The notes under the pieces: generated by a model
The model's input: only the letters and a program-made list of their open reading frames with translations
What the model was told of the DNA's origin: nothing
The model's database searches: none
Position numbers and translations under genes: made by a program
Origin: Caballeronia sp. SEWSISQ10-4 2
GTDB lineage: Bacteria > Pseudomonadota > Gammaproteobacteria > Burkholderiales > Burkholderiaceae
Reading direction: 5' to 3'
DNA length: 64,000 nt
Assembly (NCBI RefSeq): GCF_030464885.1
Contig: NZ_JALPRJ010000012.1
Location: 62,001 to 126,000, forward strand
In this document: positions 1 through 64,000 of the stretch, in pieces
How the letters are laid out: every line of letters starts with the position of its first letter
Position numbering within the stretch: the stretch's first letter is position 1

Positions 1-54
1 GACCGCGATCCCTCCCAGGGCGATTGGACCCGCGGTGGAATCCTCATTTTGAAG

Positions 55-903
55 TTACTCGACGAAGTCCGTCGCTTCGGATGAGCCTTTCCACGCATCG
101 ATGTCGTGTTGGACCGCCGCTGCCTTTTGCGCTGCCAGTTCGTTGGCGATCTTGCTGGCGAACAGGTGCAACGGTGGGGCGGCCACGTCTACGGCCTGCA
201 TGATCAGCATGGCCAGCTTTTCCGGATCGCCGGCCTGATGACCGTGCAGCGCGCCAAGGTGAAGATCGAGCGACGCCTTGGCTTCCGTGTATTCATCGAT
301 CTGTCGTTTGGCCACTGCCAGCGCGCCGCTCGACAGAAAATCCGTGCGCACCGGTCCCGGATACACCACCGTTGCCTTGATGCCGAACTCGGCCACCTCG
401 GCGGCCAGCGACTCCGTCAGGCCGGCGAGCGCGAACTTGCTCGCCGCATAACTGCCCCAGCCTGCGTATCCGCCTTGAAAACCGACGATCGATGAGATAT
501 TTACAACATGCCCGCTGCGCTGTTCGCGCAGATGCGAAAGCGCGTGCCGCAACACGGTCAGGGGCGCGAACAAGTTGATGTTGAAGTTCTCCCGAAGCTC
601 TACGTCCGAGAGGCCCTCGATGGTTCCCTGTTGTGCGTAGCCGGCGTTATTGACGATCACATCGATCTTGCCGAACGTCTTGATCGTTTGCTCGATGGCG
701 GACCGCACGCTCTGGTCGTCGGTCAGATCGACTTGCAGAGGAAGAAACTGCCCGGAGGCGGGGCCAATCGCTTCCGTCAGCGACACCACGGTTCGCGAGG
801 TCGTGGCAACGCGATCGCCACGCGCGAGAAGTTGCCGCACGAGTCGTTGGCCGACGCCTTTCGATGCGCCGGTGACAAACCAGATTTTTGCAGACTTGCT
901 CAT
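55..903 (-). CDS. SDR family oxidoreductase
   Basis: Classical short-chain dehydrogenase/reductase of about 282 residues, NAD(P)-dependent and cytosolic, substrate unknown. The N-terminus carries the dinucleotide-binding glycine motif TGASKGVG, then NNAG, and the catalytic Ser and YxxxK pair (SSIVG, YAASK). I start it at the ATG at 903 because an AAGGAA ribosome site lies just upstream; a longer reading frame to 993 adds a basic stretch unlike the family. It is the last of three consecutive minus-strand SDR genes opposite an AraC regulator, so it is probably in that operon. The family call is firm; the reaction is not. Confidence 0.9.
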   Translation of the reverse strand: MSKSAKIWFVTGASKGVGQRLVRQLLARGDRVATTSRTVVSLTEAIGPASGQFLPLQVDLTDDQSVRSAIEQTIKTFGKIDVIVNNAGYAQQGTIEGLSDVELRENFNINLFAPLTVLRHALSHLREQRSGHVVNISSIVGFQGGYAGWGSYAASKFALAGLTESLAAEVAEFGIKATVVYPGPVRTDFLSSGALAVAKRQIDEYTEAKASLDLHLGALHGHQAGDPEKLAMLIMQAVDVAAPPLHLFASKIANELAAQKAAAVQHDIDAWKGSSEATDFVE

Positions 904-976
904 GATAATTTCCTTGATAAATAAGCAATCCAAATTTAAACGAGAACGACTTTTCAAAAGAATGCGGCCAAAGGCC

Positions 977-1738
977 TTACTTGAGCGCCACACTCATGCC
1001 GCCATCCGCCATCACAACCGCGCCGACGATATAACTGGCTCTCTCGGACGCCAGAAAGGCGATCACTTCAGCGATTTCCCGCGGATCGGCCGCACGTTTG
1101 ATCGGCGCGTTCTTGCCGTGCTCGGCGAGGAAGGCCGGGCCATCTTCGTGGAGGTGGTTCGTGATGTTGGTCACCGCATCGCCGGACCCCACCGCATTGA
1201 CACGAATGCCGTGATCGATCGCCTCGAGCGACATGGCACGCGTCAACTGGGCGAGCGCGCCTTTCGACGCCGCGTAGGCGGCGATCAGCGGAAACGCCTG
1301 ATAACACGCGTATGAACCAACATTGACGATGGCGCCGGTCTTCGCCGGCATCATCGCGCGCATTGCCTCGCGCGAGAACAGGAATGCACCGGTGGAATTG
1401 ACCGCCTGAATGCCGTTCCAGTCATCGAGCGTCATCTCGACGACCGGCTTGTTAATGATGATCGCGGCGTTGTTGACCAGAATGTCCAGCTTGCCGAAGC
1501 GTTCCATCGCGGCGGACACGGCGCGCACAGCGCTTTCCTCATGCGCGACGTCGGCGACGAGTGGGACGATCCCCGGACGGGCCAACGCTTCGACGTTGGC
1601 GCGGCGCCCGACGGCGACCACGCTGGCGCCTTGCGCGTGCAGTAGCTCGGTGGTGGCGAGTCCGATGCCGCTTGCCGCGCCGGTGACGATCGCGACCTTG
1701 CCGGCGAACGGCTGATTGGCAGATGCATGTGAAGCCAT
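977..1738 (-). CDS. SDR family oxidoreductase (glucose/3-oxoacyl reductase-like)
   Basis: A 253-residue classical SDR. TGAASGIG binds the cofactor, NNAA follows, and the active site is the usual Ser-Tyr-Lys with YAASK. The C-terminal stretch ending in VVMADGGMSVALK is the typical SDR tail seen in glucose dehydrogenase-like and FabG-like members. An AGGGAGA ribosome site precedes the ATG. It lies 36 bases downstream of the frameshifted SDR and 73 bases upstream of the third one, all on one strand, so the three are likely cotranscribed. The substrate cannot be read from the sequence. Confidence 0.9.
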   Translation of the reverse strand: MASHASANQPFAGKVAIVTGAASGIGLATTELLHAQGASVVAVGRRANVEALARPGIVPLVADVAHEESAVRAVSAAMERFGKLDILVNNAAIIINKPVVEMTLDDWNGIQAVNSTGAFLFSREAMRAMMPAKTGAIVNVGSYACYQAFPLIAAYAASKGALAQLTRAMSLEAIDHGIRVNAVGSGDAVTNITNHLHEDGPAFLAEHGKNAPIKRAADPREIAEVIAFLASERASYIVGAVVMADGGMSVALK

Positions 1739-1774
1739 GGTGAATTTCTCCCTAGTCCTAAGAGATGAGGATCG

Positions 1775-2514
1775 TTAGAAAGGGCTCGCCGTCGGGCGCA
1801 CGACGATTTCGCTGACATCGACATCCGCCGGCTGTTCGATCGCATAGGCCATCGCGCGCGCAATGGCGTCCGACGTGAGCGCGATGCGGCGAAAGTCGCG
1901 CATGGCTGTCCGCGCGGTTTCGTCGGAGATCGACTCGGCCAACTCCGACTCCACGACGCCCGGGCAGATCACGGTCACGCGAATCTTGTCGGTTTCCTGC
2001 CGCAGGCCGTCCGAGATGGCGCGCACAGCGAACTTGGTGGCGCAGTACACGGCGGCCGTCGGCGAGACGGACAGGCCGCCGATCGAGGACATATTGATGA
2101 CCTGGCCGAAGCCCTGGCGCTCCATGGTCGGCAGGACCGCAGCGATGCCGTGCAGCACGCCGCGGATGTTCACGTCGATCATGCGATTCCATTCGTCCAC
2201 TTTTATCGCGCTCAAGGGCGACAAGGCATCACGCCGGCGTTGTTGACGATCACGTCGATGCGGCCGAAGGCGTCCAGTGCGAACTGGGCGAAAGCGTTGA
2301 CGTCGGTGGCGGAAGTGACGTCGAGTGCCCGGTAACGAACCGAGCCGCCGCTTGCCTGGATTTCTTCGGCCAGCGCCGCGAGTCGTTCCGTGCGCCGCGC
2401 GCCGATCACGAGCTGGTGCCCCTGGGCGGCGAGCAGCCGGACCGTCGCTTCGCCGATACCGCTGCTTGCCCCGGTGATGAGGATGACTTTGGGCTGGTTG
2501 GTTTGCGTCGTCAT
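1775..2514 (-). pseudogene. SDR family oxidoreductase, one-base frameshift
   Basis: Two reading frames together make one normal SDR of about 246 residues. The first (from the ATG at 2514, good GGAGA ribosome site) has TGASSGIG and NNAGVMP and then stops after Cys-Arg-Pro at 2212. The second continues in the next frame with SPLSAIKVDEW, catalytic Ser and YCATK, and ends at 1775. Inserting one A in the AA run at 2223-2224 (plus strand) restores the family-typical NNAGVMPLSPL. Either a genuine recent pseudogene or a sequencing error in a short homopolymer. First gene of the SDR operon. Confidence 0.85.
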
Positions 2515-2621
2515 GTTGCGTTCTCCGTTTCGAAAATCTGTTCAGGTTTGTCTGAGGGAGAGGCTACGAAACCTGCGCATGAAGGGGCAAGGCAGTCGCG
2601 GCGCGGTCTCTCGGGCGCTTA

Positions 2622-2638
2622 GGCTGCACCGTGCAGCC
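2622..2638. promoter_or_regulatory. Palindrome between SDR operon and AraC gene
   Basis: GGCTGCAC-C-GTGCAGCC is a perfect 8+8 inverted repeat around one base, in the 267-base divergent spacer. Position suggests an operator for the adjacent AraC regulator; that assignment is inference, since AraC proteins more often bind direct repeats. Confidence 0.4.
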
Positions 2639-2781
2639 GATGACCCATCTTATGAGCCGGGCGCCCGCACGCGAATACACGCGACGATGGCGGTATTGCC
2701 TATTCCTATTGAAGTGGGATGCTGCCCGTCGATCGCATCCAGTAGAATTCCTCCGTCTGATCTGGCGAAAGAGGAGCCCCC

Positions 2782-3723
2782 GTGACCGTTGCCGACAACC
2801 CGGTTTCCGCAAGGATGGTGAGCCTGCTTCAGCGTCTGGCGCCGAATGAGGGGTACACCCAGTCCGCGCTGGAGGGCGTGCAGTTCATGCGCTCGAACCG
2901 GCCGCTGGGGCGCACGCCCGTGCTGTACGAGCCAAGCATCGTGATCGTGTGTCAGGGGCGCAAGCTGGGTTTTCTGGGCGAACAAGTGTTTGTCTACGAC
3001 GCGCAGCATTACCTGGTCTTGTCTGTGCCGCTGCCGTTCTCGACTGAAACCGAAGCGAGCGAGTCCGAGCCGATGCTGGCCGTGTCGTTGCGTCTCGATC
3101 TGATCGAGTTGACCGACCTGATACTGGCGATCGACCGCTCCGGATGCCATCAACAAGGCACACCGTTAGGGATCCTGTCGACGCCGCTCGAGGGAGACCT
3201 CGCCGAAGCGACCTTACGCCTGCTGCTAGCCCTGACGTCACCCCTTGACGCCGAGATACTGGGACCTGCAATCGTGCGCGAAATCTGCTACCGGGTATTG
3301 ATTGGGGAAAGAGGCGGTGCGATGAGGGCCGCGCTCGCGCATCAGGGCCGCTTCGGCAGGGTGGCGAAAGCGCTGCGGCGAATTCACACCGACTATGCGC
3401 AGTCATTGGATGTCAGTCGTCTCGCGGAAGAGGCGGGAATGAGCGTTCCCGCGTTTCATGTCAACTTCAGAACCGTCACGCTGACCTCTCCGATCCAATA
3501 CATCAAGTCGACGCGTCTGCATCAGGCACGCTTGCTGATGATTCGCGACGGCTTGACGGCCGCATCCGCGTCGGCGCGCGTCGGTTACGAAAGTCCCTCG
3601 CAGTTCAGCCGCGAGTTCAAGCGGTTTTTCGGACGCTCGCCCGCTGATGAGGCTCGAGACATGCGGGGATCGTTCGCGCTCTCACCCGCTGCAAAGATCA
3701 ACGATTTCGCTGCGTCTCACTGA
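2782..3723 (+). CDS. AraC family transcriptional regulator
   Basis: A 313-residue regulator. The first two thirds match the AraC N-terminal domain of the PF06719 type (motif PSIVIVCQGRK), thought to bind a small ligand. The last ~100 residues hold two helix-turn-helix motifs, the second in the usual form GYESPSQFSREFKRFFG. It begins at a GTG preceded by GAGGAG. It is transcribed away from the three SDR genes, the common arrangement for an activator of that operon. The inducer is unknown. Confidence 0.92.
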   Translation: MTVADNPVSARMVSLLQRLAPNEGYTQSALEGVQFMRSNRPLGRTPVLYEPSIVIVCQGRKLGFLGEQVFVYDAQHYLVLSVPLPFSTETEASESEPMLAVSLRLDLIELTDLILAIDRSGCHQQGTPLGILSTPLEGDLAEATLRLLLALTSPLDAEILGPAIVREICYRVLIGERGGAMRAALAHQGRFGRVAKALRRIHTDYAQSLDVSRLAEEAGMSVPAFHVNFRTVTLTSPIQYIKSTRLHQARLLMIRDGLTAASASARVGYESPSQFSREFKRFFGRSPADEARDMRGSFALSPAAKINDFAASH

Positions 3724-3905
3724 CTGATGACTTCGTATGGAACGCCCGTTGATGGCGCGCTTGGATCACCCGGCGGGCTCGAATGAAGCCGCGTCGATTT
3801 GCCGGGTCGACGTTGGGCCGATGGTCATGCCCGCAACGCACTCTGGCGATCTCAGACTGACAACGGCGGTGAGCGCGGCCTCGGGCAGGCGGCGCTCACA
3901 CGAGG

Positions 3906-5048
3906 TCACGAAGACTTCGCATCTCCGGCATTGCGCGAGGCGCACAGGCGCCACGTGGCCTTTGGCGCAGCGACGGTCTCGACGACCTGGCGCCACCAGC
4001 GTTCGCCGCGATGTGGCGCGCTCAGATCCAGCCGCTCGCCCATGCGGGGCGTCGACAGCGCGACACCGCGCGCGAGGGCCAGTCCCGTCACCCTTTCGAA
4101 CGGCTCCTGCCAGCGGTGCATCGCGAGGTCGAAGGTGCCGTTGTGAATCGGCATGAGCCAACGGCCACGCAGATCGATGTGCGCTTGCACTGTTTCTTCG
4201 GGCTGCATGTGAACGTACGGCCAATGCGCGTCGTATGCGCCTGTCTCGACCAGCGTGACATCGAATGGCCCAAGGCGCTCGCCGATAGTCTTGAAACCAT
4301 CGAAGTAGCCGGTGTCGCCGCTGAAGAACACGCGCAGATCGTCGTCGACGATCACCCACGACGCCCATAACGTACTGTTGCCGTCCAAAAGGCTGCGGCC
4401 GGAAAAATGCTGCGCGGGCGTGGCGGTGAACTGCATACCGTCTACCTCGGCGCCTTGCCACCAGTCGAACTGCCGCACCTTCGAAGCGTCGATGCCCCAT
4501 TCGATCAGCCGGTCGCCGACGCCGAGCGGTGTCAGAAACACGCCGGTGCTCTCCGCGAGCGCGAGTACGGTTTCGCGGTCCAGGTGGTCATAGTGGTCGT
4601 GCGACAGGATCACGCCGCGCAGCGGTGGCAAATCGGCGAGCGCGACCGGTGGCGCATGAAAGCGCTTCGGGCCGAGATGCCGAAACGGAGAGGCACGCTC
4701 GGCGAACACGGGATCGGTCAGCCAGAACTGGCCACGCAGCTTCAGCAGCATCGTCGAATGACCGAGCCGATAGAGGCTGCGATCGGGCGCCGCATCGAGC
4801 TGCGCACGCGTCAGCGCATCGACGGGCAACGCGTTTGTCGGCACGGTGCCGCGCGGCTTGTTGAGCAACAGGTTCCACACAATGGCGAGCGTCTTGCGCA
4901 GGCCTTCGACAGGACGCGGCTTGACGTTGCGAAAGCGTTCGCCGTCATGCTGCGGCGAGGAGTTGGACAACGCGCGGCCCCGTTGCGCGGCGGTAACGCC
5001 GAGCGCGCGGCTGACTAGAGCAGGAAGCGACGTCATGAGATAGGTCAT
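3906..5048 (-). CDS. MBL-fold metallo-hydrolase (UlaG/NAPE-PLD-like)
   Basis: About 380 residues with the metallo-beta-lactamase fold. The metal motif SHDHYDHLD supplies the HxHxDH ligands; later metal-site pieces are FSGDTGYFDGF and the His in PIHNGTFD. The layout, with RLGHSTMLLKL before it, matches the lactonase/NAPE-PLD-like branch. I choose the ATG at 5048; a GTG at 5066 would overlap the palindrome next to it, and an ATG at 5036 is also possible. None has a strong ribosome site. Divergent from a TetR gene that probably represses it. Substrate unknown; hydrolysis of an ester or phosphodiester is expected. Confidence 0.85.
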   Translation of the reverse strand: MTYLMTSLPALVSRALGVTAAQRGRALSNSSPQHDGERFRNVKPRPVEGLRKTLAIVWNLLLNKPRGTVPTNALPVDALTRAQLDAAPDRSLYRLGHSTMLLKLRGQFWLTDPVFAERASPFRHLGPKRFHAPPVALADLPPLRGVILSHDHYDHLDRETVLALAESTGVFLTPLGVGDRLIEWGIDASKVRQFDWWQGAEVDGMQFTATPAQHFSGRSLLDGNSTLWASWVIVDDDLRVFFSGDTGYFDGFKTIGERLGPFDVTLVETGAYDAHWPYVHMQPEETVQAHIDLRGRWLMPIHNGTFDLAMHRWQEPFERVTGLALARGVALSTPRMGERLDLSAPHRGERWWRQVVETVAAPKATWRLCASRNAGDAKSS

Positions 5049-5061
5049 CCAGAGAGAAATG

Positions 5062-5102
5062 TACACTCAGCAGTGTAGTTTATCCTCGAAAAAAGTAAAC
5101 TA
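5062..5102. promoter_or_regulatory. Tandem palindromes, probable TetR operators
   Basis: The 70-base divergent spacer contains TACACT-cagc-AGTGTA (5062-5077) and TAGTTTA-N13-TAAACTA (5076-5102). Perfect arms and a position covering both promoters fit autoregulation by the adjacent TetR protein and control of the hydrolase. The assignment is inferred from position and symmetry. Confidence 0.6.
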
Positions 5103-5121
5103 TCCAGTATAAAATTCGGTC

Positions 5122-5736
5122 ATGGATCCAAGTGCAACCCATCAACGCCTGACTGACCGCAAGCGTGTCGCCATCCTCGGCGCCGCGATCGAGGAATTCC
5201 TTGCGGCCGGCTATGACGCGACCAGCATGGACCGTATCGCCGCCCGGGCGAGCGTTTCGAAACGTACGGTCTATAACCATTTCCCGAGCAAGGAAGCACT
5301 TTTCGCGGCGATTCTCCATCGGCTGTGGGACGCGAGCCAGACGGGCGATGCTCCCGCCTACCGCACCGACGAACCGCTGCGCGCTCAGTTGCTCGACCTT
5401 TTGGGCCGCAAGCTACGGCTTCTGAACGAGGAGTCCTTCCTGTCGCTTGCACGTGTGGCGATCGCAGCCGGAATCCATTCGCCGGAGCGAGCGCGGGACA
5501 TGGTCAGCCGCCTGGGCGAACGGGAGGAAGACCTGACCGTGTGGATCCGGGCGGCCGTCGCCGACGGCCGTCTCAAAACCGACAATCCGCTCTTCGCAGC
5601 ACTGCAGTTGCAGGCGCTGGTGAAGGCCTTCGCGTTCTGGCCGCAGGTGGTAATGGGCCAGGCGCCGCTCGGCGAACAGGAGCAAAAGCAGGTCGCAGAA
5701 TCGGCCGCTGACATGTTCCTCGCACGCTATGCATGA
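5122..5736 (+). CDS. TetR/AcrR family transcriptional regulator
   Basis: A 204-residue repressor. Residues ~12-60 form the TetR DNA-binding domain (ATSMDRIAARASVSKRTVYNHF), followed by an all-helical ligand domain resembling the TetR_C_7/AefR type. A TATAAA -10 element at 5108-5113 puts the predicted transcript start within a few bases of the ATG, and no ribosome site is visible, so the mRNA may be leaderless. It faces the MBL hydrolase across two palindromes. Confidence 0.92.
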   Translation: MDPSATHQRLTDRKRVAILGAAIEEFLAAGYDATSMDRIAARASVSKRTVYNHFPSKEALFAAILHRLWDASQTGDAPAYRTDEPLRAQLLDLLGRKLRLLNEESFLSLARVAIAAGIHSPERARDMVSRLGEREEDLTVWIRAAVADGRLKTDNPLFAALQLQALVKAFAFWPQVVMGQAPLGEQEQKQVAESAADMFLARYA

Positions 5737-5763
5737 GCAGACATCCGGCGCTTATGTGGCCCG

Positions 5764-6468
5764 TCACCAAGGAACGGCCCTTCCGAGAAAGTCGAGGTAA
5801 TGCAAGCCGGAGCGCCCTTCATAAGCCTCCATCGTATTGACCAGGTTCGGAATGCTTTCTTCGATGGTCAAGCGCGCCGTAGGACCACCCATGTCTGTCT
5901 GGACCCATCCAGGCGCCATAATCAGCAGGCTCCGCGGATACTTGGCGCTGCGAGCTGCGAAGGTACGCATAAACATATTGAGTGCGGCCTTGCTCCCCCG
6001 GTAGACTTCATAATTCGCGTTAGTGGCATTTGTGATACTGCCCTGCCCCGAAGACATGACACCAATAGTCCCAGTCGGCGGGACAAGGTCTTGAAACGCC
6101 TCAATGACTCTCATCGGACTCAGCGAGTTCGTTACCATCACCCGTACAAATTCCTCTGTCGAGACGTCCGCTATCGGTTCACGATCGTCGTTTATGACAC
6201 CTGCGTTCACAAAAAGCACATCTATACGTCGATCTACAAGGCGGGCGCGCAGAGCTGCGACCTGCTCTGGAATCGTGATATCGACAGTTTCTACTTCGAG
6301 CGCGCCAGCGGAGGCTTCCGCGACATGCCGAAGCTTTTCTGTCGAGGCAGCTCTCCCGGTGGCGATGACTCGGTAGCCGCGCTTCAAATACTCCTCGACC
6401 ATCGCAAATCCAAGGCCGCGGGAAGCGCCGATAAGGAGAACAATTTTCTGCGAAGGTGTGTTTTGCAT
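5764..6468 (-). CDS. SDR family NAD(P)-dependent oxidoreductase
   Basis: About 234 residues. The cofactor motif is IGASRGLG, FVNAG replaces NNAG, and YEVYRGSK gives an active-site Tyr-x3-Lys (YRGSK) with an upstream Ser. It belongs to the C-factor/CsgA-like SDR branch. Two ATGs lie six bases apart; I use the inner one at 6468 because GGGG then falls at normal ribosome-site distance. Base composition of this gene and the neighbouring LysR gene seems lower in G+C than their surroundings. It is divergent from the LysR regulator and presumably its target. Confidence 0.88.
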   Translation of the reverse strand: MQNTPSQKIVLLIGASRGLGFAMVEEYLKRGYRVIATGRAASTEKLRHVAEASAGALEVETVDITIPEQVAALRARLVDRRIDVLFVNAGVINDDREPIADVSTEEFVRVMVTNSLSPMRVIEAFQDLVPPTGTIGVMSSGQGSITNATNANYEVYRGSKAALNMFMRTFAARSAKYPRSLLIMAPGWVQTDMGGPTARLTIEESIPNLVNTMEAYEGRSGLHYLDFLGRAVPW

Positions 6469-6489
6469 TGACATCCCCGGTAAACGAAG

Positions 6490-6520
6490 TCGCTCTCAAA
6501 CCTGAAAGTAACGAGAGCGA
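6490..6520. promoter_or_regulatory. Inverted repeat upstream of SDR gene
   Basis: TCGCTCTC-N15-GAGAGCGA is a perfect 8-base inverted repeat 22 bases upstream of the SDR start, in the spacer shared with the LysR gene. It could be a LysR-type site or a leader hairpin. Confidence 0.4.
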
Positions 6521-6597
6521 TCCTCTTAAGTAAATCGCGCAAGCCAATGTAGCGGTACATAAGGGATGGCGGAAGCTGCACTGAATGCAACTAATAT

Positions 6598-7557
6598 ATG
6601 CATCAGACGCCATATCCCACCTCTGCTTACTACGATCAAGAAATGCCTGAACCGGACCTCAATCTCCTTTTCGCGCTCGATGCGTTGCTTGCCGAGAAAA
6701 ACGTGACACGCGCTGCCCGGTCGTTGCATTTAAGTGCCTCGGCAATGAGTCGCACACTTACTCGCCTTCGTGCTGCGACCGGCGATCCATTATTGGTCCG
6801 GGCCGGGCGCCATATGGTGCTGACTCCGTATGCCGAGGAGATTCGTGAGCAAACACAAAATATTGTTCATGAGGCGCGTTCCCTGCTCCGTCCGTCGCCG
6901 GCGGCGCTAGATTTTTCAACGTTGCGGAGAACCCTTAAGATTCGTGCCAATGAAGCTTTCGTGGAAGCCCTCGGTGCAGCATTGATTGCTGAAGTTACGG
7001 CACTTGCGCCGCTTGTACGTTTGCACTTTTCGTCCAAAGCGGAAAAGAATCCGGAATACCTACGAAATGGTTCCGCCGACCTTGAGATCGGTGTCCTGGA
7101 GGAAATGGGACCTGAAATACGCGTCCAGGCATTGTTTCGAGACCGCTATCTGGGTGTTGTCAGAAAGGCGCATCCCCTCGAAATCAAACAAGAAGTGACA
7201 CCCTCGCAATATGCAGCATTTGGCCACATAGCCACTCCGCACGGTCGCCAAATAATTCAATCTCTTGACGCTGCGATTAGCCTGTTAGGGTTGGAACGAA
7301 CGACCGTAGCGATCGTGCCCAGCTTTCCGGCCGCGTTAGCCGTGGCTCGAGCGTCCGATTTGATAGCGCTCCTGCCTGCATCTTTTATGAACACTCAGCA
7401 CGCCGCATCCGTCACCGTCTACTCGTTCGAGCTTCCTGTGGCGACTGATGGCTTTACGATTTCTCAAATGTGGCATCCTCGTTTGGAGAACGACCCTGTT
7501 CATCGTTGGCTTCGGCAGCTAGTTCTCAGAGTATGTCGTCAGCAGGTGCCATTCTGA
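6598..7557 (+). CDS. LysR family transcriptional regulator
   Basis: Up to 319 residues. The winged helix-turn-helix lies at the N-terminus (NVTRAARSLHLSASAMSRTLTRLR), followed by a LysR substrate-binding domain related to NodD/LinR-like regulators. The family usually starts a few residues before DLNLLFALDALL, so the ATG at 6643 is a likelier start than 6598; neither has a clear ribosome site. It faces the SDR gene. Its lower G+C hints at a separate origin for the pair, a visual impression only. Confidence 0.88.
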   Translation: MHQTPYPTSAYYDQEMPEPDLNLLFALDALLAEKNVTRAARSLHLSASAMSRTLTRLRAATGDPLLVRAGRHMVLTPYAEEIREQTQNIVHEARSLLRPSPAALDFSTLRRTLKIRANEAFVEALGAALIAEVTALAPLVRLHFSSKAEKNPEYLRNGSADLEIGVLEEMGPEIRVQALFRDRYLGVVRKAHPLEIKQEVTPSQYAAFGHIATPHGRQIIQSLDAAISLLGLERTTVAIVPSFPAALAVARASDLIALLPASFMNTQHAASVTVYSFELPVATDGFTISQMWHPRLENDPVHRWLRQLVLRVCRQQVPF

Positions 7558-7655
7558 ACGCACATCGTCGGTTTCAAGGGAAAGCGTTGCCTCCTTTAAT
7601 TGCTCATTCGTCGGTGTCGCCGCAAGAATTTCCGTTGTCCGTTTAAAAAGTGACA

Positions 7656-7675
7656 CCCGAAACTCAACATTCGGG
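7656..7675. repeat. Inverted repeat in 220-base spacer
   Basis: CCCGAA-N8-TTCGGG lies about 100 bases before the receptor-like gene. There is no T run, so a terminator is unlikely; it may be an operator. The rest of 7558-7777 shows nothing recognisable. Confidence 0.3.
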
Positions 7676-7777
7676 ACTCAAGCGTTCTCTAAATGCGCCG
7701 TTAATACCACTAACGCACTACCCTGCCGGTAGCGAATTTCAATTGGCAGCACCGTACGCAATCGGAGCTAACAAGCC

Positions 7778-8830
7778 ATGTCCGCAATAACAGTGAAGCA
7801 CGCTCAACCGCCGAAAGACACGGTCATAGCCGAGTTGACGACGGCGGTCCGCAGGATTTCCAAGGACAAGATCGCGGAAATCGATCTTATTAACCGCGAG
7901 GCGACCTATCTTGCAATCAATGCGCTAATCGAGGCGGCACGCGCTGGGGAAGCCGGTCGTGGCTTCGCAGTCGTGGCAAACCAAGTGAAGGACGTTTCTC
8001 ACCGGATCGGGCAACTTACTGGCGAGCTCGGCACTGAGCTCGCGATGATCAGCGAAACGATGGTGGCGGAGCTGGAACGGCAGCAGGGGCAGCGGCTCAC
8101 CGATCTGGCGCTGAATATGATCGACGTAATCGATCGCAACCTTTACGAGCGCTCATGCGACGTACGCTGGTGGGCGACGGATGCAGCGATCGTTGATTGC
8201 GTGACAAGTGGCCCGGAGGCCGCCGCTCATGCGTCGAAGCGGATGTCCGTGATACTCGACAGCTATACCGTCTACCTCGATATCTGGGTGCTGGATCTCG
8301 AAGGGCGTGTTGTCGCGAATGGGCGGCCTTCGAAATTTGCGGTCGCGCGCGTGGTGAACGCCGCGAGCCAGGAGTGGTTCGGCGCCGCGCTCCGTACGCG
8401 CTCCGGCGACGAATATGCCACCGCCAATGTGGATGCAGTCGCAGAACTGGACGGAGCGCAGGCGGCGACATATGCGACCGCGATCAGGGAGGGCGGCGCG
8501 AGCAACGGAAAGATCGTGGGAGTCCTTGCAGTCTTTTTCGACTGGACAAAGCAGGCATCGGCGGTGCTGGATAACGTGCGTTTGAGCAACGCGGAGCGAC
8601 CCCGCACGCGTTGCATGATTGTCGACGCCAATGGACAAGTCATTGCGGACTCTGGGCAAACGTCCCGGGATACGAAGCGATACGATCTGCGAAAGGGTAG
8701 TACGGATACTGGCGTTTACCGTACCGCTGAGGGATCGTTTGTTGGATATGCATTGACGCCTGGCTATGAAAGCTACCTGGGTATGGGTTGGTTCGGGGTG
8801 ATCGAGCAAAAGCCGCATCACGCTAAGTAG
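7778..8830 (+). CDS. Soluble protein: MCP signalling hairpin plus Cache-like domain
   Basis: A 350-residue protein. Residues ~20-90 contain the highly conserved hairpin tip of methyl-accepting chemotaxis proteins ([20 protein letters not shown]), the part that contacts CheA and CheW, but with only short flanking helices. Residues ~110-345 resemble a double Cache sensor domain (LDIWVLDLEGRVVANGRPS, later CMIVDANGQVIADSGQ). No transmembrane segment is seen, and the order is the reverse of a usual receptor. Plausibly a cytosolic sensor or decoy for the chemotaxis array. A weak GGAG site lies 10 bases before the ATG. No partner gene is adjacent. Confidence 0.75.
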   Translation: MSAITVKHAQPPKDTVIAELTTAVRRISKDKIAEIDLINREATYLAINALIEAARAGEAGRGFAVVANQVKDVSHRIGQLTGELGTELAMISETMVAELERQQGQRLTDLALNMIDVIDRNLYERSCDVRWWATDAAIVDCVTSGPEAAAHASKRMSVILDSYTVYLDIWVLDLEGRVVANGRPSKFAVARVVNAASQEWFGAALRTRSGDEYATANVDAVAELDGAQAATYATAIREGGASNGKIVGVLAVFFDWTKQASAVLDNVRLSNAERPRTRCMIVDANGQVIADSGQTSRDTKRYDLRKGSTDTGVYRTAEGSFVGYALTPGYESYLGMGWFGVIEQKPHHAK

Positions 8831-9073
8831 GTATCTGGTCCCGTCGGTGCACTGCACAGCGCACTTTAGAGCTGGTCGTCGCGCCGAACGGCCCGTCGAG
8901 TGTCATTGCGCTCCGGAAAGCCCAATCGGGGTCCCATTTTGGCCGCCACCCACGTCGAGGCGGCTCTGATGGGTCGCCATGCGGACGAGCCGACGAATGA
9001 AACGCGTGTGCCCGGCAGCAATCGACAAAGAATCGACCACCGCCGGGCACGTCAAAGCATCTTCACCCCCATA

Positions 9074-10876
9074 TCACGACAAGTGATGCACCTCCTGCAA
9101 GCCAAACACCGGCGTCGGAATTCCCTCCATCCTCGCCTTTAACTGCAGCGATAAATACTGCGAATAGTGCCTTGATTGATGCAGGTTCCCGCCATGGAAC
9201 CACAACGCCTGTTGCTGCGTAGGTTTCCACATGTTGCGCTGCTCGCCTTCCCATGGCCCCGGGTCTTTGGTCGTATCCGATCCCAGCCCCCACACCTTCC
9301 CGACCTTATCCGCCACCTCGCGCGAAATCAGATCCGCGGCCCAGCCATTCATCGACCCATACCCCGTCGCATAAACGACCAGATCCGCTTCAAGCTCGCT
9401 GCCATCGCTAAGCACCACCGAATGCTCTTTCAACTCCACCACATCCACGCCGCTCTTCAGCTTGATCTTGCCATCCGCGACGAGCTCGGAAGCGCCCACA
9501 TCGATGTAATAGCCCGACCCACGCCGCAGATATTTCATGAACAGACCCGAGTCGTCATCGCCGAAATCGAGCATAAAACCTCTCTTCTCCAGCCGATCAT
9601 AAAACTCCGCATCACGCTCCCTGATCGCGTTATAAACCGGTATCTGAAACTCGTGCATGATCTTGTACGGGATCGATGCAAACGTCAGATCGGCCTTCAT
9701 CGTCGTCATGCCCGCCGCCACTGCGCGCTCCGAGTAAAGGCCGCCGAGCGCCAAGTCCATCAACGAATCCGACTTGACTATGTGCGTGGACGAACGCTGC
9801 ACCATCGTCACATCCACGCCCGCTTCCCACAGCGCCGCGCAAATATCGTGCGAAGAATTATTCGCGCCGATCACAACAACCTTCTTGCCACGATAAGCAT
9901 CCGGTCCCGGATGTTTCGACGAATGATGTTGCTCGCCCTTGAACACATCCATGCCCTTGAACTTCGGCATATTCGGCTTGCCCGACATGCCGGTTGCGAG
10001 CACGAGTTGCTTCGGCCGAAGCGTCAGCTTTTCGCCGCCACGCTCGACTTCCACGATCCATTCGCCCGCCGCCTCGTCGTATCGTGCGGACGTGCACGTG
10101 GTCGACCCCCAGTAGTTCAACTCCATCACCTTCGTGTACATCTCGAGCCAGTCGCCGATCTTGTCCTTCGGCGAAAACACCGGCCAGTTGTCGGGAAACG
10201 GCAGATACGGCATGTGGTCGTACCAAACCGGATCATGCAGGCAAAGTGTTTTATAACGAGCACGCCAGGCATCGCCGGGCCGCTCGTTCTTATCGACGAT
10301 AATCGCCGGCACACCAAGTTGCCGCAGCCGCGCGCCTAGCGCAATGCCGCCCTGCCCGCCACCGACGACCAGGCAATACGGCTGCTTCTCATAACCCAGC
10401 GCCTCAAGCTCCGCCTCGCGATCCTCTTTCCAGCTTGTCCGGTCCGTACGCGCGCCGTGCTCGGCGCCCATCGGGCGCTTGAAGCCTTTGGGTTCTTCAT
10501 GGCCTTTGAGTTCGGTCATCGTGGTGAGCAGTGTCCAGATCTTGCCGTCCTTCACGCGAATAAAACCCGTGCCGCGCGCGACGCCGGTTTCGAACGTGAT
10601 CCACGCTTGCGTCACGCCATCCCCTTCGGTTGCTGTTTCGTTATCCGCAATCTTCAGCTTCGATGGCTTGACCGTGTTCAACTGCGCCTCCAGCATCGCG
10701 GCAATCTGCTCGCGGCCTTCCATCGTCTTGATGTTCCAGGTGAACGCGACCAGGTCGCGCCAATAACCATCGGGCTGGAATAGCGCAACGGCAGCCACCG
10801 TATCGCCACTTTTCAGCGCAGCTTCGAATGTCTCCAGAATGTTGGAGATGGTTTCGTTCGGATTACGTTCAGGCAT
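9074..10876 (-). CDS. Flavin-containing monooxygenase with N-terminal NTF2-like domain
   Basis: A 600-residue cytosolic flavoprotein. Residues ~1-125 look like an NTF2/SnoaL domain. From ~165 it is a class B monooxygenase: FAD motif GGGQGG (172-177), an FKGEQHHSSKH segment like the FMO fingerprint, and a second nucleotide site GANNSS (~337-342) for NADPH in which a usual Gly is replaced by Asn. Expected reaction: NADPH-dependent oxygenation of a ketone, amine or sulfide. GGAGGAG precedes the ATG. The neighbouring AcoR-like regulator is read in the same direction just upstream but is separated by a terminator. Confidence 0.9.
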   Translation of the reverse strand: MPERNPNETISNILETFEAALKSGDTVAAVALFQPDGYWRDLVAFTWNIKTMEGREQIAAMLEAQLNTVKPSKLKIADNETATEGDGVTQAWITFETGVARGTGFIRVKDGKIWTLLTTMTELKGHEEPKGFKRPMGAEHGARTDRTSWKEDREAELEALGYEKQPYCLVVGGGQGGIALGARLRQLGVPAIIVDKNERPGDAWRARYKTLCLHDPVWYDHMPYLPFPDNWPVFSPKDKIGDWLEMYTKVMELNYWGSTTCTSARYDEAAGEWIVEVERGGEKLTLRPKQLVLATGMSGKPNMPKFKGMDVFKGEQHHSSKHPGPDAYRGKKVVVIGANNSSHDICAALWEAGVDVTMVQRSSTHIVKSDSLMDLALGGLYSERAVAAGMTTMKADLTFASIPYKIMHEFQIPVYNAIRERDAEFYDRLEKRGFMLDFGDDDSGLFMKYLRRGSGYYIDVGASELVADGKIKLKSGVDVVELKEHSVVLSDGSELEADLVVYATGYGSMNGWAADLISREVADKVGKVWGLGSDTTKDPGPWEGEQRNMWKPTQQQALWFHGGNLHQSRHYSQYLSLQLKARMEGIPTPVFGLQEVHHLS

Positions 10877-10907
10877 GGTCGCTCCTCCATGAGATACGGA
10901 TTACTGA

Positions 10908-10925
10908 ATATCGATTGATATCGAT
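10908..10925. promoter_or_regulatory. Tandem ATATCGAT repeats upstream of monooxygenase
   Basis: ATATCGAT occurs twice with a 2-base gap (10-base period), each copy centred on the self-complementary ATCGAT, about 30-50 bases before the monooxygenase start. Position suggests an operator. Confidence 0.4.
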
Positions 10926-10926
10926 C

Positions 10927-10951
10927 AAAAAAATACGGGTTCTGTGCCCGT
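10927..10951 (-). terminator. Rho-independent terminator after AcoR-like gene
   Basis: Read on the minus strand: ACGGG, 7-base loop, CCCGT, then A and seven T. It follows the stop codon of the gene ending at 10971 and separates it from the monooxygenase gene. Confidence 0.7.
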
Positions 10952-10970
10952 TAAAATCGCCAAGTTGCTG

Positions 10971-12116
10971 CTAACGCCTGTGCGGCGCCACTATTCCAAA
11001 CTTCGCGATACGTCTATACAACGTCGCCCGCGATATTCCCAACGCCTGCGCAGCGAGAACCGGCCGCCACTTCGCATCGGTCATCGCGGCAACAATGCGG
11101 CTGCGTTCGAGTGATTCGCTTTCAGACAACGCGGGTTGCGTCGCCGGTGTATTGGCTTCGCGCGGAGGCATCGGCGTGCTTCGGGACGCACGCATAACAG
11201 GTGGCCTCACGCGCGCATGCAGCGGCGCGCCTGAGCCTATCAATCTGAACGAAATGAGATCACGTCCGGGACGGACATCGAGCAGACGTTCGGCGCGGAT
11301 ATCGAAGAGTTCGGAGACGTGACGCGGCAACTGATCCAGTCCCGGCGCACATTCCTTCGCGCGCCGGTTCGCAGCAATCGCATAACCGCGGGCATCGAAG
11401 GCTATGAGTATTTCCGGCTGCACTTCCACATAGTGCCGGCTGCGATGCGCAAGCAAGACCCAGCAGTGTGTTGTTGCGTTGAGAAAGAAACCATCCTCGA
11501 TCAGCAACGCACTTTGCCGCACGATATGGTTAACCAGCCGCTGACTTTCGCGCTCTTCGGGCGAACGCACAGCGGACGCATCGAGCACGCCGATCAACTC
11601 ACCTTGCACGCCGAAGATAGGCGATGCACTACAGGTCAGCGTAGTAAACGCCGCGCGAAAATGATCGGTCTTATGAACGGTGATCGGCTCGGCGTCGAGC
11701 AGCACCGAGGCAACGCCGCATGTCCCTTCTTCACGCTCCGACCAGCACGAGCCGGGATACAAACCTGCGCGCTTGAACTCATGACGGCGATCGCGATCCA
11801 CCCGATAGTCGATGGTCACGCCCTCCGCATCCGTCAGCATCACGCAGTAGTCGGCCTCGCGCACGGTCTCATGCAAACGCGACAGACATTGACCCGATGC
11901 ACGCAGCACGGTTTCTTCGCGCTGCTGGACATTGCGTAATTCGGGTACGGTCAGAATGCGCGGGCCAATGGTCGCGCCCGGGTCGAGATGATATTGCTCC
12001 AGCGACCTTCTATACGATGACGCCAGCCGCGACGCGTCGGCACCCGGACTGCTCACGCGTCCTTCGATCACATTGCGCACGCGATCGATGTGTCTGGTCT
12101 GCGAAACATACGGCAT
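10971..12116 (-). CDS. AcoR-like regulator without AAA+ domain (GAF + Fis HTH)
   Basis: About 381 residues. The N-terminal half is the sensor region of AcoR-type activators, with a GAF-like part (CWSEREEGTCGVASVL, then ITVHKTDHF). The C-terminus is a Fis-type helix-turn-helix (AAQALGISRATLYRRIAKFGI). The central sigma-54 AAA+ ATPase is absent, so it cannot remodel sigma-54 polymerase itself. I start at 12116, where GGAGG is well spaced; an upstream start to 12152 is less likely. It sits downstream of a full-length AcoR-type activator. It could regulate the adjacent monooxygenase or modulate the full-length protein; both are inference. Confidence 0.87.
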   Translation of the reverse strand: MPYVSQTRHIDRVRNVIEGRVSSPGADASRLASSYRRSLEQYHLDPGATIGPRILTVPELRNVQQREETVLRASGQCLSRLHETVREADYCVMLTDAEGVTIDYRVDRDRRHEFKRAGLYPGSCWSEREEGTCGVASVLLDAEPITVHKTDHFRAAFTTLTCSASPIFGVQGELIGVLDASAVRSPEERESQRLVNHIVRQSALLIEDGFFLNATTHCWVLLAHRSRHYVEVQPEILIAFDARGYAIAANRRAKECAPGLDQLPRHVSELFDIRAERLLDVRPGRDLISFRLIGSGAPLHARVRPPVMRASRSTPMPPREANTPATQPALSESESLERSRIVAAMTDAKWRPVLAAQALGISRATLYRRIAKFGIVAPHRR

Positions 12117-12234
12117 GAAGAGCCTCCGGCGGATTCGGTGCGCTCGCGCCACTCATGACACGTTGCAACCCGAAAACTTTAGCGCATGGTGACGTTTTAG
12201 CATGCGTGTTCCGGGAGATCACACCGCAGTGCAC

Positions 12235-12274
12235 CATCGTTGTTGATGAGACGTTTGTCTCATCAACAACGATG
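12235..12274. repeat. Perfect 18-bp inverted repeat, 4-base loop
   Basis: Arms CATCGTTGTTGATGAGAC and GTCTCATCAACAACGATG flank GTTT, directly after the activator's stop codon. No T run follows on either strand. It may be a strong hairpin that ends or protects the activator mRNA, or a binding site with TGAGAC/GTCTCA half-sites for one of the two AcoR-type proteins. Confidence 0.85.
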
Positions 12275-14263
12275 TTACCGACGCCGCGTTTCGTCGAGCG
12301 CAGCCATCTTCCGGTACAGCGTATTGCGCGATACCCCAAGCATCCGCGCCGCCGCCGAGATGTTGCCGGCATGCGTTTCGAGCGCCGCTGCGACGGCGGA
12401 CAACGCAAGATCATCGAGTCGCGCGCTGTCCTTGACAGGCGACGACGCGGCCACTTGCACACTCTCGGCCGGGCGGTCGTCATCGAAGAAATCTTGCGGC
12501 AGGTGGTCAAGGTCGATGCACGTTTCATCGTCGTCGAGCATCGCGCATGCGGTCCTCAAGACGTTGGCGAGTTGCCGGAAGTTTCCAGGCCATTGATGCC
12601 GCGTGAACGCCGCCAGGACCTCGAGTGAAGCCCTGATGGGCGCACCGCTCGTACGCTCGGCGCGCAGGATCTTTTCGACCGTCACTGCAAGATCGGTGCG
12701 CTGGCGCAGTGGCGGCAGCGTCACCAGCAGACCGTTGATCCGGTAATAGAGATCCTCGCGAAACTCGCCTCGCGTGACACGCTTGCGCAGATTGCGATTG
12801 GACGCACAAATCAGGGCGAAATCGACAGGCACCGCACGCGTGCTGCCCAGCGGCGTCACCGTGCGCTCTTGCAGCACACGCAGCAGACGGCTTTGCAATG
12901 AGAACGGCATATCGCCGATTTCATCCAGGAACAAGGTCCCGCCATCCGCCTGCAGAATCTTGCCGCAGGCACCGCGCTTCGACGCGCCGGTAAACGCGCC
13001 CTCCTCATAGCCGAACAACTCGGCTTCGATCAGCGTGTCCGGAATCGATGCGCAATTCACCGCAACAAACGGCCCGCTGCTGCGCGGCGAATCGCGATGC
13101 ACCGCGCTCGCCAGGACATCCTTGCCGGTTCCCGTCTCGCCGCCGATCAGGATCGGAATGTTTTTACCGATCACCTTGCGCACTCGCTCCACGAGCGCGG
13201 CGACCTGGGCGTCGCCAGTCATCAGGTAACGCAAACCCGAAAGTTTCGGCTGCGTTTCCGGTACGTGTTTGCGCACGACGACATCGGTGACATTGCGGGT
13301 CTCCGCAGAAAGCGCGACAGCGGTCGAGCGCCTCAGGTCCACGCTGGCAAACACGTTGACGCCGCTATGCAGGCGCAGCGAAATCGTGCGGTCGACGGGC
13401 GCGTTCGTGCCGCTGCGCATCCGGTCGATCAGCTCGCCACACGAGACGTCGAACAACGACGACAAGGTATGCGCGCGCAACGAAGCGAGCGGCAAACCGA
13501 ATTGAAATTGTGCGCTGCGATTGGCCGATAGAAACCTGCCATCGGCCCTGAACGCAGCAATGCCTTCCATCAAGGTGCCGATAAACTCGGGCCGTCCATG
13601 GAAATGAATTCGTAATGCTTCAGGAAAGGCGCTCGTGAACAAATGGTTCTCGATCATCTGCGCCGACATCTTGGCGAGCGCCATGGTGTGGCGGCTATGA
13701 CCACGGCAATCACCGGTTACATCGAGAACACCTAGCAGCTCGCCGAATGGATCGAGAATCGGCACGCTCGAACACGCGAGGAACCGGTTCGCGCGCAGGT
13801 AATGCTGGTCGCCGAGCACCATGGTGGCATCGCCCGCGGCAATGGCGGTGCCGATAGCGTTAGTCCCTTGCTGCTGCTCGCTCCACAACGCACCGGGCCG
13901 CAGCGCGACACGATCGGCACGGGCGAGGAAATCGTCGTCGCCGAGCGAATGCAGGATTAGCCCTTGTGAATCGGTCAGTACGACCATGCTGTGGGTGTTG
14001 GCGATCTGCCCGTAGAGCGTTTCTATGACGGGCAGCGCATGTGTACTGAGCGCGCGATTCTGCTCGCGCTTGAGCAGGAGATCGGCTTCAGTGAGCACGC
14101 CATAATCAGGCCGCATGGTGTCCGACAGCCCAAAGCTACGGGACCGCTCATGCGATAGCTTGATGATATCCAGCCCTTCCATACGGCCGGCAGGGTCGCT
14201 GGCCAACATCGCGGATCGGCTTGATCCACTTGAACGGTCGATAGGAACCGGGTTCATAACCAT
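12275..14263 (-). CDS. Sigma-54-dependent activator, AcoR type
   Basis: About 662 residues in three parts: an N-terminal GAF-like sensor (SEQQQGTNAIGTAI, LLGVLDVTGD), the AAA+ domain with Walker A GETGTGKD, the sigma-54 contact loop GAFTGA and Walker B TLFLDEIGD, and a C-terminal Fis-type helix (AARMLGVSRNTLYRKM). All residues needed to activate sigma-54 polymerase appear present. I start at the ATG at 14263 because GGAGGAG precedes it. The same-strand aldehyde dehydrogenase and DUF779 genes just upstream have a sigma-54 promoter with paired palindromes and are its likely target. Confidence 0.93.
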   Translation of the reverse strand: MVMNPVPIDRSSGSSRSAMLASDPAGRMEGLDIIKLSHERSRSFGLSDTMRPDYGVLTEADLLLKREQNRALSTHALPVIETLYGQIANTHSMVVLTDSQGLILHSLGDDDFLARADRVALRPGALWSEQQQGTNAIGTAIAAGDATMVLGDQHYLRANRFLACSSVPILDPFGELLGVLDVTGDCRGHSRHTMALAKMSAQMIENHLFTSAFPEALRIHFHGRPEFIGTLMEGIAAFRADGRFLSANRSAQFQFGLPLASLRAHTLSSLFDVSCGELIDRMRSGTNAPVDRTISLRLHSGVNVFASVDLRRSTAVALSAETRNVTDVVVRKHVPETQPKLSGLRYLMTGDAQVAALVERVRKVIGKNIPILIGGETGTGKDVLASAVHRDSPRSSGPFVAVNCASIPDTLIEAELFGYEEGAFTGASKRGACGKILQADGGTLFLDEIGDMPFSLQSRLLRVLQERTVTPLGSTRAVPVDFALICASNRNLRKRVTRGEFREDLYYRINGLLVTLPPLRQRTDLAVTVEKILRAERTSGAPIRASLEVLAAFTRHQWPGNFRQLANVLRTACAMLDDDETCIDLDHLPQDFFDDDRPAESVQVAASSPVKDSARLDDLALSAVAAALETHAGNISAAARMLGVSRNTLYRKMAALDETRRR

Positions 14264-14353
14264 TGTCTCCTCCGCCAGCATTCGCGGAAGGAGTCGGTCG
14301 TCAGCTCCGTCCATCGCGTGGTCGATCGAGACAATGTACCACTGCACCGGTTT

Positions 14354-14746
14354 TCAACTTGAGACGTGCTCGACCGGATGGCGTTCGAGCCAGGCGGATT
14401 CGGCATCGTCGAAAAGACGCGATCGCGTGAGAAAACGCAAACCGCTGGGACGTTCCAGCGAAAACATGCCGCCATTACCCGGCACGCAATCGATGATCAA
14501 TTGGGTGTGCTGCCAGTACTCGAATTGCGATTCGCTCATGTAGAACGGCACGCCGGCAAGCTCGCCGAGCTTGACATCCGATGAACCGACCATGAATTCG
14601 GCGACGGGGAAACACATGGGCGCGCTGCCGTCGCAGCAACCGCCGGACTGATGGAATAACACCTGCCCGTGCTCGGCCTTCAGCGTCTCGATCAAATCTA
14701 TCGCCGCTGGTGTGGCGACCACACGCGGAACTTCTTCTTCGGTCAT
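14354..14746 (-). CDS. DUF779 family protein
   Basis: About 130 residues. It matches DUF779, a small cytosolic family usually encoded next to NAD-dependent aldehyde dehydrogenases, with the Cys-rich stretch HQSGGCCDGSAPMC and a conserved GNGGMFSLERPSG-like region. Function is not established; the cysteines suggest metal or redox binding. I start at the ATG at 14746 with GGAAACC upstream. It lies 80 bases after the aldehyde dehydrogenase gene, with a strong hairpin between them, and is probably cotranscribed. Confidence 0.85.
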   Translation of the reverse strand: MTEEEVPRVVATPAAIDLIETLKAEHGQVLFHQSGGCCDGSAPMCFPVAEFMVGSSDVKLGELAGVPFYMSESQFEYWQHTQLIIDCVPGNGGMFSLERPSGLRFLTRSRLFDDAESAWLERHPVEHVSS

Positions 14747-14777
14747 AAGGGTTTCCACTGAGCCACAAATACGCAAT

Positions 14778-14804
14778 ATGGCGAGCCGCTGAGCGGCCCG
14801 CCAT
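14778..14804 (-). repeat. Hairpin between aldehyde dehydrogenase and DUF779 genes
   Basis: ATGGCGAGCCGCT and AGCGGCCCGCCAT form a 13-base stem with one mismatch and almost no spacer (the loop opens to about 5 bases). No T run follows, so it is more likely an mRNA-stability or partial-termination element than a full terminator. Confidence 0.6.
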
Positions 14805-14826
14805 GTCGATCAAATGACCGCTTCGA

Positions 14827-16347
14827 TCAGAAGAAACCGAGCGGCTTCTGGCTATAACTCACCAACAGATTTTTCGTCTGCTGATAGTGGTCGAGCATCA
14901 TCTTGTGATTTTCCCGGCCAATGCCCGACTGTTTGTAACCGCCGAACGCCGCATGCGCCGGATACGCGTGATAGCAGTTGGTCCACACGCGGCCAGCCTG
15001 GATGTCGCGGCCGAACCGGTAGGCTCGCGTACCGTCGCGTGTCCACACGCCCGCACCGAGGCCATATAGCGTGTCATTGGCGATTTCCAGCGCTTGCGCT
15101 TCGTCCTTGAAGGTTGTCACCGACACCACCGGCCCGAAGATTTCCTCCTGGAAGATGCGCATCTTGTTGTGACCGCGAAAGACCGTCGGCTTCACGTAAT
15201 AACCGTTCTTCAGCTCGCCTTCGAGCATATTACGTTCGCCGCCGATCAGGCATTCAGCGCCTTCCTGCTTGCCGAGATCGATATACGACAGGATCTTTTC
15301 GAGTTGCTCCTGCGAAGCTTGCGCGCCGATCATCGTCTTCGAGTCGAGCGGATGCCCCTGGCTGATCGCCGCCACGCGCTTGAGCGCGCGTTCCATGAAG
15401 CGGTCGTAGATGCTCTCTTCGATCAACACCCGCGACGGGCACGTGCAAACCTCGCCCTGATTCAGCGCGAACATGGCGAAACCTTCGAGCGCCTTGTCGA
15501 AGTAGCTGTCGTCGGCGTTCATGACATCGGCAAAGAAAATGTTCGGGCTCTTGCCGCCGAGTTCGAGCGTCACCGGAATCAGGTTCTGGCTGGCGTATTG
15601 CATGATCAGCCGGCCGGTCGTGGTCTCGCCGGTGAACGCAATCTTCGCAATCCGCTTATTCGATGCCAGCGGTTTACCCGCCTCCAGTCCAAAGCCATTC
15701 ACCACGTTCAGCACGCCGGGCGGCAATAGATCTCCGATCACCTCGAGCAGCACGAGTATCGAAGCGGGCGTCTGCTCGGCGGGCTTCAGCACCACGCAAT
15801 TACCCGCAGCCAGCGCCGGCGCGAGTTTCCATACCGCCATCAGGATCGGGAAATTCCACGGAATGATCTGGCCCACCACGCCTAGCGGCTCGTGAAAATG
15901 GTATGCAACCGTGTCTTCATCGATCTGCGAAATCGAGCCTTCCTGCGCCCGCGCACAGCCGGCGAAATAGCGGAAATGATCGATGGCCAGCGGGATATCG
16001 GCGGCCATGGTTTCGCGCAGCGGCTTGCCGTTGTCGATGGTCTCAGCCACCGCAATGCGCACCAGATTCGCTTCCATCCGGTCGGCGATCTTGTTCAGGA
16101 TGTTGGCTCGCTCGGTGGACGAGGTCTTGCCCCAGGCGGTCTTGGCCTTGTGCGCTGCGTCGAGCGCCAGTTCGATATCCGCTTCGCGCGAGCGCGGGAT
16201 GGAGGTGAACGCTTCACCGGTGATGGGCGAAATATTATCGAAATATTCGCCGCCTGCCGGCTTGACCCATTGACCACCGATAAAGTTGCCATACTGCTTT
16301 TTGTACGGGAATTCGGTGTTCAAAAATTGCATCTCGGCGTGATTCAT
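14827..16347 (-). CDS. NAD-dependent aldehyde dehydrogenase (AcoD/ExaC/AldB-like)
   Basis: About 506 residues, full length for the family. It oxidises an aldehyde such as acetaldehyde to the acid in the cytosol. Visible: the Rossmann-region motif FTGETTTGR, catalytic Glu in [14 protein letters not shown], and the catalytic Cys in [11 protein letters not shown]. Start at the ATG at 16347 with GAGGAG upstream; the frame runs on to 16461 but that part is not family-like. A sigma-54 promoter lies at 16418-16433. Context (DUF779, AcoR activator) fits the alcohol/acetoin-inducible type. Confidence 0.94.
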
Positions 16348-16417
16348 GTGCGTGCTCCTCGCATGTCGGTGAGAATGACCGCCGCGGCTATGATTGCCGC
16401 GACCGGTGGGAACATGC

Positions 16418-16433
16418 TTGCGAGATGTGTGCC
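16418..16433 (-). promoter_or_regulatory. Sigma-54 (-24/-12) promoter
   Basis: On the minus strand TGGCACACATCTCGCA matches the -24/-12 consensus TGGCAC-N5-TTGCA with one change (TCGCA) and the exact GG-to-GC spacing. It ends 71 bases before the aldehyde dehydrogenase start. The adjacent GAFTGA activator supports it. Confidence 0.8.
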
Positions 16434-16500
16434 AAGGAACTGGCCGCGAGCATACACACACGTTGCCCGGGTTTATCGGCTAAGCGCGGATTGGGGCAAG

Positions 16501-16549
16501 CGTTCCGTTTCGGAACACCCGTGCAAAGAACTGTAATGAAACGGAACAG
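16501..16549. promoter_or_regulatory. Paired activator sites (UAS) upstream of sigma-54 promoter
   Basis: GTTCCGTTTCGGAAC (16502-16516) is a 6+6 palindrome around TTT. A second, diverged copy on the other strand, CTGTTCCGTTTCATTACAG (16549-16531), shares GTTCCGTTTC and ends in ACA. They lie about 70-115 bases upstream of the -24 element, the normal distance for enhancer sites bound by a sigma-54 activator. Confidence 0.65.
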
Positions 16550-16590
16550 CGATCTGCGCGTCGAGGACAACGGGTCGCCGTGAACGCCTG

Positions 16591-17988
16591 CTACTGAGGG
16601 GGCGGCTTTTTACCCTCACTACTCAAATTGAAGACACGCGTGGTCAATGTGTCGAGCATCCGGAAAAAACCATCGGCCGCATAGCCTGCAAGAAAAGCAA
16701 GTCCAGAAGCCGTGAGAGTAACGACCCCGGCTCCGGAACTCACCTGTGACGCGACCGACGAAGGGCTGAAGAACAAACCGACCGCGACTCCCGCCATCAG
16801 CCCTAGCGGCACACGCATCAATGCGAGGGCCTCGTCCCTGGGCGCCAGCAAGTTGTCCGTGATCTTGTTGCCGATGTCGCGCAGCATTGAGGCAATAGTC
16901 CCCACTAACGCAAAGAGGATCGGCAACACGTAGCTCGCATAAGCTGACAACACCAGGGTGATGGACTGAATAGCCTCCTGCCGGCTGCTATCGCGCTGCC
17001 GCGCTTTAGCGCTCTCAAGCGACGCGTTGGCCTGCGTAGCCTGACTCTGCCACTCACCCCTTCCTACAGCGGTCGGGAAAAACAGCATGAGGACGCTTGA
17101 AGGAAAGCTGTTGGCGAAGGTCGTGGCGTCAGCAATGGACATTTCATAACGCGCCTGAATGTAGGACCAGTCGTTGCATAGCAGCCGGATCGAGTTGCTC
17201 TCGTTTTCGATTTCCTTGGCGTCGCACCGCTGCGGCACAGTTTTGTGGCTTAAACCGTTTTTGCCCTCGATCGGCACCGCCGCATTCTCCTTGTCGATCT
17301 CCGCATAGATGGTTCGCGTTATTTCGGTTGCACGTTTTCCGTCTTCCTCGAAACGCGAAGTGATCTGCACACCGTAAGTCACGAGCCATAGCAGGATGGC
17401 GGCAAGCAGGGTAACGAATACGCCTAGACCGGTATACATCTTGTGAACCCAGCGGAACCGCTTGGCACTTCCGACCAGCCCCGGGTAAGCCTCTCTCGCA
17501 ACGGACGCACGGGTCTGGCCGTCCCTCTCTTCCTTGGTCGAGTGTTGCAGCGGGCGTTGCTCTTCGACAAAAATGTACGTGTACGCGATCGTCAATCCCG
17601 TCGCCGGATACGCAAGGCTATTCAGCCTGTCCTTGACATAAAAGAGCAGCGTGGCGTCGTATGCCTTGTCCGTTGAAGGCGCGTTCGGTGGATAGCGGAG
17701 CTTGCATACCCACTTGATCGTGTCGAAGGCATCGAGGGTACTTTTACCGTTGTCGAGCGTCGACGTCACTACGGCGGGCGACCAAAGTGTCTTGATCAGT
17801 GTCTGTATTGCTGACCCGGGCCTCGGCGCGTCGGTAACCGGATTTGGGATTTTGCCGTCGAGGTCCCATATATGCGCGTTCGGACGGCCGGAAATAAAAT
17901 CGAGCAGCAAATGCACTTCGTTCAGTTCACGCTTGAAGATCAATTCGTCGAACGTGCCCGGGCTGTTGTTCGAATTCAAAGACTCCAT
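16591..17988 (-). CDS. Hypothetical multi-pass membrane protein
   Basis: About 465 residues, family not recognised. The first ~185 residues look soluble. A membrane segment at ~186-206 (VTLLAAILLWLVTYGV) is followed by a ~130-residue loop containing two cysteines, then hydrophobic segments at ~340-368, ~393-410 and ~418-440. The Gly/Ala-rich last segments (ASGLAFLAGYAADGFF) resemble the end of the membrane protein in the facing operon. The start at 17988 is chosen for its GAGG site. It is divergent, across 737 bases, from a lysozyme/DUF2235 operon and may work with it; that is inference. Confidence 0.7.
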   Translation of the reverse strand: MESLNSNNSPGTFDELIFKRELNEVHLLLDFISGRPNAHIWDLDGKIPNPVTDAPRPGSAIQTLIKTLWSPAVVTSTLDNGKSTLDAFDTIKWVCKLRYPPNAPSTDKAYDATLLFYVKDRLNSLAYPATGLTIAYTYIFVEEQRPLQHSTKEERDGQTRASVAREAYPGLVGSAKRFRWVHKMYTGLGVFVTLLAAILLWLVTYGVQITSRFEEDGKRATEITRTIYAEIDKENAAVPIEGKNGLSHKTVPQRCDAKEIENESNSIRLLCNDWSYIQARYEMSIADATTFANSFPSSVLMLFFPTAVGRGEWQSQATQANASLESAKARQRDSSRQEAIQSITLVLSAYASYVLPILFALVGTIASMLRDIGNKITDNLLAPRDEALALMRVPLGLMAGVAVGLFFSPSSVASQVSSGAGVVTLTASGLAFLAGYAADGFFRMLDTLTTRVFNLSSEGKKPPPQ

Positions 17989-18725
17989 TGCTGACCTCGA
18001 CTTGTTTTTAAAAAGGGCAGGCACGCGCAGTCATGCTGCCAGCGTCTGACTGCTGGAGATCCGAGCGGGACCTCTCTACCTCAACCGGAGGGCGACGCCG
18101 TGAGGACGAGTCGACCGCCGGTCTGCGCGTTGCATGACCCATGCTTTATGGATTGCTGGCTCGCCTTCGTTGAGCCAGTGCATCGGAAAGCTCGCTACGC
18201 CCTCCTTGATCCAGCCTTGTCGGGCCAAATGGGAAAGCCAGGTAACGAGTCAAAAAAAACGAACCGCCCGACAGCCGATTCTTCGATTCGCCGAATGCAG
18301 TCTTCGGTCTGGCCGTCATAATTTCAGGGAATCAAGACAATTTTAAGAATAGTGTCAAGATTCCTGAATCCAAAGCATTCTGTCGTCATCCTCAACATTA
18401 GAATATGTTTAAAAACACGCAGCCACCTTGCCCTTGGTTATGCGGTTTAGCGCACAGTCTCCAGATTCCGAAAATAACTGACCTTTGATGTATACGCATA
18501 AATAGGCATCGGACAATGGGTGACTATTTGCTTGTAAATCAGCCTTATTCAAAGTATTTTTCAAAATCAAACTATTAGTTCGTCATCCATATAAGGTGTG
18601 ATGGCGCACATACGTCTTGGTGCAAAGAGATGATTTTCTAGGCTGGTTCTGAGCGGCGCATGTCCCGGCAAGTGGTGGCCTTGTGCGTCTCGCTGCAGGG
18701 CCGTGCCAAGTATCAGGAGGACGTC
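17989..18725. other. 737-base gene-free spacer with one inverted repeat
   Basis: No convincing coding region. The part after ~18310 is clearly A+T richer than its surroundings. It contains a near-perfect inverted repeat, TTCAGGGAATC (18323-18333) against GATTCCTGAA (18359-18368), with inner arms GACA/TGTC. It presumably holds the promoters for the divergent membrane-protein gene and the lysozyme operon. Confidence 0.6.
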
Positions 18726-19313
18726 ATGCCCCCTCGCACCGTATGTGATGTCGCAATGAGCCTTGTAAAGCAATACGAGGGTATTCCAGGATTCGGCGAT
18801 GGCAGCGGGACAATTCGCCCATACCTCGACCCCGTTGGAATCTGGACCATTGGCTGGGGACATGCCATTGAAAGCGGCGGGCACTTTCTCAGGGGAAGTG
18901 GAGCGCTTTCCGAAGTCAAGGCGCTGTATCCCAGTGGAATTACCGTCGCGCAGGCAGAAACGCTCTTGCAAAGCGATCTCATGCAGGCCGGTGCAGGTGT
19001 CCTTGCATCCGTCTCGGTAGCGCTCAATGACAATCAGTATGGCGCGCTGACCAGCTTCACCTTTAACCTCGGCCTGGGCAATCTTCGCTCGTCCACCTTG
19101 CTCACCGAACTTAATGCGGGGAATTTTGCGGGAGCCGCAGACCAGTTTCTTCGCTGGTGCCGCGCAAACGGTTCCGTGCTGCCCGGTCTGCTAAAACGCA
19201 GAACGGCCGAGCGAAGCCTGTTTCTTCAAGCGCCTTCCCCACTGCCCGCCTTGCCTGTTCAGCAAGGCAATTTGCAAGCTCAACCGGCCATTGTTGCCGA
19301 GCACGCCGGGTAA
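18726..19313 (+). CDS. GH24 lysozyme (phage-type endolysin)
   Basis: A 195-residue T4-type lysozyme that cleaves the glycan of peptidoglycan. The catalytic Glu is in QYEG (E18); D35 in YLDPVG and T41 in WTIGWGH complete the usual triad. The N-terminus has no clear signal peptide, so release would need a holin, a secretion system or lysis. Start chosen for the AGGAGG site before the ATG at 18726. It is first of three closely spaced plus-strand genes (membrane protein, DUF2235 hydrolase). Other phage genes are absent, so it is either a domesticated endolysin or part of an antagonism module. Confidence 0.9.
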   Translation: MPPRTVCDVAMSLVKQYEGIPGFGDGSGTIRPYLDPVGIWTIGWGHAIESGGHFLRGSGALSEVKALYPSGITVAQAETLLQSDLMQAGAGVLASVSVALNDNQYGALTSFTFNLGLGNLRSSTLLTELNAGNFAGAADQFLRWCRANGSVLPGLLKRRTAERSLFLQAPSPLPALPVQQGNLQAQPAIVAEHAG

Positions 19314-19366
19314 GCGGAGGCGGTTCGCGCAGCCCATCCGGACTACTCCACGAAGCTGGAGGTTAT

Positions 19367-20410
19367 ATGCAGCTACCTTGTCACGGCGCCGCGGCGCTGC
19401 TTGTGTCGATACTGCTATGCGCCGCCGCGCAGGCTGGCGCGCAAACCAGTGGCGGCATCAACGGCTCGCTCGGCGATGTCATCAAGGTCCCTATTACAAC
19501 GCCCTGCCCCCCGCAGTCCGCCGTCCAGAACTATACGCTGACGGTGGATGGCGATAACACCGGTATAACGGCGCAGGGATGCTCCGGGGACTCCAACACC
19601 GTGTCGTTTCTCCTGAGCAGGACAACCGACGCGCCGCTGTCAGCAAATACAGCGGCGTGGCACAGACTGACCGGCTTTCCATGGCAAGGCAACGGTTCGG
19701 CGCTCATCCGGGAACTGCCGGTCGGCGTGGCCGATGCAAGCGGCAAAGCTGTCGGAGCGCCGAACGCCACGCTGAAATTCCTCTGGTCGCCGGTATGGAG
19801 AATTGCGGTGGCCGGCCTCGTTGCCATCGCGACCGTGGCACTTTTCGTCTATCTGGGTGCGACTACAGCCTTGCTGCGCGATGTCGGCGCAGAGACGACT
19901 GTGTCCTTCAGAAGCCGCACCTTCAGCCTCGCCCGCACGCAGATGGCGTGGTGGACAGCAGTCATTGTCGTGTCCTATGTGTTCGAGTGGGTGGCGCTAG
20001 GAGCGATCCCCTCCTTGTCCGGGCAAGCGCTCGTTCTTATGGGTATCTACAGCGTGCTCGGGGTGACGTCACGGGGCGTGGATCTATCGCGGCGAACAGC
20101 GTTTCCCGCAACGACCCCGCACTTTTTCGCGGACCTGACCAGCGACGAAGGCGGCGTCGCCGTGCATCGGCTGCAGATGCTTATCTTCACCGTCGTAGTC
20201 GCGCTGATGTTTCTTTATCAGGTATTCACCACCTGCTCGATGCCCTCGTTCGACGCGAACACGCTCGCGCTGCTTGGCATCAGTGGTGCGACTTACATCG
20301 GTTTCAAAACCACCGAAGCACAGCCTAAGCCGGAGAGCGCGGCAACAACAGCCGCCATCTCACTGGATGGCCTCAAGTCGGGCTATTCCACTGGCGACGC
20401 TCACTCCTGA
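19367..20410 (+). CDS. Hypothetical secreted-domain/membrane protein
   Basis: 347 residues, family not recognised. A signal peptide (LLVSILLCAAAQAGAQ) is followed by a ~120-residue predicted periplasmic domain with two cysteines, then four or five membrane segments (around RIAVAGLVAIATVALFVYLG, AVIVVSYVFEWVALGAI, ALVLMGIYSVLGV, MLIFTVVVALMFLYQVF and LALLGISGATYIGF). Start at the ATG at 19367 with GGAGG six bases upstream. It lies between the lysozyme and the DUF2235 hydrolase with 40-55-base gaps, so the three form an operon. It could export, anchor or neutralise its neighbours; none is shown. Confidence 0.75.
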   Translation: MQLPCHGAAALLVSILLCAAAQAGAQTSGGINGSLGDVIKVPITTPCPPQSAVQNYTLTVDGDNTGITAQGCSGDSNTVSFLLSRTTDAPLSANTAAWHRLTGFPWQGNGSALIRELPVGVADASGKAVGAPNATLKFLWSPVWRIAVAGLVAIATVALFVYLGATTALLRDVGAETTVSFRSRTFSLARTQMAWWTAVIVVSYVFEWVALGAIPSLSGQALVLMGIYSVLGVTSRGVDLSRRTAFPATTPHFFADLTSDEGGVAVHRLQMLIFTVVVALMFLYQVFTTCSMPSFDANTLALLGISGATYIGFKTTEAQPKPESAATTAAISLDGLKSGYSTGDAHS

Positions 20411-20453
20411 TTCACGGCGCAACGCACTGCCGCATAAATCGAAAGGAAACGTC

Positions 20454-21656
20454 ATGCCCAAGAATATTGTCTTCTGTGCCGACGGCACCTGGAACGGCCC
20501 GAACTCGGACGATCAGGACGACGGTCCCGAGACTACGAATGTGTGGAAGCTGTTCCTCAATATCGCGGGCGACCCGCACAACAGTTCCGTTCTCTACGCG
20601 AACGAGCAGGAGGTGTCCCTGAGCCTCGGCGGGCAGTGTGTTCAGGTGGCCAAGTACTTGCACGGGGTGGGAGACTCGCGCAATCCGATCATCAAGATGC
20701 TCGGAGGTGTCTTCGGCTGGGGTCTGATCGCGCGCATCGTTCGCGGCTACACGTTCATCTCGCGCAACTATGAAGCGGGCGACCTGATATTCATCGTCGG
20801 CTTTAGCCGCGGGTCCTACACCGCACGCGCGCTCGGCGGGCTGATTGTGGATCAAGGCTTGCTCAACGCGAAGACACTTGATCTTACTGATCCGCTGGTG
20901 GGGTATCGCAACGGCATTGCCGCCTGGCGTGCTCATCGCGCAAAGCGTGTTTCCGCTATTGCCCAAACCTGGAACGCTTCGATTGGTTCGCTGTTCAGAG
21001 ACGTGGAAAGTTTCCTGACACTCCTGCTATCCATCGATCCGAAGGACCTTATCCCGGGCATTCAGATTCAGGCGATCGGCGTATGGGACACGGTCGGCTC
21101 GATGGGTATTCCGCTCTATGTGGAATCGGGAGACTCGCGCGTGGACGTGTTCCGCTTTGCCGACACTGCGCTTAACCCTGCTGTGTTGAATGGCTTTCAT
21201 GCCGTGAGTGTGGACGAGCAGCGTGGCGATTTCACGCCAACGCTTTGGGATCCGCGCGAGAACGTGACGCAGGTGCTCTTTCCTGGCGCGCACGCCGATG
21301 TCGGCGGCGGCTATCCCCCAACCAACAACCAGAATGGCCTGTCCGACGGGGCGCTCGCATGGATGACGAGTTGTCTCAGCGGAACACTCAGCGGAATTTT
21401 ATTTCGTAATCCTTTTCTGCCGATGACGCCAAGCGCCCTGGGGGTCGCTCACGAACCATGGAATAGCGGGGTGTTCGCCAATCTTCCGCGTGGTCCACGC
21501 GATTTTTCAAAGAGCCTGCCGCTCGGTGTTCATCACTCGATTCGTGACAGGCTTGCGGCAGGTCCGGTACAAGGCGATCCGTCGATCACGCCAGGTCCCT
21601 ATGTACCGTCGACTCTTGCAAATTATTTCGCTACGTCCGTGACGACCTGGATCTGA
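20454..21656 (+). CDS. DUF2235 alpha/beta hydrolase (Tle1-like)
   Basis: A 400-residue DUF2235 protein with an alpha/beta-hydrolase catalytic set: nucleophile Ser118 in GFSRG, an acid in WDTVGS (~211-216) and His in GAHADVGGGY (~280). The N-terminal FCADGTWN is typical of the family. DUF2235 includes type VI phospholipase effectors (Tle1), but many members are uncharacterised. AAAGGAAA precedes the ATG at 20454. As the last gene of the lysozyme operon it suggests a module attacking both membrane and cell wall. No signal peptide is seen. Confidence 0.88.
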   Translation: MPKNIVFCADGTWNGPNSDDQDDGPETTNVWKLFLNIAGDPHNSSVLYANEQEVSLSLGGQCVQVAKYLHGVGDSRNPIIKMLGGVFGWGLIARIVRGYTFISRNYEAGDLIFIVGFSRGSYTARALGGLIVDQGLLNAKTLDLTDPLVGYRNGIAAWRAHRAKRVSAIAQTWNASIGSLFRDVESFLTLLLSIDPKDLIPGIQIQAIGVWDTVGSMGIPLYVESGDSRVDVFRFADTALNPAVLNGFHAVSVDEQRGDFTPTLWDPRENVTQVLFPGAHADVGGGYPPTNNQNGLSDGALAWMTSCLSGTLSGILFRNPFLPMTPSALGVAHEPWNSGVFANLPRGPRDFSKSLPLGVHHSIRDRLAAGPVQGDPSITPGPYVPSTLANYFATSVTTWI

Positions 21657-21750
21657 GCGTTGAGAGCGACAGCGAGTACTACCGCGGCGACGGATCGGCG
21701 CGGCAGGGTCGGGCTCGAAAACAGCGCACAGAACAGAACAGCCGGCGCCC

Positions 21751-22083
21751 TTACTGTCCCCTGTAAAGGGACGTTGTATCCACCGGGACTTGCGGGGCAC
21801 CTGCTTGCGAGCTGCCACTGGACGACGTCCCGTAGTCGCTGTTTTGCGGAGCGGCTTTTGCCATCGCCTGATTCTGCTCGGCGACCTTCGCTAACGCGAT
21901 TTGCAGGTCAGTGGGGTACGTCGTGTCGCCGGCGCTTCCGTCATATCCGGCTGCCCGAAGCTGGACGAGTTCAGCGCGCACTTGCTCGCGAGTGATTGGT
22001 TCGCTCTGTTGAGCGAACGAAATGATCGGCGCGGTCAGGGCCGAGACAGAGACAGCGAGGACCGCATAGATCGACGATTTCAT
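21751..22083 (-). CDS. DUF4148 domain secreted protein
   Basis: 110 residues: a signal peptide (cleavage expected near SFAQQSE) and the DUF4148 core TREQVRAELVQLRAAGYDGSAGD, followed by a Ser/Gln-rich tail. DUF4148 is a short periplasmic family common in Burkholderiaceae, with no known function. It converges on the DUF2235 gene and shares the domain with the protein at 46113-46367. A long inverted repeat lies upstream. Confidence 0.88.
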   Translation of the reverse strand: MKSSIYAVLAVSVSALTAPIISFAQQSEPITREQVRAELVQLRAAGYDGSAGDTTYPTDLQIALAKVAEQNQAMAKAAPQNSDYGTSSSGSSQAGAPQVPVDTTSLYRGQ

Positions 22084-22549
22084 ATTTACCTCCAGAAAGT
22101 GTTGTCCTGCGCCTGAGAGCCAGATTCGCAGGGAATATCCCCGGTTTGATAAAAAGTAATCGTCGGTGTTACACCCGATTAATAACGTTTCTTAAATGCC
22201 ATGTAACGCCGACACAAACATGCGTACGCGGGACCGTGCATCCTTCCCGTCAACCACGCGCTTGAACCGCTTAACCGTATGAAGCGCCCGCTACGCACGC
22301 TTAAGTCAAACACTCGACCGATGAAGACAATCAGGAATATTGGTTGGAAGTTCAGAGCTGGCTTCCGTCATTGTCTTTACGAAGGAAGGTCATCGATCGA
22401 TGACTGTAGTGTCCTCGGCCGCCGTCGAGGCCGAAACCATGCAGATGGGGGATCAGCGAAGCTTTTTGGGAGGGGAAAGGGAGCCCGGCAAAGGGAGGGA
22501 GAGACAGGCCCTCACCCGCGCGTGGTTGTGGCCGCACTGCTAGCGGTCG
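22084..22549. other. 466-base gene-free spacer with two palindromes
   Basis: No supported gene. GTCGGTGTTACA (22162-22173) pairs with TGTAACGCCGAC (22202-22213) with one mismatch, 80-130 bases upstream of the DUF4148 start. GTCATCGATCGATGAC (22389-22404) is a perfect 16-base palindrome. Both may be protein-binding sites. Confidence 0.55.
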
Positions 22550-23620
22550 TCAAACCGTCTGACGTTCGACGATATGAAACCCCACATCGATCACGTTCGA
22601 TTCCTTCACGCCTTTCAGGCGCTCCAGCAAACAGCGCGCAGCGCTCACGCCAATGCGCGTGCCGTCCACGCCCACGGTCGTCAATTGCGGGCTCGTTTCC
22701 GAGGCGAATTCCAGATCGCCAAAGCCGCAGATGGCCAGTTGCGACGGCACATCGATATCCTGGCGTTTCGCCTCGCCAAGCACACCGATGGCAAGCAGAT
22801 CCGAGCCGCAGAATACGGCGTCGAGTTGCGGCGCCTGTTCCAGAAGTTGCGGCAACGCAGTCTTGCCGATGGACACCGAACTGGGCGGCGCGACAATCAC
22901 CTCGGCTATATCGTGAATCCCCGCGCGTGCCAGCCGCTCGCGAAAGCCGGTGATACGTGCGATCGCGCGGTCGTCGTTGGCCGACACCAGGCCCGGATGC
23001 AAAACGCCACGCGCCAGGAACCGCTCGGCCACCGCTTCACCCACCCGATAGTGCGAGAAACCGACGAGCATATCGATCGGCGTATCCGTCATGTCCCATG
23101 TTTCCACTATCGGAATGCCCACATTGCGCAGCCGTTCGCGTAACGAATCCGTATGCGCGACGCCCGTCAGCAACACGCCTTCGGGACGGCGGCTCAGGAC
23201 CGCATCGAGCAGCGTTTCTTCGCTGGAATCGCTGTAGCCGCTCAACGCGAGCAACACCTGATAACCCGCCTTCGACATGGTCTCGCTGAACACCTGGATA
23301 GTCTCGGAGAACAGCGAGTGCGCGATGGTCGGGACAATAGCCGCGATCAGCCGCGATTTCGACGACGACAATCCGCCCGCCAGCCGGTTCGGCACATAGC
23401 CGAGCTTGTGCACGACCTGGCGCACGCGTTCAAGCGTTTCAGGCGCGACCGATTCCGGATTGTTGAAGACGCGCGAAACCGTGATGGGCGAGACGCCCGC
23501 GACAGCCGCGACATCGGTAATGCGCAGCCCTTTGGGACCGCCGCGCGAGCGCTTGACGGGCGCGGGCGGAGCTTCGTCCTGCGAGTCGGTGGGATAAACG
23601 GTCGGCTTGTCGTTCGGCAT
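22550..23620 (-). CDS. LacI/GntR-type transcriptional regulator
   Basis: About 356 residues: a LacI helix-turn-helix after a ~30-residue basic leader (ITDVAAVAGVSPITVSRVFN), the hinge region with GYVPNRLAGGLSSSKS, and a periplasmic-binding-protein-like sensor domain. It resembles gluconate-type LacI members. Start at the ATG at 23620. It follows the transporter gene in the same direction; a gluconate-type operator lies upstream of the dehydratase gene at the head of this cluster. Likely role: repressor released by a sugar acid. Confidence 0.9.
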   Translation of the reverse strand: MPNDKPTVYPTDSQDEAPPAPVKRSRGGPKGLRITDVAAVAGVSPITVSRVFNNPESVAPETLERVRQVVHKLGYVPNRLAGGLSSSKSRLIAAIVPTIAHSLFSETIQVFSETMSKAGYQVLLALSGYSDSSEETLLDAVLSRRPEGVLLTGVAHTDSLRERLRNVGIPIVETWDMTDTPIDMLVGFSHYRVGEAVAERFLARGVLHPGLVSANDDRAIARITGFRERLARAGIHDIAEVIVAPPSSVSIGKTALPQLLEQAPQLDAVFCGSDLLAIGVLGEAKRQDIDVPSQLAICGFGDLEFASETSPQLTTVGVDGTRIGVSAARCLLERLKGVKESNVIDVGFHIVERQTV

Positions 23621-23708
23621 GGTTCTTGTGGTCGTTGAAGGGCCTGACGCAGCTATTGTAGTCAACGCGGCGTAGCTTGCCTTGTCATATGCACGATAGC
23701 GCTGCGCC

Positions 23709-25055
23709 CTACGCCGTTTCCACCCGACGCCCATTGTCCGACTCCCGCATGCCGTCAAGGCGCTTGCGCCGAATCAGGATCAGCGTAACGACACCGAACG
23801 TAAAGAGACACGCGGCAGGGATCAACATGGGCGCCTTCGTGCTGCCGCTCACCTGCCGGACCCACGGCACCAGATTCTGCGCGATGAAACCGCCCACGTT
23901 ACCCAGCGAATTGATCGCAGCTATTCCCGCCGCGGCGCGGGCGCCCGTCAGGAACTTGGGCGGCAACGTCCAGAAGCAGGGGAGCAGCAAATACATGCAT
24001 GGCGCGCCAAGACTCAACGCAATAAAACGCAACGTGTTGGTCGGCAGGAAGACGCTGCCGAGAAAGAACATCACGCCCAGTACAGACGCGCAGAGCATCG
24101 CGGTCATGGTGTGGTCGCTCGCGCGCAACTTCGACGGCAACCACACCAGCACGATAGTTGCGAGCAGCCACGGCACAATGTTGATCAGACCATTGACGGT
24201 ATTGCTAACACCAAATCCCTTGACCAGCGTCGGCAGCCAGTAACTCACGCCATACACCGACATGGACAGCATCATGTAATACAGCGCCATGCCGATCACG
24301 CGCGGCTCGGTCAGCACACTCAGGAAATTTGTCTTGCCCGCTTCGGTTTGCGCCGCGAGCGCACGTTCATTGTCGAGGGTATCGGCGAGCCATTTCTTCT
24401 CGGTATCCGTCATAAACTTCGCTTTGAGCGGAGACTCGGGCAAATACAGCAGCACCACAACGGTCAGAAGAATCGACGGTATGCCCGTCACAATAAACAC
24501 AAGCTGCCAGCCTTGCAGACCGAAGAGTCCGCCCTTGTCGAGCAGCCAGCCGCAAATAGGTGCGCCGACCATGTTGCCGAGACTGCTGCCGACGGTGAAA
24601 TAGCCGAGCATCCGCACGCGATGCCGCGATGGAAACCACAAGGTTAGGTAATAGATCACGCCCGGATAAAGCCCTGCTTCAGACGCACCCAGCAGGAAAC
24701 GCAGCACGTAGAACGTCGTGGCGTTTTTCGTGAACGCGAGCAGCACGGTGACAATGCCCCACGTCAGCATGATCCGTGCGATCCAGCGAGGTGCGCCGTA
24801 CTTGTGCAGCAGCACGTTGCTCGGCACCTCGAATATCAGATAGCCGATGAAAAACAAGGACGCGCCAAGCCCGTACGCCACTTCGCTCAAACCGAGACTG
24901 CCCAGCATCTGCAGCTTGGCGAAGCTGATATTCGAGCGGTCGATATACGCGATCAGATACAGCAAGCCCAGAAGCGGCATCAGCCTGAACGCCAGCCTGT
25001 TGATCAGCGGTGTTTCATCAACAGCATGTGCGGTGGGATTAACAGCAGTATTCAC
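23709..25055 (-). CDS. MFS transporter (anion:cation symporter type)
   Basis: 448 residues with about 12 membrane segments. It belongs to the MFS branch for organic and sugar acids (phthalate/glucarate/galactonate transporters), judged by YIDRSNISFAKLQM and the cytoplasmic-loop motif. It starts at a GTG with AGGAG upstream. It lies 57 bases after the RraA-like gene in the dehydratase operon, so a sugar acid is the likely cargo. Confidence 0.92.
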   Translation of the reverse strand: MNTAVNPTAHAVDETPLINRLAFRLMPLLGLLYLIAYIDRSNISFAKLQMLGSLGLSEVAYGLGASLFFIGYLIFEVPSNVLLHKYGAPRWIARIMLTWGIVTVLLAFTKNATTFYVLRFLLGASEAGLYPGVIYYLTLWFPSRHRVRMLGYFTVGSSLGNMVGAPICGWLLDKGGLFGLQGWQLVFIVTGIPSILLTVVVLLYLPESPLKAKFMTDTEKKWLADTLDNERALAAQTEAGKTNFLSVLTEPRVIGMALYYMMLSMSVYGVSYWLPTLVKGFGVSNTVNGLINIVPWLLATIVLVWLPSKLRASDHTMTAMLCASVLGVMFFLGSVFLPTNTLRFIALSLGAPCMYLLLPCFWTLPPKFLTGARAAAGIAAINSLGNVGGFIAQNLVPWVRQVSGSTKAPMLIPAACLFTFGVVTLILIRRKRLDGMRESDNGRRVETA

Positions 25056-25112
25056 GAGGTCTCCTGCGCCCGCTGGCTACCAGCGTGCCGTCATATGTCC
25101 AACATCAGCGGG

Positions 25113-25847
25113 TTATTGTTTTTGTGCGCGCCATTGCGCGTAGGCCGCGAGCGTTTCTTCGTTCGGCGGATAGGTGCCGCGCAACGGCCTGCCTTCATCG
25201 ATACGTTGAGAGATGAAAATTTCCAGTTGCTCCTGCTCGGTCGCATCGCGCGCAACTTCTTCCGCCATTTCGCGCGGCACGATCACGACGCCGTCCACAT
25301 CGGCGACGACGATATCGCCCGGATACACCGCCACGCCGCCGCATGCTATTGGCACGTTCATGTCCACCGCGTGATGTTTGGCGAGGTTCAGCGGCGCGCT
25401 CGCGCCTGCACACCACAGCGGCAGGCCTAGGCCGGAGATCGTGCCGCTGTCGCGCACGGCGCCGTCGGAGACCATGCCCGCCACGCCGCGCTTCGCCAGC
25501 CGGAGCGCGAGAATCGATCCCACCGACGCCACCGAACGGTCGCCCCGGCAATCCTGAACCAGCACGCTGCCCGGCGGCGCACTTTCGACCGCTTTACGCT
25601 GCGGATGATCGGGGTCCTGAAACACGCCCACGTGATCGAGGTCTTCACGCGCCGGAATATTGCGCAGCGTGAAGGCCGGTCCAACGAGGTTTGGTGCGCC
25701 CGGCGCGGGTTTGACGAGCGGCGCGACGCCTTGCAGGAACACGTTGCGCAAGCCGCGCTTGAACAACTGCGTAGTAAGCGTAGCGGTGCTGACGTGGCGC
25801 AACAGTTCCAGCGCGGCGTTGCTGAGGGGGGTATCGGATGGGTTCAT
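25113..25847 (-). CDS. RraA-like / HMG-type aldolase family protein
   Basis: 244 residues of the RraA/dimethylmenaquinone-methyltransferase fold. In catabolic operons such proteins are often class II pyruvate aldolases or oxaloacetate decarboxylases. Visible: QDCRGDRSVASVGSILA with the conserved D-x-R and metal-site context, and GDIVVADVDGVVIVP. Between a dehydratase and an organic-acid transporter it may cleave or process the 2-keto-3-deoxy acid made by the dehydratase. The exact reaction is inferred. Confidence 0.85.
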   Translation of the reverse strand: MNPSDTPLSNAALELLRHVSTATLTTQLFKRGLRNVFLQGVAPLVKPAPGAPNLVGPAFTLRNIPAREDLDHVGVFQDPDHPQRKAVESAPPGSVLVQDCRGDRSVASVGSILALRLAKRGVAGMVSDGAVRDSGTISGLGLPLWCAGASAPLNLAKHHAVDMNVPIACGGVAVYPGDIVVADVDGVVIVPREMAEEVARDATEQEQLEIFISQRIDEGRPLRGTYPPNEETLAAYAQWRAQKQ

Positions 25848-25868
25848 GGAGCTGTGCTTTGAATAAGG

Positions 25869-27629
25869 TTAATGAATCTCGGGTTCGTCGCGATTTACGC
25901 TTGACGACGCCGCCACCGGTTCTTCAAGGAAATCGAAATCGCAGCCCTTGTTTGCCTGCGTGACATGAAGCTGATGCATCACGCCAAAGCCGCGTTCGAA
26001 CGGACGCTTCGGCGGCTTCCACGCTTCCCTGCGAGCGGCGAGCTCCTGATCGCTGACATCGAGATGAAGGCGCCGGCCGGGCACATCGAGTTCGATCATG
26101 TCGCCGTCCTTCACCAGCGCAAGCGGCCCGCCCACGAACGATTCCGGCGCCACATGCAGCACGCACGCGCCGTAACTCGTGCCGCTCATGCGGGCGTCGG
26201 AGATCCGCACCATGTCGCGTACGCCTTGTTTCAGCAGCTTCTGCGGGATCGGCAACTGGCCCCACTCAGGCATGCCGGGCGCACCCACCGGACCCGCATG
26301 TTGCAGCACGATCACGGACTCCGCGGTCACGTCGAGTTCTTCGCTGTCGATGCGCGCCGCCATATCGGCATAGTCCTTGAATACAACCGCCGGACCGCGT
26401 GCCTTCAGCAGATGCTGTTCCATTGCGGCGGGCTTGATCACGGCGCCATCGGGCGCGAGGTTGCCGGTTAGTACTGCGAGACCGTCGCGCTCCACCAGCG
26501 GGTTGGAGAGATTGCGGATGACGTCTGTGTCGAAGATCTCCGCGCCCGCGATGTTCTCGCCGAGCGTCGACCCGCTCACCGTCATCTGCGTACCGTCGAT
26601 CAACTCGCCCAACTCCACAAGCAACGCGCGCAAACCGCCTGCATAGAAGAAATCTTCCATGAGGTATTTGCCGGCCGGGCGCAGATTGGCGAGCACGGGC
26701 GTGATGCGCGCGAGTTCATCGAAGCGCGCGGTCGTCAGGTCGATACCCGCGCGGCGCGCGACCGCCACCAGATGCACGATGGCGTTCGTGGAACCCGACA
26801 TGGAGAGCACGGTGGTGACGGCGTTATCGAATGATTTCGCGGTCAGGATGTCGGAGGGTTTCTGGTCGGTCCAGACCATCTCCACAATCCGCTGGCCGGT
26901 CAGCGAGGCGAACTGCGCGTGACGTGAATCCACTGCGGGTATCGATGAAAATCCGGGCAGCGTCAGGCCTAGCGATTCGGTGGCGGTGGTCATGGTCGAC
27001 GCCGTGCCCATGGTCATGCAGTGCCCCGGCGAGCGCGCAATGCCGCTTTCAATGCCCTTCCACTCCTCTTCTGTGATCTTGCCGGCGCGCAGTTCCGCCC
27101 AGTATTTCCAGGTGTCCGAGCCGCTGCCGAGCGTGCGGCCGTTCCAGTTGCCACGCAACATCGGGCCAGCCGGTAGAAAGATTGTTGGCAGGTCCATGCT
27201 GATCGCGCCCATCAGCAGGCCGGGCGTGGTCTTGTCGCAGCCGCCCATCAACACGCAGCCATCGAACTGATAGGACTTCAGCAGCTCCTCGGTTTCCATC
27301 GCGAGGAAGTTCCGGTAGAGCATGGTGGTGGGTTTCTGGAACGGCTCGGCGAGCGTCATGACGGGCATCTCGACGGGAAAGCCGCCCGCCTGCCAGACGC
27401 CGCGCTTGACCTCTTCCACACGCTGCTTGAAGTGCGTGTGGCACGAGTTGATCTCGCTCCACGTATTGACAATGGCGATGACCGGCTTGCCCATGTAATC
27501 GGACGGGTGATAGCCCATTTGCGCCGTGCGCGAACGGTGTCCGAACGAGCGCAGGTCGTTCACGCCGTACCAGCGATAACTGCGTAATTGCTCAGGGGTC
27601 TTGCGGGGAGCCTTGGGATTCGAGGACAA
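25869..27629 (-). CDS. IlvD/Edd family sugar-acid dehydratase
   Basis: 586 residues, full length. It removes water from an aldonic acid to give the 2-keto-3-deoxy acid. Cys in [15 protein letters not shown] and [11 protein letters not shown] are the positions that hold the Fe-S cluster; the sequence is closer to pentonate (L-arabonate/D-xylonate) dehydratases than to valine-pathway IlvD. It starts at TTG, supported by AAGGAG seven bases upstream. It heads an operon with the RraA-like gene and the MFS transporter, with a LacI-type operator upstream. The exact sugar is not determined. Confidence 0.9.
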
Positions 27630-27675
27630 ACTTATTCTCCTTTGCAGCGATCTCAGACGCTTTTGAATGGGCGAA

Positions 27676-27689
27676 TGGTAACGCTATCA
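27676..27689. promoter_or_regulatory. LacI/GntR-type operator
   Basis: TGGTAACGCTATCA is a 14-base near-palindrome around CG with 5 of 7 pairs matching, very close to gluconate-regulator operators. It lies about 50 bases upstream of the dehydratase start. The LacI-family gene at 22550 is the likely binder. Confidence 0.65.
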
Positions 27690-27853
27690 TTTGGAGCCGT
27701 CCGTAAGGGATTACACGAATGCAGACGATGGCGGGAGTGAGTGTGCAGACCTGCCGCAATGACCGCAGAAGGAGTCAGGCCCGCTAATCGATGACGGCGC
27801 GGCCGTTTGCGTCGCTTGCATCGCACCCTGCCGGGCGCGTTTCAGTTTTCCGT

Positions 27854-28708
27854 TCAGCGCATGGCGTTCTTTCTACCCTCGGCGTTCGTCGCAACAGCGA
27901 CCGCATCGAGATTCTGCGGATACGGGAAGTTCAAACCGAGCAACTGCCGCATCGTCGGACTGGCGTTTTTCACGAACGCCTCGCCGACCATCGCGCGCAG
28001 GTCTTCCATCGGCTTGACGAATTTCGGCAGGTACTGGATCAGCACCGCACTGCGATCCTGCGTGCTGTGGTTAGGCATCGCGCAATGCCAGGTCGCGCCG
28101 AAGAAGACAATCGCGTCGCCGGGATCCGCTTCCATACGCTCACAGCGCTCGAAGAAGGCATCGCCCTCGCCGGGATAACGCAACTCATGCTGCGTGTGCG
28201 CAACAAAAGCCGTCGCGCCGGTTTGTGGCGTGAAGGGATCGAGCGGAACGGTCACTTGCGCGTTGAGCGGAAAGCTCGCGTTGATGCCGACCGGGAACGT
28301 CCCCGGCGCATGAAAATCCCAGTACGGGTAATCGATATGCGGCTCTTGCCCGGGACCGTCCGGGAGGATGCGATTCGCGGCAATCGATCCCATGATGAAG
28401 TCTTCACCGAGAAAAAGCCGCATTGCCGCGACAATGGCGGGATGCTCCGCCATCTCCGAAAACACGTCGCCTTTAGCGAGCAGATTCCACACGCGCCGTT
28501 GTAGATGCAAGCGCTGATCTTCGGCCGCCTGCCCCTGGAAATGCGTGACCGTCTGCGCGCGGTCCTGCGAATGCGCCATCACCACTCGACGCGCCTCGGC
28601 AACCTGCGCCGCGCTGAACAAGCCGCGAATGCGCACCGCGCCCGGCCCGCGCAACAACGCCTCGACTACCCCCTCCGGCGTCACCGCATTGGCTTCCATA
28701 CTGTTCAC
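27854..28708 (-). CDS. Phytanoyl-CoA dioxygenase family protein
   Basis: About 284 residues, a non-haem Fe(II)/2-oxoglutarate oxygenase. The facial triad is H124-x-D126 in PHIDYP with a distal His near TWHCAMPNH (H208), and Arg219 (DRSAVL) would hold 2-oxoglutarate. I choose the GTG at 28708 because AGGAG sits six bases upstream; the ATG at 28699 is too far from it. It is divergent from the Rieske/desaturase-type oxygenase operon and probably acts on a related small substrate by hydroxylation or O/N-demethylation. Confidence 0.87.
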   Translation of the reverse strand: MNSMEANAVTPEGVVEALLRGPGAVRIRGLFSAAQVAEARRVVMAHSQDRAQTVTHFQGQAAEDQRLHLQRRVWNLLAKGDVFSEMAEHPAIVAAMRLFLGEDFIMGSIAANRILPDGPGQEPHIDYPYWDFHAPGTFPVGINASFPLNAQVTVPLDPFTPQTGATAFVAHTQHELRYPGEGDAFFERCERMEADPGDAIVFFGATWHCAMPNHSTQDRSAVLIQYLPKFVKPMEDLRAMVGEAFVKNASPTMRQLLGLNFPYPQNLDAVAVATNAEGRKNAMR

Positions 28709-28744
28709 AGCTATCTCCTTGACGATCCACGCGGCACTCCGGCC

Positions 28745-28760
28745 GCTAGTGCTCACTAGC
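28745..28760. promoter_or_regulatory. Palindrome upstream of dioxygenase gene
   Basis: GCTAGTG-CT-CACTAGC, a perfect 7+7 palindrome about 37 bases upstream of the dioxygenase start. Likely an operator overlapping its promoter; the binding protein is not identified. Confidence 0.45.
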
Positions 28761-28771
28761 ATAGAAGACCG

Positions 28772-28881
28772 TTTGCGCCAATGCAAAGAATATTTCACGA
28801 GTTAAATTCGTGGAATTTAATTTCCATTTCAACAACCCATAGCCGACGTGCTCCCCAGCCATGCCTGATGGAAATCCATCA
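28772..28881. promoter_or_regulatory. Cluster of palindromes in divergent spacer
   Basis: Besides TTTGC-N6-GCAAA (28772-28787) and TTTCACGA-N6-TTCGTGGAA (28793-28815), two elements share a TGGA/TCCA core: TGGAATTTAATTTCCA (28811-28826) and TGATGGAAATCCATCA (28866-28881). The last is followed by seven T. A related ATGGAACTTCCAT lies before the ABC importer genes. Confidence 0.45.
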
Positions 28882-28995
28882 TTTTTTTGAGTGAGCGGCG
28901 GGCTCCGCTCATCTATCGTTGTCTCAACAAGAAGGCCACCCGCCACGTTGTACTGACGGGAAGCGCTCAAACATCATCAAGCAGGAGACAACCCT

Positions 28996-30069
28996 ATGTC
29001 CTCAACTTCCGACGTCGACGGCAGCGATGCGGCCAAGCCCGGCCTCACCGACCCGACCCTCGACGAGCGTATCGGCCGGCAGTGGTATCAGCCGCGCATC
29101 CCGCGCGCCGTGCTGAAGGAACTGATGAAACGCAGCGACGCCGAAGGCCTTCGCAACTTCGGGCCGTGGCTGTTGCTGCTGGTCGCGTCGGGTGTGGTAG
29201 CGGCGTTGAGCTGGGGCACGTGGTGGGCGGTGCCGGCCTTCTTTGTCTACGGCACGATCTATTCGTCCAGCGACGCCCGCTGGCATGAACTCGCCCACGG
29301 CACGCCGTTCAAGACCCGCTGGCTCAACGACGCCTTCTACCACCTTTCGTCCTTCATGACGATCCGCGAAGCTTACTGGTGGCGCTGGAGCCACGCGCGG
29401 CATCACACGCATACTTACTTTCAAGAGCGCGATCCGGAGATCCAGGTCGCGCGGCCAACCCAGGTTCTGCCGATCATCGTCGACTTCTTTGGACTGCTGG
29501 GCAGTTCGCTTGAGATAGGCAAGATCGTCCGGCATGCGTTCGGTCGCGTGGATGCCGCTACCGATGCCTTCCTCCCCGCCACCGAAAAACCGAAGATGAT
29601 CTGGTCATGCCGCGTCTATCTGCTGGTGGTGATCTTCACAATCGGGCTGGCGATCACGCTGCGTAGTTTCCTGCCGCTGATGTTCGTATGGACGCCTCGT
29701 TTCTATGGCGGCTGGCTGCATCAATTACTAGGCCTGACGCAGCACGCCGGTCTGGCGGTCAACGTGAAGGATCACCGGCTGAATACACGCACGGTGTACA
29801 TCAATCCGGTCTACCGCTTCCTGTATCTCAACATGAACTACCACCTCGAACATCATCTCCTGCCGATGGTGCCGTTCCACGCGCTGCCGCGTCTGCACGA
29901 GGTCATCAAGGATCAGCTTCCGCCCGCGTATCCGGGTCTTTATGCAGCGTATCAGGAGATGGTGCCTGCGCTATGGAAACAGCGTTCCGATCCGGGTCAT
30001 GTGATCGAACGCAAGCTGCCGGCTGAAAGCGGGCCGCATGGTCCATTCGCCACCCAGTCGGGTATCTGA
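28996..30069 (+). CDS. MocD-like membrane oxygenase / fatty acid desaturase
   Basis: 357 residues of the membrane di-iron desaturase/hydroxylase superfamily. Histidine boxes: HELAH (97-101), HARHH (133-137) and HLEHH (283-287), plus QHAG near 249. Hydrophobic segments lie at ~57-90 and ~205-230. The gene is followed by a Rieske ferredoxin and a ferredoxin reductase, the electron chain needed by such an oxygenase and the same order as mocDEF of rhizopine catabolism. AGGAG precedes the ATG. Expected role: hydroxylation or demethylation of a small cyclitol- or sugar-like compound rather than a lipid; this is inferred from context. Confidence 0.85.
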   Translation: MSSTSDVDGSDAAKPGLTDPTLDERIGRQWYQPRIPRAVLKELMKRSDAEGLRNFGPWLLLLVASGVVAALSWGTWWAVPAFFVYGTIYSSSDARWHELAHGTPFKTRWLNDAFYHLSSFMTIREAYWWRWSHARHHTHTYFQERDPEIQVARPTQVLPIIVDFFGLLGSSLEIGKIVRHAFGRVDAATDAFLPATEKPKMIWSCRVYLLVVIFTIGLAITLRSFLPLMFVWTPRFYGGWLHQLLGLTQHAGLAVNVKDHRLNTRTVYINPVYRFLYLNMNYHLEHHLLPMVPFHALPRLHEVIKDQLPPAYPGLYAAYQEMVPALWKQRSDPGHVIERKLPAESGPHGPFATQSGI

Positions 30070-30095
30070 ACAAGTTTAAAAACACGGAGGCTGCT

Positions 30096-30446
30096 GTGGC
30101 TGTTGAAACGAACGACATCGAATGGGTCGTCGCCTGTGCTGCCAGCGAGATCACCGAAGAAGACGTGATCCGCTTTGACTACGCGGGCGCGAGTTACGCG
30201 GTGTATCGGATAGCAGAGGGTTTCTTTGCCTCGGATGGCTGGTGCACGCACGAACGCGCGCATCTCGCCGATGGATTTGTTCTTGCCCGTGAGATCGAGT
30301 GTCCACTGCATCAGGGACGCTTCGATATTCCCACCGGCAAGCCCAAGAGCCCGCCGGTATGCGTGCATTTGAAAACCTATCCGGTGCGTGTTGAAGGCGG
30401 CGAAGTACTGCTCGGGGTACCGGCGCAAGCACAGGCGGCATCATGA
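30096..30446 (+). CDS. Rieske [2Fe-2S] ferredoxin (MocE-like)
   Basis: 116 residues. The Rieske cluster ligands are C50-x-H52 (WCTHERAHLADG) and C69-x2-H72 (ECPLHQGRFD). It carries electrons from the flavoprotein reductase to the oxygenase. It starts at GTG with ACGGAGG upstream and overlaps the reductase gene by ATGA, so translation is probably coupled. Confidence 0.94.
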   Translation: MAVETNDIEWVVACAASEITEEDVIRFDYAGASYAVYRIAEGFFASDGWCTHERAHLADGFVLAREIECPLHQGRFDIPTGKPKSPPVCVHLKTYPVRVEGGEVLLGVPAQAQAAS

Positions 30447-31693
30447 GCAACCGTCCCGCAATGGTGATCATCGGCGCCGGCCAAAGCGGCGCGCGTGCCG
30501 CCCATGCGCTGCGCGACAACGGCTGGGAGGGCGCGATCACGCTGCTTGGCAACGAAGGTGTCGCGCCGTATGACCGGCCGCCTTTGTCCAAGGCCGTGCT
30601 GCTCGGGCAGAAAACCACCGCGCAATGCGCGCTTTACGACGAGGCGTTTTATCGCGAGCAACGTATCGATCTGCGTATCGATGCAAACGTGCAGCAGATC
30701 GACCGGGCAGCGCGGGCCGTTGTTTTGAGGGATGGGCATAGAGTCGGATATCAGCGTTTGCTGATTGCGACGGGCGCTGCGCCGCGGCGGTTGACCGTGC
30801 CGGGCGCGACCTTGGAAGGCGTGCATGTTTTGCGCACGGCGGCAGACGCTTTGAACGTACTCGACGAGTTATCGCCGGGCCGAAAGATCGCCATCGTAGG
30901 AGCGGGTTTTATCGGGCTGGAGATCGCGGCAACCGCCATTGCACGAGGCTGCGAGGTAATCGTGATCGAGGCGGCTGCCAGGGCGCTGATGCGTGCCGTG
31001 CCCGAGATAGTCGCAGCGTACTTGGTGGAACGGCACCGGCAGATGGGCGTGGACGTGCGCTTCGCCGTGCAGGTCGACCGGATCATCGGATCGGCGAAAC
31101 GTGCCACCGGCGTCAAACTCTCCGATGGCACGAGCATCGCGTGCGATTGCGTGATCGCCGGCATTGGCGTGAAACCGCGCACGGAACTGGCGGAAGCTGC
31201 GGGTATCGACGTGGCCGATGGCATCGCCGTGGACGACACGCTGCGCACCAACGATCCGCATATCTTCGCAGCCGGCGATGTCTGCTCGTTCCCGCACCGG
31301 TTGTTCCGGCGGCGCATGCGGCTCGAATGCTGGAAGAACGCGGAAGACCATGCGCGCATAGTCGCGCGCAATATGCTCGACCGTGGCGAGACCTATTCCG
31401 AAGTCCCGTGGTTCTGGTCCGATCAATACGACATGACAATACAGATCGCCGGCATGCCCGGGTTTGGTGTGACGACGGCGGTGCGCGAGATAAGCGCCAC
31501 GTCGCGGGTATTCTTTGCGCTGGATCGCGATGGCGTGCTGGTTGGTGCGAGCGGTGTTGGACAGGTAAGCGAAATTGCGCGCGATGTGCGAATAGCGCAA
31601 GAGTTGATCGCGCGGCGTGCATGTATAGACCCAACGCTGCTCTCTGATCGCAGCGTCAAACTCAAACCACTGCTTGCCGCGGAGGCGCTATGA
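30443..31693 (+). CDS. FAD-dependent ferredoxin reductase (MocF-like)
   Basis: 416 residues. An N-terminal FAD site (IIGAGQSGARAAHALRDNGW), an internal NAD site (IAIVGAGFIGLEIAATAIARG) and the later FAD motif IFAAGDVCSFPH are typical of the rhodocoxin/putidaredoxin reductase family. It passes electrons from NAD(P)H to the Rieske protein encoded just upstream. Both ends overlap neighbours by ATGA, a tight operon. Confidence 0.94.
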   Translation: MSNRPAMVIIGAGQSGARAAHALRDNGWEGAITLLGNEGVAPYDRPPLSKAVLLGQKTTAQCALYDEAFYREQRIDLRIDANVQQIDRAARAVVLRDGHRVGYQRLLIATGAAPRRLTVPGATLEGVHVLRTAADALNVLDELSPGRKIAIVGAGFIGLEIAATAIARGCEVIVIEAAARALMRAVPEIVAAYLVERHRQMGVDVRFAVQVDRIIGSAKRATGVKLSDGTSIACDCVIAGIGVKPRTELAEAAGIDVADGIAVDDTLRTNDPHIFAAGDVCSFPHRLFRRRMRLECWKNAEDHARIVARNMLDRGETYSEVPWFWSDQYDMTIQIAGMPGFGVTTAVREISATSRVFFALDRDGVLVGASGVGQVSEIARDVRIAQELIARRACIDPTLLSDRSVKLKPLLAAEAL

Positions 31694-32562
31694 CGCAGCG
31701 GCTGGAAGTCTATCAATCGCTATGGGCGATGGAGCGCCGTCATACCGATGGTTATGAGCGCTCGCTTGAAGACAATATAAGACTCATCGCCGAAGCGGGC
31801 TTCGATGGAGTGAGCGCTTCCTATGAATCGCGCGATGACGTGCGTCGGCTTACCGGCTTGCTAACGCCGCTGGGCTTGCATGCCGAAGGCCAATGTTTCC
31901 CACGCACGGTAGACGACCTGCAACCGGTCCTTGAAAACGCCACCGAATTTTCCATGGATCACATCGACTTGCAGCCCGATGTACGGCCGCGTCGATTAGG
32001 TGATGCGCTCGAATTGATCGATGGCTGGACGAGGCTCGCTGAGCAAGTGGACTTTCCGGTGTATATCGAAACGCATCGGGACCGCATGACGACCGACCTG
32101 CATTTCACGCTCGATCTACTCGATGCCCGGCCGGATCTGAAACTGCTCGGCGATATCTCGCACTACCTGGTCGGACGCGAATTCGCCATGCCGGTGTCCG
32201 ATGAAAACCACGCCGCCATGCATCAGGTTCTCGATCACTCGTGGGCATTTCACGGCCGCGTCGCGAGCCGCGAACAAGTGCAGATCGAAATTTCATTTGA
32301 GCCGCACCGGGTCTGGGTGGACCTGTTTCTCGATTGGTGGCGTTACGGCTTTGCATCGTGGAAACGGCGTGCCGGTCCTGACGACACCCTGGTCTTCACG
32401 TGTGAGCTGGGACCGAAACCTTACGCGATCATCGGCCGCGATGGGAACGACACGACCGACCGCTGGGCGGAATCGCTGCTGATGCGCGACTGGATCCGCG
32501 AACTGTGGAATTCGCTCATGCAGCAAGAAGCGTCAGTCGCTCAGCGGAAGGTTCTCGCGTAA
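31690..32562 (+). CDS. Sugar phosphate isomerase/epimerase (xylose isomerase-like TIM barrel)
   Basis: 290 residues of the AP-endonuclease-2/xylose-isomerase-like barrel family, to which MocC and IolE/IolI belong. Visible pieces are EAGFDGVSASYE near the N-terminus and the metal-site-like VYIETHRDRMT and LLGDISHYLVG. It is coupled by ATGA to the reductase gene and likely isomerises or dehydrates the oxygenase product. Its last 30 bases overlap the 3' end of the convergent LacI gene. Confidence 0.85.
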   Translation: MTQRLEVYQSLWAMERRHTDGYERSLEDNIRLIAEAGFDGVSASYESRDDVRRLTGLLTPLGLHAEGQCFPRTVDDLQPVLENATEFSMDHIDLQPDVRPRRLGDALELIDGWTRLAEQVDFPVYIETHRDRMTTDLHFTLDLLDARPDLKLLGDISHYLVGREFAMPVSDENHAAMHQVLDHSWAFHGRVASREQVQIEISFEPHRVWVDLFLDWWRYGFASWKRRAGPDDTLVFTCELGPKPYAIIGRDGNDTTDRWAESLLMRDWIRELWNSLMQQEASVAQRKVLA

Positions 32563-33573
32563 CAACACCGTGACCGGAATCTGCTGCGGTAACGCCACGC
32601 CGGGATCGCGATGATAGTGCCGCAAGATGATTTCGATGGAACGCATTGCTTCGCCGATCGGGTTCTGATCGAGCACGGCATCGAGCGTTCCTTCAATGAG
32701 CAAGCGCCGCGAAATGTCGTTGAGTTCGTGGCCGACGAACACCGTCGAACGAACGCGGTCGAGCGCCTGCAGCGCAGCGCCGACGCCTTCGTCGCCGACT
32801 GAAATGTTATAGATGCCGCGCAGATCGGGATAGCGCCGGAAGGCGTCGCGAGTGAGGCTTTCGGTGACCGCCGATTGCTCCCGGCTCTCGACTGTCTCCA
32901 CGATGTCGCAGTTTGGGAAACGCCGCCGCAGCACCGAGCGAAAACCGCTTTCACGCTCTTCATGGCCGAGGAAATCATGCATGCCCGTCATCACGAGCAC
33001 CTTGCCTCCCGCATCGCCGAGAAAGCGGCCCATGAGTTCGCCTGCGACCCGTCCTGCGCCGCGATTATCGATGCCCACGTACGCAAGCCTTCCGGTCCCC
33101 GGCAGGTCACTGGCGAGCGTGACGACCGGCATCGCGCGGCTGACCTGGCGCAACGCGTCCGTGATGTCGGGATGTTCATACGCGACGATGATCAACGCAT
33201 CGGCCTTCTGCGTCACGCGGCGGATGGTCTCGACCACGTGCGCCGGTTCGAGGCTATCGAAGTAAGTCACGGCACAGATCACGCGCTGCGCCTCGAACGC
33301 CTTCTGAGCGATTTCGAAACCCTGCTTGAGATAGACGTAATACGGTGCGATGGGCTGCTGCAAGAGGATCGCGATACGCAACCAGCGCACCGATACGGCG
33401 TCCAGCGCCCGGTCGATCTTCAGCTTGCGCGCCCATTCAAGCACGCGCCGCTCTTTCTCGCGCGAGACGCCGCCGCGACCGTTAAGCACGCGATCGACGG
33501 TCGCCTCACTGACGTCGGCGGCCTTGGCGATATCGGCCATGCTCGTTTTACGGCGATTGGTCAGGTCGGGCAT
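32533..33573 (-). CDS. LacI family transcriptional regulator
   Basis: 346 residues. LacI helix-turn-helix (MADIAKAADVSEATVDRVLNG), short hinge, and a sensor domain related to ribose-binding proteins (YVYLKQGFEIAQKAF, VGIDNRGAGRVAGELMG). Encoded inside the moc-like cluster, converging with the isomerase gene (30-base overlap) and divergent from the ABC importer. It likely represses both arms in the absence of the sugar or cyclitol. Inverted repeats at 33622-33657 are candidate operators. Confidence 0.92.
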   Translation of the reverse strand: MPDLTNRRKTSMADIAKAADVSEATVDRVLNGRGGVSREKERRVLEWARKLKIDRALDAVSVRWLRIAILLQQPIAPYYVYLKQGFEIAQKAFEAQRVICAVTYFDSLEPAHVVETIRRVTQKADALIIVAYEHPDITDALRQVSRAMPVVTLASDLPGTGRLAYVGIDNRGAGRVAGELMGRFLGDAGGKVLVMTGMHDFLGHEERESGFRSVLRRRFPNCDIVETVESREQSAVTESLTRDAFRRYPDLRGIYNISVGDEGVGAALQALDRVRSTVFVGHELNDISRRLLIEGTLDAVLDQNPIGEAMRSIEIILRHYHRDPGVALPQQIPVTVLLRENLPLSD

Positions 33574-33621
33574 GGGCCTTGTCGGTTTGAGAGTACGAAC
33601 GAAACGATGATCGCATTAACC

Positions 33622-33657
33622 GCACCAGCCTATCAAGCTGGTGCATGGAACTTCCAT
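33622..33657. promoter_or_regulatory. Two adjacent palindromes before ABC importer
   Basis: GCACCAGC-N7-GCTGGTGC (33622-33644) is immediately followed by ATGGAA-C-TTCCAT (33645-33657), both perfect. They lie between the LacI gene and the substrate-binding protein gene, where an operator is expected. Confidence 0.6.
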
Positions 33658-33756
33658 AAATCTCCGGCAAAGAACGGAGACAGCAACACCCCGCACGACG
33701 GCCCGGCATTCGCACCGCGGATGCAGCCGCGAGCGGGACATAACAGGAGACAAACG

Positions 33757-34758
33757 ATGACACGGAGACTCAGACTCACTTCAAAATTCGCGGTGGCGGC
33801 ATGCATTGCCTCAACGCTCTTTGCCACGACCGCGGCCCGCAGCGCGGAGCCGCTGAACATCGTGATGCTGACGCACGGCGCGGCGACCAACGCATTCTGG
33901 CAAGCCGTGAAGAAAGGTTTCGACGATGCCTGCGTGCGCGTCCAGGCCCATTGCCAGATGGTCTTTACCCAGACCGATGGCTCGATCGAGCAGCAAAGCG
34001 CGAACTTCCAGGCGGCGGTCGCGCGCAAGCCCGATGCGATCCTGACGACCATTGTCGACGACAACGCGCTCACGTCGATGATCAACGACGCCCGCGCGAA
34101 GCACATCATCGTGATTGCCTATAACGTCGATCAAAGCGGCGGCGCGACGGGCGCTGCAAAACGGCAGGCGTTCATCGGCCAGAACTTTGTCCCGGCAGGA
34201 CGCAGTCTCGCGCATCAACTCACCAGCCAGTTTCCCAAGGACGGGCCGATCCGCGTGCTGATCGGTGTCAGCGCGCCGGGACAGAACTGGGCCGAGCAAC
34301 GCGCGAAAGGGGTGATGGATGGCCTCGATGAATGGAAGCGTGCCAATCCGAATCGCGCGATCGTGGTCGACCGGATCGACTCGGGTACGGACCTCTCGGT
34401 GACGGGCGAACGCGTCGGCGCGTATCTCACGGCGCATCCCGATACGACGGCGTACTTCGACATGGGTTTCTTCCATGCAGCCGTGGCCCGCACGCTGAAG
34501 GATCGTAACGTGCCACCGGGCAAGGTGCTGCTTGCGGGCTTCGACATCGTGCCGCAGGTCCTGCAGATGATGAAGGCCGGCTACATCCAGGCCGAGGTCG
34601 ATCAGCAGCCGTACGCGCAGGGCTTCATGCCTGTGATGCAGGTCTATCTCGCGAAGTCCTTCGGCTTGGCGCCTACGGATATCAACACCGGCAATTCCCT
34701 CGTCATGCCCGCGCAGGCCGACTCGGTGATCGCACTCTCGCAGCAAGGCTTGCGCTAG
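33757..34758 (+). CDS. Sugar ABC transporter substrate-binding protein (MocB/RbsB-like)
   Basis: 333 residues. A signal peptide (cleavage after TTAARSAEP) directs it to the periplasm; the remainder is a type I sugar-binding protein of the ribose/rhizopine/inositol group (IVMLTHGAATNAFWQAVKKGFDDA). Start at the ATG at 33757 with AGGAG upstream; the frame is open much further upstream but that part lies under the LacI gene. It heads a binding protein-permease-ATPase operon. Confidence 0.92.
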   Translation: MTRRLRLTSKFAVAACIASTLFATTAARSAEPLNIVMLTHGAATNAFWQAVKKGFDDACVRVQAHCQMVFTQTDGSIEQQSANFQAAVARKPDAILTTIVDDNALTSMINDARAKHIIVIAYNVDQSGGATGAAKRQAFIGQNFVPAGRSLAHQLTSQFPKDGPIRVLIGVSAPGQNWAEQRAKGVMDGLDEWKRANPNRAIVVDRIDSGTDLSVTGERVGAYLTAHPDTTAYFDMGFFHAAVARTLKDRNVPPGKVLLAGFDIVPQVLQMMKAGYIQAEVDQQPYAQGFMPVMQVYLAKSFGLAPTDINTGNSLVMPAQADSVIALSQQGLR

Positions 34759-34767
34759 GAGACTCGC

Positions 34768-35748
34768 ATGAAAAAGCTGCTCAAGATCTACCTGCAAAAA
34801 CCGGAACTGGCGGGTGTCGTGTTGCTCGCGGTGCTGATCGCTTTGTTCCAGGTGCGCTCGCAGATGATATTTCTCAGCGCCGAAAACATCCGTGGCGTGC
34901 TTGGCGTGTTGCCTGAAGTGGGGCTTGTTGCTATCGGCGTGACGCTGTTGATGATCTGCGGCGAGTTCGATTTGTCGGTGGGGTCGGTGTTTGCTCTTAC
35001 ACCCATGTCGATCACCTTGCTCATGAACGCCGGCGTGCCCTTCTGGCCGGCGTTTTTTATCGGGCTCGTGGTGGCCGCGTGCGTCGGGCTCGCCAACGGA
35101 TTGATCACGCTGGTGTTCAACATACCGAGTTTCATCACGACGCTTGGCATGTTGTTCATCGTGAGATCACTGACTGTCGTGTTATCGGGTGGCTTTCCTC
35201 CTAACCTGCCCATAGAACGAATGCCCGCGGAACTGTTCGTTAGCTTTATCGGGCCGGAGGGATTGTTTCGTGCGTCGTTTCTTTGGTTTATCGGCATCGG
35301 GGCAGCGGCGGCGTTCTTGTTGTCCGCAACCAATCTCGGTAACTGGATGAAAGCGACCGGCGGGTTTCTTGAAGCGTCCATATCGAGCGGTGTGCCGGCG
35401 CGGCGCGTGAAGCTGTTTTCCTTCGTGCTGTGTGCGGTGCTCGCCGGTTTCGCCGGCTTGATCCAGGTGCTTCGGCTTGGCGCGGCGCTTCCATCAATAG
35501 GCGATGGTCTCGAACTACAAGCGGTCGCTGCTGCGGTGATCGGCGGGACTGCGCTGTCTGGCGGGATAGGCAACGTACTTGGCGCGGTGGTGGGTGCTCT
35601 GCTGATTCGCGTGATTGATAACGGCCTCGTGCTGACGCAAGTCGATGCCAACTGGTTCAAGTTCGCAGTCGGCAGCCTGACCATTTTTGCGGTGGTCGCC
35701 AACGCATGGATGCGCCGCACGGCGCGACATCTGAAGGTACAGCTATGA
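34768..35748 (+). CDS. Sugar ABC transporter permease (RbsC-like)
   Basis: 326 residues, 8-10 hydrophobic segments, with the family signature GEFDLSVGSVFAL and the C-terminal GIGNVLGAVVGALLIRVIDNGL. Inner-membrane subunit of the importer. It starts nine bases after the binding-protein gene with AGGAG and overlaps the ATPase gene by ATGA. Confidence 0.93.
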   Translation: MKKLLKIYLQKPELAGVVLLAVLIALFQVRSQMIFLSAENIRGVLGVLPEVGLVAIGVTLLMICGEFDLSVGSVFALTPMSITLLMNAGVPFWPAFFIGLVVAACVGLANGLITLVFNIPSFITTLGMLFIVRSLTVVLSGGFPPNLPIERMPAELFVSFIGPEGLFRASFLWFIGIGAAAAFLLSATNLGNWMKATGGFLEASISSGVPARRVKLFSFVLCAVLAGFAGLIQVLRLGAALPSIGDGLELQAVAAAVIGGTALSGGIGNVLGAVVGALLIRVIDNGLVLTQVDANWFKFAVGSLTIFAVVANAWMRRTARHLKVQL

Positions 35749-36545
35749 ACACGATCTCTTCTGAGGCGCTGCACTCGTACACCAATGACGGCGTGACGGC
35801 CGACGCGCTAAGCACATCGACCGCGCTGATGGCCGTGCGCAACTTGCACAAGTGGTACTCCGGCGTGCATGCGCTCAAAGGGGTGAGCCTGGAATTCAAA
35901 CGCGGCGAAGTCGTGGGCCTGCTTGGCGATAACGGCGCGGGCAAGTCGACGCTCATCAAGATTCTATCGGGCGTGCATCGGCCGGATGAAGGCGAGATCC
36001 TGTTTCAGGGCCGGCCTGTGCGCATCCCATCACCCAAAGCGGCGATGCAACTCGGTATCGAAACGATTCATCAGCATAACTCGCTGGTGCCGAATCTATC
36101 GATTGCGCGTAATGTGTTTATCGGGCGTGAGCCATTGCTGTTTTCGCTATTCGGCATTGGACCGATGGACCACGCGCGGATGCGCACCGAAGCCGTCAAG
36201 GCCATCGCCGATGTAGACCTGCATCTGCGTTCCGCCGAAGCGCTGCTGGGTGAGCTATCGGGCGGCCAGCGCCAGGGCGTGGCGATTGCACGCGCCATGC
36301 ATTTCAAGTCGAAGCTATTGATCCTCGATGAACCGACCAATCATCTATCCGTCAAGGAAACGGACAAGGTCATTGGATTTGTGCGGGGTTTATCGGCGCA
36401 GGGCATCACGGGCGTGTTCATCAGCCACAACCTGCAGCATGTGTTTCACTCGTGCGACCGGATTGTTGCCATGGCGCGCGGAGAGGTCGTGCTCGACCGG
36501 CCGGTAGCGGAGACGTCTATCGAGGAAGTGACGGAAATGCTTTGA
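35745..36545 (+). CDS. Sugar ABC transporter ATP-binding protein
   Basis: 266 residues, a single ATPase domain instead of the fused double domain common in ribose-type systems. Walker A GDNGAGKST, signature LSGGQRQ, Walker B LLILDEP and the switch His in FISHN are present. Start at the ATG at 35745 overlapping the permease stop. The first ~30 residues before the domain are extra. Confidence 0.93.
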   Translation: MNTISSEALHSYTNDGVTADALSTSTALMAVRNLHKWYSGVHALKGVSLEFKRGEVVGLLGDNGAGKSTLIKILSGVHRPDEGEILFQGRPVRIPSPKAAMQLGIETIHQHNSLVPNLSIARNVFIGREPLLFSLFGIGPMDHARMRTEAVKAIADVDLHLRSAEALLGELSGGQRQGVAIARAMHFKSKLLILDEPTNHLSVKETDKVIGFVRGLSAQGITGVFISHNLQHVFHSCDRIVAMARGEVVLDRPVAETSIEEVTEML

Positions 36546-36570
36546 TCGATTACTAGCGGAGACATGAATC

Positions 36571-37380
36571 GTGGAACAGTTCGGCGACAAGGTGGCCGTG
36601 GTCACCGGCGGTACTCAGGGACTTGGCGCTGCGATTGCAGCGCTATTGGTCGAGCGCGGTGCAAGCGGCGTGGTTATTTGCGGGCGTTCGCGAGACAAGG
36701 GTGAAGCGAAGGCGCGTGAACTGAGCGAGGCGAGCGGCGTGGACGTGCGTTACGTGCAAGCGGATCTCTCTCAAGTCGAGGATTGCCGGGCGGTGATCGC
36801 GGCGGCGGACGCGTGGTTTGGGCGCATTGATGTGCTGGTCAATGCAGCGGCCATGACCGATCGCGGCACGATCCTCGATACCGACCCCGCTCTCTTCGAT
36901 CGCATCTTCGCGACTAACGTGCGCGCGCCGTTTTTCCTGATGCAGGAGACCGTCCGCGTCATGCGGCGCGAGCGCACTGAAGGGGCTATCGTCAACATTT
37001 GCTCGATGTCGGCGATGGCAGGGCAACCGTTCATCGCGGCGTATTGCGCGTCGAAGGGCGCGCTGGCCACGTTGACGCAGAACACGGGGTACGCGCTCTT
37101 GCGTAACCGGATCCGCGTGAATGGTTTGAATCTCGGCTGGATGGCCTCCGATGGCGAGGACCGGATCCAGCGGGAATATCACGGCGCGAGTGATGATTGG
37201 CTGGCGCAGGCGGGGGCGGTGCAGCCGTTTGGGCGGCTGATCGAACCGGAAGAAGCGGCGCGCGCGGTTGCATTTCTGGCGAGCGGCGAGTCGGGTCTGA
37301 TGACGGGATCGATGGTGAATTACGATCAGTCGGTGTGGGGTGCGTTCGATGACACGCCACATCCGGGGGCGCCGCTTTAG
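36571..37380 (+). CDS. SDR family oxidoreductase
   Basis: 269 residues. TGGTQGLG cofactor motif, VNAAAM in place of NNAG, Ser in CSMSAMAG and YCASK for catalysis. It begins at GTG with GGAG upstream and follows the ABC ATPase gene by 25 bases, so it closes the importer operon. It probably oxidises a hydroxyl of the imported sugar or cyclitol, the job done by MocA (an unrelated Gfo/Idh-type enzyme) in rhizopine clusters. Confidence 0.9.
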   Translation: MEQFGDKVAVVTGGTQGLGAAIAALLVERGASGVVICGRSRDKGEAKARELSEASGVDVRYVQADLSQVEDCRAVIAAADAWFGRIDVLVNAAAMTDRGTILDTDPALFDRIFATNVRAPFFLMQETVRVMRRERTEGAIVNICSMSAMAGQPFIAAYCASKGALATLTQNTGYALLRNRIRVNGLNLGWMASDGEDRIQREYHGASDDWLAQAGAVQPFGRLIEPEEAARAVAFLASGESGLMTGSMVNYDQSVWGAFDDTPHPGAPL

Positions 37381-37388
37381 CAAAATGA

Positions 37389-38306
37389 CTAAAGATTGCT
37401 CGCGACCGAACGTGGTTCCATGAACGTGTGGCGGAAGTATTCCCGTACCGCATGCATCCCGGGACTGAACTCGCGGTTCTTGCGCCATGCGAGGCCAACG
37501 CTCATTGGCGGAACCGGATCGCGCAGGACCATGGTTTCGATCCGTTTTCCTTCCAGCGACCAGGGGCGGTAGACCATATCCGACAAGATGGCGACGCCAC
37601 TGCCGTTCGCCACCATGCTGCGCACCGCCTCCACCGACGATGTCCGCAGCTTCACATTGGGCCGATGCGGCGTATCGGCCCAATAGCGCAGCGCGGTATA
37701 AGCAGCCTCATCGACAGTCAGCATGACGAACGGTTCTGGAGCGACATCGGCGAGCGTTACGCTTTCACGCTTGAGCAAGGGATGATGCGCACAAAGCCAA
37801 AGCCGGCGCGCCGAGTGAATCACGGGTTCCAGTACGAGTTCCGGGTTCGCCACGTTCGATGTCAATAGCACGGCCATGTCGTAGCGTTCGGTGATCAGGC
37901 CTTCTTCGATCGACTCGCGATTCAGCTCGTGCAGATTAATGGTGAGCAGCGGATAGAGCGTGCTTAGCCTCTGAAGATGATGCGGCAGGAAGTAACCGAT
38001 CACGGTATAGCTCGCGGCGATCGTAAGGGTGCCAGTCAGCGTGCTCTCGAGATTCGGGATCCGCATGGCCTCTTCGACGGACGAAAGAATGGTGTACGCC
38101 TGATTCAGGAATTTGCGCCCGGTCTGAGTCAGCGTCACGCCGCTCGCCATGCGCACGAATAGCTGGGTGCCAAGGCTGTCTTCGAGCTCCTTTATCGCGT
38201 TTGTCACTGCCGACTGGGAAATCGTGAGCTGGATTGCAGCCTGCGATATCTGCCCGAGTTCAGCCGTCGCCACGAAGTATTTGAGCTGCCGCAAAGTCAA
38301 AGCCAT
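37389..38306 (-). CDS. LysR family transcriptional regulator
   Basis: About 305 residues: N-terminal helix-turn-helix (QISQAAIQLTISQSAVTNAI) and a LysR effector domain. Start set at MALTLRQLKYF (38306), the family norm; the frame extends to 38342. It converges on the SDR gene and is divergent from the pxp/biotin carboxylase operon, which it probably controls. A palindrome at 38435-38450 lies in the shared spacer. Confidence 0.92.
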   Translation of the reverse strand: MALTLRQLKYFVATAELGQISQAAIQLTISQSAVTNAIKELEDSLGTQLFVRMASGVTLTQTGRKFLNQAYTILSSVEEAMRIPNLESTLTGTLTIAASYTVIGYFLPHHLQRLSTLYPLLTINLHELNRESIEEGLITERYDMAVLLTSNVANPELVLEPVIHSARRLWLCAHHPLLKRESVTLADVAPEPFVMLTVDEAAYTALRYWADTPHRPNVKLRTSSVEAVRSMVANGSGVAILSDMVYRPWSLEGKRIETMVLRDPVPPMSVGLAWRKNREFSPGMHAVREYFRHTFMEPRSVASNL

Positions 38307-38434
38307 GATGCCCGCCGAAAAATTGATATTGCACGCCGCCATATCTTATTCGCGCAAAATTACCAGGTCGAGTGACCGCGGCAATAAGGCAAGCGGTTGG
38401 CGTCCCATCAAAAAAACAGATACAGGGTCATCTG

Positions 38435-38450
38435 AAAATAGAACTATTTT
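38435..38450. promoter_or_regulatory. Palindrome between LysR and pxp operon
   Basis: AAAATAG-AA-CTATTTT, perfect 7+7 arms, A+T-rich, about 90 bases before pxpA. Placement and symmetry suit the recognition site of the adjacent LysR protein. Confidence 0.6.
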
Positions 38451-38539
38451 GGCGAGCCGCCACACCATAAGGTTCACGTAATCGGCATTGCGGGCGAGCG
38501 GTGGTGCACACCCAGGCCGATGAACCAGGAGCGCCAATC

Positions 38540-39319
38540 GTGAAAAAACGCAGTATCGACCTGAATTCGGACATGGGCGAAGGTTTCGGTCCATGGACCA
38601 TCGGCGACGGTGTGGACGCCGAGATCATGCCGCTGATCAGTTCAGCCAATATCGCCACGGGTTTCCATGCCGGAGACCCGAACATCATGGCGCGCACGGT
38701 TCAATCGGCGAAAGAAGCGGGCGTAGGCGTGGGCGCGCACCCGGGCTTTCGCGATCTGGTTGGATTCGGCCGCCGCACGATCACCGAGTCACCCCAGGCG
38801 CTTGTCAACGACATCGTGTTCCAGCTAGGAGCACTGCGCGAGTTCGCGAGGCTCGCAAACGTCGGCGTGCAGCATGTAAAGCCTCACGGTGCGCTCTACA
38901 TGCTCGCCGCAAAGGATGAAGAGCTGTCGCGCTGTCTGGTTGCGACCCTGCAGAAAATCGATCCGAGCTTGCTGTTGTACTGCATGGAGTCGTCGGTGAC
39001 CTATCAGGTTGCCCGCGAATTGGGCCAGCCCGTGGTCCGCGAGTTCTACGCCGATCGTGACTACGACGCGAGCGGGTCGATCGTTTTCACCCGCCGCGTC
39101 GGCCGGCTCGATGCAGCCCAGGTCGCCGCAAAAGTACTGCGCGCCTGCGTGGAAGGACGCGTGACGACGATCGAAGGTGGCGAGATAGACATCGACTTCG
39201 ATTCGGTCTGCATCCATAGCGACACGCCCGGTGCACTCGAACTCGTCCAGGCAACGCGTGACACGCTGATTCGCCACGACATTCGCATCGCCGCGCCGCA
39301 ACCGGCTTTCCCCCAATAA
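38540..39319 (+). CDS. pxpA: 5-oxoprolinase subunit A (LamB/YcsF family)
   Basis: 259 residues. The LamB/YcsF family is a TIM-barrel-like hydrolase subunit, here with the diagnostic [13 protein letters not shown] near the N-terminus, [11 protein letters not shown] and [12 protein letters not shown] start at the GTG at 38540 with AGGAG upstream. With PxpB and PxpC it makes ATP-dependent 5-oxoprolinase in other bacteria; here biotin carboxylase parts lie between the genes, so the substrate may be another lactam or cyclic amide. Confidence 0.92.
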
Positions 39320-39349
39320 TTCCGACACGCCTGAGACAGGAGTACGAGC

Positions 39350-39592
39350 ATGGCCCAACACGACATTGTCAGCCCTTTGCCCGGGACGTTCTATAGGCGC
39401 TCATCGCCCGATGCCGCGCCGTTCGTCGAGGTCGGCGTCGAGATTGAGGAAGGCGCGACTGTGGGGCTGGTCGAGGTCATGAAGCAGTTCAGCGAAATCG
39501 AATCGACGGCTACAGGCCGCGTGACGAAGATCCTGGCCGAAGATGGCGACCCGGTCGACGCGGGTCAGGTTCTGATGCGAGTCGAGGAATAA
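39350..39592 (+). CDS. Biotin carboxyl carrier domain protein
   Basis: 80 residues, just the biotinyl/lipoyl-type domain. The biotinylated Lys is K45 in EVMKQF, where AccB proteins usually have AMK. No Pro/Ala-rich N-terminal extension like that of AccB. It follows pxpA and precedes the carboxylase gene, so it likely carries carboxybiotin within this operon's enzyme rather than for fatty acid synthesis. Confidence 0.9.
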   Translation: MAQHDIVSPLPGTFYRRSSPDAAPFVEVGVEIEEGATVGLVEVMKQFSEIESTATGRVTKILAEDGDPVDAGQVLMRVEE

Positions 39593-39596
39593 GCCG

Positions 39597-41006
39597 ATGT
39601 CCTTGGACGCCTTCTATACACCGCGACGCATTCGCACCGTGCTGGTCGCCAATCGCGGAGAGATCGCTGTGCGGATCATTCGCGCGGCGCAGGAACTGGG
39701 CATGCGTGCGGCCGTGACTGTCAGCGATGCGGACCGGGACAGCCTCGCCGCGCGCATGGCTGACGTAGCCGTGCCGATCGGGTCGGCGCACGCCGCTAAA
39801 AGTTATCTCAATCCAGCCGCCATTCTTGAAGCGGCTCAACAATGTGGCGCGGATGCGATTCATCCGGGCTATGGATTTTTATCGGAAAACGCGGCGTTCG
39901 CAGAGAAGGTCGAGACCGCGGGGCTGATCTTCGTCGGCCCGTCTTCGTCAATCATTGCGATGATGGGCGACAAGGCCCGCGCACGTGCCACCGCGCAACG
40001 CGCAGGCGTGCCGACCGTGCCCGGCAGCGAGGGCGTACTCGACTCACTCGATCAGGCGCGCGATGTCGCCGGCCGCATTGGTTATCCGGTGATGATCAAG
40101 GCCGCTGCCGGCGGGGGCGGACGCGGCATTCGCGTAGCACACGATGCGGCTCAGCTCGATGTGGAGTTACCGCTCGCGCAACGTGAGGCACAAGCAGCGT
40201 TCGGCAACGCCGAAGTCTATCTGGAACGCTTCATCGGGCGGGCGCGCCACATTGAAGTGCAAGTACTTGGCGATGGCAAGAACGTCGTCCATCTGTTCGA
40301 GCGCGAGTGCTCCCTGCAACGGCGTCGACAGAAGATCTTCGAGGAAGCACCCTCGCCTTCGCTGACGCGTGAACTACGCACATCGTTATGCGAATCGGCT
40401 ACGCGACTGGCTCAGGAAGTCGGATATCGAAGTGCGGGCACGCTCGAATATCTGTTCGACGAAACACGCGGCGAGTTTTACTTCATCGAAATGAACACGC
40501 GTATCCAGGTCGAGCATCCGGTGACCGAAGCCATAACGGGCATTGACCTCGTGCGTGAATCCTTACGCATTGCAGATGGCGAGCCGTTGCGCTTTGAACA
40601 AGGCGATATCGTCATGCGCGGAGCCGCTATCGAATGCCGCATCAATGCCGAAGATCCGGATCGCGATTTCCGTCCGAGTCCGGGCCGTATCGATAAACTG
40701 GTGTGGCCGGCTGGCCCGGGCGTGCGAATCGATTCCATGCTGTATCAGGGCTACACCATCCCGCCATTCTATGACTCGTTGCTGGCGAAACTTATTGTCT
40801 TCGACGAAAGCCGGCCGGCGGCGCTTGCACGACTCGATCGTGCGTTGCGCGAGATGAAGATAGGCGGTGTCAAGACAACCGCGCCGCTGCATCAGGCCAT
40901 GCTTGCAGACCCGGATATCCGCGCGGGCCGATACCACACGAACCATCTTGAAGCATGGATGGCGCAACGCAATGCAAAACTTGGCGAGAGTGAGGAGGCA
41001 GCATGA
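39597..41006 (+). CDS. Biotin carboxylase (AccC-like)
   Basis: 469 residues, full-length ATP-grasp biotin carboxylase: KAAAGGGGRGIRVA for ATP, FIEMNTRIQVEHPVTE for metal and catalysis, and the C-terminal domain. It carboxylates the biotin carrier using bicarbonate and ATP. Four bases separate it from the carrier gene and it overlaps pxpB by ATGA. The chromosomal acetyl-CoA carboxylase usually has its own accBC, so this is probably a specialised copy. Confidence 0.92.
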   Translation: MSLDAFYTPRRIRTVLVANRGEIAVRIIRAAQELGMRAAVTVSDADRDSLAARMADVAVPIGSAHAAKSYLNPAAILEAAQQCGADAIHPGYGFLSENAAFAEKVETAGLIFVGPSSSIIAMMGDKARARATAQRAGVPTVPGSEGVLDSLDQARDVAGRIGYPVMIKAAAGGGGRGIRVAHDAAQLDVELPLAQREAQAAFGNAEVYLERFIGRARHIEVQVLGDGKNVVHLFERECSLQRRRQKIFEEAPSPSLTRELRTSLCESATRLAQEVGYRSAGTLEYLFDETRGEFYFIEMNTRIQVEHPVTEAITGIDLVRESLRIADGEPLRFEQGDIVMRGAAIECRINAEDPDRDFRPSPGRIDKLVWPAGPGVRIDSMLYQGYTIPPFYDSLLAKLIVFDESRPAALARLDRALREMKIGGVKTTAPLHQAMLADPDIRAGRYHTNHLEAWMAQRNAKLGESEEAA

Positions 41007-41878
41007 ACGTCCGTTACACATTCGGCGGCGATGAGTTCATCTTCGTCGAGATCAGCGAGGACATGTCGCTCGATGCGTTCTTCAAGGGCACGGCCATCAC
41101 ACGCGAGCTGCAGCGTCGCAACGTGGCGGGCGTGACGGAAATTTGTCCGGCGAACGCGTCGTATCAGGTTCGATACGATCCGGACGTGATCGCGCCCGAG
41201 ACGCTGCTGGCCCTGCTTAAAGAGATCGATGCAGAAGTGGCGGATGCCCCTCTGGAATTGGAGACGCGCATCGTAGAAGTACCTGTGCTCTACAACGATC
41301 CGTGGACCCATGAGACGCTCATGCGTTTTCGGGAGCGCCACCAGGACCCGTCATCGACCGATCTGAAGTACGCCGCGCGCATCAACGGCCTAAGCACCGT
41401 CGACGCGTTCATCGCCGCACATTCCGGTGCGCCATGGTTTGTTTCGATGGTCGGTTTCGTCGCGGGCCTGCCCTTCATGTTCCAGATGGTCGAGAGATCG
41501 CGGCAACTCGAAGTGCCGAAGTATCTGCGGCCTCGTACCGATACCCCCAAACTCACCGTCGGCCACGGCGGCTGTTTCGGTTGCATCTACTCGGTGCGCG
41601 GCGCGGGTGGGTACCAGATGTTCGGCGTGACACCCGCCCCGATCTTCGACCCTCAGCAACGCCTTTCTTACTTGCGTGATTTCATGGTGTTCTTCAAGCC
41701 TGGCGATATCGTCAAGTTCAAGCCGATCGACCGGCAAACCTATGATCGCGCCGTTGCCGAGGTCGAAGCGGGCACGTTCGAACTGCGCGTGAAACCCGTG
41801 AAATTCGTATTGAGCGAATTCAAGCATGACCCCGATGCCTATAACCGCACACTCGCCGAGGTCCTCGATGCCGACTGA
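41003..41878 (+). CDS. pxpB: 5-oxoprolinase subunit B (KipI / AHS1 family)
   Basis: 291 residues, AHS1/KipI family, the same fold as one central domain of urea carboxylase. Visible: FVSMVGFVAGLPFMFQM and VGHGGCFGCIYSVRGAGGYQMFGVTP. The N-terminal ~90 residues form the usual KipI cap. Coupled to the carboxylase gene (ATGA) and overlapping pxpC by 11 bases. Confidence 0.92.
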   Translation: MNVRYTFGGDEFIFVEISEDMSLDAFFKGTAITRELQRRNVAGVTEICPANASYQVRYDPDVIAPETLLALLKEIDAEVADAPLELETRIVEVPVLYNDPWTHETLMRFRERHQDPSSTDLKYAARINGLSTVDAFIAAHSGAPWFVSMVGFVAGLPFMFQMVERSRQLEVPKYLRPRTDTPKLTVGHGGCFGCIYSVRGAGGYQMFGVTPAPIFDPQQRLSYLRDFMVFFKPGDIVKFKPIDRQTYDRAVAEVEAGTFELRVKPVKFVLSEFKHDPDAYNRTLAEVLDAD

Positions 41879-42863
41879 CAAAACCTGCGTGATTGAAGTG
41901 GTGAAGCCGGGGTTGGCGACCTCGGTTCAGGATACCGGGCGGCAAGGTTACTACTACGTCGGCATTCCGCCGTCGGGTGCGCTCGACCAGTTTTCGTTGC
42001 GAGCGGCGAACCTGCTGGTTGGAAATAGCGAAGATGCGGCGGCGCTCGAATGCACGTTGCTTGGACCGCAACTGGTCTTTCATTCAGACACACTGATTGC
42101 CGTCACAGGCGCCGAGATGACGCCAAAGATCGATGGCGTCGCACAGGCCTGCAACGTCTCGCTGCGTATCAAGGCCGGCAGCACACTGACCTTCGATCAC
42201 GTGAAGGCGGGCGCACGGGCGTGCCTCGCGGTGGCGGGCGGTATCGATGTGCCGGTGGTCCTTGGCAGCCGCTCGACCTACACCCTGGGTGCGATCGGCG
42301 GACTCGAAGGGCGACGCTTGCAAAAGGGCGATCGATTGACAAGCTTTGCACCCGGTCACCAAGCGAAAGAAGGCCGTGAGCTCCCCGCCGATCTCCGAAT
42401 GCCTCTCGCCAGGGAAATCGAACTGCGTGTGCTGCCCGGGCTCTATCACCATCGCCTGACCGATGAATCGGCCCACACCTTCTTCGATGACACCTGGGTG
42501 GTCGCGCCGGAAGCGGACCGCATTGGCTACCGGTACAAGCAGGGACGTGCGCTGCAATTCCGCGAACGTGTGCAGCCTTTTGGCGCGGGCGCCGACTCTT
42601 CGAACATCGTCGATGCGTGTTATCCGATCGGCTCCATCCAGGTGCCCGGCGGTCTCGAACCGATCATCCTGCATCGCGATGCCGTCTCGGGTGGCGGCTA
42701 CGCCACCATCGGCACCGTGATCAGCGCGGACATGGATCTCATCGGCCAGATGCAGCCGAATCATCGCGCGCGTTTTGTCGCGGTATCGATGGACCAGACG
42801 CTCACTGCGCGTCGCGCCGCAAGCGCAAGACTTCTTCGTTTGCGCGACGTGCTGGGTCGTTAG
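41868..42863 (+). CDS. pxpC: 5-oxoprolinase subunit C (KipA / AHS2 family)
   Basis: 331 residues, AHS2/KipA family, also found as a domain of urea carboxylase. Signature pieces SVQDTGRQGYYYVGIPPSG and the C-terminal GGYATIGTVISADMDLIGQM are intact. Start at the ATG at 41868 with GAGG upstream; an in-frame ATG at 41826 would overlap pxpB further. Last gene before a double hairpin. Confidence 0.92.
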   Translation: MPTDKTCVIEVVKPGLATSVQDTGRQGYYYVGIPPSGALDQFSLRAANLLVGNSEDAAALECTLLGPQLVFHSDTLIAVTGAEMTPKIDGVAQACNVSLRIKAGSTLTFDHVKAGARACLAVAGGIDVPVVLGSRSTYTLGAIGGLEGRRLQKGDRLTSFAPGHQAKEGRELPADLRMPLAREIELRVLPGLYHHRLTDESAHTFFDDTWVVAPEADRIGYRYKQGRALQFRERVQPFGAGADSSNIVDACYPIGSIQVPGGLEPIILHRDAVSGGGYATIGTVISADMDLIGQMQPNHRARFVAVSMDQTLTARRAASARLLRLRDVLGR

Positions 42864-42896
42864 CAACGTACTCTTTTGAATCGAAGCAAACCCGCA

Positions 42897-42940
42897 GCGT
42901 CGTGCTAGTCACGACGCCGCGCGGGAGACGTTCGCCCGCG
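42897..42940 (+). terminator. Double hairpin after pxpC
   Basis: GCGTCGTG-N5-CACGACGC (42897-42917) followed by CGCGGG-N9-CCCGCG (42920-42940). A T6 run comes only about 18 bases later. Either a strong but atypical terminator or an attenuator reducing permease expression. Confidence 0.55.
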
Positions 42941-43027
42941 GTTATTCCAGTCGTGCTTTTTTCTATTTGCGGGCGTTAGCGGGTCGCGCCTGCTTCTTTC
43001 ACTCTACTGCCTGAAGGAGCAAGGATC

Positions 43028-44380
43028 ATGGCTAACTTGTCGAAGGACCCTGCGGGACACGAACGGGATTTATCGACACACTCCGTTCCCGACAGCGCCC
43101 GAATGCCCGCATTTTCGCTGACTATGGCGTGGTGGGCCGTCTGCAGCGCGGTGTTTTATATCGTGGTCGGGGCAGCGCTCGCGCTACAGTACGGCACGCG
43201 CAATGCGCTGATCGGCATGGCGCTTTCAGTCATCTCGTATGGCATTGTCAATTCAATCATCAGCCGCTATGCGATCCGCACCGGGTTGTCGGTAGCGCTA
43301 TTCTCGCGCGTGCTGTTTGGAGGTGCAGGAGCCGCGCTCGCTACGCTGATCTTCTTCGCCACGGCGATCTACTACGCTGTCTTCGAAGGCTCCGTGATCG
43401 CAGTCGCGGCGCACAACCTCTTCCCGGCGCTGGACTATAAGTGGGCGGCGCTGATCGTAGTCTGCTACAGCGTGCCGCTGGTGTTCGGCAGCGTCCAGCA
43501 CTGGCTCGACAAGTTCAACGGTGTGCTGCTGCCCTTCTATCTGCTAGGCCTGCTGGCAGCAGTGCTTCTGACGACCCACGAGTATGGCTACAACGCAGCG
43601 TGGCTCGACTTCGGCCCCAAGGGCACGATACCCGCGAACGGCTGGTGGAATTGCTTCGTGTATTACATGGGCGTGTGGGTCCTGATGATGTTCACCTTCG
43701 ACTATGCGCGCTTCGGCCGCCAGAAGGATGCACCCTATCACGGCCGCTTCAATTTCGGCATGCCGTTCTATCTCGTCACATTCCTGCTGAACGGCGCAGT
43801 CGGTATTTATCTGGTCAGCACGATTCCCGGATTGGGGCCGCTCTCGGAAGTATCGGTGGTGCTCGCGCTGCTGAAGCTGATGGGGATATGGGGCCTTCTG
43901 TTCGTGTGGGTTACGCAGTCGCGCATCAACACGGCGAACTACTATCTTGCCGCGATCAACATGCAAGCGTTCTTTCGAAAGGTCGCAGGTCTGCACGCGC
44001 CGAAGTTCGTCTGGGCACTCGTGGTCGGCGTAGTGGTGTATGCGCTGATGATGGCCGACGTGTTTTCAAAGATCCTGCAAGCACTCGCCTATCAGGGAAT
44101 CTTTGTGGTAGCGTGGGTTGGCGTTGCGCTTGCCCATATTCTGTCGACCAAGGTCGACACCTTGCTCGGTGCAGAGATCGAGTGTCGCGACTCACACGTA
44201 CCCGCGTTCAATCCGGGCGGCCTGACTGCATGGTTCGCCGGCGCGTTCGCGGGGTTGCTGCTGATGAACCTTCCGGGTGTGTTGCAATCGTTCTCCGCAC
44301 CGGCCACGTTCGTCGTATCGTGGGTGACTTACCGGGCAATGCTTGTTGCCGCTAAACGAACGTGGTTCGTACGCGGCTAA
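43028..44380 (+). CDS. NCS1 family nucleobase/ureide permease
   Basis: 450 residues with about 12 membrane segments, purine-cytosine permease family (PF02133). Features include FSRVLFGGAGAALATLIFF and NGWWNCFVYYMGVWVLMMF. The family moves cytosine, allantoin, hydantoins and related compounds with Na+ or H+. AGGAG precedes the ATG. Downstream of the split carboxylase operon, it suggests a cyclic amide or ureide substrate. Confidence 0.9.
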   Translation: MANLSKDPAGHERDLSTHSVPDSARMPAFSLTMAWWAVCSAVFYIVVGAALALQYGTRNALIGMALSVISYGIVNSIISRYAIRTGLSVALFSRVLFGGAGAALATLIFFATAIYYAVFEGSVIAVAAHNLFPALDYKWAALIVVCYSVPLVFGSVQHWLDKFNGVLLPFYLLGLLAAVLLTTHEYGYNAAWLDFGPKGTIPANGWWNCFVYYMGVWVLMMFTFDYARFGRQKDAPYHGRFNFGMPFYLVTFLLNGAVGIYLVSTIPGLGPLSEVSVVLALLKLMGIWGLLFVWVTQSRINTANYYLAAINMQAFFRKVAGLHAPKFVWALVVGVVVYALMMADVFSKILQALAYQGIFVVAWVGVALAHILSTKVDTLLGAEIECRDSHVPAFNPGGLTAWFAGAFAGLLLMNLPGVLQSFSAPATFVVSWVTYRAMLVAAKRTWFVRG

Positions 44381-44511
44381 GCCATTTCCACCTACGACGT
44401 CTACCAAAGCAACGGCCTCGTCATGGCGGTCGACAAGGTTCTGTTGCGGGTCAACGTACGGTCCGCGCAGGAACGACGTCGTGGGGTTGGCCGACCATTT
44501 GCGTCGAAACC

Positions 44512-45420
44512 TCATCGAGCCGTTGCGCTCAGCGCGGTATGCGTGTGTTCGCGCAATTCATCTGGCATAAAAGCCCGCTCAAGACCGCCCTCGCTCAGCC
44601 ATGCGCGTGTCTTCCCGGCTGCCCGCTCGATCAGGCGGTCGCATTGCGTGTAGTCGTAAGGCGATACATCGAGGGGACACAATGGCGGCACGACAAAGAT
44701 CTCGGCACGGGACGAGTAAAATTCCAGATCGCGCACAAGTTGCCGTGCGATGACAAGCGTTAGCGCATGCATGGCCTGCGCAATCGGGTTGCCAGGCGGC
44801 TTGCGCAGCGCACAAGCAAAACCGGCTGGTAGCACAATGACGCGCGTTGCACCGAGCGCGATGGCCACGGAGATCGGCGTATTGTTGGCCACACCGCCAT
44901 CGACCAGATCCCGGTCGCCAATGCGCACCGGCGGGAACACGCCGGGAATCGCAGCGCTCGCGAGGACGGCATCCACCACCGGACCGGATGAGAGGATGAC
45001 TTCGTTGCCCCTCAACATGTCAGTGGCGACTATGTGGAGCGGAATGACCGATTGCTCCACCTGTGCATACGACAAATTATTCTCCAGCAGCATGCGCAGG
45101 GCCGTTGCCTCGACGAGATGGGAACGGCCACGCAACATCATCTGGAACAGCCCAAGCATGGTGAGCGGCATGATGTCCCGCCGCCTGATGCGACACCACA
45201 GCAATTCGAGCATGGCGACGCCGTCGCTATCAGGCCGGCCAGCAAAATACGCCGCATTGATGGCTCCGGCGGATGCGCCGATCACGCAACCTGGGCGAAC
45301 GCCTTGATCGAGCAACTCCCGCAGCATGCCCACCTCGATCGCGCCGAGGCTGCCGCCGCCCGCGAATACGAATGCGGTTAATCCTGGGGGAACGGATAGA
45401 GTGGGATGATGAAAGGACAT
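44512..45420 (-). CDS. Patatin-like phospholipase
   Basis: 302 residues. Oxyanion motif GGGSLG, nucleophile Ser in GASAG, catalytic Asp in DLVDGGVANN: a complete Ser-Asp dyad. Probably a cytosolic acyl hydrolase of the RssA/YlbK type, as no signal peptide is seen. Start at the ATG at 45420 with GAGGAGG upstream. It converges on the permease gene and shows no operon partner. Confidence 0.9.
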   Translation of the reverse strand: MSFHHPTLSVPPGLTAFVFAGGGSLGAIEVGMLRELLDQGVRPGCVIGASAGAINAAYFAGRPDSDGVAMLELLWCRIRRRDIMPLTMLGLFQMMLRGRSHLVEATALRMLLENNLSYAQVEQSVIPLHIVATDMLRGNEVILSSGPVVDAVLASAAIPGVFPPVRIGDRDLVDGGVANNTPISVAIALGATRVIVLPAGFACALRKPPGNPIAQAMHALTLVIARQLVRDLEFYSSRAEIFVVPPLCPLDVSPYDYTQCDRLIERAAGKTRAWLSEGGLERAFMPDELREHTHTALSATAR

Positions 45421-45626
45421 GTCTGCCTCCTCTCGTGCGGGGCAATACCGGATGCAGTTTCCGCGGTTCACCGGGCAAATTCACGCGAAATGACGAGCGG
45501 CTCTATCAGGACTACGCCGCCCGGGGCTCGCCTTGGTTATCTGGAATCCGGTTACCGAAGCTGCCGCTTGCCGGAACGTCGACATCACGCCCAAGGCAGC
45601 CTCGGTAAGTCATTGCCGGACAGGAC

Positions 45627-45920
45627 TTAGTGGCCCTTGAACAGATCCAGCAGTTGATTCTGCATTTGCATCATTTCGTGCTCGTGCTTCATCTCCATCT
45701 GAGATATCGCCTCCTGGTGTTCCATCTCCATCTGCATCATTTTCTGCTGGATGGTGATGGCCTGGGTACGTTGTTCGGGCGTCAGCTTGTCCATCATCAT
45801 TTGGTAGTTCGGCGGCATAAGATACGTGCCGTTGTGCCCGATGCCCTGTGCCTGCGCGAGGCCCGCGACCAAAGAAAGCGGAAGCATTGCGCAGAGGATG
45901 ACTTTTCGAATCGATTTCAT
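45627..45920 (-). CDS. Methionine-rich secreted peptide
   Basis: 97 residues. A signal peptide (cleavage after AGLAQAQ) leaves a mature part of ~73 residues, very rich in Met, Glu, His and Gln, with repeated units such as MEMEHQE and MKHEHEMMQMQ, predicted helical. The LTPEQRTQ segment recalls Spy/CpxP-like periplasmic proteins. Clustered Met and His suggest copper or other metal binding. No relative recognised with certainty. Confidence 0.7.
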   Translation of the reverse strand: MKSIRKVILCAMLPLSLVAGLAQAQGIGHNGTYLMPPNYQMMMDKLTPEQRTQAITIQQKMMQMEMEHQEAISQMEMKHEHEMMQMQNQLLDLFKGH

Positions 45921-46112
45921 TGGATCTCCAGTTTCAGGTTTGTTTATAAAATATAAGGATTACTATATAATTGGCCTATCTGCTTCCGGTTAGAGTCGAC
46001 TTCATTCACATTGCAGGCCGTTCCTCACGCCGGGATTCTCCGCTCCCGCCCTACCGTGACGGACTGGTTGAAGCTTGACGCTCGGCTCGTCTTTCTATTT
46101 CCTACCCGTCGT

Positions 46113-46367
46113 TCAATGCCTCGTGAAATTCGGTGTACCGCCGGGTCCGTACGGATCGGGATTTCCGAAACGCGGAATAGTGCCGTCCATGCGAGCGCGG
46201 GCCAGTTCCGCGCGCACCTGCTCGCGTGTTTTTGGTCCTTGATTCGCGGCGGCCTGCATTGAGTTTGCGTCCATCCCCTGCACAGGCTGCACAGTTTGCG
46301 CGCTAGCCAGCGTCGATACGCTGAGGGCCGCCGCGGCCATGATCATTGTCAACTTGTTCATTTTCAT
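46113..46367 (-). CDS. DUF4148 domain secreted protein
   Basis: 84 residues: signal peptide ending near STLASAQ, then the DUF4148 core TREQVRAELARARMDGTIP and a Gly/Pro/Asn-rich tail. Periplasmic, function unknown. Second family member in the window (see 21751-22083), and not near it, so scattered paralogs rather than a recent tandem copy. Confidence 0.85.
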   Translation of the reverse strand: MKMNKLTMIMAAAALSVSTLASAQTVQPVQGMDANSMQAAANQGPKTREQVRAELARARMDGTIPRFGNPDPYGPGGTPNFTRH

Positions 46368-47013
46368 CGTTACTCTCCGAAAGGGTCATTTAGAGACCTG
46401 CCGACGCGCCTGCCAATCAGGCATTCCTAAAATTCCACGTCTCCTGGCGCCGGACACTTGAGCGCAAGCTATTGGCCGCGCTTCATAAAGTATTTCGCCC
46501 GTTGATCGGCATTGGTTACACGACATCGAAAAGATGGTCTGTGATCAATTAGGTGGCTTCGTGTTCTCGCTCGTGTTATGCGCGCTTGCGCTAGTTCGCG
46601 TAAGCACAGCAATGGGCACAGAGTTGGCGGATGTCAGGCGCTGCTCAATCCGGCGCGGTGCCATGACCTTTGAAGGAACGGTCAGCAGGCTGTAAGCAGA
46701 CGGTCAGGAATTGCTCGTTCGCTAACGCTAGCGGATGCTTTGGTCTGGTCGGGGGTGAGGAAATACGCGTGTTGGCGGGCGGCCAGACAACGAACGCGGA
46801 GGCACATAACAAGAATTTACAGTGTCGCGGTTTTCGCAGTGATATTGTCACTGATGATGACGAGTAGAGTCTCGTCATCGGCGCAAGTCATACACCTCGT
46901 TGCTAGGGGAAATAGTGTCGCCGGCGGAAGATGCTTCTGAAGATTCCAACCGCGACGTCCTTTGATATTCGTGAAACAGTAAGCGTTCACGTTCAATATA
47001 TACGGTGATTACC
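46368..47013. other. 646-base spacer with two adjacent hairpins
   Basis: No supported coding region. CAGTGA-N5-TCACTG (46837-46853) is followed by GATGACGAG-N6-CTCGTCATC (46856-46879), both perfect. The pair could be regulatory sites, or the end of a small RNA, but no T run follows. The remainder shows nothing recognisable. Confidence 0.5.
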
Positions 47014-47223
47014 ATGGGAATTTTGGATACGGTAGGTGAGATCGTGGGCGCAGTCGCCGCAGTCGAGGCAACCGACAAGGTCGATCCGGATGCGTCACTT
47101 CTGACGAAAGGGATTGCTGCAGTCGCCGGTTTTAAAGGCGCCGGCGCTTTGGAATCGCTAGTAGAAAAGAAAGAGGACGAAGGCGGTACGGAAGCGGCTG
47201 ATAACGCAGCGCCGCAAGCCTGA
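47014..47223 (+). CDS. Small acidic hypothetical protein
   Basis: 69 residues from the ATG at 47014 (an in-frame start at 47005 is possible). The N-terminal half is Gly/Ala/Val-rich and amphipathic (ILDTVGEIVGAVAAVEA); the C-terminal half is acidic (EKKEDEGGTEAADNAAPQ). No family recognised and no strong ribosome site. Kept because the frame is clean and has a protein-like composition. Confidence 0.45.
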   Translation: MGILDTVGEIVGAVAAVEATDKVDPDASLLTKGIAAVAGFKGAGALESLVEKKEDEGGTEAADNAAPQA

Positions 47224-47275
47224 ATCCGGTCGCTCAGGCCAGCCGCTGCGCAAAGGGCTGGCTTGAGCGCAATCG

Positions 47276-48874
47276 CTAAAGCCGAAACACCTCGACAGCG
47301 TCGCTGAGCGTTCTCGCCTGGCTTCTCAGGGACTGCGCCGCAGCAGCGGCTTCTTCAACAAGTGCCGCATTTTGCTGCGTGCTCTGGTCCATGGCCGCAA
47401 CAGCCAGATTGACCTGCTCTATCCCCTTGCTTTGTTCCCCCGCTGCAGCCGAAATCTCCGTCACGATCTGGCAAACGCGTTCGACCGCGCTCACCACGCC
47501 GCCGATGGTCATCCCCGCGCTTTCCACCAGCGTCGAGCCCGCATCGATGTTCGCGCTCGAGTCTTGAATCAGCACCTTGATTTCATGAGCCGCCGATGCA
47601 CTGCGCTGCGCCAGGCTGCGCACCTCACCTGCCACGACTGCAAAACCCCGGCCCTGTTCGCCAGCACGCGCCGCTTCGACTGCAGCGTTGAGCGCGAGGA
47701 TGTTCGTCTGGAACGCAATACCGTCGATCACGCTCGTGATCTCCGAAATCTTCTTCGAATGCGCGGCGATGCCTTGCATCGTGGTCACCACGTTGCTGAC
47801 GACTACGCCTCCCTTCGCGGCCATTTCCGATGCTTGCGTTGCCATCTCGCTCGCTTGCCGGGCGCTCTCGAAGCTGGCTTTTGCCGTCGCTGTGATTTGC
47901 TCCATGCTGCTCGCCGTGGTTTCCAGCGACGCCGCCTGTTGCTCCGTTCGAACGGAGAGGTCGTTATTGCCGCTGGCGATTTCCGTCGCGCCGACGTTGA
48001 TCGATTCGGTACTGGCGCGCACGATCGTCACCGTCTCGACCAGCGATTGCTGCATTTGCTCGAGCGCGCGCAATAACGCGCCCATTTCGTTGTCACGGCC
48101 GGTATCGATGGGATTCGTCAGGTCGCCCGCAGCGATCCGCTGAAACTGGTGAATGGCCTGCTTGACCGGCTTGACGATTGCGTTAAGCAGCGCATGACGC
48201 GCGAACGTACCGACTACCAACGACGCAACCACCGCCGCGGCCAGCAGCCCCAGCATCGTGTGGAAGCGGTCTTGAGCGCTTGTGTAACGCGCCTTCTGAC
48301 GCTCGGTCAGGACGCCTTCCAGCGCAGCTACCTGGGCACCGAAATTGTTTGCCAGTGCTTCTGTTTCAGCGCCCTGGAGTGACTTGTAGGCCGAGAAATC
48401 GCTTTTACCAAGCGCTTCGAACGATGCCTCCAGTCCGTCGTGCAGATACTTTTGACGCGCGGCGACCAAGCGCGTGCGAAGCGCAGTTTCGGCATCGTCC
48501 GCCGACGCAGTCGCCAGGTATGCCCGCACTTCCTCGTCCGAATCGCGATGGTCGCGATGTGCGCCTTCAAGCAACGCCGGCTGAACATCGCCTAATCCGT
48601 ACAGCGCCGCAAAGCTGCCAAGCGCGAGGCGTGCGTGCATCACATGCTCATAGCTGCTTTTGATTTGAAGAAGCGAATGCGTGTCTTCCGTATACATCTT
48701 TTCGATCGCGGAATTGCTGGCCTGGAGCGCAATGGCTGCCAATGCGCTGACCGCAATCAGAAGTGCCGCGAAAACCGTCAGCACTAGCGTAATGCTGGCG
48801 CGCAAGCTGACTTTCCTGAAGCGGTCGAGATATCCCGCAGAATGGGATTCGGCTGGCATTTTTAGTATTTTCAT
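47276..48874 (-). CDS. Methyl-accepting chemotaxis protein (transmembrane)
   Basis: 532 residues in the normal receptor order: TM1 ([20 protein letters not shown]), a ~160-residue helical periplasmic sensor of the four-helix/Tar type, TM2 ([16 protein letters not shown]), a HAMP domain, and a full signalling region with the tip [20 protein letters not shown]. Start at the ATG at 48874 with AGGAG. Ligand unknown; no che genes nearby. Confidence 0.94.
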
Positions 48875-49051
48875 CGGGTCGTCTCCTATGGATCGCATAC
48901 CTTGTATCGAAGGTATATCGGCGGGTGGGAGACGACACTGGAGGGCTCTGCGATGAATAAATCGAACCTGCCCAATTAGCGGGATTTTAGCGTCGTTATA
49001 AGCCTTTTATTAGGTTAACGAATCGACGGACCTCGGCCTTCCCCACGCTGC

Positions 49052-49087
49052 CACCTTGCACTTCCGTTTGCCGGGATGTGCAAGGTG
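49052..49087. repeat. 10-base-stem hairpin between chemoreceptor and phosphatase
   Basis: CACCTTGCAC-N16-GTGCAAGGTG, perfect stem, 35 bases beyond the phosphatase stop. No T run. Possibly a factor-dependent terminator region for the phosphatase mRNA. Confidence 0.45.
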
Positions 49088-49121
49088 TTCGCTTATGCGC
49101 CAGTTAGCGAGACGCCGCGGA

Positions 49122-50807
49122 TCAGCTCCGACGCTCCTTGGAGAGCGTGATTGTCTCGAACAGCTCGTAGTTCGCAGTCGGCGTCTGGTCGGCGCCAGGG
49201 GCGTGGTAGTAGTTCATCCTAATCGTGGTCTTGCCGCCCCGCTTGCCCGGATCGAAATCGAACACGGCGATGCCGTAGCCAGTGCCGGTATCGCGCTGGG
49301 CCGACCAGATGGCGTCTTCCAGGGCATCGGCAGGCTGACGCACGAACGTGTTCGCCGTGGTCCCGGCCATCGGACGATTGGGCTTGGTGAACACCTTTGC
49401 CTGCGGATTGCCGGTCCCGACGTCCAGTCCATAGACATCCAGGGGCGCACTGGTGCCGCCACCGCCCAGGATCAGGTGGATCGTGCCGTGGCTCGTGTCG
49501 AAGGCGCCATCGGCAGGATGCGACGTGATGACCGGACGCGGTTGCAAGGTATCCACGGGTTGGCCCGTCGCGGCATCCGTGCCCGCATGATGATTGCACC
49601 CACGCACGGGAAAGCTGCGTTCGTAGTCGTGGTCATGGCCGCAGAGCACGAGATCGACGCCGTAGCGGTCGAAAAGGGGCAGCCACGCCTCCCGGATGCC
49701 CTTGTCGGAACCGTTGCCGGTCTTCGAAGAAGTCAGCGCGTCCTGGTGCATCTGGACGACGATCCAGTCGATGTCATCGTCCTCCGCCGCCTTGCGCAAT
49801 GTCTCGCTTAACCAACGGGTCTGCTCGCCGCCACTGTAGCCGCGAATGTAGAACGACGTCCCCGGGGCGATCGGTGGATTGCCGGTGCTCGCGGCCGGCA
49901 CCAGCGGGCTCGGGCCGGCTACGAAAGCGGCCGCATCCTGATAGACGACGTCGTCGGCGTCGAGCGAAATGAACAGCACCGAACTCACACGAAAGCTGTA
50001 CCAGCGACCGGGAAAGCGGGTGCCGTTCTCGGGCAACGTATAACGCGCGAGGTAGGAATCCAGGCCTTGCTCGCCGTTGTGAAATTCGACTTCGTGATTA
50101 CCCGGACAAGGCATCCAGGGGCGATTGGCCGCCGAGGTCTGGGCATTGTTGCCGAAGTCGCGCCATACCTCGGGCTGATGCGTCGGGTTCAGGTTGGCGT
50201 AGCAGAGATCGCCGTTCAGCAAATGAAACAGCGGCTGGAAACGCTCCACTGCCTGCACGGCGAAGCGGCTCTGAGGCGACGAGAGCACCCAACCGGTATT
50301 GGGCGTGGCAAGGTCGCCGTAGCTGGTCCAGCGGAACGGGGCGTCACCCCGCGGGGCAGTCTGGAAAGTCGCGCTGAAGGGATGAGTTGTGTTGCTGTCG
50401 TTGTCGGCGGTGACTTCGTATTCGTAGTTAGTCCCGGGTTTCAGGCCTCGCAGACGCGCGTGATAGGTACAAACAATCTCACCGTTGAGTCCATCGGTAT
50501 AGGTGCGCTGTATGCCATGCACTGTTGCCTTGGCCTCGCCGGCACGACCAAAGCGCACTCGCGGGTTGACCGCCGCCGCAAGCGACGCCCAGGAGATCAC
50601 GATCTCGGTCGCCGGCTCGTTGCCCCAGGTCAGGTGGATCTGTTCGGGCGTACCGTCCGGGCTTGCCGCAGCGGCCCTGCTCGTCGAAGCCAGACTGCCT
50701 GCAGCCGTGGCCAGTCCGGAAGCTCCGGCCAGCTTAAGAAAACCACGCCGCGAAACGGTTGCAATCTGCTCGGCAAGCGGAATATCGTCAATGTTCTTGT
50801 TCGACAT
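49122..50807 (-). CDS. Tat-exported metallophosphatase (purple acid phosphatase-like)
   Basis: About 561 residues. A twin-arginine signal (SRRGFLKLAGASG) predicts folded export to the periplasm. Next is a fibronectin-like N-terminal domain, then a calcineurin-type domain with YGDLATP, the metal motif GNHE, a His near VVQMHQD, and GHDHDYER. It hydrolyses phosphate mono- or diesters. Start at MSNKN (50807); the frame runs to 51002 but that part lacks protein character. Oddly the first Asp motif is GDLAT rather than GDxG. Confidence 0.9.
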   Translation of the reverse strand: MSNKNIDDIPLAEQIATVSRRGFLKLAGASGLATAAGSLASTSRAAAASPDGTPEQIHLTWGNEPATEIVISWASLAAAVNPRVRFGRAGEAKATVHGIQRTYTDGLNGEIVCTYHARLRGLKPGTNYEYEVTADNDSNTTHPFSATFQTAPRGDAPFRWTSYGDLATPNTGWVLSSPQSRFAVQAVERFQPLFHLLNGDLCYANLNPTHQPEVWRDFGNNAQTSAANRPWMPCPGNHEVEFHNGEQGLDSYLARYTLPENGTRFPGRWYSFRVSSVLFISLDADDVVYQDAAAFVAGPSPLVPAASTGNPPIAPGTSFYIRGYSGGEQTRWLSETLRKAAEDDDIDWIVVQMHQDALTSSKTGNGSDKGIREAWLPLFDRYGVDLVLCGHDHDYERSFPVRGCNHHAGTDAATGQPVDTLQPRPVITSHPADGAFDTSHGTIHLILGGGGTSAPLDVYGLDVGTGNPQAKVFTKPNRPMAGTTANTFVRQPADALEDAIWSAQRDTGTGYGIAVFDFDPGKRGGKTTIRMNYYHAPGADQTPTANYELFETITLSKERRS

Positions 50808-51077
50808 GTCTGGTGTTCTCGTCCTTGGGGGGAAAGGCCAGCGCAAGGCTCTCACGAAGACCGGGAGCGCAGACTGGCATGAAACCGGACCGCAGCGTAC
50901 CGGCCCGAAGAACTCCATTATTGCCAGGCGTGTTACCGGGCGATGACATCGTGGCCGTGATCCACAACATGAAGCGCAGCAGAACCGGTCTGTCCTTAGC
51001 ATAGGCCGTAGTGCTCAGCACGCAAACGAGGTTATTCTTCGATAAACCCGATCGATCCCCCTTTGGAGTCTCCAGTC

Positions 51078-52145
51078 ATGCAAATAGTCAGTCGTTTCGC
51101 GTTCCTGGCTTTGACGTGTAGTGTTATCGGCTTGTCGCATGCATCGAATGCATCGGCGGACTCCGCAGATCAGCGACGCAGCTTCACCCAGGTCGTGTCG
51201 TTCGGAGACAGTCTTTCGGATGTAGGCACCTATGCGTATGCCCGGCAATTCGGCGGTGGCGCGTACACGACCAATCCCGGCGCTGTCTCTGTACAGGTTA
51301 TCGCGGAACACTATGGATCGCGCCTTACGCCCGCGCTGACCGGCGGCTTCGGACAGGCTAGCGTCGTTCATCCGGAAGGATTCGGCTACGCCCAGGGAGG
51401 CGCCCGGGTGGCGGGCGCGCCGAACCCTGGCGACGCAACCGGCGATACCGGCGAGCTGCAGACCCCACTGACTTCGCAGGTGGCCGCCTATCTCAAGACG
51501 CACACACACTTCACCGCACAGCAGCTCGTGCTGATGCAAGGCGGGGCCAACGACGTTCAGGACGCCTATGGCGCGTGGGCGGGAATGATTGCGAACGGCG
51601 GCGATCCGGCCGCCTCTCTGCAGGCGGTGGAGCCGTCGCTGCGACAAGCGGCGCAACAACTCGCGGGACTGGTGCACAACGTGCAGCAACATGGCGCCAC
51701 GCATATCGTCGTACAAAACGTACCCGACATCAGCAAGGCGCCAATCGCAAACATTGTCGAGCAGCAATTGCCGGGCTCCGCGAAAGTGCTTCGGCGTCTT
51801 GCGCAGGTATTCAACACCGCTCTGGATGAAGCGCTACCTTCCTCGCCATCCGTGCTGCGAGTCGATGCGTTCACGTTCATCGATGAAACATCGGAGAACT
51901 ATCGCCAGCTTGGTTTTCGCTTCAACGGCAGCAGCGGCACCAACGTAGCGTGCAATCCGGCGAACCTTCCTTCGGAATTCCAGGCCGACGACACCAGCGC
52001 ACTGTTCTGCTCGCGCTCGACCTACGTCTCCCCGGATGCCGACCGCATCTACATGTTCGCCGACGCTTATCATCCGACCACTCACCTGCAAAAACTCATA
52101 GCGGACTATGTCGTTGTCCGGATCGATAAATGGTTGCGCGATTAG
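51078..52145 (+). CDS. Secreted GDSL lipase/esterase
   Basis: 355 residues. Signal peptide (LALTCSVIGLSHASNASA), then block I SFGDSLSDVG with the nucleophile Ser, block III GGANDV with the oxyanion Asn, and the C-terminal DAYHPT with catalytic Asp and His. No autotransporter barrel follows, so it is a soluble periplasmic or extracellular esterase. Start at the ATG at 51078. Divergent from the phosphatase gene; both exported hydrolases. Confidence 0.9.
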   Translation: MQIVSRFAFLALTCSVIGLSHASNASADSADQRRSFTQVVSFGDSLSDVGTYAYARQFGGGAYTTNPGAVSVQVIAEHYGSRLTPALTGGFGQASVVHPEGFGYAQGGARVAGAPNPGDATGDTGELQTPLTSQVAAYLKTHTHFTAQQLVLMQGGANDVQDAYGAWAGMIANGGDPAASLQAVEPSLRQAAQQLAGLVHNVQQHGATHIVVQNVPDISKAPIANIVEQQLPGSAKVLRRLAQVFNTALDEALPSSPSVLRVDAFTFIDETSENYRQLGFRFNGSSGTNVACNPANLPSEFQADDTSALFCSRSTYVSPDADRIYMFADAYHPTTHLQKLIADYVVVRIDKWLRD

Positions 52146-52154
52146 GTCATCGCC

Positions 52155-53006
52155 TTAGCCCTTCGTTGCCCCGAACGTCAGCCCGGCAACGAAGTGCCGC
52201 TGCATCGCGAAGAACATCATCACCGAAGGCAATGCCGCGAGTATCGAACCTGCGGAGACGAGGTTCCATGCCGTCACCCACTGTCCCTTGAGCGCGGCGA
52301 CACCCACGGTGATCGGCGCCGCCTCATCGCCTGTGGTGAGACATAACGCCCAAAAATAGTCGTTCCAGACGAACGTAAATACGAGAATCGCCAGCGCGGC
52401 CAACGCCGGACGGATCAACGGCAAGACGATTCGAAAGAACACCGTCCACTCATTCGCGCCTTCGATCCGCGCCGCCTCGACCAACTCGAACGGCAACTGC
52501 TTGATGAAATTGCGCAAGAACAGCGCGCAAAAACCGGTCTGAAACGAGACATGAAACAAGATGAGCGCGCCGACGGTGTTGAAGATGCCCATCTGCAAGG
52601 ACAGGTCCCGCACCGGGATCATCAGGATCTGAATGGGCACGAAATTCCCCGCGACAAACGTCGCGAATAACGCCGAGTTGCCGCGGAACGAATAGATCGC
52701 CAAGGCGAAACCGGCCATCGAAGCCAGCACGATTGACCCGACTACAGCCGGCACAGTGATAAGCACGCTGTTCCACAAATAGTGGAGCATCGGCGAAGTC
52801 GTGAGCGCATCGCTGTAATTGGCAATCAGCGAGAAGTGCCTCGGCCAACCCCAGTAATTGCCTTCGACGAGTTCATCGGAGGAACGAATGGAGGTGACCA
52901 TCACCGCGATCAACGGCAACAACCAGATCACCAGCGCGACCGGCAACGACAACTTGTAAAGCGCCCGGTTGACGGGCTTCCACTTGGCGACGGGCATTGG
53001 GAACAT
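52155..53006 (-). CDS. Carbohydrate ABC transporter permease (MalG type)
   Basis: 283 residues, six membrane segments, with the cytoplasmic EAA loop ELVEAARIEGANEWTVFFRI that docks to the ATPase. AGGAG precedes the ATG. Last gene of the galactoside operon, 13 bases after the MalF-type gene. Confidence 0.94.
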   Translation of the reverse strand: MFPMPVAKWKPVNRALYKLSLPVALVIWLLPLIAVMVTSIRSSDELVEGNYWGWPRHFSLIANYSDALTTSPMLHYLWNSVLITVPAVVGSIVLASMAGFALAIYSFRGNSALFATFVAGNFVPIQILMIPVRDLSLQMGIFNTVGALILFHVSFQTGFCALFLRNFIKQLPFELVEAARIEGANEWTVFFRIVLPLIRPALAALAILVFTFVWNDYFWALCLTTGDEAAPITVGVAALKGQWVTAWNLVSAGSILAALPSVMMFFAMQRHFVAGLTFGATKG

Positions 53007-53019
53007 GGAGCGCTCCTGG

Positions 53020-53928
53020 CTATTGCTCGGTGCGCAACATTCTGCGCAAGTGATAAACGATGTACACCATCATGATCGCGAACAGCACCACGGCAATGGC
53101 GGCCGAATAACCGATGCGGTAATACTTGATCGCCTGGTCGTACATGTAGTAAGCCAGCACCGTCGAGCTTTCGAACGGACCGCCACCGCTCATCACGGCA
53201 ATCAGATCGAAGCTTCGCAATGCACCGATGATTGTGACCACGATCGCCATGAAGGTGGTCGGCCGGAGCTGCGGCAAGACGACGTGCCACAACATGGTCC
53301 AGCCCTTCGCGCCTTCCATCCGGGCCGCTTCTATCTGCTCGGAATTAAGCGACGTCAATCCGGTCAGGTACAGGATCATGCAGTAGGCGGTCTGCGGCCA
53401 GAGCGCAGCGAAGATGATGCCGAAGGTCACGTAACGCGCGTCCCCCAGCACCGGCACCCCGTGTCCGAGAATCAGCTTCAGCAAACCGAAGGTCGGGTCG
53501 TAGAACCAGCTGAACATCAAACCGACTACCACGCCGGACAACACGAACGGCGCGAAGAACAGCGACTTCACCATGCGGATACCGCGCACCGCCTGGTTCA
53601 GGTACAACGCAACGGCGAGACCCATCGGCGGTGCGAGCAGGAACAGGATCAACCACAGCACGTTGTTCTTTAGCGCGGTGTAGAACGTGGGCGCATGGAA
53701 CAGCTCTATGTAGTTATCGAAACCGGCGAAGGTTTTCTCCGTCATCCCGTCCCAGTTGTAAAAGCTGAGCCTGAGGCTGGAGACGATCGGCCAGATCACA
53801 TAGATTGCCACCATGATGCAAGCGGGCGCAAGGAACAGGAACGCGGCCAGCCGCTGCTGCCGCGCAGTGGCCGACATTCTTCTGCGGCGCTTCGTTTTCA
53901 TCGCCGGAACGCTGAGGGTTTCGGACAT
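53020..53928 (-). CDS. Carbohydrate ABC transporter permease (MalF type)
   Basis: 302 residues with an N-terminal basic stretch, six membrane segments and the EAA loop EQIEAARMEGAKGWTMLWHV. Partner of the MalG-type permease encoded next. AGGAG precedes the ATG; it follows the binding-protein gene by 57 bases. Confidence 0.94.
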   Translation of the reverse strand: MSETLSVPAMKTKRRRRMSATARQQRLAAFLFLAPACIMVAIYVIWPIVSSLRLSFYNWDGMTEKTFAGFDNYIELFHAPTFYTALKNNVLWLILFLLAPPMGLAVALYLNQAVRGIRMVKSLFFAPFVLSGVVVGLMFSWFYDPTFGLLKLILGHGVPVLGDARYVTFGIIFAALWPQTAYCMILYLTGLTSLNSEQIEAARMEGAKGWTMLWHVVLPQLRPTTFMAIVVTIIGALRSFDLIAVMSGGGPFESSTVLAYYMYDQAIKYYRIGYSAAIAVVLFAIMMVYIVYHLRRMLRTEQ

Positions 53929-53985
53929 GCCGTGCTCTCCTGATCGCCAGGGCGGCTCGCGGTCGTCGCGAGCCGCCGTCCCGCG

Positions 53986-55230
53986 CTACTTCTTGTAGAT
54001 ACGCTTGCGCGTGGCTTCGAGCTGCGTCAGGATCGCGTCCAGCTGGCTCGGATCGGACACGAACTGCTGCATGCCCTTCATTCCTTCGTCAGCCATCTCC
54101 TTGGTCATGTCGCGGTCGTAGAACTGGGCAATGCCACCCTTCGTCTGCGAGAGGATCTGGAAGCCGATCTTCGAGACAGGATCGTCCGGTTCCGGCGACT
54201 TGCTATTGGCCGGCAGCGAGCCCAAGCCCTTCGCGAGTAGCGCGCTGATCTCAGGCGTTTCCACGAATGCCAGGAACGTGTGCGCGTCCGCCTTGTTCTT
54301 CGCCTTCGACGGAATATGCAGCGACTCCACCGGGCCGTCTTCGGCAGTCGGCACGTTGTTGTCGATGATCGGGAACTGGAAAAAGCCCATCTGCGGCTTG
54401 ATGTTCTCCGGGAACCCGCCGGTAATGAACGTGCCCATCAGCATCATGGCGGCCTTACCCTGGAACAGGAACGGCTGCACGGCGTCGAGGTCGTAGGAAA
54501 GCGAGTTGTCGATGAACACCTTGTCGTCGATCAATCCCTTCCACGCGGTGTAGACCTTCTTCACGCGCGGATCGGTGTAGGCCACGTCCCCTGCCATCAG
54601 CTTCTGATGGAACGCGTTGCCGTTGATGCGCAGGTCGAGGTAGTCGAACCAGCCGGCAAGTGTCCACGCATCCCGGCCTGCTACCGCAACCGGCGCAATG
54701 CCGGCGGCTTTCAGCTTCTTGCAGGCATCGAGGAATTCTGTCCACGTCTTCGGCTCGGCCGTAATGCCGACCTTCTGGAACAAGTCCTTGCGGTAGAACA
54801 TACCCCACGCGTAATACACGGTCGGCGCCGAATATTGCTTGCCGTTGTACGTGGACGATTCTTTCGTCGACGCGTACATCGCGTTCCAGCCATTCTTGTT
54901 CCAGTCGGGCGTCAGGTCTTCGAACAGGCCACGCTTTGCGTAGTACGCCATGCGCTCGCCGTTGTGCCAGTTGACAATATCGGGCGCGACGGTCGTGAGC
55001 CAACCCGGCAGTTGCACTTTGTAGGCCTCTTCATCGACGAAAGTCGCCTTCACGTCAATATCCGGATGCGCCTTCTTGAAGGCGTCGAAGGTCTGCTGCC
55101 AGACCGCGCGCTGGCTTGCACCCTTGAACGCGATGTTCGCGGTCAGGGTGCCCGCCTGCGCAATGCTGGCCGTAGCTAATGCGACCGCCAGTGCAGCGCC
55201 GGTCAGTCCGTGGCGAATCAAGGTTTTCAT
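53986..55230 (-). CDS. Carbohydrate ABC transporter substrate-binding protein
   Basis: 414 residues. Signal peptide (cleavage near SIAQAGTLT) and a family 1 sugar-binding protein fold with repeated Trp/Tyr residues (WQQTFDAFKKAHPDID, YAWGMFYRKDLF). Periplasmic. GAGGAG precedes the ATG. Placed between beta-galactosidase and permease genes, so galactosides or galacto-oligosaccharides are the likely ligands. Confidence 0.93.
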   Translation of the reverse strand: MKTLIRHGLTGAALAVALATASIAQAGTLTANIAFKGASQRAVWQQTFDAFKKAHPDIDVKATFVDEEAYKVQLPGWLTTVAPDIVNWHNGERMAYYAKRGLFEDLTPDWNKNGWNAMYASTKESSTYNGKQYSAPTVYYAWGMFYRKDLFQKVGITAEPKTWTEFLDACKKLKAAGIAPVAVAGRDAWTLAGWFDYLDLRINGNAFHQKLMAGDVAYTDPRVKKVYTAWKGLIDDKVFIDNSLSYDLDAVQPFLFQGKAAMMLMGTFITGGFPENIKPQMGFFQFPIIDNNVPTAEDGPVESLHIPSKAKNKADAHTFLAFVETPEISALLAKGLGSLPANSKSPEPDDPVSKIGFQILSQTKGGIAQFYDRDMTKEMADEGMKGMQQFVSDPSQLDAILTQLEATRKRIYKK

Positions 55231-55265
55231 GCGTGTCTCCTCATCGATGGGTGTTGTGTGCTTCC

Positions 55266-57206
55266 CTATGCTTTATAAATCGCTACGCCCTGCGGTTCTA
55301 CTTCCTCCTGCCCGACTACGAAATGGCCTGCTTTCGAAATCCTGTGCGGCGTCGCGTTGTAGTTGAAGACATAGGTCAACGCACCGCGCCGGCTGATCCG
55401 GATACCTTCTGGCAGCGGCCCCGCATCGAGACCGGCTGCCTTCGCCACGCTGAGAAAGATATCCTGCGTGAGGGTTTCGTCGAAGAGACTGGCGAGATAA
55501 AGCACCGACCCGCGACGCACGATAGCAGGATGACCATCGGCGAAAGCCGCTTCAATCTGCACGCCATCGCTCGTTTCGATAAGATCGCGCCAGTGACGCG
55601 CCTCACCGCGCTGATCCACCTTTTCGGTCACGTTCGGCCGCATCGATTCGACACGCCACACGCGGATGGGAATCAGTTTGGCGATGCCTTCGCCGGGCGG
55701 GAGCGCGGCGGGAATCGTCAGATTGATCGTCTTCGATCCGGTACGCGGCCCGAGGACCACTTGCGCGCCGCTCGCCGCGAGCCTGCCGGCGAACTCCGCC
55801 GAAACCACCGGCAGCGGCGGCACCACGATCATCTTGTAGCCATCCAGCGGCGCATCCACCGAAATCACATCGACATCCAGCCCGAGGCTACGCAACGCGC
55901 TGTAATACTCGAACGCAAAGCGTGGATAGTGGAAATCGGCGCCTTGCGGATGAATTTCGAACAACCATTTTGCTTCGTAATCCCAAACAAGTGCCACTTT
56001 GGTGGAGACCGGCGAATCACCGTCCGCTTTCAAGACCTGTTCAATCTCCTTCGCCACCGCCGACGCTTCCTCGCCGCCCATATCAAGCCGGTTGTCTGGC
56101 GTATTCAAACCCGCGTGCATCTGTTCCTGCGCGAACGGCGCTTGCCGCCAGCGAAAATACGATACACACCCTGCCCCATGCGCGAATGCTTCCCAGCTCC
56201 ATAGGCGCACCATGCCCGGCAGCGGCGCGGGATTCCAGTGCGCCCAGTTCACCGGCCCCGGCTGCTGCTCCATCACCCAAAACGGCAGCTTCGACATTCC
56301 ACGATATACATCGTGATTGAACGATGCGAAGTCGGGATGACCCGTGCGCAACCACTTCGCCTTGACCGAAGGATCGAACCATTGTTCTTCCAGCGCCCCG
56401 AGCGGATAGCTATCCCATGTCGCGATATCCAGATCCGCGGCCACCTTGTAGTGATCGAACTCGGTGAAGAGCTGCATGAAGTTGTGCGCAACCGGCCGCT
56501 GCGGCGAATGCGCGCGAATAATCTCGGCCTGCATGCGGTTGAAACGCACGACTTCGTCCGAGGCGAAACGCCGGTAGTCCAGCCGATGTGTCGGATGCGC
56601 TTCCGTCACGGTGCCGACGGGCAGATCGATTTCGTCGAAACTGCGGAATTCCATGCTCCAGAAGACCGTGCCCCATGCGGTGTTGAGCGCGTCAATCGTG
56701 CCGTAGCGATGCTTCAGCCATCGCCGAAAACGCTGCAACGCCGCAGGCGAATAACTCACCACGGTGTTGTGGCAGCCGAACTCGTTGTCTGTTTGCCAGA
56801 ACGCCACGGCGGGATGCTTGCCATAACGCTCGGCTACCGCCGTGCAAATTTTCTGCGACGCTTCGAAGTACGAAGGCGACGAAAAATCGTAGTGCCGGCG
56901 CGATCCGAACGCGCGCGGACGACCATCGGCGCCAATGGGCAGGATGTCCGGATGACGATCGATCAACCACTTGGGCGGGGTCGCGGTCGGCGTACACATC
57001 ACGACCTTGAGATCCGCATCGGCGAGCACATCGATAGCCCGGTCCAGCCAGTCCCACTGATAGTCACCCGGCGAGGGCTCGATCCGGCTCCATGCAAATT
57101 CCGCGATCCGGACGCGGTCGATGCCGAGCGTTTTCATGCGCGCCGCATCGTCTTTCCACATCGATTCGGGCCAGTGCTCCGGGTAATAACAGACGCCAAG
57201 ACGCAT
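55266..57206 (-). CDS. Beta-galactosidase, GH42
   Basis: 646 residues, full length. Starts [17 protein letters not shown], the family signature. The acid/base Glu is in [11 protein letters not shown] and the nucleophile Glu in the [12 protein letters not shown] segment; a C-terminal trimerisation and beta domain follow. Cytosolic, without signal peptide, so it splits imported galactosides. AGGAG precedes the ATG at 57206. It sits inside an ABC-importer operon. Confidence 0.95.
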
Positions 57207-57217
57207 ACGGTGCGCTC

Positions 57218-58360
57218 CTACGCAAAATGGGGAATGGCAGCCGATGTGACGGCAAAGCCGTCCTCGGTGAAGAGATGACACGAAGCAGGCGGCACGTTGA
57301 ACGCAACGTTCTCGCCTTGCCGGGGAGTCCGGTCACCGGGTGCCTTGGCGATCAGCACCGCGCCGCCGGGTTGATCGAGATGCAGATAGCTGTGCTCGCC
57401 GAGTTGTTCGACCAGTGACACGCTGCGAGTAATTTGCTGGATCGAACCGTTGCTCGCGGCCGGTTCAAGATGCTCGGGACGAATGCCAAGCGTGACGGCT
57501 TGATCGGGCCGCAATGCCTCACCGTTGGCGTGGATCTGAAGTCGCTCGTTCGTTCCATCGAGGACAATCGACACGCTTTCGGCGCTGCCCAATACCACTC
57601 GTGCAGGCAGAAAGTTCATCCGCGGCGAGCCGATAAACCCCGCGACAAAACGGCTTCGCGGCCGGTGATACAACTCGAGCGGCGCACCCACTTGCGCGAT
57701 GCTGCCGTATTTCGCCGTGTCCGCACCCGCGTGCATCAGCACGATCTTGTCGGCGAGCGTCATTGCTTCTATCTGGTCGTGGGTCACGTAGACAACGCTG
57801 GCCGTATCGAACTGCTTGTGCAGGCGCGCGATCTCGACTCGCGTTTGTCCACGCAACGTAGCGTCAAGATTGGAGAGCGGTTCGTCGAAGAGAAACACGC
57901 TCGGACTGCGCACGATAGCCCTGCCGATCGCCACCCGTTGCCGCTGTCCGCCCGACAACTCCTTCGGCCTGCGTTCGAGCAGCGCTTCGAGTTGCAGCAC
58001 GCGCGCGGCTTCCTTTACTTTCCGGTCGATCACGTCCTTCGGTGTCTTCGCGAGCGTCAGGCCGAACGCCATGTTCTGATACACGGTCATGTGGGGAAAC
58101 AACGCGTAACTCTGGAACACCATCGCGACGCCGCGTTGCGCAGCCGGTACCTCATTGACGAGTTTTCCGTCGATGTAAAGATCGCCGTCCGTGATGTCTT
58201 CGAGGCCCGCGATCATGCGCAGCAAGGTGGATTTGCCGCATCCAGAAGGGCCAAGGAACACGCAGAACTCGTGCTCGCCGATCTCGAGATCGACATCGCG
58301 AATCACGGGCGCGTGGTCGCCGTAGGCTTTCTGAACCGATCTTAAAGAGATGCTCGCCAT
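57218..58360 (-). CDS. ABC transporter ATP-binding protein (UgpC/MalK type)
   Basis: 380 residues: ATPase domain with Walker [10 protein letters not shown], signature LSGGQRQR, Walker [14 protein letters not shown] and the switch His in YVTHDQ, followed by a C-terminal TOBE regulatory domain. It is the first gene after the palindromic operator and drives the permease pair encoded at the other end of the operon. Confidence 0.95.
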
Positions 58361-58394
58361 GCCGACGTCTCCGTGTTTAACCGGGGAGACAACG

Positions 58395-58416
58395 GAAGGT
58401 TAAGCGCTTAACCTTC
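58395..58416. promoter_or_regulatory. Perfect 22-bp palindrome, LacI operator
   Basis: A perfect palindrome; its central 20 bases are AAGGTTAAGCGCTTAACCTT, flanked by G and C. It has the LacI-family hallmark of a central CG and lies 35 bases upstream of the importer/beta-galactosidase operon, facing the LacI gene at 58642. Confidence 0.85.
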
Positions 58417-58641
58417 TGCCTGCGAAAAGACGATCCGCGTTCGGGATCGCTTCGACTGGCTGTCTCCGTCCTGTGTTTTTTTAACTGCCTTGAGTCGCAA
58501 ATTTAGCGATGTCGGCTGATTTATACAAATGCCGGGAAGCCATCCCAAAATATGGACACAAACGCGGATATTTGCACGAAGCCGCCAAGCTAGCCACAGT
58601 TAGCCGATGTTGTACCCGCGTTAACCCTGCTTCGAGATTCG

Positions 58642-59658
58642 ATGACTACTTTGGCCGAAGTCGCTTTGCGCGCCGGCGTCACGCCGGCAACCGTTTCCAA
58701 TGTGCTGCGCAAGCGCGGCAAGGTCGGCGCTGCGACACGTCAGCGTGTGCTCGATGCAGTGGAGTTTTTGGGCTACCGGCCGCACCTGACGGCCCGGGCG
58801 CTGGCCGAAGGGAGCGCACCGACCCTGGCGTTGATGGTGACGAGTATTGCGAACCCGTTTTACCCGGAATTTGCGTTGGCGGCAGAACGCGCGGCGCGGA
58901 AAAATGGGCGTTTCCTGATCGTATGTAATACGAACGAAGATCCGGTTATCAGCCGCGCTTACCTGGACCAGATTGCGGGGACTTTGTCGGAAGGCGTGCT
59001 TGTCATGAACTCCCGGATCGGTTTCGACGATCTTCACACCACGCGGGCACGCGGCACGCCCGTCGTGCTGTGCATGTGGGAACGGCCGGATGTATCGCCG
59101 GGATTGCCGTGCGTGGCCGTGGATTTTTTCGCAGCCGGCGCGCTGGCCGCGCAACATCTGCTAGACCTTGGGCATACGCGGATTGGCGCGATCATCGGGA
59201 GTCAGCCGGAGGGAGTGCAGGCAGCGCGATATGCCGGGTTTTGTCACACGCTGAACGCTGCCGGCGTGGCGCATCCGGCACAGGAAGCGCGTTTTACCCG
59301 CGACGCCGTGCAGGGCGGCTACGAGGCCGCGTGCGAGTTGCTGACGGAGCACGCGGACCTGACCGCGATCTTCGCCACCAACGACTTGCCTGCGTTGGGC
59401 GCGATGCATGCCGCAGCAGATCGGGGCATGCGCATTCCCGACGATCTGTCAGTAATTGGGATTACTGACATTCAGCTGGCGCGGGAGTCGCGGCCGGGGT
59501 TATCGACGGTTGCGGTTCCTACCGAAGCCGCCGCTACCATGGCCGTCGAGTTGCTGGAGGCATTGATCGAAAGCGGCGGCCACTGCGAAACGCCGATGCG
59601 CGTTGCACCCGCGCCCGTGCTGGTGCAAAGGGCATCGACGGGACGGGTGCGTAGCTGA
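58642..59658 (+). CDS. LacI family transcriptional regulator
   Basis: 338 residues. Helix-turn-helix MTTLAEVALRAGVTPATVSNVLRKRG, hinge with YRPHLTARALAEG, and a sugar-sensing domain (IFATNDLPALGAMHAAADRG). Divergent from the beta-galactosidase/importer operon across a 281-base spacer holding the palindrome. Likely repressor of the operon, released by a galactoside. Confidence 0.94.
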   Translation: MTTLAEVALRAGVTPATVSNVLRKRGKVGAATRQRVLDAVEFLGYRPHLTARALAEGSAPTLALMVTSIANPFYPEFALAAERAARKNGRFLIVCNTNEDPVISRAYLDQIAGTLSEGVLVMNSRIGFDDLHTTRARGTPVVLCMWERPDVSPGLPCVAVDFFAAGALAAQHLLDLGHTRIGAIIGSQPEGVQAARYAGFCHTLNAAGVAHPAQEARFTRDAVQGGYEAACELLTEHADLTAIFATNDLPALGAMHAAADRGMRIPDDLSVIGITDIQLARESRPGLSTVAVPTEAAATMAVELLEALIESGGHCETPMRVAPAPVLVQRASTGRVRS

Positions 59659-59665
59659 ACCTCCA

Positions 59666-61051
59666 TCACGCTCTTTCAGGAATCTTCGCGAACAACATGT
59701 TCAGCCCTTCCGCGATGGTCGGATGCGAAACGATCGCGTCCCGGATCGCGGTGTAGGGAAGATTGCCCAGCATGGCCATCTGCACTGACGCAACCACTTC
59801 GCCCGCGTTCGAGCCGAGCATTGTGAAGCCGAGAATGCGATCCGATTCCGCGTCCACTATTGCCTTCATGAAACCTTGCATCTCGCCGGTTGTGCGGGCG
59901 CGGGGAATAGATGCCATCGGCAACTTGGCAACGCGCACTGCAATGCCTTGACGTTGTGCATCGCTTTCGTTGATGCCAATGCGCGCAAGCTCCGGTTCGA
60001 TGAACATTGCATACGGAATAACGCGATCCCGCGTGGTCAGATTGCCGCCGGCGAGTTGCGACTTGAGCACGCGATAGTCATCGAACGATGCATGCGTGAA
60101 CATCGGCGTCCCCGCGACTTCACCGATCGCCCATGTGTTCAGCGCGGTCGTCGCGAGACGCTCGTCCACCCTGATAAACCCGCGTTCATTGAGCGCAACG
60201 CCTGCTGCATCGAGTCCGATGCCTGCTGTACGCGGCACCCTGCCCGTTGCCACCAGCAGATGCGAGCCCGTTAGGCGCGTACCATCGCTCAGTTCGACAG
60301 TGACGGATTGCCCTGACCGGCCGCTGACTTTCAATGGCTTGACCGACACCTTCACGTCGATGCCTTCGTTCGCGAAGATCGATTCGATTGCGTCCGTGAC
60401 GTCAGCGTCCTCGCGCATGGCAATACGCGGCGCCTCTTGCACGACGGTTACGTTGCTACCAAGACGCCGGAACGCCTGCGCCATTTCCAGGCCGATATAA
60501 CCGCCGCCGATCACAATCAGATGCTCCGGCAGCGAGTCGAGTTCGAGTGCTTCAACGTGCGTCATGGGTTCAGCTTCGCGCAGGCCGGGAATATCCGGAA
60601 TGGCCGCGAAGGTCCCCGTGTTGATGAACACATAATCGCCCTCGACCGTGCGTTCCCGGCCGTCGTTCATCGCGACATGAATTCGGCGCGGCCCGACAAA
60701 ACGTCCGGTGCCGAGGATCAGATCGAAGCCCGATGCTTCGAACGCTTTGGCGTTGATATCGACCATGCCATACACGACCGCGCGCACGCGGCGATGCACC
60801 TGCGTCATATCGACTTTGGCCTCAGGAGCGGCGCCCTTCAATATGTCAGCGGATTGCACGGCGTGCATGATGCGCGCGGTTTGAATCAGCGCCTTGCTCG
60901 GAATACATGCCACATTGATACACGAGCCGCCGATCATTCCCTCTTCGACTACTGCCACGCGCTTGCCTGATTTGGCGAGTTCCATCGCCAGCGTCTTGCC
61001 GCCTTTTCCGCCGCCCAGAAACACATATTCGAACTGCTCGACCGTCGACAT
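59666..61051 (-). CDS. FAD-dependent disulfide oxidoreductase (mercuric reductase/Lpd-like)
   Basis: 461 residues. FAD site near the N-terminus in the variant form LGGGKGGKTLA, redox-active pair Cys-x4-Cys in GGSCINVACIPSK, NAD site VIGGGYIGLEMAQAF, and the C-terminal His-Pro of SHPTIAEG. It belongs to the pyridine nucleotide-disulfide oxidoreductases. Without the N-terminal metal-binding domain or C-terminal Cys pair of MerA, mercury reduction is unlikely. Its stop is 8 bases from that of the convergent LacI gene. Confidence 0.9.
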   Translation of the reverse strand: MSTVEQFEYVFLGGGKGGKTLAMELAKSGKRVAVVEEGMIGGSCINVACIPSKALIQTARIMHAVQSADILKGAAPEAKVDMTQVHRRVRAVVYGMVDINAKAFEASGFDLILGTGRFVGPRRIHVAMNDGRERTVEGDYVFINTGTFAAIPDIPGLREAEPMTHVEALELDSLPEHLIVIGGGYIGLEMAQAFRRLGSNVTVVQEAPRIAMREDADVTDAIESIFANEGIDVKVSVKPLKVSGRSGQSVTVELSDGTRLTGSHLLVATGRVPRTAGIGLDAAGVALNERGFIRVDERLATTALNTWAIGEVAGTPMFTHASFDDYRVLKSQLAGGNLTTRDRVIPYAMFIEPELARIGINESDAQRQGIAVRVAKLPMASIPRARTTGEMQGFMKAIVDAESDRILGFTMLGSNAGEVVASVQMAMLGNLPYTAIRDAIVSHPTIAEGLNMLFAKIPERA

Positions 61052-61371
61052 TTTCAGCTCCCTTTGAGGTGTTTGCGCAAGGCGAAACCGTGTTGGTATT
61101 GGACGTTTCGCTCCGTGCCGCGAGAGCAGGTTCCCTTCGATGCAACGCCGCCGCGCGATGACCTAAATTTAGGCTGGCGCGCGTCGAATCTCCATGCCGG
61201 AGCGGCTCGAATCGATGCTTGTTCGTCTCATTGCCCGGGTTTTATTGCACGCGAACCGTGGCAGGATGACCGTGTTCGAGCGAGTTCAAGCCAGGAATCT
61301 ATCGCTGCGATCTCCGGTAAGATCGCTACGCCGCCGCTAATCGCGAGCCTCTCGCGTCTCTCAGCTCAACC
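61052..61371. other. 320-base divergent spacer with 12-bp palindrome
   Basis: No gene seen. CCTAAATTTAGG (61162-61173) is a perfect palindrome about 110 bases upstream of the flavoprotein gene and 200 upstream of the AraC gene; it may be an operator. Confidence 0.45.
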
Positions 61372-62289
61372 ATGGATACACTCGACCGACTGATCCAGTT
61401 ATCTCGCCTGCAAGGCGCGCTCGACCTGCGCTGCCTTCTCAGCGGTCAGTGGGAACTGGACCATCCGCCGGCTCCGCCGAGCGAAGCGGTATACCACGTG
61501 GTGCTCGCCGGAAGCTGTCTTCTCAAGTTCCGCGGGCAGGAGGACGTGCTTCTGGAAACTGGCGATATCGTCATGTTGCCGCGCGGCGACGCCCATGTGC
61601 TACGGGGTCTTGAACCGGCTGACGGAAGCGAACAGGCCGAGATGGAGAGCCGCCATAACGGTGTGGTGACAGTCCGCACGAATTGTGGGCCGAACGCTGC
61701 GAGTCTCGATCTGCTATGCGGTCGCTTTAATTATGCGGCTAACGCATTGCTCATCGACGTGCTGCCGGATCTCGTGAAAATGACCTTTGCTCGCGGCGAT
61801 GTGCCCGACCTCACGAGCATGGTCGGCATGATGCGCAAAGAGGCGAGTCAGGCAGCGCCGGGCGCGTTTTCGATCGTGTCGGCGCTCTCTACCGCGCTGT
61901 TTACCCTGTTGCTAAGGGCGCATCTTGAACAGCAACCATCCACGACCGATGTGCTCGCGCTGCTCGCGCATCCGCGGCTTGGGGCATCGGTGATCGCCAT
62001 GCTTGAACGGCCGGCTGAGCGATGGACCATCGAGATGCTGGCACAACAATCGGCAATGTCACGCGCGACCTACATGCGGACGTTCAGCGCGCTGACGGAA
62101 GACTCGCCGATGACCCTGCTCACCCGCATTCGCATGCAGCTTGCAGGAACCTTGCTGACGCGCACATCGAAGAGCATTGCCGAGATTGCCGACGATGTCG
62201 GATATCAGTCGGAATCGGCGTTCAGCAAGAAGTTTAAAGACACGTATGGTGTTGGACCGGGCGGGTTCAGGCAGGCCCGGGATTCGTGA
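61372..62289 (+). CDS. AraC family regulator with cupin domain
   Basis: 305 residues. The N-terminal cupin_6 domain (YHVVLAGSCLLKFRGQ, GDIVMLPRGDAHVL) is followed by two AraC helix-turn-helix motifs ending in GYQSESAFSKKFKDTYG. Divergent from the flavoprotein gene, which it may regulate; in proteobacteria this subtype often sits beside a redox enzyme. Start has a weak ribosome site. Confidence 0.92.
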   Translation: MDTLDRLIQLSRLQGALDLRCLLSGQWELDHPPAPPSEAVYHVVLAGSCLLKFRGQEDVLLETGDIVMLPRGDAHVLRGLEPADGSEQAEMESRHNGVVTVRTNCGPNAASLDLLCGRFNYAANALLIDVLPDLVKMTFARGDVPDLTSMVGMMRKEASQAAPGAFSIVSALSTALFTLLLRAHLEQQPSTTDVLALLAHPRLGASVIAMLERPAERWTIEMLAQQSAMSRATYMRTFSALTEDSPMTLLTRIRMQLAGTLLTRTSKSIAEIADDVGYQSESAFSKKFKDTYGVGPGGFRQARDS

Positions 62290-62308
62290 TTGGGGCGGAC
62301 TGCTTTAA

Positions 62309-62662
62309 TCAGGCCGTGAAGTTGTCGAGCACCAGATTGTGCGAGTGGCCGATCCACACTGCCGCGTCGCGATGGTCTCGTAATGGATCGCCCGTATTCG
62401 GGTGGAGGAAAATATCAAGCGCACCGTGGTTCAGCGTCAGCCATTCGACGATATCGGCAAATTGCGTACGCTCGAAAGCGAGTTGGTAAGACCATTGAGG
62501 GTGTGGGCCGACGGGTTTTTCGTGGAACCGGCCTAGTTGCAGGGCATCGCCGAAATAAGCGGCGATTTCCTCGCGGAATTTCCAGGCGGCGTCGCGGGTG
62601 GAGGCGTCGAAGTAGACGTGGGCATGCCAGGTTTGTATGGGCGAGGTGGTGGGGAGGGTCAT
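62309..62662 (-). CDS. DOPA 4,5-dioxygenase family protein
   Basis: 117 residues, the usual length for the family. It has the conserved HAHVYFD and PHPQWSYQLAF segments and the HPNTGD motif, with several His able to bind iron. Bacterial members cleave catechol-type rings in vitro, but their native role is unclear. Converges on the AraC gene; no pathway partners nearby. Confidence 0.88.
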   Translation of the reverse strand: MTLPTTSPIQTWHAHVYFDASTRDAAWKFREEIAAYFGDALQLGRFHEKPVGPHPQWSYQLAFERTQFADIVEWLTLNHGALDIFLHPNTGDPLRDHRDAAVWIGHSHNLVLDNFTA

Positions 62663-62809
62663 GGAGGTTTCGCTTGTGCTGATGAACAGTTTTGAGGTTC
62701 TGCTGGCGGGACAGATGGACCACCTCGGTTAGATATTCTATTTAGTTTTATCGGTCTCTGTTCGGGTGATTGTCGCTGTTCGGGTCGTCCGTATCCACAA
62801 ACCCTGATA

Positions 62810-63235
62810 TCAGTCGATGTCTCCGTGGGTTGTAAGCCGTGCTTGTCCGTCAGCCGTGAAATACGTGCCATAACGCACGAGTCCTACTTGGTGCAACTCA
62901 CAGGACATCGTAAAATTCAGCAGCAGGCTTTCCTCAGGATCGGTGCTGGCAATATCGATCGACTTCAGGCGCGGCTCGTACTTAAGCAACGTGTCTTCAA
63001 TCTCGCGCCTCGGCGTATGTGCCGAGGCCGGCATGTGCCGATAAATCTTCGACAGATCGCCAAGACCATAATCAGGCAAATGCGCGAGGCTTTCGCGACG
63101 GCTATTCAAAATACGCTGGATATTGTCGCGCACAGAAAGGAACGTTTGCTGGTTCCGATCGTGCAAGCCGATAGGATCGCCATTCGCAAAATGGCCTGTC
63201 AGCGCTTCGAAAAGCCCAGGACCGCCGCGCGTCAT
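62810..63235 (-). CDS. tssE: Type VI secretion baseplate protein TssE
   Basis: 141 residues, gp25/lysozyme-like baseplate family, with the signature KYEPRLKSIDI near residue 95 and an N-terminal LFEALTG segment. Apparently intact. Its start overlaps the stop of the clpV remnant by ATGA, showing the original tssH-tssE order. No other complete type VI gene is in view downstream, where a DOPA-dioxygenase gene follows, so it is probably a leftover. Confidence 0.85.
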   Translation of the reverse strand: MTRGGPGLFEALTGHFANGDPIGLHDRNQQTFLSVRDNIQRILNSRRESLAHLPDYGLGDLSKIYRHMPASAHTPRREIEDTLLKYEPRLKSIDIASTDPEESLLLNFTMSCELHQVGLVRYGTYFTADGQARLTTHGDID

Positions 63236-63490
63236 ACGCTGGCCCCGCTCGTGCTCGATGCAGTCTCATCGAAATCAACTCCTATTCCGCGCTCATCGGA
63301 ATAGGAAAGCCTGATCGCTTCAATCGCGGTTGATTGCGACACACGTATCAGCAATTCACGCGAGAGCACCGGCAGGATCTGCTGGTCAAGCAGGCCATCG
63401 ATATTGCGCGCCCCCGAGTCGGGCAACTGACAGGCACGCACCAGTTCACCGATCAGCGCGTCGTCGCAGATACACACAGCTGCAGACAAA
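63232..63490 (-). pseudogene. tssH: clpV (tssH) 3' remnant
   Basis: Only the last ~85 residues of the ClpV ATPase remain, recognised by the end motif DSGARNIDGLLDQQILPVLSRELL. The AAA+ domains are missing and the coding frame upstream (to 63612) is not ClpV-like. It breaks off where the plus-strand tssJ remnant begins. The exact breakpoint near 63480-63500 is approximate. Confidence 0.8.
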
Positions 63491-63494
63491 CGAT

Positions 63495-63893
63495 ATGGAT
63501 GCACTGAAGGCTGACCTGCTTGGTTCGACGGAACTTGTACTCCGACCCAATGCGAACGCCAGCATAGGTGAGCCGATGAGCGACGACGCGGAGTACGTCG
63601 GCATCGTTGCATTCTTCCGCGACGATGGAAAGAATGCGAAGTGGAAGCTGGTGCTGCCGAAGAAGCAGTGGAAGAAGACCGATCCGCTGAAAATCGAGGT
63701 GCGGGACAGCTCGTTAAGTGTGGCTGGTATTGGCACCGAGGTCGTCAAGCGGCATAGCGCACCGCAGGCGGCTAACACCCCGCAACCCACGAATCCCGGT
63801 GCGGCGCAGCCTGTCAAACCGAATGCAACATCGTCGATAAAACCGGTAAGCAACGCTGCGCCCATAAAAGATGATTGGGCGCGGCCAGCCTGA
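63495..63893 (+). pseudogene. tssJ: tssJ 3' remnant (type VI outer-membrane lipoprotein)
   Basis: The frame gives ~132 residues matching the C-terminal half of TssJ: LLGSTELVLRP, YVGIVAFFRD, WKLVLPKKQW, then a Pro/Asn/Ala-rich tail. The signal peptide and lipobox Cys of TssJ are absent, and the ATG at 63495 has no ribosome site. It is fused head-to-head to the clpV remnant, so an internal deletion is the simplest explanation. Expression is doubtful. Confidence 0.75.
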
Positions 63894-63900
63894 TTTACGC

Positions 63901-63934
63901 GTCGGTTAGATGAATGACCGCCCGTCTAACCGAC
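63901..63934 (+). terminator. Hairpin after tssJ remnant
   Basis: GTCGGTTAGA-N14-TCTAACCGAC, a perfect 10-base stem eight bases after the tssJ stop. No T run follows directly, so it is a weak terminator or a binding site. Confidence 0.45.
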
Positions 63935-64000
63935 TGATGCGAAACTGAAAAATACATTGGACCTAAGCCGACCGCTGCGGCCAGCAGCGGCGACCCAAAA

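Follow-up and report, generated by a model that had tools for sequence, protein, structure and literature searches.

A putative urea carboxylase–type, biotin-dependent N-carboxylase operon with a PxpA-like hydrolase in Caballeronia

Described systems closest to the operon

Urea carboxylase (UC) and urea amidolyase (TIGR02712; the Kluyveromyces enzyme, KlUA) are the closest described systems to an operon that we analyzed in a 64,000-nucleotide stretch (the window) of DNA from the soil bacterium Caballeronia. They share with it the biotin carboxylase (BC), CT_A_B, CT_C_D, and biotin carboxyl carrier (BCCP) modules, a carboxyltransferase (CT) lysine, and an insert in CT_C_D. They differ in that the operon encodes four separate chains, lacks an allophanate hydrolase, adds a PxpA-like protein, and likely has a different substrate. 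In KlUA, Lys1605 is described as the most likely essential CT base (PMC5770610). A 2011 paper raised the question of why CT proteins of the UC type are found more widely than BC of that type; one of the two answers that it left open was that the CT borrows biotin from fatty-acid synthesis (PMC3199775). The 5-oxoprolinase PxpABC resembles the operon in its PxpA subfamily and its homologous AHS1/AHS2 chains, whereas the operon's CT falls below the PxpB/PxpC cut-offs, has Lys rather than Arg, carries a UC-like insert, and is accompanied by a dedicated BC and BCCP. The caprolactamase CapAB resembles the activity that we propose: it opens lactams, needs ATP and bicarbonate to do so, and is discussed by its authors in terms of a carboxylated lactim (PMC8453981); its genes adjoin relatives of the operon in several alphaproteobacteria. 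Unlike the operon, CapAB belongs to the HyuA/HyuB families and has no biotin subunits. PDB 9yx5 places an AHS1/AHS2 pair in one entry with a BC-BCCP-type alpha3 subunit; it differs from the operon in that this is an acyl-CoA carboxylase alpha subunit and in having Arg at the position of the CT lysine.

A similar Acinetobacter operon, mumTLUHC, is already published, and we take mumL to encode a LamB/YcsF protein. Compared through its published description, A. baumannii mumTLUHC resembles the operon in joining homologues of biotin carboxylase and allophanate hydrolase to genes of no predicted function and in being linked to nitrogen use; it differs in including an NRAMP manganese transporter and in being described as a urea enzyme (PMC5050338). 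Our search of the open-access literature found no description of the enzyme encoded here.

Gene content and family assignment

The operon is a head-to-tail run on the plus strand at 38501-44380, encoding PxpA, BCCP, BC, CT_C_D, CT_A_B, and an NCS1-like permease. The five core genes overlap or are separated by at most 30 bp, the permease gene starts 164 bp after them, and a divergent LysR gene adjoins the run.

37389..38342, minus strand: divergent LysR-type regulator (Pfam HTH_1 and LysR_substrate; adjoins the operon in 75 of 80 listed loci)
38501..39319 (start perhaps 38540), plus strand: PxpA-like LamB/YcsF protein, probable hydrolase subunit (PF03746, NF003814, alignment)
39350..39592, plus strand: 80-residue BCCP, predicted biotin site Lys45 in EVMKQF (PF00364, NF005457)
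39597..41006, plus strand: BC (NF009471; active-site alignment)
41003..41878, plus strand: CT_C_D carboxyltransferase chain, Lys173 (PF02682; alignment to KlUA Lys1605)
41826..42863 (start perhaps 41868), plus strand: CT_A_B carboxyltransferase chain (PF02626, TIGR00724)
43028..44380, plus strand: NCS1-like permease, probable substrate uptake (PF02133, below cut-off)

The first-pass annotation had proposed an operon of separate genes for BC, BCCP, and both CT parts together with PxpA, and we recovered every part on the plus strand with a Pfam family match. PxpA matched PF03746/LamB_YcsF (297 bits, E 1.4e-88) and passed the subfamily model NF003814 (295 bits, cut-off 226), while passing none of the equivalog models. 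BCCP matched PF00364 (Biotin_lipoyl; E 1.9e-16), passed NF005457 (130.5 bits, cut-off 87), and failed the acetyl-CoA carboxylase model TIGR00531 (88 bits, cut-off 115.2). BC matched three Pfam domains (best E 8.3e-75), passed NF009471 (867.6 bits, cut-off 686), and barely exceeded the cut-off of TIGR00514, also an acetyl-CoA carboxylase model (631.8 vs 626.5 bits). CT_C_D matched PF02682 (136 bits, E 1.8e-39) and scored higher with the urea carboxylase model than with the PxpB model TIGR00370 (112 vs 75 bits), failing the latter's cut-off of 145.55. CT_A_B matched PF02626 (298 bits, E 1.2e-88), passed TIGR00724 (271.5 bits, cut-off 230.2), and failed the PxpC model NF045499 (213 bits, cut-off 500). 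All four catalytic modules of urea carboxylase are encoded in the operon; the individual parts scored 529, 248, 112, and 31 bits with the single-chain model TIGR02712 and failed its cut-off of 1303.85. The permease named in the first pass is present in the gene run, although its own PF02133 score is only 20.8 bits against a cut-off of 23.5; the two relatives scanned gave 30.7 bits (L196, over the cut-off) and 20.9 bits (L084, under it). A search for the permease's substrate from sequence returned three PDB matches, the best of which was an unrelated protein (E 0.67).

Databases name the parts of this operon acetyl-CoA carboxylase and 5-oxoprolinase. An extra acetyl-CoA or acyl-CoA carboxylase would agree with the NCBIfam names borne by NF009471 and NF005457 and with the BC score just over TIGR00514, but the operon's CT is of the AHS type only, no AccA/AccD-type CT was found in the operon, and separate accBC genes lie elsewhere in the genome. 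We consider such an enzyme highly improbable, and acetyl-CoA carboxylase itself was rejected for the missing AccA/AccD-type CT and the separate accBC genes. A second, biotin-using 5-oxoprolinase would agree with the PxpA score over its subfamily cut-off, and PxpA-type enzymes are described as opening 5-oxoproline, as with C. glutamicum pxpTABC (PMC13274462). Against this stand the CT scores below the PxpB/PxpC cut-offs, a pxpB-pxpC-pxpA run at another place in the genome, and, by a count made by eye, a further CT_C_D of at least 202 bits in 40 of the 40 Pseudomonas genomes tested (in each a candidate PxpB, though that of G079 lies beside a BC). We regard a biotin-using 5-oxoprolinase as unlikely; a plain 5-oxoprolinase was rejected because of the failed cut-offs and the pxpBCA paralogue, and the earlier label of pxpABC plus biotin carboxylase had to be dropped, since both CT chains fall under the curated cut-offs.

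Catalytic residues and relatives without a dedicated BC

Lys173 of CT_C_D aligns with KlUA Lys1605. Among the matches listed, we surveyed 80 related loci, and this column is K throughout (80 of 80), as it is in an additional set of loci (14 of 14), in the one-chain UC of the same genome, and in three type-3 loci; it is R in three PxpB-type paralogues of that genome. The CT chains also carry the UC-like insert. A lysine in this column is not by itself a marker of carboxyl transfer, because the AHS1 of PDB 9yx5 and the BC-linked C36 operon have R. In aligned rows, the operon's PxpA has HSDTP where the two other PxpA proteins of the genome have HGD. At 14 chosen active-site positions, BC is identical to the genome's AccC in 13, the exception being H236 (R), and the BC active-site residues are conserved in 54 relatives. 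The carrier's Lys45 in EVMKQF had been correctly placed in the first pass; the accompanying contrast between VMK and the usual AMK identified a motif that is present, but it is no oddity, being constant in the family (52 of 52). Judged by their residues, BC and BCCP look functional.

The BC-containing gene set recurs in 54 of the 80 listed loci, which excludes a chance arrangement. BC and CT distances are correlated (r 0.91-0.95), but the LysR-BC correlation is equally high (0.92); thus, the correlations indicate an old operon rather than specific BC-CT pairing. The idea of a four-part enzyme holds in that the operon has the same parts as urea carboxylase, but 26 of the 80 listed relatives, all Pseudomonas, lack a dedicated BC and BCCP while keeping PxpA and both CT chains. 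In these genomes, a BC of the operon type exceeded its cut-off in 0 of 26 and a BCCP in 1 of 26. A DNA tree indicates that BC/BCCP were lost at least twice, and PxpA and the CT chains at the BC-less loci have dN/dS of 0.05-0.09, indicating purifying selection. No CT_C_D column separated BC-bearing from BC-less relatives at 85% per group. The NCS1 permease gene is found in 30 of the 80 listed loci. Among the Pseudomonas rows of the tree, 16 of 18 loci that have BC also carry the permease gene, against 0 of 25 that lack BC. With only 1 or 2 independent contrasts on well-supported branches, an association between losing BC/BCCP and losing NCS1 was not significant, and some of the BC-less loci (L099, L107, L112) are cut by contig ends.

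At the BC-less loci, either housekeeping AccBC serves the CT or biotin is dispensable. If it is dispensable, the CT pair and PxpA could work without biotin through phosphorylation, with BC and BCCP as accessories; PxpBC is assumed to phosphorylate 5-oxoproline (PMC13274462), and ATP hydrolysis has been cited for it. The 26 Pseudomonas genomes lacking operon-type BC/BCCP, with PxpA and CT nevertheless under purifying selection, speak for this possibility. However, neither CT chain matched an ATP-binding Pfam family at E 0.001, the UC-type Lys is retained in 26 of 26 BC-less loci, and other BC-type genes are present in 40 of 40 Pseudomonas genomes. We find a biotin-free reaction unlikely.

Substrate class, proposed reaction, and significance

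The genome also contains pxpBCA and accBC as well as a one-chain "urea carboxylase" that lies behind a guanidine-II riboswitch and beside an allophanate-hydrolase-like gene; a different substrate is therefore most likely for the operon. In alphaproteobacterial genomes, a HyuA-family gene lies on the same strand within 15 kb in at least 6 of 23 (expected 0.66, P 1.8e-5), and in a phylum sample in 3 of 16 (expected 0.11, P 1.4e-4). CapA exceeded its cut-off in 4 of the 23 alphaproteobacterial genomes, in all four within 5 kb and on the strand of the CT, one of these being the genome of L115, already known beforehand; in the phylum sample it did so in 3 of 16 genomes, of which a single one had it within 15 kb of the CT. 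HyuA/CapA genes occur in 4 of the 80 listed loci (8-kb flanks), and of the three HyuA-family matches in the genome that contains the window, not one lies on this contig. The suggestion of a hydantoin-, lactam-, or ureide-type substrate thus gains from caprolactamase- and hydantoinase-type genes near relatives above chance, although most relatives have no such lactam gene nearby. Being more frequent than chance, these neighbors would favor cyclic amides over urea.

A urea or guanidine carboxylase split into subunits, its reaction being completed by PxpA or some other enzyme, would account for the resemblance of the CT and its catalytic Lys to urea carboxylase, and A. baumannii mumTLUHC (mumC, biotin carboxylase homologue; mumH, "allophanate hydrolase" homologue) is tied to urea use (PMC5050338). 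On the other hand, one-chain UC, its allophanate-hydrolase-like neighbor, and the guanidine-II riboswitch are already present in the genome, the window operon has no allophanate hydrolase, and the PxpA family and the HyuA/CapA neighbors of relatives suggest rings. Moreover, deletion of mumH is described as leaving urea use intact (PMC5050338), which would be odd if mumH were the CT. We consider a urea or guanidine substrate distinctly improbable.

From the parts, the conserved residues, the paralogue set, and the neighborhoods, and despite the absence of BC/BCCP from some relatives, we think that the product of the operon is probably a biotin-dependent N-carboxylase of several subunits, of the urea carboxylase type and coupled to a PxpA hydrolase. 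We infer its chemistry, step order, complex formation, and substrate as follows. BC would spend ATP to load CO2 from bicarbonate onto biotin on Lys45 of BCCP, and the CT_C_D/CT_A_B pair would pass the carboxyl group to a cyclic amide, at the nitrogen (or oxygen) of its amide group. The most likely acceptor is a lactam or a similar ring, which the NCS1 permease would import. PxpA would then cleave the amide bond thus activated, and loss of CO2 from the resulting carbamate would pull an unfavorable ring opening forward.

Loci of Pseudomonas without BC and BCCP raise the question of whether the CT borrows biotin from fatty-acid synthesis. In a wider form, the whole AHS1/AHS2 superfamily, canonical PxpBC included, would consist of carboxybiotin-dependent amide carboxyltransferases that borrow AccB/AccC (or AccA3) where dedicated BC/BCCP are absent. 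This generalization is a long shot; if true, it would explain an ATP-dependent enzyme with no recognized ATP-binding domain and would answer the 2011 question on the spread of CT relative to BC (PMC3199775). If the N-carboxylase reading of the operon is correct, widespread genes named as acetyl-CoA carboxylase and 5-oxoprolinase subunits are misnamed, and bacteria would have a second route, driven by biotin and parallel to that of CapAB, for opening stable lactams and cyclic amides; lactam opening is relevant to nylon monomers and to nitrogen scavenging.

Parts of the operon and its biotin subunits

The operon lies in a source genome of 9.44 Mb (212 contigs) and encodes PxpA, a biotin carrier (BCCP), a biotin carboxylase (BC), two carboxyltransferase (CT) chains and a permease, as follows.

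Genes of the operon and its divergent neighbor (window coordinates)
37389-38342, LysR gene, divergent from the operon
38501-39319, + strand, PxpA, clear Pfam match
39350-39592, + strand, BCCP of 80 residues, clear Pfam match
39597-41006, + strand, BC, clear Pfam match
41003-41878, + strand, CT_C_D, clear Pfam match
41826-42863, + strand, CT_A_B, clear Pfam match
43028-44380, + strand, NCS1-like permease, 2.7 bits below the Pfam cut-off

The permeases of the two relatives' loci that we scanned fell on either side of the NCS1 cut-off (L196 above, L084 below). Among the matches listed, the nearest named relative at the locus is Caballeronia mineralivorans (L045; CT_C_D 96%). Next to the LysR gene, at 35706-37380, lie genes for an SDR oxidoreductase and a sugar-type ABC ATPase; the same two flank the operon in L035, L037, L045 and L046, which are close relatives.

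NCBIfam labels the BC and BCCP "acetyl-CoA carboxylase." We read 14 active-site positions, by E. coli AccC numbering, from the genome's own AccC and compared them with the window BC: 13 of 14 are identical, and H236 is replaced by Arg where urea carboxylase (UC) has Asn. For the relatives, a scan of genome contigs was used and the best 80 of at least 500 were kept (the survey loci), so this set is biased to close kin. Within these best 80, all 54 BC-bearing loci match the window BC at the active-site positions, apart from one gap, and the carrier reads VMK in 52 of 52 loci in which a BCCP was found, the two remaining BC-bearing loci ending before the BCCP.

Carboxyltransferase type and paralogues

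Both CT chains have Kluyveromyces urea carboxylase/amidolyase (PDB 3va7 and 5i8i) as their top sequence relatives in the PDB. CT_C_D scored 112 bits against the urea carboxylase model versus 75 against PxpB (cut-off 145.55), and for CT_A_B the general TIGR00724 gave 271.5 bits, the urea carboxylase model 248 and the PxpC model 213 (cut-off 500). Counted in the HMMER alignment, Lys173 of CT_C_D lies opposite Lys1605, reported as the most likely CT base of the yeast enzyme. This column is Lys in all 54 BC-bearing and all 26 BC-less survey loci (best 80 of at least 500 relatives), in 14 of 14 additional loci, in the genome's own one-chain UC and in three loci of a further CT type (type-3), while the same alignment gives Arg for the paralogues of PxpB type (contigs C34, C36 and C159). 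An insert of about 20 residues is likewise common to the window CT and UC, whereas PxpB-type chains are without it. In a CT tree of 87 rows (the window, L039, L040, 77 of the 80 survey loci, type-3 loci and the genome's four other CT pairs), the 80 window-type rows form one group (support 99). Together with UC and the type-3 loci (support for the join 82), this group is separated from the three pairs of PxpB/PxpC type (99); the branches are long, and the tool warns that such joins may be false. PDB 9yx5 holds an AHS1 chain, an AHS2 chain and an acyl-CoA carboxylase alpha3 subunit; our literature search found no paper on this entry. Its AHS1, deposited with that BC-BCCP-type subunit, has Arg at the key position, as does the C36 operon despite its own BC, so the Lys is a mark of kinship and not proof of carboxyl transfer.

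The genome contains five CT_C_D genes, the window's included; the others are listed here.

Other CT_C_D genes of the source genome
C34, in a pxpB-pxpC-pxpA run
C159, in a solitary pxpB-pxpC pair
C36, in a second BC-bearing split operon (L020:6219-11038)
C177, part of a one-chain UC roughly 1220 residues long, beside an allophanate-hydrolase-like gene

The next neighbors of the C34 run are presumably DUF969/DUF979 genes. The C36 operon comprises a BCCP (EAMKMF), BC, PxpB-type and PxpC-type CT chains and PxpA, with LysR upstream, and also a 142-residue BCCP-like protein lacking the MK biotin site. Because a guanidine-II riboswitch stands at the start of the C177 gene (L021:7975-8022), this "urea carboxylase" is probably a guanidine carboxylase. 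The C34 run, the C177 enzyme and an accBC pair on C130 are thus, judged by sequence, alternative candidate enzymes for 5-oxoproline, guanidine/urea and acetyl-CoA, respectively.

Distribution and the absence of biotin genes in some Pseudomonas

Among the survey loci (best 80 of at least 500 relatives), 78 carry PxpA (contig ends truncate the remaining two), 75 LysR, 30 NCS1 and 18 a binding protein of a sugar-type ABC system; BC is present in 54 and absent from 26, all Pseudomonas by title. In a phylum sample of 398 genomes, 17 (the window's included) have a separate CT chain at 400 bits or more, with type-3 loci (e.g. G013) among them because the searching alignment contained three type-3 sequences; G439, also counted here, is probably the genome of survey locus L117. 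The sample's other matches (E 1e-40, at most 174 bits) fall in reading frames 1171-1694 residues long, which resembles one-chain UC. Of the 16 non-window loci, 14 were fetched: PxpA is in 13, BC in 12 and BCCP in 11, with L186 and L191 lacking both BC and BCCP and L192 cut. The type-3 loci L041-L044 have CT chains 37-38% identical, with BC, BCCP, transporter-like genes and a GroEL-like gene, which in L043, the locus scanned, is far under the GroEL cut-offs. The operon is real and widespread and is a variant within the urea-carboxylase kind, a kinship that the first-pass annotation had proposed.

The search for the biotin genes covered 40 Pseudomonas genomes: the 26 with a BC-less locus, and 14 of the 18 in which the locus includes BC. 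The BC family NF009471 was above cut-off in 0 of 26 BC-less versus 13 of 14 BC-bearing genomes (the remaining one, G087, matched 354 of 467 positions at 658 bits), and the BCCP family NF005457 in 1 of 26 versus 14 of 14, the single BC-less match (G061, 88.6 bits) adjoining a different BC. Other BC-type genes are present in all 40. PxpA and the CT chains are under constraint in the BC-less genomes, with median dN/dS of 0.085, 0.051 and 0.078 (26, 26 and 25 sequences), compared to 0.072, 0.035 and 0.056 in BC-bearing Pseudomonas (n = 17). BC presence requires at fewest five state changes on the protein tree and four on a DNA tree of 43 Pseudomonas loci; well-supported branches gave only one and two independent contrasts. 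Since BC is present in the outgroup loci of the tree, loss of BC and BCCP would be the simpler direction. The NCS1 permease is found in 0 of 26 BC-less versus 16 of 18 BC-bearing Pseudomonas loci (best 80 of at least 500 relatives), some BC-less loci among L076-L123 being cut by contig ends. Either AccBC substitutes in the BC-less loci or biotin is not needed; we tentatively favor substitution by AccBC, since the UC-type Lys is kept and 9yx5 contains AHS1/AHS2 alongside a BC-BCCP-type subunit.

Neighboring genes, substrate and mechanism

HyuA/HyuB-type genes, the families of the caprolactamase CapAB, follow the operon in L078, L082 and L115, and HyuA follows it in L070. In L082 the two genes clear the cut-off of 1000 bits for CapB (1101) and CapA (1245), and a class-III aminotransferase gene comes next, while those adjoining the operon in L184 and L196 (481 and 529 bits) are not CapA proper. 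We then counted neighbors on the same strand within 15 kb of CT at loci not selected by their neighbors. A HyuA-family gene was so placed in 3 of 16 non-window phylum-sample genomes (G116, at 13.5 kb, G258 and G409; expected 0.11, P 1.4e-4), a count that leaves out G222 (14.8 kb, opposite strand) and further hand-picked genomes, some picked for a HyuA already seen. CapA is above cut-off in three of the 16 (G116, G292 and G479), within 15 kb of CT only in G116.

CT was found at E 1e-90 in 24 of 385 alphaproteobacterial genomes, 19 of them scoring at least 484 bits and the other five, more distant, about 310 bits, and 23 of the 24 (G116 left out) were searched for CapA. It was above cut-off in four (G580, G769, G815 and G817), in every case within 5 kb of CT on the same strand. 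At least 6 of the 23 (these four, G594 and, with a CT of the more distant kind, G579) have a HyuA-family neighbor by the 15-kb count (expected 0.66, P 1.8e-5). The matches are not fully independent, since G817 has the same coordinates as the genome of L115 and G580 and G769 are of one genus; with G817 removed, the count is at least 5 of 22 (P 2.3e-4). Genomes G579, G682, G768 and G839 (3.3-3.9 Mb) each contain 19 to 31 HyuA-family matches (E 1e-90). Other neighbors are an amidase and a PuuE/polysaccharide-deacetylase-like gene (L038, L078) and xanthine-dehydrogenase-family genes (L115, L184, L189). No HyuA gene adjoins the window operon, and the genome's three HyuA-family matches are all on other contigs; the lactam reading is thus transferred from relatives.

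In PMC8453981, opening of the caprolactam ring is calculated to be uphill by 23 kJ/mol, CapAB requires ATP and bicarbonate, and lactim carboxylation is one option its authors name; PMC11033972 reports a bicarbonate requirement for P. putida OplAB as well. By analogy, a carboxyl group carried by biotin, followed by PxpA hydrolysis and decarboxylation, would fit the same energetic need. Phosphorylation of 5-oxoproline by PxpBC is an assumption in PMC13274462. We recognized no ATP-binding Pfam family in either CT chain of the window or of the other operons scanned; ATP hydrolysis by PxpB/PxpC, cited second-hand, stands against this.

PMC3199775 noted UC-type CT genes as separate pairs in 2011 and asked about partnership with other BCs. 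PMC5050338 describes the mumTLUHC operon, whose biotin carboxylase homologue, mumC, is required when urea is the nitrogen source, while mumH is not; we liken it to the window operon by its published description. The combination of parts is therefore not wholly unseen before. Within the partial texts available, our literature search found no report of a UC-type CT with PxpA, of a link to caprolactamase genes or of BC/BCCP absence in relatives. We conclude that the operon is best read, with somewhat better than even confidence, as directing the biotin-dependent opening of a cyclic amide.
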